Assembly (NCBI GenBank): GCA_004347865.1
Contig: QNUZ01000003.1
Coordinates: 1 to 37,534, forward strand
From: Archaeoglobi archaeon
GTDB lineage: Archaea; Halobacteriota; Archaeoglobi; Archaeoglobales; Archaeoglobaceae
Reading direction: 5' to 3'
Length of the DNA: 37,534 nt
Positions 1 through 37,534 of this stretch are shown here, piece after piece. The position numbers and the translations under genes were made by a program. Positions within the stretch are counted from its first letter, which is position 1; every line of letters starts with the position of its first letter. A model generated the notes under the pieces. It did not search any database and had not been told where the DNA came from. It was given only the letters and a program-made list of their open reading frames with translations.

Positions 1-2
1 GC

Positions 3-323
3 TATGTCACGAAGGAGACTGCTGAAATACTGCTGCTCAAGGGATATATGGATGCAAGAAATCTTGCTATAAATGCAGGAATCCTGGAAAAGGAAGTCAT
101 GCCCGATCTCTTGATAAAGGCACATGCTCAAATGCTCACTCTCGCCTCTTTATTGCCGCCTGAAGCTCTTGATGATGAGTTAAAAGCTCTCGTTAAGGGA
201 GGAGAGGCCAGACAGCCAGAAAAGGTAGAAGAAAAGAAGGAGGAGGAAAAGAAAGAAGAGGAGAAAGAAGAGGATAAAAAGGAGGAGGAAGCCATAGAGG
301 GGCTTGCTTCTTTATTTGGATAG
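3..323 (+). CDS. rplP0: Ribosomal protein P0/L10 (uL10), 3' part
   Basis: This is the C-terminal end of the archaeal ribosomal stalk base protein P0 (uL10); the start lies before the window. The reading frame is open from base 3, before the ATG given in the ORF track, and reads YVTKETAEILLLKGYMDARN, which fits the P0 C-terminal region that binds P1 dimers. The protein then has a long Lys/Glu-rich hinge and ends in the acidic stalk motif GLASLFG, which recruits translation factors to the GTPase centre. It ends with TAG, four bases before the P1 ATG, so the two form one operon. P1 ends in a near-identical tail. The identification is firm. Confidence 0.95.
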   Translation, partial: YVTKETAEILLLKGYMDARNLAINAGILEKEVMPDLLIKAHAQMLTLASLLPPEALDDELKALVKGGEARQPEKVEEKKEEEKKEEEKEEDKKEEEAIEGLASLFG

Positions 324-326
324 GAG

Positions 327-650
327 GTGTTGAAGATGGAGTATATATATGCAGCTTTGTTGTTGCATTCCGCTGGAAAGGCCATCAATGAGGATAACGT
401 GAAAGCGGTTCTTCAGGCTGCAGGGGTTGCCGTGAACGAGGCAAGGGTTAAGGCATTGGTTGCGGCCCTTGAAGGCGTAAATATAAGTGAGGCTCTGCAG
501 AAAACAGCAATGCCAGTGATTGCTCCAGGAGCCGCTCAGCCTCCTGCTCCTGCGGAGAAGAAGGAGGAGAAGAAAGAAGAGAAGAAGAAGGAGGAAGAGG
601 AAAAGAAAGAGGAGGAAGCTGTAGAGGGTCTTGCAGCATTATTCGGCTAA
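327..650 (+). CDS. rpl12: Ribosomal protein P1 (archaeal L12)
   Basis: This is the archaeal stalk protein P1 (L12), which forms dimers on P0 and delivers elongation factors to the ribosome. At 107 aa it has the family's normal length. It begins [21 protein letters not shown] after an MLK start, the helical dimerisation domain. An Ala/Pro hinge follows, then a strongly charged KEEKKEEKK stretch, and it ends in EGLAALFG. A Shine-Dalgarno-like GGAGGTG lies just before the start. It directly follows P0 and ends the stalk operon; a T-rich tract follows the stop codon. The minus-strand ORFs over it are shadows created by the repetitive Lys/Glu codons. Confidence 0.96.
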
Positions 651-674
651 ATATTTTTTAGAATTTTTTAGATA
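651..674 (+). terminator. T-rich putative terminator after P1
   Basis: Right after the P1 stop codon lie two runs of six T (ATTTTTTAG and ATTTTTTAG). Archaeal termination commonly uses such oligo-T tracts without a hairpin. The role is inferred from position at the end of the stalk operon. Confidence 0.5.
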
Positions 675-832
675 GATTAAATTTCTCATTTAAGATTTTG
701 TATTTATATTCGATTTGCATAAATTGTCTTCGCAACATCGTGCTGATGACCCCCACATTATTTACCCTTCTCAAGACTAGGGACATCATTACAGCCCAAA
801 AGTCCAAAAGCTCGTTTCTTATGGAACTTCGA

Positions 833-852
833 CCGAAAAGTATATATATACC
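833..852 (+). promoter_or_regulatory. TATA/BRE promoter of the histone gene
   Basis: A long TATATATATA run, preceded by a purine-rich BRE-like CGAAAAG, lies about 50 bases before the histone ATG. This predicts a short 5' leader of some 25 bases, which also holds a strong Shine-Dalgarno site (GGAGGTGG, 883-890). The rest of the 651-895 gap shows nothing else I can name. Confidence 0.6.
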
Positions 853-895
853 TAATACTAAATTTCATAGCGAAAGGAGAAAGGAGGTGGGTTGA

Positions 896-1099
896 ATGGC
901 CGAACTGCCTATGGCACCAGTTGATAGATTGATTAGGAAGGCTGGTGCTGAAAGGGTAAGTGCGGATGCAGTTGAGAAGATGGTCGAAGTACTCGAAGAC
1001 TACGCAGTCCAGGTTGCAAAGAAGGCTGTGGACATTGCAAAACACTCTGGAAGGAAGACCGTTACAGCAGATGACATAAAGCTCGCAACCTCGATGTAA
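896..1099 (+). CDS. Archaeal histone (HMf-like)
   Basis: This is a 67-aa archaeal histone, the minimal histone fold with no tails. It forms dimers and longer stacks that wrap DNA. The sequence starts [20 protein letters not shown], the usual first helix, and ends with [12 protein letters not shown], the family's loop 2 and third helix. Length and charge pattern match the family exactly. It has its own TATA box and a very good ribosome binding site, as expected for an abundant chromatin protein. It converges with pgiA, and a T-rich stretch between the two stop codons probably terminates it. Confidence 0.96.
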
Positions 1100-1117
1100 A
1101 GGAGATAGAGTACTAAA

Positions 1118-1146
1118 ATTATTACTAATTTTTTAAATATTTTTTG
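1118..1146 (+). terminator. T-rich tract between histone and pgiA
   Basis: Runs of T (ATTTTTTAAATATTTTTTG) lie after the histone stop and overlap the 3' end of the convergent pgiA gene. They probably terminate the histone transcript. Confidence 0.4.
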
Positions 1147-1823
1147 AAAAGATTGTAGTGCTTTTCTGGTGCTATCAGAAACTCAAGCTTTTCTATTTCA
1201 TCAACAAAATAGTACATCTCCTCCTCCTGATTATCGAATGGCTCTAAAAACCTTATTTCCGGAACTGCGGTGTAGTTTCCATTTTTGACCCATTCATGGT
1301 CTATGTAGTAGTAGCATGCTCCCCTTAGCCTAGTATACGGGTCATAAATTGAATTAAAGTCTCTACAAACCCAGTTAGAGGTCAAAAGCACTTTTTTTGT
1401 CGGATTTATGGTTACATGACCGCAACCAGGGGGAACTATAATTAGGTCGCCTTTTTCGGCTTCAATAGCTATGCAATCCACCAACTTTTCCCCCTCTCTT
1501 CTTTGGATAACAAAAATCGCTTTCCCTTCAAGGACTTGATATATTTCTGGATAAGTAAGCCCAGCGGAGTTCGTTGGGTGATAATGACCGTAGGTTTTTA
1601 CGCTCTCACCGCCAATCTCAGCTGGAGGAATTATCGTGAAGTCGTATCTAAGCCTGGCATCCAAAATTTTCCTCTTGTCTTCTTCCGATTCATAAATGTC
1701 TCTGAACATATAATAAGCATCAAAGTCTCCCTTAAGCTTATCCGGACAGGCTAAAACCGGTTTCAGATCGCTTGCCCTTCTTATCTCCGCCCTGAAAAGA
1801 AACTCACCAAACTGGTATTCCAT
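1125..1823 (-). CDS. pgiA: Cupin-type glucose-6-phosphate isomerase
   Basis: This is the archaeal phosphoglucose isomerase, which interconverts glucose-6-phosphate and fructose-6-phosphate. It is a metal-dependent cupin unrelated to the bacterial and eukaryotic enzyme. The 232-aa protein shows GHYHP at about residues 79-83 and E93 in TYPEIYQVLEGK, then H136 in PPGCGHVTIN. These are the cupin metal ligands (two His, one Glu, one His). Its length is slightly above that of the compact Pyrococcus/Archaeoglobus enzymes (about 190-220 aa). A TATA-like ATTTTAATATT lies about 25 bases before the ATG, so the mRNA is probably leaderless and monocistronic. Confidence 0.93.
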   Translation of the reverse strand: MEYQFGEFLFRAEIRRASDLKPVLACPDKLKGDFDAYYMFRDIYESEEDKRKILDARLRYDFTIIPPAEIGGESVKTYGHYHPTNSAGLTYPEIYQVLEGKAIFVIQRREGEKLVDCIAIEAEKGDLIIVPPGCGHVTINPTKKVLLTSNWVCRDFNSIYDPYTRLRGACYYYIDHEWVKNGNYTAVPEIRFLEPFDNQEEEMYYFVDEIEKLEFLIAPEKHYNLFKKYLKN

Positions 1824-1898
1824 GGGAGGAATAGATTGAGAATATTAAAATTTTTTGGATTAAGTTTGGATTAAGAAAAAGAATTTCAAGCTAATTTT

Positions 1899-2927
1899 TT
1901 AGACAATCTTTTCCTTTACAAGCAGCTCAGCATTCAATATACTCGCCCCTGCCGCTCCGCGAATGGTGTTGTGTCCGAGAACTATGTACTTTATGCCCCA
2001 TGCATCCTTCCTAATCCTACCAACTACAACGCTCATTCCTTTTCCCGTATCTCTGTCGAGTCTCGGCTGCGGCCGATCCACTTCATTTCTGATTACGATT
2101 ACCTTTTCCGGTGAAGAGGGTAGATCCAGCGGCTTGAGAGAGTCAAATGCCCCCTTAACTTCTTCTACCGTAACATCTCGCTCGAATTCTACCCAAACGG
2201 CTTCTGTATGCCCATCTATAACTGGAACCCGATGGCACGAAGCGGAGATCCTGAACTTGGCAAACTCAATTCTATCACCCTTAAAAGATCCCAGCATTTT
2301 AAGTGGTTCACTTTCACACTTCTCTTCCTCATTCTTGATGAATGGGATTATGTTGTCCGTTATAGCCAAGGAAGGCACTCCAGGATAACCAGCGCCGCTC
2401 AAAGCCTGCATCGATGCAATCCTCACACTCTTCAATCCAAAATCCATCAGTGGCTTTAGAGTGATAACGAACATCGTGCTCGTGCAGTTCGGATTCGTGA
2501 CTATAAACCCATCCCACTTCCTCCTCCTTTTCTGCACTTCAATTAGTCCTATGTGGTCTGCATTCACCTCCGGAATCACGAGGGGGACATCTTCCTCCAT
2601 TCTAAATGCTGAAGCATTGCTCGAAACGGCAAATCCAGCTTCCGCAAACTTCGGTTCGACTTCTTTTGCGATATCCGCTGGAAGGGCTGAGAATACTATG
2701 TCAGCATCTACGTATCTCGGATCAAGCGGAACCATTTCAACGTCTTTTGCGTACTCAGGTAGGTTTGCAGAAACTATCCACTCAACTTCACTTCCATATT
2801 TCTTCCCAATCCTTCTTTCGGATGCCGCAAGGCTCTTTACTCTGAACCAAGGGTGATTTTCAAGTAGCTGAACGAACTTCTGCCCGACCATTCCCGTGGC
2901 ACCTAGGACGCAGACGCTGTAGTGCAT
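1899..2927 (-). CDS. asd: Aspartate-semialdehyde dehydrogenase
   Basis: This enzyme reduces aspartyl-4-phosphate to aspartate semialdehyde with NADPH, the shared step to lysine, threonine and methionine. The 342-aa protein begins with a Rossmann motif (GATGMVG, residues 9-15). It has the nucleophilic cysteine in TNPNCTST (C148) and a downstream catalytic histidine region ([11 protein letters not shown]). The overall form is the archaeal/fungal type. The pathway partner dapF lies in the next operon on the same strand. A TATA box centred near 2954 predicts a leaderless mRNA, and the start codon sits inside a perfect 12-bp palindrome (see findings). Confidence 0.95.
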
Positions 2928-2932
2928 GCACT
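2921..2932. repeat. 12-bp palindrome over the asd start codon
   Basis: AGTGCATGCACT is a perfect palindrome whose centre overlaps the asd ATG. It could be an operator just downstream of the predicted transcription start, or chance. Confidence 0.35.
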
Positions 2933-3017
2933 GTAGAGTTCCGCGAGTATTAAAAACTTATTGAGATCACAACCGAAAGTCTCGCCCTCTAGTTCGGGGA
3001 GAGTTCAGGTAGATGGG

Positions 3018-4535
3018 TTAGTTCTTAGAAATTTTTAAGGTAGCAAGCTCTTTTGGTTTATGTTTTCTTTCCCATTCCTCTAGCGGGACTCCGAATTCTC
3101 TCTGGATTCTGTCGCGGTAAATCTCTGAAAGAACGTTGTAGGTGCAGAAGGGGATTATTCTACCATCTGGGGAACCGTAATGTATCAAACATCTCTCTAC
3201 TCGAGCCAGATCGTAGTTGTATAGATCTTGGAAGTGCATCATCGTAAGCAAAATCGATCTTCTGTGCCATTCATATAAAGCAAAGTAGCTGTGTTCCACC
3301 AGCACCTTGTAGAGCAACTTTGAGACGTCAAAACTCTTTGGGGCCTTTGAAAGGTCAAAAAACTTTCTTAGTTCCAGAAAACTCTTGAACAGCCTTAATT
3401 TCTTGAATCTGCTATTCTTGATAACTTCGGCTCTTTCGGCCATGTATTCAAGCAACCCTTCCGCATCGACGAACCTTGTTATCGGTATGAGCTTGTCACC
3501 TTCTGTGAAAACAGTGGTAACAGCCCCGCATGCGAAATGGCATGTGAAGGTGTATTGTGGGACCCCTGTGATAGCTTCCACAAACTGTGTTATTGGAAGA
3601 GAGCTTGGCATCGGATAAAAATCCTCTCGCGAAATCTCTCCGTTGGTTTGCTCTTCTATTGCTTTTATGCATCCTGGTATGGTTATTCTGTACTTTTTCA
3701 GGTCCTTTTTCGACATTTTTCCGATGAAGCTTACAGGCTGAACGCTCAAGGAGCGGACTATGTCGATATTTTTTGCTGCGAATCTCACCATGTCCCCCAG
3801 CTGGTGATCGTTAACGCTCCTTATTATAGTCGGCACGAGAACTAAGTCTAGTTGGGCTTTTCTGCAGTTCTCAAGAATATTTGGTATTTCTCTGTAATTT
3901 TTTGGGTTTGTTTTCTCATCCAATCCGTCGAACGAGAGGTAAATGGCATCAACTCCGGCTTTTTTAACCTCCTCCGCGAATTTTGGATCTTTTGCAAGTC
4001 TTATTCCGTTTGTGTTCAGCTGGAGATGCTTTATCCCTTCGCTTTTCACGGCTTTAATGATCTCTATCAGGTCATCCCTTAGAGCGGGCTCCCCCCCAGT
4101 CAGCTGAACTCCGTTGCATCCGATAGGCTTCAAATTCTTTGCTATTCTGACCATGCTTCTTATCTGTTCTATAGATGGCTCAAAAACATATCCGGAACGC
4201 TCAGCGTAGAAGAAGCAGTACCAGCACGCAAAATCGCACCTGTTGGTGACGACTATGTTCAGTAGAGCAGGATGATTTTTGTGATTGCTGCATATCCCGC
4301 AGCTGAAGGGACACTCTCTGAACTCAGTTAGCGGTTCAACCTTTTTGCCTTCAGAGGCAAATCTCATTGCTTTTTTAAACATTTCAGCGTCTTCCCAATA
4401 TACATCTGAGAATTCTCCATGTTCGGGGCAGCTTTTCTTGATCATGACTTGGTTATCCTCTTCGAAAACTTCCGCTTCAACGATCTTTAGGCATTCCGGA
4501 CAGAGCGATCTTGTTTTATAAATCAGATTAACCAT
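3018..4535 (-). CDS. Radical SAM protein, tetraether synthase (Tes)-like
   Basis: This 505-aa radical SAM enzyme has the C-x3-C-x2-C cluster motif in CDFACWYC (C100, C104, C107). An N-terminal cysteine group (CPEC at 12-15, CPEHG at 36-40) and another at 75-82 (CPFSCGIC, then SNHKNHP) suggest further iron-sulfur or metal sites. The C-terminus carries IIPFCTYNVLSEIYRD. This layout matches the MJ0619/MA_1486 family, shown to join two archaeol chains into tetraether (GDGT) membrane lipids. Archaeal genomes can hold paralogues with other tasks, so the exact substrate is an inference. It stands alone with its own TATA box. GGEP and the SAM-binding strands are present, so it looks active. Confidence 0.75.
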   Translation of the reverse strand: MVNLIYKTRSLCPECLKIVEAEVFEEDNQVMIKKSCPEHGEFSDVYWEDAEMFKKAMRFASEGKKVEPLTEFRECPFSCGICSNHKNHPALLNIVVTNRCDFACWYCFFYAERSGYVFEPSIEQIRSMVRIAKNLKPIGCNGVQLTGGEPALRDDLIEIIKAVKSEGIKHLQLNTNGIRLAKDPKFAEEVKKAGVDAIYLSFDGLDEKTNPKNYREIPNILENCRKAQLDLVLVPTIIRSVNDHQLGDMVRFAAKNIDIVRSLSVQPVSFIGKMSKKDLKKYRITIPGCIKAIEEQTNGEISREDFYPMPSSLPITQFVEAITGVPQYTFTCHFACGAVTTVFTEGDKLIPITRFVDAEGLLEYMAERAEVIKNSRFKKLRLFKSFLELRKFFDLSKAPKSFDVSKLLYKVLVEHSYFALYEWHRRSILLTMMHFQDLYNYDLARVERCLIHYGSPDGRIIPFCTYNVLSEIYRDRIQREFGVPLEEWERKHKPKELATLKISKN

Positions 4536-4555
4536 CTCCCCTCAAGCTAGGGAAA

Positions 4556-4571
4556 GGCATATATATGTGTT
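4556..4571 (-). promoter_or_regulatory. TATA box of the radical SAM gene
   Basis: CATATATATG lies centred about 28 bases upstream of the ATG on the minus strand, consistent with a leaderless transcript. Confidence 0.5.
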
Positions 4572-4623
4572 ACGCCCTGGCTATTACCTTGTAAAGGCAA
4601 TCTGTAATGAGGACGTTTTGCCT

Positions 4624-5358
4624 CTAGAGTTCCACGGGTTCGGATAAGATGTCACTTTCAAGCATCTTTTCGAAAAAATTTTTGTCTTTAAGAGTAGCTC
4701 TGGCTGCTGAAACCATCTTAGCTCCCGCCCCTATAACTCTCTCTCCGGATTTTATATCTACAAAGGAATTATTTCCGATCGTAAAACCGTGTTTCGAGAT
4801 TCTCTTGATCAAATAAAGATCGCAGTTTCCATTCGGAATCATAGCATCGATGTGCACGATCGAGCAACCTCTTTCGAAAAGCTTAACGCAGAGCTTTTCG
4901 TAGTCAATACCGTACCCCCCGCGAAGCTTAACCGCGGTTGTTGCAATCTTAGAAACCCTTTCAACTATTTCATACAGAACTTCGGGATTAAATAGAAGCC
5001 ATTCTCCGCACTTGGCTTGCACGAATTCGGGCTGTCTGCAGTGTGCGTTTATTTCAATAATACCACCGTAGCAGTCAGTGAGTTCTGCAGCTTCAGTATA
5101 GCCATCCATGGTTGAAGAACGCACGTTAACTGCAAAGTTCTTCTTTACCTTTTTCAATTCATTTTCAATTCCTTCTAGCGGATCTTCAAATACAAATTCC
5201 TTTCTTCCTCTGGCAACTGCCGCCTTAGCAGCCTCCATAGCACCTTTATCGGCGTTGAATCCCCCGAGAATTACAAGAGACGCTTTCTGTCTGTTGCAGA
5301 ATTCTGCATCGTTTATTCCAGCCATTGCAGAAAGAACAAGCCGATTATCAAATTTCAT
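4624..5358 (-). CDS. TIM-barrel protein, archaeal DUS/NifR3-related
   Basis: This 244-aa protein looks like an FMN-type TIM barrel of the archaeal group distantly related to tRNA-dihydrouridine synthases and dihydroorotate dehydrogenase (MJ0144-like). Visible marks are a barrel start (LVLSAMAGINDAEFC), INAHCRQPE at the place where dihydrouridine synthases have their INxGCP strand, then VKLRGG and VHIDAM as later strands. It is shorter than true dihydrouridine synthases (about 300-350 aa). It overlaps the end of dapF by 11 bases, so it is the last gene of leuA-dapF-TIM barrel. The reaction is unknown to me; a flavin role is inferred from fold only. Confidence 0.65.
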   Translation of the reverse strand: MKFDNRLVLSAMAGINDAEFCNRQKASLVILGGFNADKGAMEAAKAAVARGRKEFVFEDPLEGIENELKKVKKNFAVNVRSSTMDGYTEAAELTDCYGGIIEINAHCRQPEFVQAKCGEWLLFNPEVLYEIVERVSKIATTAVKLRGGYGIDYEKLCVKLFERGCSIVHIDAMIPNGNCDLYLIKRISKHGFTIGNNSFVDIKSGERVIGAGAKMVSAARATLKDKNFFEKMLESDILSEPVEL

Positions 5359-6166
5359 ACTCCTTTAGTTCACCATCAAAGACTCTTGTCGCTGATCCAG
5401 TCATGAAGGCGGTCTCGCCTATCTCTATTTTTAGGACCCCTCCTTTCGTTACAACTTCGGCCTTTTCAGCAATTCCAAGCCTTTTTGCCACCGCGACAAC
5501 CGCGACACTACCGGTTCCACAGCTAAGGGTCTCATTTTCCACCCCGCGCTCGTAAGTTCTGACGTAAAATCTGCTACCGTCGTATTTTGCGAAGTTCACA
5601 TTTGTGCCTTCAGGAAAAACATCCAGAAACCTTATCCTTTTTCCCAGATCCACAACATCAAGATCCAAGCTCTCAACAAAAATTACGACGTGTGGAACCC
5701 CGGTATTTACGGCATAAAGCTTTAAATTTTTGCCATTTGCATTGAAATTGTAACCCCAAATTTCCCTCGTGGCCGGAATCTTTGCGGCATTGAATTCAGG
5801 CTTACCCATATCCACTTTTACCCACCATTTTCCGTCGAAGTAGACTTCAAGCTCTTTTATTCCGGCAAGTGTTTCAGCTTTTAGCCTATTTCCAGCATAG
5901 CCCTCTTCGACCAAGTATCTTGAAAAACACCTGATTCCATTGCCGCACATTTTAGCCTCGCTTCCGTCTGGATTAAAAAATCTGAATTTTGCATCAGCAA
6001 TTTCGGATGGCTGCACGAAGATCACACCATCAGCTCCAACACCGAAGTTTCTGTTGCAGAGCCACCTAGCGAATCCCGCCTTCTTCTCCTCAGGAACCAA
6101 AATTCTATGGAACTCATCTATGAGCACAAAGTCGTTGCCGTTTCCGTGCATTTTCGAGAACTTCAT
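5348..6166 (-). CDS. dapF: Diaminopimelate epimerase
   Basis: DapF converts LL- to meso-diaminopimelate, the direct precursor of lysine. Both catalytic cysteines are present in their expected settings: C74 in KMCGNGIRC and C216 in LSCGTGSVAV. The length of 272 aa is normal. An archaeon without peptidoglycan would use it for lysine synthesis, and asd lies nearby. Its ATG overlaps the leuA stop by four bases, and its own end overlaps the TIM-barrel start by 11 bases. All three are therefore probably translated from one mRNA by coupling. Confidence 0.96.
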   Translation of the reverse strand: MKFSKMHGNGNDFVLIDEFHRILVPEEKKAGFARWLCNRNFGVGADGVIFVQPSEIADAKFRFFNPDGSEAKMCGNGIRCFSRYLVEEGYAGNRLKAETLAGIKELEVYFDGKWWVKVDMGKPEFNAAKIPATREIWGYNFNANGKNLKLYAVNTGVPHVVIFVESLDLDVVDLGKRIRFLDVFPEGTNVNFAKYDGSRFYVRTYERGVENETLSCGTGSVAVVAVAKRLGIAEKAEVVTKGGVLKIEIGETAFMTGSATRVFDGELKEYEI

Positions 6167-7668
6167 AACCCTCCCTTTTTCCTTCTTATTAATAGCAAAT
6201 AGTTGGCGGCATTTATCACAGCATCGAATGATGCCATTACAATGTCCTGTGCTGCCCCTCTTGAGGTGAATATGTTGCCTTGGTCGTCCTCAACTGTGAC
6301 GTAAACCTCTGCTATTGCATCGCTACCGCCGCTAATAGCATCAAGCCTGAATTCCCTAATGTGCATCACTCCTCCAACTAACTGCATTACAGCCTTTAGA
6401 GAAGCATCCACTGGGCCAACACCAATCGCAGAGGTAACTTTTCTCTCTCCAAGAACCTCTGCATTTATAACTGCGGTTGGGGTTATTTTGTTTCCAGTTA
6501 TAACCGTTATTTCATCTACGGTTATTACTTTCTCCTCCCTCTTCAGTTCTCCGAGCATTATTTCCGTTATAGTGAATAAGTCCCGGTCTGTGACTCTCTT
6601 CCCTTTATCCCCCATTTCCTTGACCTTTTCAAAGATCTTGTTCAGAGTTTCATCGTCGACCGTATAGCCAGCATCTTCTAGGATTTTCTTTATCTGGTGT
6701 CTTCCGGCGTGTTTTCCTATCACGATCCTTCTACGGTGACCAACCATTTCGGGTTTCAGTACACCAGGTTCGAAAGTTGACGCCTCCTTTATAACTCCGT
6801 GCGCATGGATTCCGCTTTCATGGCTGAAGGCATTTTCCCCGATTATTGGTGTGTTTGGCGGCATTTTGACGCCAGTAAGCCTTTCAACGAGCTTTGAAGT
6901 GTCGAAGAGCAGCTCAGTTTTTATGTTCGTCTTAATGCCTTCCAGCGAGTGCAGAATCATAACAACCTGCTCAAGACTTGCATTCCCAGCTCTCTCGCCT
7001 ACTCCGTTAACAGTAACCTGCACTTCGTCAGCCCCGGCCATCACAGCCACATAGCTGTTTGCAACAGCCAGCCCGAAATCATTGTGGCAGTGAACATCCA
7101 GCATCACTTTTATATCTTCTCTAAGCTTTTTTACGAGTTCGTAGAATTTGAATGGAGTAGCAACACCAACGGTGTCTGGAATGTTTATTATGTCCACCCC
7201 TGCACCCTCAACTGCCTTGTAAATTTTCTCAAGGTATTCGAACTCAGTTCTTGTCGCATCCATTGCTGAAAACATGCATTTTAGTCCGTGGGATTTTACG
7301 TATTCCACGCATTCAACGGATTTATCTATGATCTCCTCTCTGCTGATCTTTATCGTGTGTTCCACTTGAATTTTCGATGTTGGCGTGAAAACGTGGATCA
7401 TGTCAACGCCAGCATCTATTGCCGAATCGATGTCTTCCTTGACTATTCTTGCGAGTCCGCATATTTCTGAATTTAAACCGAGAGACGATATTTCCTTAAC
7501 TGCATCGAATTCGCCTTTTGAAATTGCAGGAAAACCAGCCTCTATAACGTCAACCCCAAGTCTGTCAAGAGCTCTCGCAATTTGAACCTTGTAAACAGGA
7601 GGAAGGGATACCCCTGGCATCTGTTCTCCATCTCTGAGAGTAGTATCGAATATTCTTATTGTTTTCAT
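6163..7668 (-). CDS. leuA: 2-isopropylmalate synthase (or citramalate synthase)
   Basis: This 501-aa enzyme belongs to the LeuA/CimA/homocitrate synthase family, which condenses acetyl-CoA with a 2-oxoacid. It has DTTLRDGEQMPG at 8-19, the DVHCHNDFG metal-binding strand, and GERAGNASLE. The C-terminal regulatory domain (about residues 390-490) normally binds the end product. NIPDTVGVATP and EAGFP are closer to LeuA than to CimA as I remember MJ1195 and MJ1392, so leucine synthesis is preferred, but citramalate synthase (isoleucine) cannot be excluded. It is first in the operon with dapF. A TATA-like TTTTTAAG centred near 7717 predicts a leader of about 20 bases. Confidence 0.82.
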   Translation of the reverse strand: MKTIRIFDTTLRDGEQMPGVSLPPVYKVQIARALDRLGVDVIEAGFPAISKGEFDAVKEISSLGLNSEICGLARIVKEDIDSAIDAGVDMIHVFTPTSKIQVEHTIKISREEIIDKSVECVEYVKSHGLKCMFSAMDATRTEFEYLEKIYKAVEGAGVDIINIPDTVGVATPFKFYELVKKLREDIKVMLDVHCHNDFGLAVANSYVAVMAGADEVQVTVNGVGERAGNASLEQVVMILHSLEGIKTNIKTELLFDTSKLVERLTGVKMPPNTPIIGENAFSHESGIHAHGVIKEASTFEPGVLKPEMVGHRRRIVIGKHAGRHQIKKILEDAGYTVDDETLNKIFEKVKEMGDKGKRVTDRDLFTITEIMLGELKREEKVITVDEITVITGNKITPTAVINAEVLGERKVTSAIGVGPVDASLKAVMQLVGGVMHIREFRLDAISGGSDAIAEVYVTVEDDQGNIFTSRGAAQDIVMASFDAVINAANYLLLIRRKKGGL

Positions 7669-7856
7669 CGAAAACCCTTTGCCAACGGATCTAAATTGTT
7701 TTCGGTAAATTTTGACTTAAAAATTCACAGCACACGGCGAGGTAGCTTTTTCAATTACCATTGATCATACAGTTTTTCTGGTGGAATACAAAGAAAGTAC
7801 GTATACTAAAGCGAAAATTTGACGAATTCTGTATTTTATTGCCTCTTTTTTAAGAA

Positions 7857-7870
7857 AAATTTAAAAAGCT
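7857..7870 (+). promoter_or_regulatory. TATA box of pycA-like gene
   Basis: AATTTAAAAAG is centred about 27 bases before the ATG at 7891, predicting a leaderless mRNA. The 222-base gap 7669-7890 holds this and the divergent leuA promoter; I see nothing else in it. Confidence 0.55.
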
Positions 7871-7890
7871 TTTCGATTGATGAGCGCTGA

Positions 7891-9402
7891 ATGTTCAAAA
7901 AGATCCTGGTCGCAAATAGAGGAGAGATAGCGATCCGAATAATGAGGACCTGCAGAGAGCTTGGTATAAAGAGTGTTGCTATCTACAGTTCCGCAGACGA
8001 GAACGCCCTCCATCGCTACTACGCCGATGAAGCATATTACGTGGGAAAGGCGGATCCAAAAGACAGCTATTTGAACATAGAACGGATAGTGGAGATAGCA
8101 AAGAAGAGCGGAGCGGAAGCCATTCACCCCGGTTACGGTTTTATATCCGAAAATCCATTGTTTGCGAAAAGATGCGAAGAGGAAGGAATAGTCTTCATCG
8201 GGCCACCGCCGAAGGTTCTGGAAATATCTGGTTCCAAAATTGAGGCCAGAAAGAGAATGAGGAGTGCCGGGGTACCAATAGTTCCGGGCTCTCCAGCAAT
8301 AAGTAGCTTGGATAGAGCGTTTAAATGGGCCGAGAAGATTGGATATCCCGTGGCCGTTAAGGCTTCGGCTGGTGGGGGAGGAATAGGAATAACCGTTGTA
8401 CGGAATGAGGGGGAACTCGAATCTGCCTTCACGAAGTCGAAAACCTTTGGTGAAAAATACTTCAAAGATCCGACCGTCTACATAGAGAAATGGCTTAGCA
8501 GACCCAGGCATATCGAAGTCCAGATTCTTGGGGATGACTCGAACGTCGTTCAACTGGGAGAAAGAGAGTGCAGCATACAGAGAAGAAATCAGAAGCTCAT
8601 AGAGGAGACCCCCTCGCCTGCCTTAAACGAAGAGCTGAGAGAGAAGATCGGCAAATACGCCGTAAAGGGTGCGAAAAGTATAGGTTACAAAAACGCGGGA
8701 ACCTTCGAGTTTTTATATTCCGACGGAAATTTTTATTTCCTTGAAATAAACGCAAGATTGCAGGTAGAGCACACGATAACGGAGATCGTTACAGGCGTTG
8801 ATATAGTGAGGGAGCAGATTAGAGTCGCATATGGTGAGGGGATTGGATTTGGGCAGGAGGAAGTTGAGCGAAGAGGACATGCAATGGAGCTTAGAATTTA
8901 CGCAGAGGATCCAGTAAGTTTCCTCCCTTCTGGAGGAAGAATAGAATTTTACAGAAGTCCGGGAGGTTATGGTGTCAGATTGGACAGCGCAGTTAGCATT
9001 GGAAGTGCCATTCCTGAGGACTACGATCCGATGATATCTAAGCTAACCGTTTTCGGCAGAACCAGAGCTGAGACGATTGCACGTGGGAAGAGATCCCTGA
9101 TGGAGTATATTATACTGGGCGTAACCACAAACATACCCCTCCACCTTGCAGTCCTTTCGGACGAGGAGTTCGAGAGGGGAAACATCCATACAAAGTTCCT
9201 TGAGGAAAGGAGAATACATGAAAAGGTACCCTACTATATTGAAAGATATCTCGAAGCTCAGGCCAAGCTCAGCAGGATATTCATGGACTATGAGTCAGAA
9301 AAAATAAAAGAGCAGCTTAAAAAAGCCTATAGGACGGTGGCTGTTAGCAACGGAGAAATTGAGGAGAGGCTCTGGAAGATCTATACGTCACTCGGGCATT
9401 AG
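7891..9402 (+). CDS. pycA: Biotin carboxylase subunit (pyruvate carboxylase A type)
   Basis: This 503-aa protein is a biotin carboxylase. It uses ATP and bicarbonate to carboxylate biotin on a carrier protein, feeding pyruvate carboxylase (oxaloacetate) or an acyl-CoA carboxylase. It begins [15 protein letters not shown], has the ATP-grasp loop [11 protein letters not shown], and holds [18 protein letters not shown] and [14 protein letters not shown] with the usual catalytic residues. The carrier/carboxyltransferase subunit is not in this window. Archaea with split pyruvate carboxylase encode this as PycA, so the name is probable but not proven by sequence. Its 3' end overlaps the convergent pncB by 15 bases. 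Confidence 0.85.
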
Positions 9403-10542
9403 AAATTCGTTCTCTCTTCCCAATTTTCTTATCGTCTCCATCTGTTTTATGGCGAGCTCCCTTGCCTTTGCGATTTCCGTTCTTTCAAGAATCTTTCCCC
9501 CTTCCATAACCTTTCTTAGCAGAGGTTCCTTACCCTCAGGAGCTGCGTCTTTGAAAAGTCTGATTTCATCCTCCAGCTTGCTCCAGTCCCTGTAAACCTG
9601 CTTCATCCCGCTTCTCTTTCCCCTTTTAGCACAGAAAACCCCCTCTTTTTCGACTATGTCCATGGCAAAATCTATTGGTTTTGCTGCGCTGATAGCCGTT
9701 CCAACACCGAAAGCATCTGCTAGGTCTCTTAATGCGAGAATGTCTGAAAGCTTCAGACCACCGCTTAGAAAGATCTTCACATCCCCCCTTCCGCGGATGC
9801 TCAACTCCCATTTGACCTCTTCTACAATCTTTCTGAAATTGCCCTTTCTCGAGGAAGGTGTGTCGAGCCTAACGGCATCTACCCTTCGAACATTCTCGAC
9901 AGCCATGATGGCTTCGGTTTTTTCGTCGAAGTATGTATCCACAAGGAGTGTTCTCGGCACCTTTTTGTCCACAACTTCGTCAAATGCATTCCAAGCAGAC
10001 ACTTGGTCTCCAAAGCATATGATCAGAGCATGCGGCATCGTTCCTATGCTTTCGATCCCGAAATATTTCTCAGCAATGAAGTTGCTCACTCCGTCAACGC
10101 CGCCGATGAGCGCAGATCTCTCAATCATTGCGGAAATTGCAGGATGGGCTCTTCGGGTTCCAAATGACAGTATTTTTTTATCTCCTGCAGCAAGCTTGAA
10201 CTTGAATGCCTGTGTTGCTATACCACTCGCGTGGCATAGGAATCCTAATAGGGCGGTTTCAAACCTTGCAAAATCTAAGTAATTTCCCGATACGGTTAAA
10301 ACAGGCTCGTGTGGGAAGAAGAGGCTACCCTCAGGCATTGCATAAACGTCAACGGGAATACCTTCGAGCAGACTGAGGACATCGTTTACTCCGGCAAAAA
10401 TACCCCATTCTGAGGTTGTTACCTCCATAACTACTTTTGGATTTAGATTCTTGGCTTTTAGGACCTTTTCAGTCCATATAAAGTACTTATCCGTCACCAG
10501 GCCGGATTTTATGTCATTTTCACTCGCTATTACGAATTTCAT
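9388..10542 (-). CDS. pncB: Nicotinate phosphoribosyltransferase
   Basis: NAPRTase makes nicotinate mononucleotide from nicotinate and PRPP in NAD salvage. The 384-aa protein has the family's barrel and substrate motifs: [10 protein letters not shown] near residue 150, then [16 protein letters not shown] and [10 protein letters not shown], then the phosphate-binding LSGGLKL. It is the shorter archaeal/PncB2-like form. Its ATG overlaps the mazG-like stop by four bases, so it belongs to the acyP-hisF-mazG-pncB operon. There is no obvious link to histidine beyond shared use of PRPP. Confidence 0.9.
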
Positions 10543-10823
10543 ATTGCATCACACTCACAGGGCTTTTTTCCGCAACGTTTGCAGATATGAGGATACTTCT
10601 TAAGACTTTCCTTCTCGACATCTATACCGTATAGATTAGCAAGACTGACGAGCCATGCAAAAACGTCTGCTATCTCTTCACCCACGTTTCCTCCTTTTCT
10701 TACAGCTTCTGCGAGCTCTCCAACTTCTTCAACAATCCAGAGCATGGTCTTTTCAATTCCCCTCTCTTTATCCCGATGCAGGTAAATTTCGCCGATCATC
10801 CGCTGGAACTCGCTTATCTCCAT
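10539..10823 (-). CDS. MazG-like nucleotide pyrophosphohydrolase with Cys tail
   Basis: This 94-aa protein has the all-alpha NTP pyrophosphohydrolase signature: EEVGE (E32, E33, E36) followed by EEIAD (E50, D53), which bind magnesium. The family hydrolyses nucleoside triphosphates or phosphoribosyl-ATP. After the catalytic helices it ends in [16 protein letters not shown], four cysteines that could bind zinc or bridge subunits. It sits directly after hisF and could act as a phosphoribosyl-ATP pyrophosphatase, but it looks more like a house-cleaning MazG/iMazG protein. It overlaps hisF by 10 bases and pncB by 4. Confidence 0.8.
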
Positions 10824-11632
10824 CTTACCTTCACCCCTCTTGAAGCTAGGTATTCCTTAACTTGTGGTATTGTTAATTCCCTGAAGTGGAATATGCCGGC
10901 AGCCAAACAAGCATCGGCCTTTCCTTTTACAAAACCTTCATAGAAATGTTCAAGTTTTCCAGCTCCACCTGAGGCTATTACAGGTATGCTCAACTCCTCA
11001 CTCATAGCCCTCGTGATCGGAATGTCGTAGCCGTCCTTGGTGCCGTCTCTATCCATTGAGGTTAACAGTATCTCGCCGGCCCCAAGTTCCTCGACCTTTT
11101 TAGCCCAATAAAGTGCATCTATTCCGGTCGCCTTTCTGCCTCCGTAAATGTAAACCTCATACCAAGCCTTGCTGCCGTCTTCGAGTTCGAGAATGTATTT
11201 CCCCTTGCTAAGATCAAAGTTCCTCTTGCAGTCTATTGCGACGACAATACACTGGCTTCCAAAGGTTTGTGCAGCCCTGCGAACAAAATCGGGATTTTTG
11301 ACTGCAGCTGTGTTTATTGAAACCTTATCTGCCCCTGCAGACAGAATTGCATTTATATCCTCTAAGCTAGCGATTCCTCCCCCTACTGTGAATGGTATGA
11401 ATACGTTTTCAGCCGTTTTTTCGACGATCTCCACCATCGTCTTCCTCCCTTCTGGTGATGCGGTAATGTCGAGAAACACGAGTTCGTCAGCACTTTCAGA
11501 ATCGTATCTTTTGGCAAGCTCTACCGGGTCTCCGGCGTCGCGGAGATTTACAAATTCAACACCTTTGACCACCACGGCTTTGCCGTTCTTATAGGTCACG
11601 TCTAGGCAGGGAATTATTCTCTTTGCAAGCAT
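10814..11632 (-). CDS. hisF: Imidazole glycerol phosphate synthase cyclase subunit
   Basis: HisF is the cyclase half of the HisF-HisH complex, which builds the imidazole ring of histidine and releases AICAR for purine synthesis. The 272-aa TIM barrel starts [16 protein letters not shown], with the catalytic Asp in CLDV. It has the second catalytic Asp in [10 protein letters not shown], phosphate loops FTVGGGI and ASGGAG, and a usual C-terminus. Length is slightly above the bacterial 250-260 aa. The start codon shares one base with the acyP stop. HisH is not in the window. Confidence 0.96.
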
Positions 11633-11901
11633 TATCTTTTCACCTCAAACCTTTCGAATTCTCTTACTTCTGCGTTTCGCACCTCGACATCTCTAACAAC
11701 CGCAAGCGGCGGTCCCTGACGTACGGTAGAAATAAACTTTTCAAGAGATTCCTCCTCCCCTACAGCATAAATATAAACCCTGCCATCCGGCAAATTTTTC
11801 ACGAATCCTTTTATTCCCAATTCCCGTGCAATTCTTGTTGTGAAGTATCTGAATCCCACTCCCTGAACAATACCGCTCACGTAGATCTCCACGGCTCTCA
11901 T
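11632..11901 (-). CDS. acyP: Acylphosphatase
   Basis: Acylphosphatases split carboxyl-phosphate bonds such as in carbamoyl or 1,3-bisphosphoglycerate phosphate. The 89-aa protein has the family signature [12 protein letters not shown], with the catalytic Arg, and later [17 protein letters not shown], with the catalytic Asn. I start it at the ATG at 11901 ([10 protein letters not shown]) rather than the TTG three bases earlier in the ORF track. A TATA-like ACTTTATAG lies about 27 bases upstream. It is the first gene of the hisF/pncB operon. Carrier-free length is normal. Confidence 0.93.
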
Positions 11902-11958
11902 CAAAAAAGAATCTATCGGGGCTATAAAGTTTTAACCCAACAATGGCTATTTCTACAA

Positions 11959-11996
11959 CTGAAAGGTTCACCCCTTTCAGGCGAGGATGAGGTCAG
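11959..11996 (+). mobile_element. IS200/IS605-like right-end hairpin relic (element A)
   Basis: A perfect inverted repeat (CTGAAAGG, six-base loop, CCTTTCAG) is followed by GCGAGGATGAGGTCAG. The pattern of hairpin, then a G-rich stretch ending in GAGGTCAG, resembles the right ends of IS200/IS605 and IS1341-type elements as I remember them. A related copy lies at 14503-14553. No transposase gene is next to it. It lies between the divergent acyP and polB promoters. Confidence 0.5.
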
Positions 11997-12020
11997 CGAA
12001 ATGCCACGAAATGTGAGTTA

Positions 12021-12031
12021 ACTTTAAATCT
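12021..12031 (+). promoter_or_regulatory. TATA box of polB
   Basis: ACTTTAAATCT is centred about 26 bases before the GTG start at 12052, predicting a leaderless polB mRNA. Confidence 0.5.
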
Positions 12032-12051
12032 CCCTTTTCGGTAATTGATTT

Positions 12052-14394
12052 GTGGTAGAAGGTTGGCTTCTCGATGCTGAATACGTGACGATCGACGATA
12101 GGGCGGTTCTTAGGTTGTGGTGTAAGGACCGGGACGTTTTTGTAGCTTACGATAAGAGCTTCAGACCTTACTTTTATGTTTTGAATGTTGATGAAGAAGT
12201 TATTGGAAGAGCAATGATAAACACGAAAAAGGAAGTCATAACTCCCGAGTCCTATGAAAAGGTGCAGGTTAAATTCTTTGGAAAGACAATACCTGCATTT
12301 ATAGTTTACGCAAAACATCCCCAGCACGTTCCAAAGCTTAGAGAGTTCTTCTCTCAATTTGGGGATGTTAGAGAAGCGGACATTCCGTTTGCGTACCGTT
12401 ATCTGATTGACAGAGATCTTGCATGCCTCGATGGAATAAGGATCGAGGGGAAGGAGATCGAGGGCAAGCTCAGAAGCTATGAGATTGAAAAAGTTGAGAG
12501 AGTTAGTCGAGAAATCCCTGATCTAAGGATTTTGGCTTTTGACTGCGAAATGCTGTCAACTTTTGGTATGCCGGATCCTGAGAAGGATCCTATCGTAGTA
12601 ATCTCCGTTAAATGGAACGATGAAAAGGAAGAAGTACTTCAGGGAAGCGAGAGGGCAATAATTCAGGAATTTGTCCGCCTGATAAAGGAAGTCGACCCCG
12701 ATGTAATAGTAGGATATAATCAGGACGCATTTGACTGGCCCTATATAAGAAAAAGGGCCGAAAAGCTGAAGATCCCGCTTAATATCGGCAGAGATGGTTC
12801 ATCGATTACGTTCAAGGGTGGCAGACCAAAGATTGCAGGAAGACTCAACGTTGATCTCTACGACATAGCCATGAGGATCACGGAAGTGAAGATCAAGAAA
12901 CTTGAAAACATAGCAGAGTTCTTGGGTGCAAAGGTTGACATTGAGGACATTGAAGCGAAAGACGTAAGCAAATACTGGGAAAAGGATAGAGAGAAGGTGT
13001 TTGCACACGCAAGAAGGGATGTTATTCACACCTTCATGATCGCAAAAGAGCTTCTGCCCATGCACTATGAACTTGCAAGGCTGATCAGACTTCCTCTAGA
13101 CGACGTTTCGAGAATGGGGAGAGGAAGACAGGTTGACTGGCTGCTTCTGAGCGAGGCGAGGAAGCTGGGAGAAATAGCCCCAAATGCAGGAGAAGCCCCA
13201 ATGGAAAGCTATGAGGGAGCCTTCGTTATAGAGCCCGAAAGGGGTTTGCACGAAAACGTCGCGGAGCTGGATTTTGCCAGTATGTACCCCTCGATTATGA
13301 TCGCGTATAACGTTAGTCCCGACACATTGGCAAGTGATGGTGAGTGTTTTATCGCTCCTGAGGTCGGTTATAAGTTCAGAAAGTGTCCTGATGGATTCTT
13401 TAGGAGAATTCTCAAAATGCTGATAGAGAAAAGGAGGGAGATAAAATCTGAGATGAAGAAGATCAGCGAGGACGATCCGAGATACAGATTGCTTGACATA
13501 AAGCAGCAGACTCTTAAGATCCTTACTAATTCGTTTTATGGTTATATGGGTTGGGCAGGTGCCAGATGGTACTGCAGGGAATGTGCAGAGGCCACCACAG
13601 CATGGGGAAGGCATTTTATAAAGACTTCAGCCAAGATAGCGCAAGATCTGGGTTTTAGAGTTCTTTACGGAGATACAGACAGCATATTTGTTTTAAAACC
13701 AGGATTGGGGTTGAATGAATTGGAATCGGAGGTTGAAAAGCTGATATCGGAGATATCAAAGCAGCTCCCCGTACAGATTGAACTTGATGAGCTATTTAAG
13801 ACGATCTTCTTTGTTGAGAAGAAAAGGTACGCGGGTATAACGGCCGATGGTAGGGTAATCGTTCGCGGGCTTGAGGTCAGGCGTGGCGATTGGTGTGAGC
13901 TCGCGAAGAACGCCCAGAAACTGGTAATCGAGATAATTCTAAAGGAGAGGGATCCGGAGAAGGCACTGAATTACATCAGGGAAGTCATTAACTCGATTAG
14001 AGAGGGAAAGGTGAAGCTAGAAGACCTTGTGATCTACAAGGGATTAACAAAGAAACCCTCGAAATACGAAGCTATGCAGGCTCACGTCAAGGCAGCAAAA
14101 AAAGCTGAGGAAGTCGGCATCTTTTATCCGGTCGGCTCTAAGATTGGATTTGTGGTCATAAAAGGTTCTGGAAACATAGGGGATCGGGCGTATCCCGTGG
14201 ATATGATCGAGCATTTTGACGGTGAGAATCTTAGAATCAGGGTGAAAGGGGGCGTGGATATGAAGAAGATTGATAAAGACTATTATATAGATCATCAGAT
14301 AATCCCAGCAGTTCTTAGAATTTTAGAAAGATTCGGTTACTCTGAGGCTAGAATAAAGGGTTCATCCCAGACGAGCCTCGAGTCTTTCTTTTGA
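12052..14394 (+). CDS. polB: DNA polymerase family B (PolB)
   Basis: This is an archaeal replicative/repair DNA polymerase B of 780 aa with 3'-5' proofreading. Exo I is FDCEM (D164, E166), Exo II is in VGYNQDAFDW, and Exo III is in HARRDVIHTF. Polymerase motif A is DFASMYPS, motif B KILTNSFYGYMG, motif C YGDTDSIF, and a KKRYAG motif follows. The protein ends in QTSLESFF, a textbook PCNA-binding PIP box (Qxx-hydrophobic-xxFF). It starts with GTG, placed right for a leaderless mRNA. No intein is present. It lies between two same-direction IS200/IS605-like end relics. The ORFs on the other strand are shadows. Confidence 0.97.
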   Translation: MVEGWLLDAEYVTIDDRAVLRLWCKDRDVFVAYDKSFRPYFYVLNVDEEVIGRAMINTKKEVITPESYEKVQVKFFGKTIPAFIVYAKHPQHVPKLREFFSQFGDVREADIPFAYRYLIDRDLACLDGIRIEGKEIEGKLRSYEIEKVERVSREIPDLRILAFDCEMLSTFGMPDPEKDPIVVISVKWNDEKEEVLQGSERAIIQEFVRLIKEVDPDVIVGYNQDAFDWPYIRKRAEKLKIPLNIGRDGSSITFKGGRPKIAGRLNVDLYDIAMRITEVKIKKLENIAEFLGAKVDIEDIEAKDVSKYWEKDREKVFAHARRDVIHTFMIAKELLPMHYELARLIRLPLDDVSRMGRGRQVDWLLLSEARKLGEIAPNAGEAPMESYEGAFVIEPERGLHENVAELDFASMYPSIMIAYNVSPDTLASDGECFIAPEVGYKFRKCPDGFFRRILKMLIEKRREIKSEMKKISEDDPRYRLLDIKQQTLKILTNSFYGYMGWAGARWYCRECAEATTAWGRHFIKTSAKIAQDLGFRVLYGDTDSIFVLKPGLGLNELESEVEKLISEISKQLPVQIELDELFKTIFFVEKKRYAGITADGRVIVRGLEVRRGDWCELAKNAQKLVIEIILKERDPEKALNYIREVINSIREGKVKLEDLVIYKGLTKKPSKYEAMQAHVKAAKKAEEVGIFYPVGSKIGFVVIKGSGNIGDRAYPVDMIEHFDGENLRIRVKGGVDMKKIDKDYYIDHQIIPAVLRILERFGYSEARIKGSSQTSLESFF

Positions 14395-14468
14395 ATCCTT
14401 ATAGAACAATTTCTGAAACTGCTTCCGTTCAGCGTGGGTTGGGGAGCTTAGCTTTTGAACCGACAGAT

Positions 14469-14490
14469 AAGAGAAGGAGTAGAATCTCTT
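14469..14490. repeat. Hairpin upstream of element B
   Basis: AAGAGA and TCTCTT pair across a ten-base loop, just before the larger hairpin of element B. Together they give two consecutive stem-loops in the 14395-14600 gap between polB and the receiver gene, which otherwise shows no gene. Confidence 0.4.
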
Positions 14491-14502
14491 CTGATGCCGA
14501 AA

Positions 14503-14553
14503 GTCCTGCCTTTAAAGGGATTAAATCCCTCTTCAGGACGGGTAGGAGGTCAG
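14503..14553 (+). mobile_element. IS200/IS605-like right-end hairpin relic (element B)
   Basis: GTCCTG and CAGGAC pair as an outer stem around an inner GGGA/TCCC hairpin; the block ends in ACGGGTAGGAGGTCAG. Compared with element A, CAGG, a G-rich stretch and the final GAGGTCAG/GGAGGTCAG are shared in the same order and direction. This is the expected form of a TnpB-type transposon right end, where the omega-RNA scaffold ends and guide begins. There is no open tnpB frame upstream, so it is a solo end. Confidence 0.55.
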
Positions 14554-14576
14554 TCTAACTTTGGATTTTCGGTAAG

Positions 14577-14589
14577 ATTTTTAAATTTG
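14577..14589 (+). promoter_or_regulatory. TATA box of the receiver gene
   Basis: ATTTTTAAATTTG is centred about 26 bases before the ATG at 14608. It supports starting the receiver there and not at the TTG at 14455. Confidence 0.5.
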
Positions 14590-14607
14590 ATAACTCAGAG
14601 TATGCTG

Positions 14608-14955
14608 ATGAGAAGTGTTATGATTGTGGATGATGAGACTGCAATGAGGGAAATTCTCAAAATCATGTTGAGGGATTATAAGGTCATTGAAGCATCAAAC
14701 GGAAAAGAAGCTGTAGAGCTATACAAAAAAGAGAAACCAGATCTGGTCCTAATGGACATAATGATGCCAGTGATGAGTGGCATAGATGCCGTCAAGGAAA
14801 TAAAGAAAATAGATCCCAATGCCAAGATAGTAGCTATTACGGCATATGCAAGCACAAAGGGAGAGAAGGCTATTGAGGTCGGAGTCGATAGAATAGTCAG
14901 GAAACCATTCACTAGAAAGGAAATATTGAAGATTGTTGAAGAGTATCTTAAATAG
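14608..14955 (+). CDS. CheY-like single-domain response regulator
   Basis: This stand-alone receiver domain of 115 aa is a two-component response regulator with no output domain. It starts MRSVMIVDDETAMREIL, with the acidic pair D8/D9. The phosphoacceptor Asp is in LVLMDIMMPVMSG, a conserved Thr is in VAITAYAS, and Lys is in VRKPFT. I choose 14608 because the TATA box lies about 26 bases upstream; the ORF-track version adds 51 residues encoded by IS-like hairpins and is unlikely. It could pass signals to other proteins through contact, as CheY does. No kinase gene is adjacent; the PAS protein at 22151 is not an obvious partner. Confidence 0.9.
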   Translation: MRSVMIVDDETAMREILKIMLRDYKVIEASNGKEAVELYKKEKPDLVLMDIMMPVMSGIDAVKEIKKIDPNAKIVAITAYASTKGEKAIEVGVDRIVRKPFTRKEILKIVEEYLK

Positions 14956-14996
14956 CGTTCAAAAACTATTTAAAGGGAAATTGAATAGTCTGCTGG

Positions 14997-16172
14997 ATGA
15001 CAGGAGATGATGCTTATATGATGAAGACTTCAGATACTACGAAGTATCTCATTTATGCTGAAATAGTGGCTGAGGGAGTTGTTGAGCGACCTGATGTTGT
15101 AGGTGCAATCTTTGGTCAGACAGAAGGGCTTCTGGGTGGAGACCTTGATCTCAGAGAGTTGCAGAAAACGGGTAGAATAGGTAGGATAGATGTTAAGATT
15201 GAGAGCAAAGGGGGAAAAAGCTACGGAGAGATAAAGATTCCATCGAGCCTCGATAAAGTTGAAACTGCAATAATTGCCGCAGCACTTGAAACGATTGAAA
15301 GAGTCGGCCCGTGCTCGGCCAAGATCAAAGTTTCTAGAATTGAGGACGTGAGAGCGAGCAAGAGAAGGAAAATAGTGGAGAGATCGAAAGAAATACTCAG
15401 AGAACTATTTGAGGAGCCAGAAATAGAATCTGAAAAAATAACAGAACTCGTGAGAGAGTCGCTTAGGATAGACGAAGTGGTTGAGTACGGAGAGGAAAAA
15501 CTTCCAGCTGGACCAGCGATAGACGAATCTGACGCCATTATAGTAGTTGAGGGTAGAGCGGACGTTCTGAATCTGCTCAAGCATGGCATTAGGAACGCTA
15601 TTGCTGTTGAAGGTACAAACATTCCGAAGACGATCATAGAACTGAGCAAAAAGAAGACAGTTACGGCCTTCTTGGACGGTGATAGAGGGGGAGAGCTAAT
15701 TCTCAAGGAACTTTTGCAGGTAGCAGACGTGGATTTTATAGCGAGGGCACCAGAGGGCAAGGGAGTAGAAGATCTGACCCTCAAAGAAATTCTGAAGGCG
15801 CTTAGAAACAAGGTACCAGTCGAGCAGGTTCATCTGCTGAGGAAGGAGCAGCAAGCAGTTCCAGTAAAGGAGGAAAGGCTATCCCCCCATGAGAGCCTAA
15901 AAAACCACAAGGAAATGGTCGAGGGAAAATTGCTTGCGAGGATTCTGGACAAGAACTTCAATGTTATCAAAGAAGTCCCGGTGAGGGATCTCGTGAAGAC
16001 TCTAAAGACAAACAACATGAAAGCTTCTGTAATTGTGTTTGACGGGATAATAACTCAGAGGCTCATAGATATAGCCGCGAAAAAGGATATAAACTACATA
16101 ATTGGGGCCAAGCTGGGGAGCGTAGTGAAACTGCCAACCTCCATAAGGGTAATTACGTTCGACCAGCTCTAG
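14997..16172 (+). CDS. dnaG: Archaeal DnaG-like primase
   Basis: Archaeal DnaG has a TOPRIM domain of bacterial primase type and is reported both to prime DNA and to associate with the RNA exosome. The 391-aa protein has a specific N-terminal domain ([21 protein letters not shown]). The TOPRIM core follows, with [15 protein letters not shown] (catalytic Glu) near residue 180 and [16 protein letters not shown] (DxD) about 45 residues later. A charged linker and a C-terminal domain follow. A TATA box (ATTTAAAG) about 26 bases before the ATG predicts a leaderless mRNA. It follows polB and a receiver gene on the same strand, but each has its own promoter. Confidence 0.95.
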
Positions 16173-16179
16173 CTCTCTC

Positions 16180-17394
16180 CTAAGCCTTTTTCCCCTTTCC
16201 CCAGTATTCCTTTATTTTTTCAATCACGGGCAATTTCTCGCCGCTTAGGAATCTAACACAAGCGCCTCCGGCGATTGAAACATGGCTGACTTTGTCGCCA
16301 AGCCCGAACATGTTAACCGCGGAAGCGCTGTGCCCTCCGCCGATAATCGAATACTTGGCCTTTGAAACAGCTTTTAGCACTTCATATGTGCCGAGTGAGA
16401 ACTTTGAATCCTCGTATACTCCAGCGGTGCCGTTGACGACCACCGTGTCGAACTCTGGGATCATGCTCGAGAAAAGGTTCATAGTTTCGACTCCAATGTC
16501 CTTGATTATTCCCTTTCCATTGAATTTTTCGATTGAGACGTCCTCTCGAACCCCGCCTACGTCGACACCGAAATCAACTGGGAGAATGATCTTATCTCTG
16601 TGCTTTTCTAGGATTTTCTTGGCATCTTCATCTTTAACGTTCTCCTTGTTATCTTCCACGATCCTTTTGTTATCCTCTCCAATATCCTTGCCGCTTAGAA
16701 GTAGGAAGTAGTTCGCGATTACACCTGAAAGGAAAACCTTCTCAGCAATTCCGTTCTCAAGAACGTTTTTCATGACCTTTATTGGGTCCTTTATCTTTGC
16801 GCCTCCCAACACAAAGGCTATCCTATCCCCCTTTTTGAGGCCTCTGCTAAGAGCATTTATCTCCTTCTCAGCTACCCTGCCAATAAAGGTTGGTAGAACT
16901 GGAATAAAACCTACTAGGGATGCATGGCTCCTGTGGAATGCAGAAAATGCATCATTAACGAAGGCATCGAAGTGATCCTTCAGTTTTCTTACCATCAAGC
17001 AATTTGCGTGCTCCTCGGCACTTCTGTCCAGCTGCTCTTCGGAGTAGAACCTTACGTTTTCCAGAAGCACGATTTCGCCCGGTTTCATATTCTTTATTCT
17101 TTCAAGAACCCTCCTGCTGAATATTTCATCGATATATTCGACCTCTTTGCCAACTATTTTTGCCAGTACCTTTGCGTGCTCCTCTAAGGTCGTGAAGTCC
17201 CTTCTCCCTGGTCTGCTCTGATGAGCTAGGATAACAAGTTCTCGATCTTCAAGTTCTCGGATTGTTGGAAGATGACTTTCGAATCTTGTGGTATCCAGAA
17301 TTGTCGAATTTACGATCGGAGCATTTATGTCCAGCCTGAGAAGTATAGATTTTTGCTTCGCCTCTATATCGTCAAGTGTTGGAAGTCCATCCAT
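16180..17394 (-). CDS. pgk: Phosphoglycerate kinase
   Basis: PGK interconverts 1,3-bisphosphoglycerate plus ADP with 3-phosphoglycerate plus ATP, in glycolysis and gluconeogenesis. The 404-aa protein has LLRLDINAPI near the N-terminus and ILAHQSRPGRRD. GEIVLLENVRF, DAFVNDAFSAFHRSHAS and the C-terminal SIIGGGHSASAVNMFG nucleotide loop all agree with archaeal PGKs. It converges closely with dnaG (seven bases apart) and diverges from argJ, with 58 bases between the starts. Its TATA box (CCTTTTAAAAC on its strand) overlaps the argJ promoter. Confidence 0.97.
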   Translation of the reverse strand: MDGLPTLDDIEAKQKSILLRLDINAPIVNSTILDTTRFESHLPTIRELEDRELVILAHQSRPGRRDFTTLEEHAKVLAKIVGKEVEYIDEIFSRRVLERIKNMKPGEIVLLENVRFYSEEQLDRSAEEHANCLMVRKLKDHFDAFVNDAFSAFHRSHASLVGFIPVLPTFIGRVAEKEINALSRGLKKGDRIAFVLGGAKIKDPIKVMKNVLENGIAEKVFLSGVIANYFLLLSGKDIGEDNKRIVEDNKENVKDEDAKKILEKHRDKIILPVDFGVDVGGVREDVSIEKFNGKGIIKDIGVETMNLFSSMIPEFDTVVVNGTAGVYEDSKFSLGTYEVLKAVSKAKYSIIGGGHSASAVNMFGLGDKVSHVSIAGGACVRFLSGEKLPVIEKIKEYWGKGKKA

Positions 17395-17413
17395 GAGGGT
17401 GCGTTGAAGCTTC

Positions 17414-17440
17414 GTTTTAAAAGGATTTTTTAATCCTTCT
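17414..17440. promoter_or_regulatory. Divergent pgk/argJ promoter with palindrome
   Basis: The 58-base gap carries TTTTAAAA, positioned for pgk, and ATTTTTTAAT, positioned for argJ. A perfect 7-bp inverted repeat (AAGGATT, four T, AATCCTT; 17421-17438) covers both. This is a possible operator for joint control. Confidence 0.45.
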
Positions 17441-17452
17441 TAAACTTGTGCT

Positions 17453-18583
17453 ATGGAGATCACAGATATCGATGGTGTCTTGTGTAATGGTGTTAAGGAG
17501 GGAAAGCTCGGTTTGGGGCTTGCAAGGTTTAGCGGAAATGTTGCTGGAGTTTTTACCGGGAACAGGATAAAGGCCGCTCCTGTAATTGTATGTAGGGAAA
17601 ACATTAGCAAGGGCTATGCAAAGGGTCTGATCGTGAACAGCGGAAATGCAAACGCTTTTACAGGAGAGCAAGGTTTGAAAGATGCTCGAGAAATGTGCAG
17701 AATCGCTGCCAATCTTTTTGGTTGTAGAGAAGACGAAGTCGCGGTGGCCTCAACTGGGGTTATCGGAAGAAAACTCGACGTTGAGTGGATAAGAAAAAAG
17801 GCTGCGGATGTATACAGTGGCCTGGGGAACAGCAAAGAGCATGCAGAAAGATTTGCCAATGCGATAAGGACAACGGACAGGTTCATAAAGAAGGCTTATT
17901 CAGAATCCGCGAAAATTTCGGCTGTAGCGAAAGGTGCAGGTATGATCTCACCTAATTTGGCAACAATGCTATGCTTCGTTTTCACTTCTGCAAGATTCGA
18001 AAGCGGAGAGCTGTATGAAATCCTCAGGAAAGCCGTAAAGCCGCTTAACAGGCTTACCGTGGATGGAGATACATCAACTAATGATACTGTGCTTCTGATC
18101 GCTACAGGCAGGGATAAGATTGACAGAGACATTTTCGAGGCGGAGCTGGAGAAGGTCTTCTACAGCATCGCTAGGCAGATAGCCAAGGACGGGGAGGGGG
18201 CGACAAAAGTCTTCGAAGTAGTCGTGAGAGGTGCAGAAAGTGAAAAATCAGCAGAACTTGCCGCAAAGGCCGTTGCTAATTCCTTACTTGTGAAAACTGC
18301 AATTTTTGGCTGTGATCCTAACTGGGGGAGAATAGTTGCGGCTGTAGGCTACAGCGGTGCAGAAGTCGATGAGAAAATCAGCATCGCATTTGAGAACGAT
18401 GAGAAGACGGTATTCCTTGTTGATCGTGGGAAGATAACGGGAAAAGAGGAGGAGGCTAGAGAGATTATGAAGGGGGATTTTAGGATAATAGTTGACCTAC
18501 ATAGGGGAAAATGCACCGATTATGCAGTTGGATGTGACCTTGGTTACGAGTACGTAAGAATAAATGCGGAATACACGACGTGA
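17453..18583 (+). CDS. argJ: Ornithine/glutamate N-acetyltransferase
   Basis: ArgJ moves the acetyl group from N-acetylornithine to glutamate, the cyclic route to arginine; some members also use acetyl-CoA. The enzyme cuts itself before a threonine, and that site is clear: KGAGMISPNLATML, with T171 as nucleophile. The 376-aa length splits into the usual alpha and beta chains. NPNWGRI-type motif DPNWGRIVAAVGYSG is present near the C-terminus. The stop codon touches the stop of the Lrp-type gene on the other strand. carAB, which supplies carbamoyl phosphate for arginine, is further on in the window. Confidence 0.96.
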   Translation: MEITDIDGVLCNGVKEGKLGLGLARFSGNVAGVFTGNRIKAAPVIVCRENISKGYAKGLIVNSGNANAFTGEQGLKDAREMCRIAANLFGCREDEVAVASTGVIGRKLDVEWIRKKAADVYSGLGNSKEHAERFANAIRTTDRFIKKAYSESAKISAVAKGAGMISPNLATMLCFVFTSARFESGELYEILRKAVKPLNRLTVDGDTSTNDTVLLIATGRDKIDRDIFEAELEKVFYSIARQIAKDGEGATKVFEVVVRGAESEKSAELAAKAVANSLLVKTAIFGCDPNWGRIVAAVGYSGAEVDEKISIAFENDEKTVFLVDRGKITGKEEEAREIMKGDFRIIVDLHRGKCTDYAVGCDLGYEYVRINAEYTT

Positions 18584-19033
18584 TCAAAGATCTATCATGT
18601 GAGCTTCTTTAACCACATTTAGGACCAGCATGGTATAAGTTTTTTTAACACTCTTCATCCCAAGCAATCTTTTCACGAACTCGTTCAGCTTGTCCCTGTT
18701 TTCAAATTTGGCCACAATCAGGATATCGTATTCTCCAGTGACGTCGTAAACGGCAGTAACGTTCTTCTCCTTTGCAATCTCCTTCTCGATCTCAACTAGC
18801 TGTCCACCCTCAGCCGATACTCCGACGACGGCTGTGATGTCGTATCCGAGCATTGAATAATCCAGCACGGGAATGAACTTCTTTATAACGCCCATAGTCT
18901 TCATTTTGTTTATCCTGTTATACACTGTGCCTTCTGCAACGCCAACTTTTTCTGCAATTTCCTTTAGACTCTTCCTAGCATCATCTTGCAGTTCTTTAAG
19001 GATTTTTAAATCGATTTCATCAATTTTTACCAT
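18584..19033 (-). CDS. Lrp/AsnC family transcriptional regulator
   Basis: This 149-aa regulator has an N-terminal winged helix-turn-helix (LKEIAEKVGVAEGTVYNRI, about residues 19-37) and a C-terminal RAM/AsnC ligand-binding domain (YDITAVVGVSAEGG to the end). Lrp proteins form octamers, bind amino acids and often control their own gene. Its promoter region is shared with the divergent Lhr helicase gene; the start codons are only 50-60 bases apart. The 3' end meets argJ stop-to-stop. The effector is unknown. It could sense an amino acid linked to arginine synthesis, but that is only a guess from position. Confidence 0.92.
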   Translation of the reverse strand: MVKIDEIDLKILKELQDDARKSLKEIAEKVGVAEGTVYNRINKMKTMGVIKKFIPVLDYSMLGYDITAVVGVSAEGGQLVEIEKEIAKEKNVTAVYDVTGEYDILIVAKFENRDKLNEFVKRLLGMKSVKKTYTMLVLNVVKEAHMIDL

Positions 19034-19051
19034 GTCTATAATGCGGTTGTA

Positions 19052-19066
19052 GAATTTTTAAATCTT
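19052..19066. promoter_or_regulatory. Shared Lrp/Lhr divergent TATA region
   Basis: GAATTTTTAAATCTT is nearly symmetrical and lies about 27 bases from the start codons on both sides. One TATA-like site may therefore serve both directions, making Lrp autoregulation likely to touch the helicase gene. Confidence 0.45.
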
Positions 19067-19082
19067 AGCTCAAATTTCCTTT

Positions 19083-21701
19083 TTGGTAGCGATGCTCCAG
19101 ATTGACGGGAGGCTTGAAAAGGCTTTGAAAGCCGTCGGGATAGAGAAGCTTACGGATCTTCAGAAAAGGGCTTTTGAGGTAGTGTTATCTGGGAATAATG
19201 CGCTGATAGTGGCCCCTACAGGGAGTGGAAAGACCGAGGCTGCAATGATACCCGTTTTCCAGAAGCTGCTTCAGGAAAAAAGGCAGGGTATTAGAGTTCT
19301 ATACATAACCCCTCTCCGGGCTTTGAACAGGGATATGTTCCGGAGAATGAGCAAGATTGCGGAAATTTTGGACATTACAATCGATGTTAGGCATGGGGAT
19401 ACGAAGGAGAGCGAAAGAGCTAGGCAGAGCAAAAAACCTCCTGAAATTCTAATCACAACTCCTGAGACCTTTCAGCTACTTTTTCTTGGAAGAAGGCTAA
19501 AGAACGCGCTGAAAAACGTCCAATTTGTGATAGTAGACGAGATTCACGAGCTTGTGGACAGCGAAAGAGGTGTTCAGCTTTTTGTCGGGATCGAAAGATT
19601 GAGAGAAATTGTGGAATTTCAGATAATAGCCCTTTCTGCAACTGTTGGAGATCCGAAAAAACTCTCTGAAGTAATCGGTGGGGCCGAAATAGTTTCTGGA
19701 GATCTAGACAAAGAATACGAGATCAAAATAATTTCCTCCAACGACGAGCTCTCACTTATTAAGGATCTCGTGGAAAAGCACCGTTCGACCTTGATCTTCG
19801 TGAACACTAGGCAAACGGCCGAAGTTCTAGGTGTGCACTTAAAGAAGCTGATAAGCGCCGAAGTCCACCATGGGAGCCTTTCGAGGGAAGCAAGGGTTTC
19901 GGCTGAAGAAGATTTTGCGTCCGGAAAGCTGAAGGCTCTGATCTGCACGTCTTCAATGGAGCTCGGTATTGATATAGGGCACGTAGATTCGGTGATTCAG
20001 TACAGCAGCCCAAGACAGGCTGTGCGGCTTATACAGAGAGTTGGTAGGAGTGGACACGGACTTGGAAGGAAATCAACAGGTTACATTGTCGCAAACACGT
20101 TCGATGACATTCTCGAATCTGTTGCAATAATAAAAAGGGCAAATTCGGGTCTTTTGGAAGAACTGGAGCTTCACGAAAAAAGCCTGGACACCCTTGCAAA
20201 TCAAATTTGTGCTATTGCCATCGAATATGGTCGGATAGAAGTCGAAAAAGCCTATGAGATCGTCAGAAGATGTTATTTTTACCGAAATTTGAGTTTTGAG
20301 GAATTTTGTGAGATATGCCAGTATTTGGGTGATATTTGGAGGATTTTCTATGATGGGAAGGAGATATCTTCGAGAAGGAGAACAAGAAGATACTTTTACG
20401 ACAACATCTCGATGATAATGGACGAGAAAAGCTACAGAGTTGTCGATATAACTTCTGGCCAGACAATTGGTAGTCTTGATGAGAGCTTCCTTTCAACCTT
20501 TAGCGGGGAAGTTTTTGCGATGAAGGGGGAATTATGGAGAGTTTTGAGCGTGGAGGACGTTGTTAAAGTAGAGCCGGTTGTTGCGGAAGGTGAAGTGCCC
20601 TCTTGGGTTGGTGAGGAAATACCAGTTCCATTTGAAGTTGCCCAGCTGGTTGGAAAGCTGAGAGGGGAGATAGCCGAGGGTAAGATTGGTCTGAAGGAGC
20701 TAAAAGAATACGTAAACGAAGAGGGCGCGATTAGGGTTTTAGAAAAGATAGAGGAACAAAAAAAGGAGTTTAAGGTTCCCACTGACGCACACGTAGTCAT
20801 AGACGGGTCCAGCAGAGATACTGTAGTGAATGTCTGCTTTGGACACAAGGCTAACGAAGCCATCGGAAGAATACTAGCTTTACTTCTTTCTCTGAGGAAG
20901 GGGACGAATGTCTCCGTAGAGATCGATCCCTATCGCATAAAGCTATCTCCTGCAAGCCCTGAGGAGGTAAGGGATGCAATTCTGAGCGTTGATCCAGGCG
21001 AGGTCGAAAGCCTTGCTGAGAGGGCAATCGTTGATACAAGGCTAATGCAGTGGAAAGTCGTGAAAGCTGCAAGAAAGTTCGGGCTTTTTGATAAGGATGA
21101 AGAACTGGCAAGAATAAATCTTAGAACACTAATTGTGAAGCTTAGGGATACTCCTGTTTACAGGGAGGCTCTCAGAGAGATATTCTTGGAAAAAATGGAT
21201 TTGGAGAAAGCCAAGCTCTTCTTCGATAAGTTTGGGAGGGGGATAACCTTTAGCGTTTACAAGAAATTTACTCCTATAAGTCTCGAAAGCAGAGATAAGG
21301 TTCCCGACGTACTAACCACAAAACCAAGCAGAGCAATTTTGAAGGCTTTTATTGAGAGGCTAAAGGTGGAAATCTGCAGGGTTTACTGCGTTAACTGTGG
21401 TGCGAGCTATCGTGAAATTGCGGGCAATCTGACACTAAGATGCTTAAAATGTGGTAGCAGCATGATAGCAGTTTTAAGCGACAGAAAGAACTACGAGCCA
21501 AAGAAGGACGATCTTTTCAATATAGCAAATCTCGTGAGGAACTACGGCATGAGAGGAGTTTATGCTATGCTCACATATGGCATAGGATTTAAAACTGCTA
21601 AAAAAGTTCTTTCAGGTTATTATACAACGGAGGAAGATTTCTTTAAAGCTTTGCTTGAAGCAGAAAGGAATTACGTGAGGACAAGGAAATTCTGGGATTG
21701 A
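19083..21701 (+). CDS. Lhr-type superfamily 2 helicase
   Basis: This 872-aa ATP-dependent helicase is of the Lhr (large helicase-related) kind, which unwinds DNA-RNA hybrids and branched DNA in repair. Motif I is APTGSGKTEA, Ia TPLRALN, II DEIH, III SATV, and motif VI is IQRVGRSGH. A winged-helix/Lhr core region follows. Near residue 770 a four-cysteine zinc knuckle appears (CVNCG, then CLKCG). The C-terminus ends YVRTRKFWD. The ORF starts with TTG (MVAML); the ATG at 19092 is an equally good start by TATA spacing. It diverges from the Lrp gene and ends stop-to-stop with a small unknown gene. Confidence 0.88.
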   Translation: MVAMLQIDGRLEKALKAVGIEKLTDLQKRAFEVVLSGNNALIVAPTGSGKTEAAMIPVFQKLLQEKRQGIRVLYITPLRALNRDMFRRMSKIAEILDITIDVRHGDTKESERARQSKKPPEILITTPETFQLLFLGRRLKNALKNVQFVIVDEIHELVDSERGVQLFVGIERLREIVEFQIIALSATVGDPKKLSEVIGGAEIVSGDLDKEYEIKIISSNDELSLIKDLVEKHRSTLIFVNTRQTAEVLGVHLKKLISAEVHHGSLSREARVSAEEDFASGKLKALICTSSMELGIDIGHVDSVIQYSSPRQAVRLIQRVGRSGHGLGRKSTGYIVANTFDDILESVAIIKRANSGLLEELELHEKSLDTLANQICAIAIEYGRIEVEKAYEIVRRCYFYRNLSFEEFCEICQYLGDIWRIFYDGKEISSRRRTRRYFYDNISMIMDEKSYRVVDITSGQTIGSLDESFLSTFSGEVFAMKGELWRVLSVEDVVKVEPVVAEGEVPSWVGEEIPVPFEVAQLVGKLRGEIAEGKIGLKELKEYVNEEGAIRVLEKIEEQKKEFKVPTDAHVVIDGSSRDTVVNVCFGHKANEAIGRILALLLSLRKGTNVSVEIDPYRIKLSPASPEEVRDAILSVDPGEVESLAERAIVDTRLMQWKVVKAARKFGLFDKDEELARINLRTLIVKLRDTPVYREALREIFLEKMDLEKAKLFFDKFGRGITFSVYKKFTPISLESRDKVPDVLTTKPSRAILKAFIERLKVEICRVYCVNCGASYREIAGNLTLRCLKCGSSMIAVLSDRKNYEPKKDDLFNIANLVRNYGMRGVYAMLTYGIGFKTAKKVLSGYYTTEEDFFKALLEAERNYVRTRKFWD

Positions 21702-22016
21702 TCAAAGACCCAGCTCTTTTTTAAGATCCTCAATTTCCTTTTCAAGTTTTTCTATCTCAATTAGCGGAAACTCCTTTTCCTTTACGTTTGCGAGCTTCCA
21801 GAACAATCTTGCAATTATGGGCATCGTTTTACCCACATATCCCGGGGCGTATGGAAGCAGTTTTGAAGCCAAATCTCCAAGTTTCTCGCATTGCTCTCTG
21901 CTTAAGCTGTCAAGTTTAAGACTAGCTTCTCCAAGAATCGAGATTGCTGAACCTACTATTCTTTCCCGCATCGCATAGAACCTTGCGGATTCACTGGTTA
22001 TTCTGTGGACACCCAT
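21702..22016 (-). CDS. Hypothetical small alpha-helical protein
   Basis: I do not recognise this 104-aa protein. It looks all-helical: an N-terminal TSESARFYAMRERIVGSAISILGEA, a middle helix with LASKLLPYAPGYVGK, and a C-terminal coiled-coil-like stretch EIEKLEKEIEDLKKELGL. No cysteines suggestive of a cluster and no membrane segment are visible. It has its own TATA-like ATTTATACC about 35 bases upstream, and it ends immediately against the Lhr stop codon. Codon use and start context look normal, so it is probably real. Confidence 0.7.
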   Translation of the reverse strand: MGVHRITSESARFYAMRERIVGSAISILGEASLKLDSLSREQCEKLGDLASKLLPYAPGYVGKTMPIIARLFWKLANVKEKEFPLIEIEKLEKEIEDLKKELGL

Positions 22017-22117
22017 CTGATCACCGATATGAAATTTCGCTGGATGGTATAAATATCTTTTTAGGAGAGGATATAGAGATTAAATTCATCAATTTCGACG
22101 CATAATTATGATATCGA

Positions 22118-22129
22118 AAAATTTAAATT
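22118..22129 (+). promoter_or_regulatory. TATA box of the PAS gene
   Basis: AAATTTAAATTA is centred about 26 bases before the ATG at 22151, predicting a leaderless transcript. Confidence 0.5.
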
Positions 22130-22150
22130 AGTTAAAGGATACTATTTAAC

Positions 22151-23164
22151 ATGTTCGATCTCGATCCCTCAACCTCTAGGGATTTACTGGAAAATTCCAT
22201 GAGCGGTTTGGTCATCGTAAACCGTGATCTGGAAATCGAATATGTCAATAACATGTTCTGCAGTATGTGTGGATATTCGAGGGATGAGCTTTACAATAGA
22301 AATGTTTTGAGTTTGGTTTATGAGGAGGATGTTGAAAAGATTAGGGAAGATGTAAACATGGTCCTTAATGGGGAATGGGCGTTTGAGGAGCTCAGATACA
22401 AGACAAAACTCGGTGAGGTTCGGTGGGTTTCGGCACTTATAAGACCGATAAAAAAAGACGGCGAAACTTACATTGTTGGAAGCTTGACGGATATCACTGG
22501 GATGAAGGAGTTGAATATGAAGCTGGAGGAAAGCGAGGCGTTTTACAGGGAGCTAATAGAAGGCTCTGCAGCTCCAATGTACATCGTTCAGAATGGTAGA
22601 TTCGTTTTTATTAACCAGATGGTTGAGGAGCTTGTGGGATACAAAAGGGAAGAGCTTTTCCAGATGAACCCGTTTGATCTGGTTCACCCGGCTGACAGGG
22701 AGATGGTTTTCAGAAGATACTTTGAGAGGGAGCAGGGTTTGAGAAATCCTGAAACTTATAGTTTTAGAGTACTCGGAAAGGATAGAGTCGGTTGGTTCAC
22801 AATGGTTTCGAGGAGGATAATGTATAGGGGAGAACCCGCGGTTTACGTTACGGGATTTGAATCCACAGAGATTTTTACACTTAATGAGGAGCTCAAAAGG
22901 ACCAACGAGATTTTAAAAAATGTAATTAGCAGGTTGAAGGAAAATATAAATGCGATGGCAACCCTTGTTGACAAAATAAGGAATCCCCTGTCGGCATTGC
23001 TTGGATATGCCGAACTATTCGGAGAAGAAGAAGTTAAAAGCAAAATATTTGAGCAGGTTAAGAGAATAAACGAGATAGTCTCTAAAATCGATCAGGAATG
23101 GTTAAGTTCCGAAAAAACGGTAGATAAACTTATAGAAATCGGAAAATCAGTTGGAATCATCTGA
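22151..23164 (+). CDS. Double-PAS protein with degenerate histidine-kinase dimerisation motif
   Basis: This soluble 337-aa sensor has two PAS domains. The first is at about residues 10-120, ending SLTDITGMKELN, a PAC-type end. The second is at about 130-240. A coiled coil (NEELKRTNEILKNVISRLKENI) leads to LVDKIRNPLSALLGYAELF, which matches the HisKA H-box pattern except that the phosphoacceptor histidine is Asp (D274). No ATPase (HATPase_c) domain follows; the protein ends 50 residues later. It may sense a ligand or redox state and signal by contact, or be a truncated kinase. There is no transmembrane segment. Similar short PAS proteins are common in Archaeoglobus, to my knowledge. Confidence 0.8.
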   Translation: MFDLDPSTSRDLLENSMSGLVIVNRDLEIEYVNNMFCSMCGYSRDELYNRNVLSLVYEEDVEKIREDVNMVLNGEWAFEELRYKTKLGEVRWVSALIRPIKKDGETYIVGSLTDITGMKELNMKLEESEAFYRELIEGSAAPMYIVQNGRFVFINQMVEELVGYKREELFQMNPFDLVHPADREMVFRRYFEREQGLRNPETYSFRVLGKDRVGWFTMVSRRIMYRGEPAVYVTGFESTEIFTLNEELKRTNEILKNVISRLKENINAMATLVDKIRNPLSALLGYAELFGEEEVKSKIFEQVKRINEIVSKIDQEWLSSEKTVDKLIEIGKSVGII

Positions 23165-23262
23165 ATGTATCCAAATGGGTATTTTTGAGCTAAAATCGAT
23201 GGAAAGATAGAGGCCTCATAAACTTTAACTACTTTAACTCGTGAGTATTTTAGTGACTAAAC

Positions 23263-23344
23263 GCGGGGGTTGCCGAGCGGAAAAGGCGCAGGGCTTAAGA
23301 CCCTGTCCCGTAGGGGTCCGCGGGTTCGAATCCCGCCCCCCGCA
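23263..23344 (+). tRNA. tRNA-Leu (UAA)
   Basis: A complete cloverleaf: acceptor GCGGGGG pairs with CCCCCGC, plus discriminator A. The anticodon stem CAGGG/CCCTG holds loop CTTAAGA with anticodon TAA at 23296-23298, for leucine codon UUA. A long variable arm (about TCCCGTAGGGGT) fits a class II tRNA, and the T arm is GCGGG-TTCGAAT-CCCGC. CCA is not encoded. A TATA-like ATAAACTTTAAC lies upstream. The minus-strand ORF 23234-23566 crossing it is not a gene. Confidence 0.95.
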
Positions 23345-23409
23345 TGCTGCGTCAATAATTGCGAATTCTATTTCTTCCCAGGCTCTTCTAAGCAACATCA
23401 GATAGTAGT

Positions 23410-23619
23410 CTATATCGAAGCTTCCGAAATTCCTAACCTTTTTATAAAAATGGGTGCCCAGAAAATCCGAAAAATCCAGGGCTTTAGCTCTGGGATGAAT
23501 GGGCAAGCGAGTTTTTCTGCGTAAATCCTGTCTTCTTTCTTCAAAACCTTTGCTGTCTTTTCCCATCTCTCAGCAATCTTCTTAACCTCCATCCGCACGC
23601 TTGGAATCGTTCTGCCCAT
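23410..23619 (-). pseudogene. Small 'MGRT' archaeal protein, disrupted
   Basis: The first 38 residues (MGRTIPSVRM...EKLA) resemble a small archaeal protein family that starts MGRT(I/N)P and has a KED/R-rich helix; I recall it only by pattern, and its function is unknown. After residue 38 the frame enters the repeat element at 23442-23508, and the remaining residues (CPFIPELKPWIF...) come from that repeat. Past the element another frame on the same strand continues FDIDYYLMLLRRAWEEIEFAIID, which could be the lost C-terminus. I read it as a gene interrupted by the element. It follows the split RecA-like gene with 10 bases between stop and start. Confidence 0.5.
23442..23508 (+). mobile_element. 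IS200/IS605-like miniature hairpin element (D)
   Basis: This block shares TTATAAAAATGGGTGCCCAG and a GCTTTAGCTCTG hairpin with the copy at 37284-37340. TGCCCA and TGGGCA form an outer inverted repeat, and CCAGGGC-TTTA-GCTCTGG forms the inner stem. The TTTAG-loop hairpin is typical of IS200/IS605 ends. It sits inside the small MGRT gene on the other strand. Confidence 0.55.
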
Positions 23620-23629
23620 AAAATCATCT

Positions 23630-24178
23630 CTAAAAAGCTTCTAGGGTGAACTGGGCATTCTTCGGGCAGAAAAGCTGTCTAACTCCGTCGTAACTCACGT
23701 CTGAGATATAATATCCGTTTGCCTCTCTCTCGACGTAAACGTACCTGTCAGCCATCTTTGTGATGAGCTCGAAAACCCTATCCCTGCAGCAGGAGAAGTA
23801 AAAAACAGTCCTATCTCTTCCAAGCTGTCTGAGGAGCATAACTAGATCCTCGAAGGTCGGGAAATCGCATTCTTCGAACAGCAAAGCATCGTGTCCAACG
23901 AGAATGACTTCTTCATGGCTATCGAGGAGAATTTCGATTAGCTGATTAACGGTGAACGCCCGACGAATGTTCAAATTTCTTTTCACTTTCTAGGCAACTT
24001 TGGATCTGTTGCCAGCTATGTAGAGAGCTGAAATCGCTCTATGGTCGTCTAAAGCTCTTCTGCATATCTCTCTGGAGCCGCAGATTACGTTAAAACCTCC
24101 CTCTATTTCAATCGAGAGTATCTCGATCAGGGAGTCTACCCTCTGTAAGCGAATAAGAACTTCGACCCCTGCTTGCAA
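23630..24178 (-). pseudogene. RecA/KaiC-like domain protein split by in-frame TAG
   Basis: Two ORF-track entries (62 and 118 aa) lie in the same frame, separated only by TAG at 23990-23992. Read through, they give one protein of about 182 residues. It looks like a degenerate RecA-type core: an opening strand and P-loop-like turn without the lysine (GGFNVICGSREICRRAL), a Walker-B-like strand (EEVILVGHDALLFEE), VFYFSC, and ADRYVYVEREANGYYIS as closing strands. No intact Walker A is present. The TTG start is set by an upstream in-frame stop and a TATA-like TATTTTTTAG. TAG ends P0 and other genes here, so it is a real stop. It may be a pseudogene or two interacting pieces; the second could start at the GTG at 23986. 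Confidence 0.55.
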
Positions 24179-24257
24179 GTGCAGTTTGGTCTAACCTAAA
24201 AAATAGATACTCTGAATCATAAACCATCAGCGTCGATTTTGAAAATCTGGACCAAAG

Positions 24258-24330
24258 TGGGCTCGGCCGGATTCGAACCGGCGATCTCCGCCGTGTAAGG
24301 GCGGTGTCATAACCCCTAGACCACGAGCCC
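24258..24330 (-). tRNA. tRNA-Val (UAC)
   Basis: On the minus strand: GGGCTCG acceptor pairs with CGAGCCC, plus discriminator A. The anticodon stem CCGCC/GGCGG holds loop CTTACAC with anticodon TAC (plus-strand 24295-24297), for valine codon GUA. The T arm is GCCGG-TTCGAAT-CCGGC. No CCA is encoded and no intron is seen. A TATA-like TTCTTAAATT lies about 20-25 bases upstream. Confidence 0.96.
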
Positions 24331-24385
24331 ATAATGAATTGAATTTTGGAATTTAAGAATTTTGTTCGTGGTGTAGGTTATCGGC

Positions 24386-24485
24386 TTTTGTGAGCTACTC
24401 CACGACTAAAGTCGGGAGCTTCTGGCGTAAAGCCTCTCCTCTTAACGCCGGGCCTCGCCTTTAAAAGGTGGAGCAGCTCACAAAA
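24386..24485 (-). mobile_element. 100-bp IS200/IS605-like miniature element (C)
   Basis: An 18-bp terminal inverted repeat (TTTTGTGAGCTACTCCAC against its partner with one mismatch) encloses 64 bases. Inside are CGACTAAAGTCG and GGCGT/ACGCC hairpins. On the minus strand the right part reads GACTTTAGTCG then GTGGAGTAGCTCAC, the right-end style of TnpB-bearing elements. It has no coding sequence and lies about 55 bases upstream of tRNA-Val. Confidence 0.65.
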
Positions 24486-24543
24486 TTTAACCTCTAGGAT
24501 TTAATCGAAAATCTTAATTAGCCATTGATGTATAAGCAACATC

Positions 24544-24759
24544 ATGAAAAACATATTCATTAGAGATGAAGTTTACGAAAAATTGCTGAAACTCAAAAGA
24601 GGTAAGGAATCTTTCTCGGATGTCATCATGAGGCTTATTGAGGGAAGAACTGAAGTGGATGTGCTTGAGAAGTATGCTGGGAAACTTTCTGAGAGCGAAC
24701 TGTCTGATTTGGTGTCTGAGGAGAGAAAAAAGCTCAGGGTGAGGGATTTTGATAATTGA
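24544..24759 (+). CDS. vapB: VapB-type antitoxin
   Basis: This 71-aa protein starts MKNIFIRDEVYEKLLKLKRGKESFSDV, the pattern of archaeal DUF217/ribbon-helix-helix-like VapB antitoxins that bind DNA with the N-terminus and the toxin with the C-terminus. It overlaps the PIN toxin gene by 11 bases, the usual antitoxin-first order. The pair would regulate its own promoter. It sits in the accessory islet next to an IS-like element and tRNA-Val, as toxin-antitoxin pairs often do. Confidence 0.88.
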   Translation: MKNIFIRDEVYEKLLKLKRGKESFSDVIMRLIEGRTEVDVLEKYAGKLSESELSDLVSEERKKLRVRDFDN

Positions 24760-25147
24760 CACGTCGGTTTTGTTGAGGATTTTAAGGGATAGAGGGTTTT
24801 TCGATAAAATCAAGACAAAAATCTCTGATTACAAAGTTACTTCGATAACGGCCTACGAACTGCTGAGAGCTGCCAGTTATCTTGAACTGAAGGGAAGCAG
24901 CAGGGAGCTGGAAATATTGGAAGATCTTCTTCGTGACACAGACATAATTCCATTTACGAGAGAGGATCTGAAATTCTCTGCCCGCATATGGGCTAAATTA
25001 AAGGAGAGGGGGATAGAAGTAAGTGATGCAGTAATAATGATCTCCGCAATCTGTTTGCGGAGTGAAGAGAAGCTGATAACACTTGAAAGAGATTTTAAAT
25101 ACATAAAGGAAATTTTCAAGGAATTGGACGTGGAAATTCTAGAATAG
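24749..25147 (+). CDS. vapC: VapC-type PIN-domain toxin ribonuclease
   Basis: This 132-aa PIN-domain protein keeps the four acidic active-site residues: D4 in IIDTSVLL, E37 in TAYELLRA, D93 in EVSDAVI and D115 in LERDFKYI. VapC toxins are magnesium-dependent ribonucleases, often cutting tRNA or rRNA. The start is TTG at 24749, inside the end of vapB; this gives the normal N-terminus MIIDTS. It looks intact. Confidence 0.92.
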   Translation: MIIDTSVLLRILRDRGFFDKIKTKISDYKVTSITAYELLRAASYLELKGSSRELEILEDLLRDTDIIPFTREDLKFSARIWAKLKERGIEVSDAVIMISAICLRSEEKLITLERDFKYIKEIFKELDVEILE

Positions 25148-25180
25148 GCTGTTCGGAATCGCAAATTTTCAGCGGAAAAA

Positions 25181-25192
25181 GTTTTTATAACT
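25181..25192 (+). promoter_or_regulatory. TATA box of the pur-car-larB operon
   Basis: GTTTTTATAACT lies about 23 bases before the purE ATG at 25210 and 35 before the alternative ATG at 25222. Confidence 0.5.
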
Positions 25193-25209
25193 GAAAACTC
25201 CGCCGTTTT

Positions 25210-25698
25210 ATGGCGGAGTCTATGAAAGCGGTAATCCTTATGGGCTCAAAAGCTGATTTAGAGTACGGAAAGGAGATAGCAGAGAAGCTAAAGCTTTTTG
25301 GAATCGAAAGCGAGCTGAGGGTGGCTTCTGCTCACAAAACGCCTGAATATGTACTGGAAATTATTAGGGGCTATGAGAAGGAAGATGTGATCTTCGTTAC
25401 TATAGCCGGCAGAAGCAATGCATTAAGCGGTTTTGTAGATGCGAACACGAGCAAGCCTGTTATAGCTTCCCCTCCCTACAGCGAAAAGTTCGCAGGGGCG
25501 GACATATTTTCAAGCATTAGGATGCCCTCGGGAGTTGCACCTATGCTTGTTCTCGAAGCCGAGAATACAGCTTTGGCTGTCGCAAAGATCTTCGCCATTA
25601 AGAGCGAAAATGTCAGATTAGCGGTTGAGGAGTATCAGAAGAAAAAGAAGGAGGAAATAGTAAAGGCCGACAGGGAGGTGACTCATGGGAAGCGTTAA
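25210..25698 (+). CDS. purE: AIR carboxylase, class II PurE
   Basis: PurE adds carbon to aminoimidazole ribonucleotide in purine synthesis. The 162-aa protein has MGSKADL and SAHKTP, then AGRSNALSGFVDANT and SPPYSEKFAGADIFSSIRMPSG. This pattern follows class II PurE (the animal-type enzyme that uses CO2 directly) rather than the bacterial class I mutase that needs PurK. No purK is present in the window, which fits. Its 3' end overlaps purC by 14 bases. It heads the operon; MAES before MKAVILMG may or may not be translated. Confidence 0.9.
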   Translation: MAESMKAVILMGSKADLEYGKEIAEKLKLFGIESELRVASAHKTPEYVLEIIRGYEKEDVIFVTIAGRSNALSGFVDANTSKPVIASPPYSEKFAGADIFSSIRMPSGVAPMLVLEAENTALAVAKIFAIKSENVRLAVEEYQKKKKEEIVKADREVTHGKR

Positions 25699-26677
25699 AG
25701 ATTTAATCATCCTTAGAAACCCGGATGGCGGGCTTGGAGATGGAATTTTCGAATTCTCTAATCGCTACAGTGTTTTTGATTACGGGGAGATGCCAGACAA
25801 AATCGAGGGAAAGGGGGCATCTCTTTGCCTTATCTCGGCCCATTTCTTTGAAAAGATTGAGGAGTCTGGAATAAAAACGCATTATTTGGGCTTAATTGAG
25901 AATGATAGGGTTAAAAGGCTCGAAGAACTCGAGTCAGCGACGAATAAAATGAGGGTTAAGCTTGTCCGAGTTCTGAGACCTTCGGGAAGGGATTATTCGA
26001 TCTTTGGCAAAGAAAGGGCAAACTTCTTGATACCGCTTGAAATCATATACAGAAACAAGATTCCTGAAGGTTCTTCTCTGCTAAGGAGGGTTGCAAGTGG
26101 TGAGGTTAAGCCTGAGGATTTCGGTCTTAAGGAAATAAAGCCGAACATGAAGCTTGAAAGGCCAATAGTGGACTTCAGCACGAAGCTCGAAGACGTTGAT
26201 AGATATTTAAGCTACGAGGAGGCGAAGAAGATCGCCTCACTCAGCGATGAGGAATTCGAGAGGCTTAAGGAGATCGTGCTCAAGGTTGATGACATCATCA
26301 CAGCCGAAGTCTCAAGGATAGGCTTGGAGAATGAGGATGGAAAAATAGAGCTCGCATTCGATGAAAAAAGGAGATTTATGGTCGTGGACGCTGTTGGAAC
26401 CCCTGATGAATGCAGGTTCAGTTTCGAGGGATTTGAAGTTAGCAAGGAGTTTCTCAGAATATACTACCGAAAGACTGAGTGGTATGAGAGAATAAAGGCA
26501 TTCAAGGGGAGGGAAAACTGGCGCGAGATAGTTGGCCCCCCTCCCAAGCTCGATCCTGAAGTTAAGGAGGCCGTTTCCAAGCTGTACATGTCCCTCTGCA
26601 ACGAGATAACCGGAAGGAAGTTCTTCGACGCTCCCAGGATTAGTTCAGTCGTTAAGAGGCTGAGGGAGCTTTTATGA
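25685..26677 (+). CDS. purC: SAICAR synthetase
   Basis: PurC joins aspartate to CAIR with ATP, the step after PurE. The 330-aa protein is longer than bacterial PurC (about 240 aa) and matches the longer archaeal type. It has VRVLRPSGRDYSIFGKERANFLIPLE (in two nearby parts), the EIIYRNKIPEGSSLL region that holds the family's substrate contacts, and FSTKLEDVDRYLSYEEA. The C-terminal half (MVVDAVGTPDECRF) binds the product side. It overlaps purE and carA (4 bases), so translation is probably coupled. Confidence 0.93.
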   Translation: MGSVKDLIILRNPDGGLGDGIFEFSNRYSVFDYGEMPDKIEGKGASLCLISAHFFEKIEESGIKTHYLGLIENDRVKRLEELESATNKMRVKLVRVLRPSGRDYSIFGKERANFLIPLEIIYRNKIPEGSSLLRRVASGEVKPEDFGLKEIKPNMKLERPIVDFSTKLEDVDRYLSYEEAKKIASLSDEEFERLKEIVLKVDDIITAEVSRIGLENEDGKIELAFDEKRRFMVVDAVGTPDECRFSFEGFEVSKEFLRIYYRKTEWYERIKAFKGRENWREIVGPPPKLDPEVKEAVSKLYMSLCNEITGRKFFDAPRISSVVKRLRELL

Positions 26678-27741
26678 AGGCTGCGTTGGCTTTGGAGGAT
26701 GGAACTTATCTGGAAGGAGAGGCTTTTGGAGCCGAAAAAACCGCATTGGGGGAGATCGTATTCTGCACTTCGATGACTGGCTACGTTGAAGCCCTGACGG
26801 ATCCCAGCTACAAGGGTCAGATCCTGATGATGACATACCCGTTGATCGGCAATTATGGAGTTTGTAGAGAGGACTTTGAAAGCGATGGTGTAAAGGTAGA
26901 GGGCTTCGTGGTAAGAGAGCTTTGCAAAAGGCCCAGCAATTGGCGAAGCGAGATGAGCGTTGATGAACTGCTGAAGGAATACGGCGTCGTCGGCATCCAA
27001 GGGATTGATACAAGAATGCTGACGAAGAAGATCAGAATTTATGGTTCAATGAAGGCAGCAATAGGAGTTGGAGTTGAGAGGGAGAAGCTGATACGGATGG
27101 CGAGGGATCAGCCGTTCATCAGCGACATCGATTTGGTGGACAAGGTTTGTGTAAAGGAACCGAAAAGATTGGAGGCGAAGGGGAAATTCGAAGTAGTTCT
27201 GATCGACTGCGGGGTGAAGATGAGCATCGTAAGACAGCTTCTAAAAAGGGGAATAAATCTCACCCTCGTTCCCTACAATTATCCGGCTGATAAGATCTTG
27301 GAAATGAATCCAGATGGAGTTTTTATCTCAAATGGTCCCGGAGATCCTGCGAGGGTTAAGGAGACGATTGGGACCATAAGGAGGCTGATTGGAAAGCTTC
27401 CTATGGCGGGAATCTGTTTGGGGCACCAGCTCATGGCCCTAGCTTTTGGGGCAAAAACCTTCAAGCTTAAATTTGGTCACCATGGCAGCAATCAGCCGAC
27501 CAAGGATTTAGAAACTGGGAGGGTTTTCATATCGAGCCAGAACCACAATTTTGCTGTTGACGAAAAAACCCTGCCAAAGGGTTTTGAGGTTACGCAGATA
27601 AATCTGAACGACAGAACAGTTGAAGGGCTGAAGCATAACGAATTACCTATAATAACGGTTCAATACCATCCCGAAGCTGGTCCAGGGCCTCATGATACCT
27701 ATTTCTTCTTTGATCGCTTTTTGGACCTTTTGAGGGGTTGA
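26674..27741 (+). CDS. carA: Carbamoyl-phosphate synthase small subunit
   Basis: CarA releases ammonia from glutamine for carbamoyl phosphate, used in arginine and pyrimidine synthesis. The 355-aa protein has an N-terminal CPSase small-chain domain ([15 protein letters not shown]) and a class I glutamine amidotransferase domain. The latter has nucleophile Cys in [12 protein letters not shown] and His in [14 protein letters not shown], plus ISNGPGDP. Its ATG overlaps the purC stop (ATGA), and one base separates it from carB. Confidence 0.96.
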
Positions 27742-27742
27742 A

Positions 27743-30700
27743 ATGCCGAAAAGGGAAGATCTGAGCAAAATAATGGTCATTGGAAGCGGTCCGATAGTCA
27801 TTGGCCAAGCTGCCGAGTTCGATTACTCTGGGAGCCAGGCATGCAAAGCCTTGCGTGAGGAGGGCTATAAAGTCGTGCTTGTGAACTCCAACCCAGCTAC
27901 GATAATGACGGATCCGGAGATGGCGGACTCAATATACATCGAGCCCCTTGATGCGGAGATCGTCGCAAAGATCATAGAAAAAGAAACTCCAGATGCGCTT
28001 TTGCCGACACTTGGCGGGCAAACAGGGCTTAACTTGGCCATTCAGCTTCACGAAATGGGTGTACTCGAAAAATACGGCGTTGAGCTTATAGGGGCGAAGG
28101 CAGAAGCGATAAGAAAGGCCGAAGACAGGGAGCTTTTCAAGCAGTGCATGCTGAAAATAGGCCTTGAAGTGCCAAGAAGCAAGTCTGTGAATGATGTGAA
28201 GGATGCTTTAGATTTTGCAGATGAGATCGGATATCCACTCGTAATTCGCCCTGCGTTCACGCTTGGCGGTACAGGGGGAGGAATAGCCTATAACAGGGAG
28301 GAGCTCAAGGATCTGGTATCCAAGGGGCTGAAACTTTCGATGATAAGGCAGGTGCTTGTGGAGGAGAGCGTTATAGGGTGGAAGGAATTTGAGCTCGAGG
28401 TCATGAGGGATCTGGCTGACAACGTCGTCATAATCTGCCCGATCGAGAACTTCGATCCCATGGGAATACACACGGGGGACAGCATCACAGTCGCACCTGC
28501 GCAAACGCTTACAGATGTCGAATATCAGGAACTGAGGGATGCAGCAATAAAGATCATACGCGAAATAGGCGTGGAGACCGGTGGGAGCAACATTCAGTTT
28601 GCCGTAAATCCAGATAACGGCAGGATAGTTGCTATTGAGATGAATCCAAGAGTAAGCAGATCATCAGCTTTGGCTTCGAAAGCGACTGGATTTCCGATTG
28701 CAAAAATTGCTGCGAAGCTAGCTGTCGGCTATACGTTGGACGAAATCCCCAACGACATAACTAAGGAGACTCCTGCAAGCTTTGAGCCGACGATAGATTA
28801 CGTTGTTGTAAAAGTTCCAAGGTTTGCCTTTGACAAGTTCCCGACTGCGAACCAGATCTTGGGTACGCAGATGAAGAGCGTCGGAGAGGTTATGGCTATA
28901 GGCAGAACATTTGAGGAAGCATTGCAGAAGGCCTTGAGAAGCCTTGAAATCGGTCGCTATGGGCTTGGATGCGATGGAAAAGATAAAGATCCGAGCAGGG
29001 AGGAGATAATTCGGAAGCTTAGATTTCCAAGTCATGACAGAATTTTCTACATACGCTACGCTTTCCAGAAGGGGTTTACTGTGGATGAAATCTACCAGCT
29101 GACGAAAATCGATCCATGGTTCCTTGAAAAGGTAAAAAACATAGTTGAATTCGAGGAGAAGCTTAAGAAGATTGCAAAAGAGAAGAAGATTGATGAGGTT
29201 CCAAGAGAGATTTTGCTGGAAGCTAAAAAGCTGGGTTTCAGCGATAAACAGCTTGCCTTCATCTTCAAATGTTCTGAAAGAGACGTTAGGGCTGTAAGAA
29301 AGCGTTTGGGTGTGATTCCTGTATACAAGATGGTTGATACATGTGCTGCGGAATTTGAGGCAAAAACTCCTTACTACTACTCCACGTATGAGGACGAGAA
29401 CGAGGCGATCCCGACGAGAAGAAGGAAGGTGATGATACTCGGTAGCGGCCCGAACAGAATTGGTCAGGGTATCGAATTCGACTACTGCTGCGTTCATGCC
29501 GTCAAGAGTCTTAAGGAAGACGGTTACGAGACGATAATGGTCAATTGCAACCCTGAAACGGTTTCAACAGACTACGATACTTCCGACAGGCTGTATTTTG
29601 AGCCTATAACCCATGAGGATGTGATGAACATCTATGAGAACGAGAAACCCATCGGTTTGATGGTTCAGTTCGGCGGCCAGACGCCGCTTAACATCGCCGA
29701 AGAGCTTGAAAAGAGCGGAGCAAGAATTTTGGGAACTTCAGTTGATTCAATAGACATCGCAGAGGACAGAAAGAGATTTGAGATTCTGATGAAGGAACTT
29801 GGAATTCCAAGACCTCCTAACGGAATAGCATTTAGCATTGAAGAAGCGAAGGAAGTTGCGAGGAGGATTGGCTACCCTGTGCTTGTCCGTCCGAGCTATG
29901 TGCTTGGCGGTAGAGCAATGGAGATCGTTTACGAAGAGAAGGAGCTTGAGAGATACATCACAGAGGCCTTGGAAGTTAGCCCCGAAAAGCCAGTACTCAT
30001 AGACAAGTTCCTCGAAGATGCGATAGAGCTTGAAGTCGATGCGCTTTGCGATGGTGAGGAAGTTTACATAGGTGGAATAATGGAGCACATAGAGGAGGCA
30101 GGGGTGCACAGCGGGGATTCAGCTTGCGTTCTTCCGCCGGTTTCTCTTTCAGAGGAAACAATTGAGAAGGTCAAAGACTACACGAGAAGGATTGCACTGG
30201 CTTTGAAGGTGGTGGGGCTTGTGAACATACAGTATGCGTTGAAAGGGGATATTCTCTACATACTGGAGGCAAATCCAAGGGCAAGCAGAACGGTTCCATT
30301 TGTGAGCAAAGCTACCGGGGTCCCGCTTGCAAAGATCGCCGCGAAGCTTATGATGGGGGTCAAACTTAGGGATCTGAATTTGAAGGAGCCTAAAATGAAG
30401 CATCTTTCAGTAAAAGAGGCGGTATTTCCCTTCATAAAGCTTCCCGGTGTTGATCCCGTTCTTGGTCCGGAGATGAGATCAACCGGAGAGGTGATGGGCA
30501 TCGATTACAACTTCGGCCTCGCGTACTACAAGGCCGAGCTTGGTGCTGGGATGAAGATACCGACCAGCGGCAACGTGCTGATCAGCGTGAAGGATAGAGA
30601 TAAGCCGAAAATTGTGCCTGTGGCAAAAAGACTCTCGGAATTTGGGTTCAAGATCTATGCGACCGAAAACACTGCCAAATATCTTAAGGAACATGGGATT

Positions 30701-30979
30701 GAAGCTGAAATTGCTCTGAAGGTTAGTCAGGGAAGGCCGAACATCATAGACATGATCATAAACGGTCAGATTCACTTAATAATAAACACCCCAAGCGGAG
30801 GCAGAGGTAAGACTGAGGGATATGAGATCAGAAGGGCGGCAATTGAATACGGCATTCCGTATGTGACTACGATCCCGGGGGCAATTGCAGTGGTTAAGGC
30901 CATCGAAGCCGTGAAGAGTGGAAATTTGAGCGTGAAATCGCTTCAGGAGTACCATGACGAAATTCGAAGATTATCTTGA
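27743..30979 (+). CDS. carB: Carbamoyl-phosphate synthase large subunit
   Basis: CarB makes carbamoyl phosphate from bicarbonate, two ATP and ammonia from CarA. The 1078-aa protein is full length. It has two ATP-grasp halves ([19 protein letters not shown] at the first and [19 protein letters not shown] near residue 565), [10 protein letters not shown] and GGRAMEIVY loops, [18 protein letters not shown] and [18 protein letters not shown]. The C-terminal MGS-like allosteric domain is from about 930. It is not split, unlike in some methanogens. Its 3' end overlaps larB by 26 bases. The many ORFs on the other strand are shadows. Confidence 0.98.
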
Positions 30980-31625
30980 AAACCTCGCAAAGCTCGATTT
31001 CGAAAGGGAGCATAGGGCTGGAAAGCCTGAGGCCATTTTTTGCGAAGGAAAGCCACTGGAATTGGTGTTAAGAATTGCAGAAGAATACAAGAAACGCAGC
31101 AAGGCTGTGCTGTTCACGAGATTGAACAAAGAGCAGATGGAAGCGTTGAAATCCATGGGTGCAGAAGTGAACGAGCTCGCAAGAACTGCTACTTTTGGAA
31201 AGGCAGAAAAGATAATTGGAAGCGTTGCAATCCTTACCGCAGGTTCAGCAGATGTTTCTGTCGCGGAAGAGGCAAGTGTAACCGCTAGTTTTCTCGGTTT
31301 AGAGGTTCTGAAATTTTACGATGTTGGTGTTGCCGGGCTTCACAGGATCATTGAGCCCGTTAGGGCAATAAGGGAGAAAAAGGTTGATAGCGTCATAGTG
31401 ATTGCTGGTATGGAGGGTGCTCTCCCTTCGGTCGTTGCAGGGCTTGTGGATGTACCGGTGATAGCGGTTCCAACATCTGTAGGCTATGGAGTCCATCTTA
31501 AGGGAATTTCAACGCTTTTCGCAATGCTACAGAGCTGTCCTTCAGGGGTAGCTGTTGTGAACGTAGACAACGGCTTCGGAGCGGCGGTTTTTGCATATCT
31601 AATTTCGAAGGTCAAGAGCAGGTGA
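30954..31625 (+). CDS. larB: Nickel-pincer cofactor synthesis protein LarB
   Basis: LarB carboxylates and hydrolyses nicotinate adenine dinucleotide to pyridinium-3,5-biscarboxylate mononucleotide, the first step to the nickel-pincer cofactor of lactate racemase-type enzymes. The 223-aa protein has a PurE-like C-terminal half: [45 protein letters not shown], and [19 protein letters not shown]. It starts inside carB with GGAGT eight bases ahead of the ATG, so it is coupled to the operon. It is clearly distinct from the true purE at the operon front. LarC and LarE are not in the window. Confidence 0.9.
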
Positions 31626-31686
31626 TCTTCTCAACATCTATAAATTTTTTGATAAAAATCTAGAAATTTAAAGGATTTTTTCAATA

Positions 31687-31696
31687 ATTTTTTAAG
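31687..31696 (+). promoter_or_regulatory. TATA box of the thioesterase gene
   Basis: ATTTTTTAAG is centred about 26 bases before the ATG at 31717; this decides for that start over the TTG at 31699. Confidence 0.45.
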
Positions 31697-31716
31697 GATT
31701 GGACGAACCGAGTTTT

Positions 31717-32127
31717 ATGGATCTAGTTGAGGAATTCGTGAAGCTCGTTGGAAGTGCACCATGGTACAGATTGATCGGAATGGAAATTAAGAGGAAAGAA
31801 GAAGGGATCTCTGTTGAGATGAAAGTGGAAGAAAAACACCTTCAGGCCTTGGGAATGGTCCATGGTGGAGCCATAGCGAGCATACTTGACTCTGCAATCG
31901 GTCTTAACATAAACAAAGAGCTGATTGGGAAGGGTAAGCTGGCCATTACTTCGCAGCTTAACGTTCACTATTTGAAACCTGTATCTGGAGGCAAGATCAT
32001 CGCAAAAGCAAGGCCCTTGTTCATCGGTTCAAAGGTCGCAGTTGGCTATGGAGAACTTAAGGATGAGAAGGGTGAAACAGTGGCAGTTGCCACTTCTACC
32101 TTCTACATCACCACGCGCAGAGAATGA
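31717..32127 (+). CDS. PaaI-type hotdog thioesterase
   Basis: This 136-aa single hotdog domain protein belongs to the PaaI/DUF4442-like thioesterase group, which hydrolyses acyl-CoA esters, often of aryl or short-chain acids. The signature is MVHGGAIASILDSAIG (HGG with a following Asp). ITSQLNVHYLKP and GEKGETVAVATSTFYI-like strands follow. It stands alone between larB and aroC, with its own TATA box. The substrate is unknown; a housekeeping role in CoA recovery is a guess. Confidence 0.88.
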   Translation: MDLVEEFVKLVGSAPWYRLIGMEIKRKEEGISVEMKVEEKHLQALGMVHGGAIASILDSAIGLNINKELIGKGKLAITSQLNVHYLKPVSGGKIIAKARPLFIGSKVAVGYGELKDEKGETVAVATSTFYITTRRE

Positions 32128-32154
32128 ATCAATATCCATGGAAATCTCATGAGA

Positions 32155-32167
32155 AGAATTAAAAAGG
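32155..32167 (+). promoter_or_regulatory. TATA box of the aroC operon
   Basis: GAATTAAAAAGG is centred about 26 bases before the ATG at 32187, which codes for the conserved MNTFGHVFRVT start. Confidence 0.45.
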
Positions 32168-32186
32168 TTTGAAGAGATTGATGTTG

Positions 32187-33278
32187 ATGAACACATTTGG
32201 CCATGTTTTCAGGGTCACAACCTGGGGCGAAAGTCACGGGAAAGCCGTTGGATGTGTTATCGATGGATGTCCGGCGGGATTAAGAATAGATGAGAAATTT
32301 ATCCAGGCTGAAATGGATAGAAGAAAGCCAGGAGGAGAATTCAGCTCTAAGAGAAAGGAGCAGGATAAGGTAGAAATTCTTTCCGGAGTTCTGGAAGGCA
32401 TCACAATTGGAACGCCAATTTCGATGCTCATATGGAATACGGACGTGGATTCAGGGCCATATGAGGCTCTTAAGACAATTCCGCGTCCCGGGCATGCGGA
32501 CTGGACTTATTTGGCAAAATTCGGTATTAGAGACTGGCGTGGAGGTGGGAGGGCTTCTGCGAGGGAAACAGCAGCCAGAGTTGCTGCTGGCGCCGTAGCC
32601 AAGCTCATTCTGAGAAAATACAATGTGAGGGTTTTTGGATACGCTAGGGAGATCGCTGGGATAAGATTCAACGTTGGAGATCCCGAGAAGGCCTTTGAGA
32701 TCGCTGAAAGGAGTCCTATAAGGTGTCCCGATCCTCAAAAGGAAAGTGAAGCTGAGGAGCTAATAAAAAAAGCTATGGCTGAAGGAGACAGCGTGGGTGG
32801 GGTTGTGGAACTGATAGCACGAAACGTTCCAGCTGGGCTCGGAGAACCAGTTTTTGGTAAGATAAGCGCCTATTTTGCCTACGCATTGATGGGAATTCCC
32901 TCAGTCAAGGGATTCGAGATAGGCAGGGGTTTTGAGGTTTCCAAGCTAAAGGGGAGCGAGAATAACGATCCAATCGTGCTGAAGGACGGAAAAATACGTT
33001 TTGCAACAAATAACTCAGGCGGAATTTTGGGGGGAATTACCAACGGCGAGGACATAGTGATGAGAATCGCGGTAAAGCCAACTCCTTCAATTTCGAAAAA
33101 GCAAAAAAGCGTTGATTATGAGAAGATGGAAGAAGTCGAGATCAGCGTTAAGGGTAGACATGATCCGTGCATAGTTCCAAGAATAGTTCCCGTTGCCGAA
33201 GCAATGGTCTCGATGGTTCTGGTGGACTGCATGCTCCTACAGGGTCTGATTCCGAGAAGTTTTGTGGGGAGATCATGA
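32187..33278 (+). CDS. aroC: Chorismate synthase
   Basis: AroC makes chorismate from EPSP with reduced flavin, the last shared step to aromatic amino acids. The protein has GESHGKAVG near the start, RRKPGGEFSSKRKEQD, GGGRASARETAARVAAG and NNSGGILGGITNGEDI, all hallmark motifs. I start at the ATG at 32187 (MNTFGH), giving 363 aa, since conserved sequence starts there and the TATA spacing fits; the ORF track adds MKRLML. Its stop overlaps the next gene's ATG by four bases, which opens a run of overlapping genes. Confidence 0.96.
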   Translation: MNTFGHVFRVTTWGESHGKAVGCVIDGCPAGLRIDEKFIQAEMDRRKPGGEFSSKRKEQDKVEILSGVLEGITIGTPISMLIWNTDVDSGPYEALKTIPRPGHADWTYLAKFGIRDWRGGGRASARETAARVAAGAVAKLILRKYNVRVFGYAREIAGIRFNVGDPEKAFEIAERSPIRCPDPQKESEAEELIKKAMAEGDSVGGVVELIARNVPAGLGEPVFGKISAYFAYALMGIPSVKGFEIGRGFEVSKLKGSENNDPIVLKDGKIRFATNNSGGILGGITNGEDIVMRIAVKPTPSISKKQKSVDYEKMEEVEISVKGRHDPCIVPRIVPVAEAMVSMVLVDCMLLQGLIPRSFVGRS

Positions 33279-34564
33279 TAGAGAGAAGCGTTGAAGTTGA
33301 TGAAAAGATGAGATGCATTCAGAAAGCTGAAGAAGAGGTTAGAGAGCTTGTATACGATTACAGGAGGTGTAATGGCTGCGGTATTTGCGTTTTTGCGTGT
33401 CCTGTGAATGCCATTGAACTGGGACCTGTGCACGAAATTGCGAAGGGAATGGAAATGCCGCCCGTGATCATAGATCATTTGAAGTGCGCTTATTGCGGGA
33501 TCTGTTATTCTTTCTGCCCTTACAACGCATTCGAATTCTATATAGACGGGAAAATGGTGGAAAAAACCACACTGCCGCTCTCTCCTGTGAAATACACCTA
33601 TAAGTACGAGAACTGCAAAGAATGTACTCTATGCTACAAGGTTTGCCCAACGAGGGCGATAAGCAGGGAGAAGTTAGTTGTCAGAAGCAGTATACCAGAG
33701 AAAAATGAGGGCTTAAAGGGCTCACTCAAGATTGACAAAAATAAGTGCAATCTCTGCGGAATCTGTGCAGAATTCTGCGAAGTTTTCAGGATGGTCGAGA
33801 AGGAAATTCTTCCCACGGATCTTATGCCCTACAGCGATATTCTGATAGATGAGAATAAATGCGATTACTGCAAGCTTTGTGAAGAAATATGCCCCGAAAA
33901 GGCGATAACGGTAGAGGGAAGGAGAATCTCCTACAGGTTGCCCGAGAAAATTGCAAAGATAACCATAGACCAGAATGTTTGCTCTAACTGCGGTTATTGC
34001 GAGGAAATATGTCCCTACGACGCTGCAAAGACTATAAAGCCAATTGAGGGAAAACTGAGCCTTTTTGAGGCCAGAATGACAAGATGCGATCCCGTTGGCT
34101 GCGGTGCTTGTTTGAAGATCTGCAGGTTCAACAGGGTTTGGTATGTTTCTGAAGACAGAAAAAGGGTTTACTTTAACGAGAAATTCTGTATCTACTGCGG
34201 TGCATGCGAGAATGCATGCCCATACGATCTAATACTGGTAGAAAGAAAGAATTACTTCACGAAAGAGACAATTTATGATGCCCCATGGCGAAACGCCTGG
34301 GAAGACGCTGTTGATAGGATTCTGAAAAAGGAAAGGGTTAAACAACCCGAGAGAATTTCAATAGTAGAAGCTGTGCAAGCTGCTGTTGAAGAAGTCGCTC
34401 AGATAGGCGAGAAAGCACCGATTAAGGGTGTTGAGAACCTCGAAAAGATTGAAACCCTGCTGAGGAGGGTGAGATATAGAAAAGCCCTCGAAACGGGCGA
34501 TCTGGATGTGTTCATGAGAGGTGTTAGAAGTGCACTTGGAAAGGATAAGGGGAGTGGAGAGTAG
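33275..34564 (+). CDS. Eight-cluster polyferredoxin, FwdF-like
   Basis: This 429-aa polyferredoxin has eight groups of four cysteines. Six are regular (CNGCGICVFACP, CAYCGICYSFCP, CKECTLCYKVCP, CDYCKLCEEICP, CSNCGYCEEICP, CIYCGACENACP). Two are variants (CNLCGICAEFC without Pro, and CDPVGCGACLKIC). This predicts about eight [4Fe-4S] clusters forming an electron wire. The number and order resemble FwdF, the polyferredoxin of formylmethanofuran dehydrogenase, which Archaeoglobus uses in its C1 pathway; other polyferredoxins are possible. No fwd genes are adjacent. I start at 33275, where ATG overlaps the aroC stop; the longer ORF-track start is inside aroC. An extra helical C-terminus of about 70 residues follows the clusters. 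Confidence 0.8.
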   Translation: MIERSVEVDEKMRCIQKAEEEVRELVYDYRRCNGCGICVFACPVNAIELGPVHEIAKGMEMPPVIIDHLKCAYCGICYSFCPYNAFEFYIDGKMVEKTTLPLSPVKYTYKYENCKECTLCYKVCPTRAISREKLVVRSSIPEKNEGLKGSLKIDKNKCNLCGICAEFCEVFRMVEKEILPTDLMPYSDILIDENKCDYCKLCEEICPEKAITVEGRRISYRLPEKIAKITIDQNVCSNCGYCEEICPYDAAKTIKPIEGKLSLFEARMTRCDPVGCGACLKICRFNRVWYVSEDRKRVYFNEKFCIYCGACENACPYDLILVERKNYFTKETIYDAPWRNAWEDAVDRILKKERVKQPERISIVEAVQAAVEEVAQIGEKAPIKGVENLEKIETLLRRVRYRKALETGDLDVFMRGVRSALGKDKGSGE

Positions 34565-35732
34565 AAGGCTTGAAGGAAAGAAGATAGTTTTGGGAGTTAC
34601 GGGCAGCATAGCCGCAGTGGAGTGTGTTAAGCTTGCAAGGGAGCTTGCAAGGAGAGGTGCGGAAGTTTTTGCAGTGATGAGCGAAGCAGCGCAGAAAATA
34701 ATCCATCCCTACGCTCTCGAATTCGCAACGGGGAACAGGGTTGTTACGGAGATTACAGGAATGATCGAGCACGTAAATTACCTTGGAAAGGATGGATTTG
34801 CGGATCTGTACCTGATAGCTCCCGCCACCGCGAACACGATTTCAAAAATTGCAAACGGAATCGATGATACACCAGTTACAACCTTTGCCACAGCTGCTCT
34901 TGGATCTGGAAAACCTATGCTGATAGCCCCAGCAATGCACGCCGCGATGATCGAAAACAAAGCGGTCAAGGAAAACATCGAGAAGCTTAAGAAAATGGGC
35001 GTGGAGTTTATAGAGCCAAAATTCGCTGAGGAAAAGGCAAAATTCCCGGACATCGAGAAGATCTGCCTGCACGTAGAGAGAAAGCTCTATTCAAAGGAAT
35101 TTTTGGGAAAGAAGGTTCTTGTCACCGCTGGGCCCACATACGAGCAAATAGATCCCGTCCGTTTCATAAGCAACAGGAGTTCGGGGCTTATGGGAAAAGA
35201 AATAGCCCTGGAACTCTGGCGGAGGGGGGCCGAAGTTGTGCTTGTGAGTTCCAAGGACTTCGGAATCGATCTGCCTAACTTCAGGGAAGTTCATGTCTGG
35301 TCTGTTAGGGACATGCTGAACGCTGTGCTTGAAGAGATCAAAGGATGTGACCTTTTCGTCTCTTCTGCGGCTCCTGCTGACTTCGAGGTTGAAATGCGGG
35401 ATAAGAAGATTAAAACTGCTCCCGAACTCGTTCTTAAACTCAAAGAGGCTCCAAAGATTATAAAGGAGGTCAGAAGGGTTTACGGCGGGCATATCGTTGG
35501 TTTTAAGGCGGAAACAGGACTGAGTGATGAAGAACTGGCTAAAATTGCGAAGGAAAGACTTGAGGCAGATAAGCTTGCGATGGTCGTTGCGAATGATGTC
35601 CTCGAGAGGGGCATGGGAACCGAGGAAACGAGGGTTGTCGTGGTGACAGCCAGAAGGACCCAGTGGCTTGAGGGCAGAAAAAGCTTGGTGGCTCAGAAAA
35701 TAGTGGAGATCTATGTTGAAGACCTCCTATGA
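34554..35732 (+). CDS. coaBC: Bifunctional phosphopantothenoylcysteine synthetase/decarboxylase
   Basis: CoaBC joins cysteine to phosphopantothenate and decarboxylates the product to phosphopantetheine, in CoA synthesis. The N-terminal flavin decarboxylase (CoaC) part has LGVTGSIAAVE, IAPATANTISKIANG and the PAMH motif, the archaeal variant of PxMN. The C-terminal CoaB part starts about residue 190 with VTAGPTYEQIDPVRFISNRSSGLMG. I choose GTG at 34554, which overlaps the polyferredoxin end and follows AAGGGGA; the ORF-track start is 33 bases earlier. Its own stop overlaps the pantoate kinase start, which belongs to the same pathway. Confidence 0.94.
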   Translation: MESRRLEGKKIVLGVTGSIAAVECVKLARELARRGAEVFAVMSEAAQKIIHPYALEFATGNRVVTEITGMIEHVNYLGKDGFADLYLIAPATANTISKIANGIDDTPVTTFATAALGSGKPMLIAPAMHAAMIENKAVKENIEKLKKMGVEFIEPKFAEEKAKFPDIEKICLHVERKLYSKEFLGKKVLVTAGPTYEQIDPVRFISNRSSGLMGKEIALELWRRGAEVVLVSSKDFGIDLPNFREVHVWSVRDMLNAVLEEIKGCDLFVSSAAPADFEVEMRDKKIKTAPELVLKLKEAPKIIKEVRRVYGGHIVGFKAETGLSDEELAKIAKERLEADKLAMVVANDVLERGMGTEETRVVVVTARRTQWLEGRKSLVAQKIVEIYVEDLL

Positions 35733-36535
35733 TATTCTGCCCCGCTGCAATAAGCTGCATCTTCAGCCCTCAGATCGATAAGGACCCCATGAAATCTGGG
35801 AGCCTTGGCGTGGGCTTCACGATCAGTAGGGGGGTTTATGCAAAACCTTCTGCGGATTTGAGGTGGAACGGAAAGAAGATAATCTTTCCAACCGTCGAAT
35901 ACGTTCTCAGGGAAATCAAAATGGAGGGGGTAGAGCTTTTCTCAGAACTTCCACTGGGCTGTGGCTTTGGGCTGAGTGGGGCATCGGCCCTGGCTACCGC
36001 TTTCCTCGCTGATAGGCCCGCAGTTGAGCTGTACGATTTGGCTCATGTTGCGGAGGTTGTAAATCTAACGGGGCTTGGAACTGTGTCAACTCAGGCTTTT
36101 AGCGGCCTCGTTATAAGGAAGACTGCCTCATGCCCTTCTAGCATAGTGGTCGAAAGGTATAATTGGAACTGCGAGCTGGATTTCCTTTCACTGGGGAGCA
36201 TTTCGACGAGCGAGGTGCTTTCGAAAAGAAAGGACATAGCCGATGTCGGTAAGAAGTGGCTGAAGGAATTCATGAAAGAAATAAGCCTCAGAAACCTTTT
36301 CAGGTGCTCCAAGGGTTTTGCAGAGGAAACTGGACTTATAGAGCCGGTAAGGGACTTAATTGAGGCGGTTGAAAGCGCTGGGGGTATGGCTAGCATGGCG
36401 ATGCTTGGAAAAACAGTATTCGCTTACAAGGGCTTTGAGGCCTTGAGGGAATTCGGAGAGCCGTTTAAAGCTAAAATAGACTGTTGCGGGGTGAGGAAAG
36501 TTGAAGGTGGCGGCAATTCAGTGCAGAATTGGTGA
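35729..36535 (+). CDS. Pantoate kinase (GHMP family)
   Basis: Archaea make phosphopantothenate through pantoate kinase and phosphopantothenate synthetase rather than pantothenate kinase. This 268-aa GHMP kinase has the phosphate loop LPLGCGFGLSGASALATAF (about residues 73-91) and an N-terminal FCPAAISCIF. GLGTVSTQAFSGLVIRK and a Gly-rich C-terminal AGGMASMAMLGKTVFAY follow. The tight overlap with coaBC (four bases) strongly supports the CoA assignment. The partner synthetase is not in the window. Its 3' end overlaps the next gene by 35 bases. Confidence 0.9.
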   Translation: MIFCPAAISCIFSPQIDKDPMKSGSLGVGFTISRGVYAKPSADLRWNGKKIIFPTVEYVLREIKMEGVELFSELPLGCGFGLSGASALATAFLADRPAVELYDLAHVAEVVNLTGLGTVSTQAFSGLVIRKTASCPSSIVVERYNWNCELDFLSLGSISTSEVLSKRKDIADVGKKWLKEFMKEISLRNLFRCSKGFAEETGLIEPVRDLIEAVESAGGMASMAMLGKTVFAYKGFEALREFGEPFKAKIDCCGVRKVEGGGNSVQNW

Positions 36536-37268
36536 TCTTGAAAGTGCGGAGAGGTTATCTGTTGACGCAGTCGAGAGAGGGGCCGAGATCCTTCTTTATC
36601 CAGAGTATTTCTCTTACCCGGTTTTCTCGCTCGAGCTTGGGGAGAAAACGCTACAGTTTTTGCAAAGGATAAGCAAGGAGTACGATGTGATCACGTCAGG
36701 AAATGTTGTTTTTAATGCCGAAAAAACGACAAACAGAGCCTTTATCTTTGACTCTGGGGATGTTGTAGGCCACCAGGATAAGGTGCACCCAACTAGGACA
36801 GAGAAGGCATTCGGTGTAACTCCCGGGGAAAGGCTTAACTTTTTTGATGTCCGAAAAACAAGAATCTGTGTCCTAGTTTGTGCTGACATCCTCTATCCTG
36901 AACTGTGCAGAATAGCGGGGCTTAGAGGAGTTGAAATAGCCTTGAATCCAGTTGTTTCCTTCAAGCACTCTGAGCTCCCCGGGGAGAACCTGAGATACTG
37001 CCTTTACTTTGCAAGATCCTTTGACAACTGCTACGCGATCGTCAAGGCGGGCGGATTTGGCAGAACTTTCGCGGGCAGCGAGGCTGCGGGAAGAAGCCTT
37101 ATTGCGAGCTTCGATGGGGTGCTTGCAAAGGCAAAGAGTGAAGAGAGCGAAGAAGCGGTCGTTGCTGAGGTGGATCTAGGCAGAATAAGGGCCTACAGAC
37201 AGATAAACTACTCTCTCACGGAAAGGAATGTCAAAGCATACGAGGATTTGCTTGGGAAAAATTTATAA
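36501..37268 (+). CDS. Carbon-nitrogen hydrolase (nitrilase superfamily)
   Basis: This 255-aa enzyme has the nitrilase superfamily triad: E35 in LYPEYFS, K94 in HQDKVHPT and C127 in VLVCADILYPEL. It would hydrolyse or transfer amides by a Cys thioester mechanism. It starts with TTG, preceded by GAGGAAAG, inside the 3' end of pantoate kinase. The substrate is unknown. Position at the end of the CoA gene run suggests a role in pantothenate/CoA metabolism or repair, but nothing in the sequence proves it. It is intact and of usual length. Confidence 0.85.
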   Translation: MKVAAIQCRIGDLESAERLSVDAVERGAEILLYPEYFSYPVFSLELGEKTLQFLQRISKEYDVITSGNVVFNAEKTTNRAFIFDSGDVVGHQDKVHPTRTEKAFGVTPGERLNFFDVRKTRICVLVCADILYPELCRIAGLRGVEIALNPVVSFKHSELPGENLRYCLYFARSFDNCYAIVKAGGFGRTFAGSEAAGRSLIASFDGVLAKAKSEESEEAVVAEVDLGRIRAYRQINYSLTERNVKAYEDLLGKNL

Positions 37269-37283
37269 ATTTCTCAGAGATTG

Positions 37284-37340
37284 TTATAAAAATGGGTGCC
37301 CAGAAAACTCGGAGCTTTAGCTCTGATGAACGGGCAAAGC
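37284..37340 (+). mobile_element. IS200/IS605-like hairpin element (E)
   Basis: The second copy of element D: TTATAAAAATGGGTGCCCAG is identical, then a CGGAGC-TTTA-GCTCTG hairpin and GATGAACGGGCAA. It begins 15 bases after the nitrilase stop and is followed by a tnpB fragment in the same direction. Confidence 0.55.
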
Positions 37341-37344
37341 TTAA

Positions 37345-37534
37345 ATACTGCTTTCCGTAATTCTACATAGATGCAGGCATGTTGCCCAAATAGGTGTAGG
37401 CAGAATCTACAAATGCCCGAAGTGTGGGATGGAATACGATAGGGATCTAAACGCGTGCATAAACATAGCCCGCAGGTTAATGAGCTCTGCGGGATGGGGG
37501 AGCTGTGAGCCCCCCGAACCGGCAGATGAGGGGA
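37345..37534 (+). pseudogene. tnpB: TnpB 3' fragment (IS200/IS605), runs off window
   Basis: In the frame that starts after TAA at 37342-37344, the last part reads GVGRIYKCPKCGMEYDRDLN and then ACINIARRLMSS. This is the zinc ribbon (CPKCG) and the third RuvC motif (DRDLNA with its catalytic Asp) of the TnpB RNA-guided nuclease. The first Cys pair of the ribbon is incomplete (HRCRHV), and the rest of TnpB is missing; element E lies where the gene body should be. The 3' part normally also encodes the omega-RNA scaffold. The frame is open to the window edge, so the true end and right terminus cannot be seen. Confidence 0.85.

Follow-up and report, generated by a model that had tools for sequence, protein, structure and literature searches.

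The two short elements that flank the family B DNA polymerase gene (polB) of an Archaeoglobaceae genome, here called A and B, are almost certainly relics of single-strand transposons of the IS200/IS605 type: A is a terminal-only derivative, and B is an eroded 3' end that bears remains of tnpB. The window, meaning the whole stretch of DNA analysed, is a single 37.5-kb contig (G000:C144) of an Archaeoglobaceae MAG (G000; 1.51 Mb in 220 contigs, 95% complete). The evidence comprises a family of copies with sharp boundaries, a parent element with matching ends, guides that pair with cleavage sites, and empty sites in relatives. A first-pass annotation had noticed look-alike hairpin motifs on both sides of polB, running in the same direction, and had proposed an origin from tnpB-type IS200/IS605 elements. 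The motifs are where it placed them, on the plus strand, and the proposed origin is borne out: the same ends stand 3' of tnpB genes, and a complete parent with tnpA and tnpB exists within the family. The extents first given (11959–11996 and 14503–14553) are corrected to 11957–11996 for A and 14429–14553 for B. Both had been read as right ends. This description fits B, which carries a tnpB tail, but not A, in which a left boundary and left guide are fused to a right end.

The polB locus is best understood by comparison with relatives. In the closest of these (G053, locus L043) polB is 87% identical and keeps both neighbours, which are a minus-strand gene resembling acylphosphatase and a plus-strand response-regulator gene (putative names, read off translations), without A or B. 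The first-pass annotation had asked whether polB in relatives has the same flanks: the first of two search models, R1, found neither element at 29 relative polB loci. Because relatives have polB without either element, and the closest of them the same neighbours, polB is not cargo. Named relatives of the polB protein come exclusively from uncultured Archaeoglobales MAGs. The gap on the A side of polB measures 150 nt here versus 108 nt in L043 (+42), and that on the B side 213 nt versus 87 nt (+126). These differences match the 40 nt of A and the 125 nt of B and thus indicate two separate insertions; the intergenic sequence around A has diverged too far from that of relatives for an empty site exact to the base. 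A promoter-like box upstream of polB, GTTAACTTTAAATCT, is conserved in relatives, and A ends about 16 nt upstream of it.

Table 1. Features of the window, with the evidence for each.
Feature	Position	Strand	Evidence
Third copy in the window: TCAC (2967–2970) followed by a 38-nt terminal-only element	2967–3008	+	R2, E=1.3e-6 (match 2962–3008)
A, left cleavage/target site CTAC (family consensus TTAC)	11953–11956	+	Sharp left edge over 39 members
A, terminal-only IS200/IS605 mini-element, 40 nt, left end fused to right end	11957–11996	+	R2; L043 gap
A, left guide AAAG, 5' of hairpin	11962–11965	+	AAAG/AAAA in nearly all terminal-only copies; IS608 GL (PMC5934647)
polB (family B DNA polymerase), host gene, not cargo	12052–14394	+	53 of 55 family genomes carry polB
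B, decayed 3' coding end of X-type tnpB	14429–14497	+	Alignment to L107 tnpB tail
B, right end: enlarged-loop hairpin, then GGGTAGGAGGTCAG, cleavage-type TCAG (14550–14553)	14498–14553	+	R2; L043 gap
X-type tnpB element: TTATAA left end joined directly to zinc-ribbon 3' end	37284–37534	+	PF07282; left end in >30 copies

A and B are both on the plus strand, form hairpins and have a common end, ...GAGGTCAG. The short end motif GGAGGTCAG, allowing one mismatch, is by itself unenriched in the window (9 observed versus 7.4 expected), so the case has to be made from the genome. Genome-wide, the pattern CAGG-N(2-9)-GAGGTCAG has 15 matches versus two for a reversed control pattern; the matches at L032, L040 and L041 were discarded, as the hairpin unit is missing or the position falls inside genes. 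Copies were also sought with R2, a covariance model built from 21 other copies with A and B left out. Copy counts vary with model and threshold: R2 gives 41 in this genome, 55 in the congener G046 and none in G053, and R1 gives 47, 78 and none for the same three. Beyond these, R1 counts 11 and 16 in two genomes of another genus and one to three in a few more; 46 of the 55 family members, G053 among them, have no R1 copies. Full-length copies are under-counted, since the genome is fragmented and its contigs tend to break inside repeats. Such a patchy distribution is what a mobile family gives. Preservation is much better in many other copies (GCCTCGCCCTTCAGGGCGGGGAGGAGGTCAG) than in A or B. With about 45 copies in the genome, some of them beside tnpB, the chance resemblance that the first-pass annotation had allowed for is not supported. 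The third copy in the window, overlooked in the first-pass annotation, scores better than A and sits between two minus-strand genes. A left-end-like motif with a clean hairpin at a gene start (25186–25219, TTATAACTGAAAACTCCGCCGTTTTATGGCGGAG; R2 E=0.013) is a possible further relic. Candidates at 16714–16745 (E=0.04) and 35428–35473 (E=0.085) were rejected as chance matches in coding regions.

The copies fall into distinct kinds with well-defined boundaries. The zinc ribbon of tnpB (PF07282) is found at 26 places in the genome. Right ends lie directly 3' of tnpB at L003, L007, L008, L009 and L125, and the family end holds the same position in relatives. These tnpB-attached ends read GGAAC-CCTCGCCC-loop-GGGCGGGG-AGGAGGTCAG (L003, L007, L008, L009 and others). 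Terminal-only, or solo, units have the order left cleavage site (usually TTAC), left guide AAAG, one hairpin and right end GGAGGTCAG. Across 39 solo and left-end copies, upstream columns carry about 0.1 bit of information each, and the value rises to 0.8–1.7 bits from the cleavage site onward. From the sharp edge TTTAC the consensus continues with MACYGAAAGCC and the hairpin; solo copies then have AGGAGGTCAG. The left site in the 38 copies checked is TTAC in 24, CTAC in five and TTAT in four; TTAC at most 14 nt from the guide, found in 24 of the 38, has a chance expectation of 3%. Left ends of tnpA elements, which were classified by motif, have a hairpin followed by GGGGATG..., not by GGAGGTCAG. 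The sole piece of Y1 TnpA in this genome, a fragment on contig C114, lies directly 3' of such a left end.

The assembly of this MAG contains tnpA and tnpB only in pieces, and the parent element is seen most fully in relatives. At L233 (G046, C10) the order is TTAC-CACCTGAAAG-hairpin, tnpA, a frame-broken tnpB and GGAAC-hairpin-GGAGGTCAG. In L238 (G015) both tnpA (139 aa) and tnpB (428 aa) are intact, and the pair is bounded by TTAC and TCAA. The Y1 HUH TnpA domain (PF01797) is detected in the C114 fragment, G046 and G015, in each case inside elements with these ends. The left and right hairpins of the parent are near identical and have the same orientation, so that they are direct repeats, and the product of a deletion between them is precisely the solo unit. 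Each of five left-end variants (TTACAACT, TTACAACC, TTACCACCT, TTACCTTACTCT and TTACAACA) is shared between tnpA-type left ends and solo units, which points to repeated origin from different parents. Matches antisense to tnpB or 5' of it had suggested that solo units are left ends read backwards. This reading was rejected, as the tnpA parent shows the true orientation; the matches are neighbouring copies or elements with inverted tnpB. At L101, L102, L105 and L106 (G015, G017) a GGAAC-hairpin-GGAGGTCAG right end, preceded by a conserved structured stretch, lies upstream of and antisense to four tnpB genes. Here the orientation of tnpB appears reversed with respect to the transposon ends, and the guide RNA would diverge from the gene, an unusual arrangement.

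The guide and cleavage tetranucleotides of the ends can be set beside those of IS608. In IS608, the left cleavage site (CL) TTAC pairs with the left guide (GL) AAAG and the right cleavage site (CR) TCAA with the right guide (GR) GAAT, and both guides are placed 5' of the hairpins they belong to (PMC5934647). In the present family, left ends pair TTAC with left guide AAAG. Right ends show the pair GAAC/TCAG in about 29 members of the class and GAAT/TCAA in four of four, as counted by a rough motif classifier that misbinned one or two solo copies. A further tnpB family, termed X-type, combines TTAT and AAAA at its left end, and TCAC and GAAG at its right end, as read from sequence. In each of the five pairs the fourth base of the guide is complementary to the final base of the cleavage site; guides thus covary with cleavage sites as they do in IS608. 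The terminal-only copies retain AAAG and are without GAAC, as expected from a crossover within the hairpin. Insertion 3' of a fixed short target, without target-site duplication, is seen at two loci. At L188 a unit of 38–39 nt follows TTTAC at the 3' end of a coding sequence through which relatives read straight; at L035 the unit lies between TTAC and CAAG... and is absent from relatives. The corresponding site of A is CTAC. The L188 unit (G000:C141:1878–1925) occupies the last codons of a gene that appears enoyl-CoA hydratase-like by context, and it has replaced the C-terminus of the product, giving an early stop.

Element A belongs to a set of at least 23 terminal-only mini-elements, each about 38–42 nt long. 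Its layout is of the solo kind, CTAC then AACTGAAAGGTTCACCCCTTTCAGGCGAGGATGAGGTCAG, and it terminates in TCAG (11993–11996). The R2 match to it has E=5.6e-6 when the window is searched and E=2.3e-4 for the whole genome. The ancestral stem is mostly broken, with a different 8-bp stem in its place, and the folding z-score (-1.2) is unremarkable. Solo units had also been considered as members of the X-type family; this was rejected, since X elements start at TTATAA and end at AGCTCAC, both sharp boundaries.

In element B, a tnpB gene survives as a decayed 3' end together with its right end. R2 matches B only weakly (E=0.025 in the window), so the assignment relies on the tnpB tail. The alignment of positions 14429–14518 with the 3' end of a tnpB element scores 69, versus a maximum of 31 in 2000 dinucleotide shuffles, and the part upstream of the hairpin aligns to the tnpB tail of L107 with a score of 51 (maximum 25 in 2000 shuffles). 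The folding z-score of B (-1.35) is likewise unremarkable. The terminal AGGAGGTCAG, with its TCAG, belongs to a different family from the X-type tnpB tail, whose own end is TCAC. To judge from its sequence, B looks like a mosaic of two element families, plausibly the product of another recombination between similar hairpins.

These observations suggest the following history. A parent element would have inserted 3' of a TTAC-like site, with near-identical hairpins in the same orientation at its left and right. The core, consisting of tnpA, tnpB and one hairpin, would later have been lost by deletion between the two hairpins, and the remnant would consist of left boundary, left guide, one hairpin and right boundary. 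B is a separate tnpB-bearing insertion, eroded to its 3' end. A was thus probably made by deletion rather than by movement of a mini-element. It could instead have arrived as a ready-made unit, if terminal-only elements are miniature transposons of about 40 nt moved in trans by TnpA in the manner of REP sequences or PATEs. The excess of terminal-only copies (at least 23) over one TnpA fragment in this genome is in keeping with such movement, as is the precise insertion of the units 3' of TTAC. Haloquadratum offers a precedent, in that six of six strain-specific ISHwa23 insertions are the 52-bp form, from which the authors hint at mobility (PMC3119063). In IS608, however, the right guide is needed for recognising the right cleavage site (PMC5934647), and units that kept AAAG but lack GAAC give reason to think re-excision impossible. 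Moreover, their left-end variants recur in full-length left ends, as repeated origin from parents predicts, and their stems decay without compensatory change. Arrival of A by this route is accordingly considered rather unlikely. The general proposition, that single-hairpin elements of about 40 nt are mobilised in trans by TnpA with a left guide only, is somewhat more doubtful still; if true, these units would rank among the smallest mobile units derived from IS200/IS605 elements.

Two further readings would give the elements a role at the locus or a common history with polB. A and B might be host non-coding RNAs, regulatory hairpins or stand-alone omega RNAs acting on polB and its neighbours: hairpins lie near promoters, A close to the conserved GTTAACTTTAAATCT box, and the 3' end of an omega RNA is the right end of tnpB elements. 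The omega RNA scaffold overlaps the 3' part of tnpB. Terminal-only copies share no sequence upstream of TTTAC, and a unit of about 40 nt has no such scaffold. A and B are absent from the same loci in relatives, and the Rfam scan of the window returned two tRNAs only, with no match at A or B, whose folding is in any case unremarkable. No pair of the family stem has changed on both sides, so compensatory change gives no support for a retained RNA function. A host RNA role is therefore very improbable; A and B probably have no present function, and we take them to be scars. The remaining reading treats A and B as the two ends of a single element that once carried polB. It draws on their shared direction and on a spacing of 2.5 kb with polB in between. 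Shared direction has a 1-in-2 chance of arising between independent insertions, and each element has a right end of its own, both pointing the same way; the upstream part of B is a tnpB tail, not a left end. The searched relatives have polB without either element, the closest of them with both neighbours in place, and each gap difference fits a separate insertion. A polB carrier has next to no credibility. The first-pass view of A and B as a pair thus gives way to two independent insertions of different make-up, and its suggestion that polB was once inside or beside mobile DNA fails for 'inside', as relatives have polB without the elements, and is true of 'beside' only in a trivial sense.

The preferred reading, of deletion-derived and eroded relics, has close parallels in known systems. 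The Y1 TnpA, the zinc-ribbon tnpB with a 3' right end and the guide-complementary subterminal hairpins are those of IS200/IS605 elements. The PATEs of Haloquadratum walsbyi derive from IS605-type elements, and their 52-bp terminal-only forms arise via repeat-mediated deletion between near-terminal palindromes (Dyall-Smith et al. 2011, PMC3119063), which in the HqIRS46 and ISHwa23 parents are direct repeats of 19–22 bp (PMC3119063). A and at least 22 other copies share with the core deletions of HqIRS46 and ISHwa23 a non-coding length, termini fused around a single near-terminal palindrome and an IS605-type parent, and the family resembles PATEs also in its target oligonucleotide on the left, lack of target duplication and many copies. 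Unlike PATEs, the units belong to another archaeal class, measure about 38–42 nt rather than 52 and have readable guide and cleavage tetranucleotides, and their core deletion is inferred. The family matches IS608 (ISHp608 of Helicobacter pylori) in CL TTAC, GL AAAG and the order tnpA then tnpB, and the G015 relative also in CR TCAA and GR GAAT (PMC5934647). It differs in that this genome has CR TCAG with GR GAAC, a matched change, and in its near-identical left and right hairpins. REP/REPIN sequences with TnpA-REP (RAYT) are likewise short palindromes outside genes, with a conserved tetranucleotide on the 5' side of the hairpin and a link to Y1 transposases. As described, they carry a GTAG or CGTC tag and a domesticated single-copy transposase of RAYT type; the present units have TTAC, neither of those tags, and an IS parent with tnpA and tnpB, and so fall outside that group.

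The findings add Archaeoglobaceae to haloarchaea as a group in which IS605-type elements leave terminal-only fossils, here in large numbers. Guide and cleavage tetranucleotides can be read directly and covary between subfamilies as the IS608 structure predicts. The combinations GAAC/TCAG, AAAA/TTAT and GAAG/TCAC are natural variants ready for tests of TnpA targeting. Transposon scars can fully account for short motifs next to core genes such as polB, and such motifs should not be mistaken for regulatory RNA.

The X-type family shows features of its own. The element at 37284–37534 runs off the end of the contig, and the assembly breaks at such repeats. Many X-type copies, about 200–300 nt long, consist of a left and a right end with no tnpB between them (L168–L175 and L178, on G000 contigs C199, C7, C24, C210, C1, C2, C137, C5 and C138) and form a second internally deleted set beside the terminal-only elements. 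X-type and solo elements often lie within a few dozen bases of each other (L107, L160, L174, L183, L192, L195 and L013), as though insertion of one kind favoured the other, or as though the two kinds shared the only gaps that tolerate them.

What the first reader, a model, noticed from the sequence alone, without database searches (positions are those of the whole stretch)
11959..12031. Solo omega-RNA-like ends abut the polB and receiver promoters
After element A the TATA box of polB follows about 25 bases later; after element B (end 14553) the TATA box of the receiver gene follows at nearly the same spacing. In TnpB systems the RNA scaffold ends at the right end and the next 15-20 bases act as guide. 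A transcript from these ends would carry a guide matching DNA just before each promoter. They may be leftover or repurposed guide RNAs working with a TnpB elsewhere, or simple regulatory hairpins. This is speculative.
Basis: inference. Interest (0 to 1): 0.6.

Follow-up and report, generated by a model that had tools for sequence, protein, structure and literature searches.

The report
Scars of jumping genes near promoters
The two hairpin-like elements are leftover pieces of a small transposon (IS200/IS605 with TnpB) that landed just upstream of two archaeal genes; they are not conserved and show no sign of working as guide RNAs.

Summary
The elements are real and are ends of a TnpB-bearing IS200/IS605-type transposon, but not solo guide RNAs.

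Element A (11957-11996) is a single-hairpin hybrid. Its 5' side is the transposon's left end (AACTGAAAG after a TTAC-like target); its 3' side is the right end (GAGGTCAG). It is a "terminal-only" scar, with the core and one of two near-identical end hairpins gone. About 40 such copies exist in this genome and one congener. A covariance model trained only outside the window finds A (25.9 bits, E 0.008 genome-wide), B, and an unreported third copy at 2960-3008.

Element B (14432-14553) is the decayed 3' end of a tnpB gene plus its right end.

The closest relative with the same gene order (PolB 87% identical) lacks both; its gaps are 43 and 125 nt shorter. The family is patchy: 5 of 55 Archaeoglobaceae genomes.

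The ~25-nt spacing to both TATA boxes is correct, but A sits in an ancestral ~33-nt spacer between divergent core promoters, so short spacing is expected. The hypothetical guides match nothing else in the genome, and their cis match lacks the target-adjacent motif.

Such scars were described in Haloquadratum in 2011: new member of a known kind, low interest.

The parts
11957..11996 (+). Element A: terminal-only IS200/IS605 scar (left-end outer part AACTGAAAG, one degenerate hairpin, right-end outer part GATGAGGTCAG)
   Evidence: covariance model from 16 outside copies, 25.9 bits, E 0.0076 genome-wide; class comparison
11953..11956 (+). CTAC, presumed target tetramer kept in the left flank (TTAC in most copies)
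   Evidence: alignment of left flanks of solo and left-end copies; IS608 target TTAC (PMC5934647)
11922..11929 (-). TATA-like box of the divergent acylphosphatase gene, conserved in G053
   Evidence: alignment with the element-free relative
12022..12029 (+). polB TATA-like box (CTTTAAAT), conserved in relatives without the element
14432..14518 (+). Element B, 5' part: decayed 3' end of a tnpB gene and the 5' arm of its right-end hairpin
   Evidence: blastn, 74-76% identity over 80-90 nt to tnpB 3' ends
14484..14553 (+). Element B, right-end hairpin with enlarged loop and terminal GGGTAGGAGGTCAG
   Evidence: covariance model, 22.2 bits, E 0.0017 in the window
14578..14586 (+). TATA-like box of the receiver gene, conserved in G053
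2960..3008 (+). Third terminal-only scar in the window, not listed in the finding
   Evidence: covariance model, 31.0 bits, E 1e-5 in the window

Best explanation
A and B are dead remnants of a TnpB-bearing IS200/IS605-type transposon that was active in this lineage. The intact element runs left-end hairpin, tnpA (Y1), tnpB, right-end hairpin, and both end hairpins carry nearly the same ~20-nt sequence (CCTCGCCC-TTCA-GGGCGGGG). An element inserted 3' of a TTAC-like tetramer. Deletion between the two direct-repeat hairpins left a ~40-nt scar made of the left end's outer part, one hairpin and the right end's outer part: that is A. B kept more, namely the 3' end of tnpB and the right end. Both then decayed by point mutation. 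They lie next to promoters because the intergenic gaps are short and insertions closer in would break a core promoter. Shown: left-end/right-end hybrid anatomy, many copies, element-free relatives, patchy distribution. Inferred: the deletion step at A itself, and absence of function.
For: Three classes of copies (left end, right end, solo hybrid) in the own genome and G046. The left end precedes a Y1 transposase gene in contig C114, and the solo in C143 has exactly that left tip. A solo in G046 carries a second left-end subtype, so the fusion arose more than once. A decayed LE-tnpA-tnpB-RE element survives in G046:C10:30425-32105. A model without window copies finds A, B and a third copy. G053 lacks both: gaps 33 against 76 nt and 88 against 213 nt. 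Copies in 5 of 55 family genomes at E<=1e-4. The same process with 19-22-bp end repeats yields 52-bp terminal-only remnants in Haloquadratum (PMC3119063).
Against: No genome examined has a full element at the A or B site, so deletion in place was not seen here. A's canonical hairpin is degenerate and its tetramer is CTAC instead of TTAC. B mixes the 5' arm of one right-end type with the 3' arm of another, which a single simple deletion does not explain. A's genome-wide E-value is modest and shortened calibration makes it rough.
Confidence: 0.88

Rival explanations
1. The ~40-nt solo copies are not deletion scars but a mobile unit of their own: a single-hairpin miniature element moved in trans by the Y1 transposase, and A arrived in its short form. 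It would still be a transposon remnant without a regulatory role.
For: Solo copies outnumber recognisable ends of longer elements in the own genome (25 solo against 5 left and 6 right ends, crude classes). They keep target tetramer, AAAG, hairpin and TCAG end. The Haloquadratum authors raise the same possibility for 52-bp ISHwa23 remnants.
Against: In IS608 both ends carry a hairpin that the transposase binds (PMC5934647), and these copies have one. Solo left tips match the subtypes of longer elements, as repeated deletion would give. The right-end hairpin's own 5' foot (GGAACC) is absent from the solos.
Confidence: 0.25
2. Solo omega-RNAs: A and B are transcribed and supply guides to a TnpB encoded elsewhere (nuclease or TldR-like repressor), acting just before the polB and receiver promoters.
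For: Right-end motif as in TnpB loci. TnpB guides are the flank just after the right end (PMC8612924). B keeps a decayed tnpB 3' end.
Against: A has no scaffold, its upstream part being left-end sequence. Guides match nothing else with <=3 mismatches, and the cis match follows GGTCAG and not a target motif. No intact TnpB seen. No compensatory changes in the hairpin over 16 copies. Elements absent from closest relatives.
Confidence: 0.03
3. Scars co-opted as promoter spacers or protein-binding sites: the right end ~17-25 nt upstream of TATA boxes alters expression and is kept by selection at several promoters.
For: A and B spacing 25 and 24 nt. TATA-like motifs are mildly enriched 17-23 nt past the right end of 43 other solos (scan P 0.006, uncorrected).
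Against: In the crude gene calls the enriched cases do not consistently face a downstream gene, and where a gene starts on that side the distance ranges from 6 to 52 nt or no box is found. The promoters work in relatives without the elements. A and B themselves are more decayed than many copies.
Confidence: 0.05

Closest known systems
Terminal-only PATEs of IS605-type transposons in Haloquadratum walsbyi (HqIRS46, ISHwa23 remnants; PMC3119063)
   Same: Archaeal, gene-free, one near-terminal palindrome with left and right outer sequences fused; about 50 bp; explained by deletion between direct-repeat end palindromes.
   Different: Here the lineage is Archaeoglobaceae, the hairpin and termini differ in sequence, and no strain pair was available to see the deletion itself.
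IS608 / IS200-IS605 family ends (PMC5934647)
   Same: Left target TTAC, AAAG guide at the foot of the left hairpin, right end TCA-purine, no target duplication expected.
   Different: Right cleavage end TCAG instead of TCAA; A itself has CTAC; transposase activity not tested.
PATE-like ends-only element of Halanaerobium hydrogeniformans (PMC7290912)
   Same: Left-end hairpin plus last part of tnpB plus right end, like three 179-223-nt elements in congener G046 and partly like B.
   Different: No left end could be shown for B (0.4 bits).
TnpB reRNA/omega-RNA of ISDra2 (PMC8612924)
   Same: Right-end sequence followed by flanking DNA.
   Different: A lacks the tnpB-3' scaffold and carries left-end sequence instead; no RNA evidence.

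Membership tests
Terminal-only PATE of IS200/IS605 (element A) | Left-end outer sequence and right-end outer sequence joined on a single hairpin | tested here: met
   model match over positions 1-50
Terminal-only PATE of IS200/IS605 (element A) | Related full-length elements with direct-repeat end palindromes in the same genome or genus | tested here: met
   L147 (G046:C10:30425-32105) and C114 left end with Y1 gene
Terminal-only PATE of IS200/IS605 (element A) | Element-free allele at the same site in a relative | tested here: met
   G053 gap 33 against 76 nt; exact junction not resolvable at this divergence
Terminal-only PATE of IS200/IS605 (element A) | Full-length allele at the same site (deletion in place) | not testable with these tools
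   no closely related strain held
Terminal-only PATE of IS200/IS605 (element B) | Left-end sequence present | tested here: not met
   0.4 bits at 14400-14432; B is filed only as a tnpB 3'/right-end remnant
TnpB omega-RNA / reRNA | Scaffold made of tnpB 3' end plus right end | tested here: not met
   A: left-end sequence upstream. B: decayed tnpB 3' end present
TnpB omega-RNA / reRNA | Guide target next to a TAM equal to the left-flank target motif | tested here: not met
   only match is in cis after GGTCAG
TnpB omega-RNA / reRNA | Small RNA bound to TnpB | not testable with these tools
   needs RNA-seq and co-purification
TldR-type RNA-guided repressor | Conserved tnpB-like gene with dead nuclease site beside a conserved guide | tested here: not met
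   no tnpB-like gene at A or B; elements not conserved

The most novel reading that the evidence does not exclude
Transposon scars whose right end lies ~17-25 nt upstream of TATA boxes have been kept by selection at several archaeal promoters as spacers or binding sites, or longer relics (B, and the 179-223-nt LE + tnpB-3' + RE elements in G046) still feed guides to a TnpB in trans.
Probability: 0.06. Interest if true: 0.6.

Novelty: new member of a known kind. Interest (0 to 1): 0.2.

Why it matters
It removes a tempting false lead (guide RNAs at promoters). It also shows that single-hairpin IS200/IS605 scars, described in haloarchaea, litter an Archaeoglobaceae genome. Such scars carry a right-end motif and can be mistaken for omega-RNAs in genome mining, so the upstream flank of a putative solo omega-RNA should be compared with the element's left end.

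Tried and rejected
Rfam scan of the window: only two tRNAs. RNA folding of A and B: not better than shuffles. Within-window repeat search at >=25 nt does not pair A with B; they share only the terminus. Pattern GATGAGGTCAG elsewhere: two hits without the element's other features. First alignments with G053 used the wrong strand and were redone. RNAalifold's own structure for the solo set paired other arms, so the canonical hairpin was imposed. A left end within B at 14400-14441 looked plausible by eye but scored 0.4 bits and was dropped. TATA-spacing statistics over other solos gave a weak, direction-incoherent excess, not taken as evidence of function. The genome-contig scan for PolB found Archaeoglobales MAGs but not the own record.

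Full report
SETTING. The window is contig C144 of a 1.51-Mb, 220-contig genome whose relatives are Archaeoglobales/Archaeoglobaceae MAGs. Element A lies between a divergent acylphosphatase gene (11632-11904, minus) and polB (12052-14394, plus). Element B lies between polB and a receiver-domain gene (14608-14955).

OBSERVATION. A ends GATGAGGTCAG at 11996 and B ends GGGTAGGAGGTCAG at 14553. polB's TATA starts at 12022 and the receiver's at 14578, so 25 and 24 nt lie between. The terminal motif is far above chance in this genome: GGGNAGGAGGTCAG with <=1 mismatch occurs 31 times, the reversed control once; a few of the one-mismatch hits look like chance hits without the rest of the element. In several loci the motif follows tnpB C-terminal coding sequence, and the genome has 26 matches to the TnpB zinc-ribbon family. 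The resemblance to right ends of TnpB elements is therefore correct.

WHAT A IS. Many motif copies are short and gene-free. Compared over the genome they fall into three classes. Left ends read TTTAC-AACYGAAAG-CCTCGCCC-TTCA-GGGCGGGG-ATGG and run into a promoter-like stretch. In contig C114 the left end precedes the genome's only Y1 transposase match, a 94-aa open frame that lacks the first quarter of the model. Right ends read tnpB 3' sequence, GGAACC, the same hairpin, AGGAGGTCAG. Solo copies carry the left end's outer part, one hairpin and the right end's outer part. The solo in C143 has the same left tip as the C114 element (TTTACCTTACTCTGAAAGCC). One solo in congener G046 carries a different left-end subtype (TGACATCTCGCTGACCCAAG). 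The fusion therefore happened more than once. G046:C10:30425-32105 preserves a whole, decayed LE-tnpA-tnpB-RE element. A reads CTAC-AACTGAAAG-(degenerate hairpin)-GATGAGGTCAG: a solo copy.

A covariance model from 16 solos outside the window finds A at 25.9 bits (E 0.0076 for the genome), B at 22.2 bits (E 0.0017 for the window) and an unreported copy at 2960-3008 (31 bits).

WHAT B IS. 14432-14518 matches the 3' end of tnpB genes plus the 5' arm of their right-end hairpin at 74-76% over 80-90 nt (best E 9e-9 in the local set). 14531-14553 matches the 3' arm and tip of the other right-end type. B is the decayed 3' end of a tnpB element, with a composite tip that I cannot fully explain. A left end in B could not be shown.

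CONSERVATION. G053, with PolB 87% identical and the same acylphosphatase-polB-receiver order, has neither element: the A gap is 33 instead of 76 nt and the B gap 88 instead of 213 nt. At E<=0.01 the model finds 42 places in the own genome, 70 in G046, one in G050 and none in the other seven congeners, G053 included. Over the family, 5 of 55 genomes have it at E<=1e-4. This is the pattern of a mobile element, not of a conserved regulator.

SPACING. Both core promoters around A are present in G053, only about 33 nt apart between the conserved boxes, so any insertion between them lies within about 30 nt of a TATA box. B's ancestral gap from stop codon to TATA is about 53 nt. Agreement of the two spacings within 1 nt has a chance of about 6% (inference). 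Over 43 other solos a TATA-like motif is mildly enriched 17-23 nt past the right end (6 of 13 occurrences, circular-shift scan P 0.006, uncorrected; left side P 0.35). Where a gene is called on that side in the right direction the distance ranges from 6 to 52 nt, or no box is found (crude ORF calls). I record this as weak and unexplained.

GUIDE HYPOTHESIS. A reRNA spans the tnpB 3' end and right end, about 150 nt, with about 16 nt of flank as guide, and TnpB needs a TAM equal to the left-flank target (PMC8612924). A has no such scaffold. The 20 nt after each element match nothing else in the genome with <=3 mismatches, and the cis match follows GGTCAG, not a target motif. No intact tnpB is visible, though assembly breaks in repeats limit this. 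The hairpin shows no compensatory change across 16 solos.

MECHANISM AND PRECEDENT. IS608 inserts 3' of TTAC, with guide AAAG at the left hairpin foot and right cleavage site TCAA (PMC5934647). The present family shows TTAC, AAAG and TCAG. In Haloquadratum, IS605-type elements with direct-repeat end palindromes of 19-22 bp collapse by repeat-mediated deletion to 52-bp terminal-only PATEs, which may or may not be mobile (PMC3119063). A is the same kind of object. The deletion step at A is inferred, and mobility of the short form remains open.

VERDICT. The elements are real and were correctly recognised as transposon-derived, but they are ordinary scars. The guide-RNA and spacing interpretation is not supported. 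Interest 0.2.

Noticed in passing
window 2960-3008 (+): A third terminal-only scar (ATCACAACCGAAAG...GGGGAGAGTTCAG), 31 bits with the model, between two minus-strand genes; better preserved than A.
   Followed up: partly
window 25178-25218 (+): A left-end-like hairpin (TTTTTATAACTGAAAACTCCGCCGTTTTATGGCGGAG) directly before a gene start near 25210; no right end found (12.8 bits).
   Followed up: no
window 23439-23465 and 37281-37307: Repeat TTNTTATAAAAATGGGTGCCCAGAAAA followed by a GGGCTTTAGCTCT-type hairpin: looks like the left end of a second TnpB element family. The copy at 37281 precedes a truncated tnpB at the contig end.
   Followed up: partly
G046: L150 (C36:123329-123507), L178 (C32:5358-5578), L149 (C20:8507-8729, minus): Three 179-223-nt elements with left end, tnpB 3' end and right end but no gene; these, more than A or B, are candidates for solo omega-RNA loci.
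   Followed up: partly
43 solo copies in G000 and G046: Mild clustering of TATA-like motifs 17-23 nt beyond the right end (scan P 0.006, uncorrected), without coherent gene direction.
   Followed up: partly
L049 (G000:C137:12458-12507): A solo copy lies about 27 nt after the right end of a different TnpB family (ending GAGCAGCTCAC), so remnants of the two families sit side by side.
   Followed up: no
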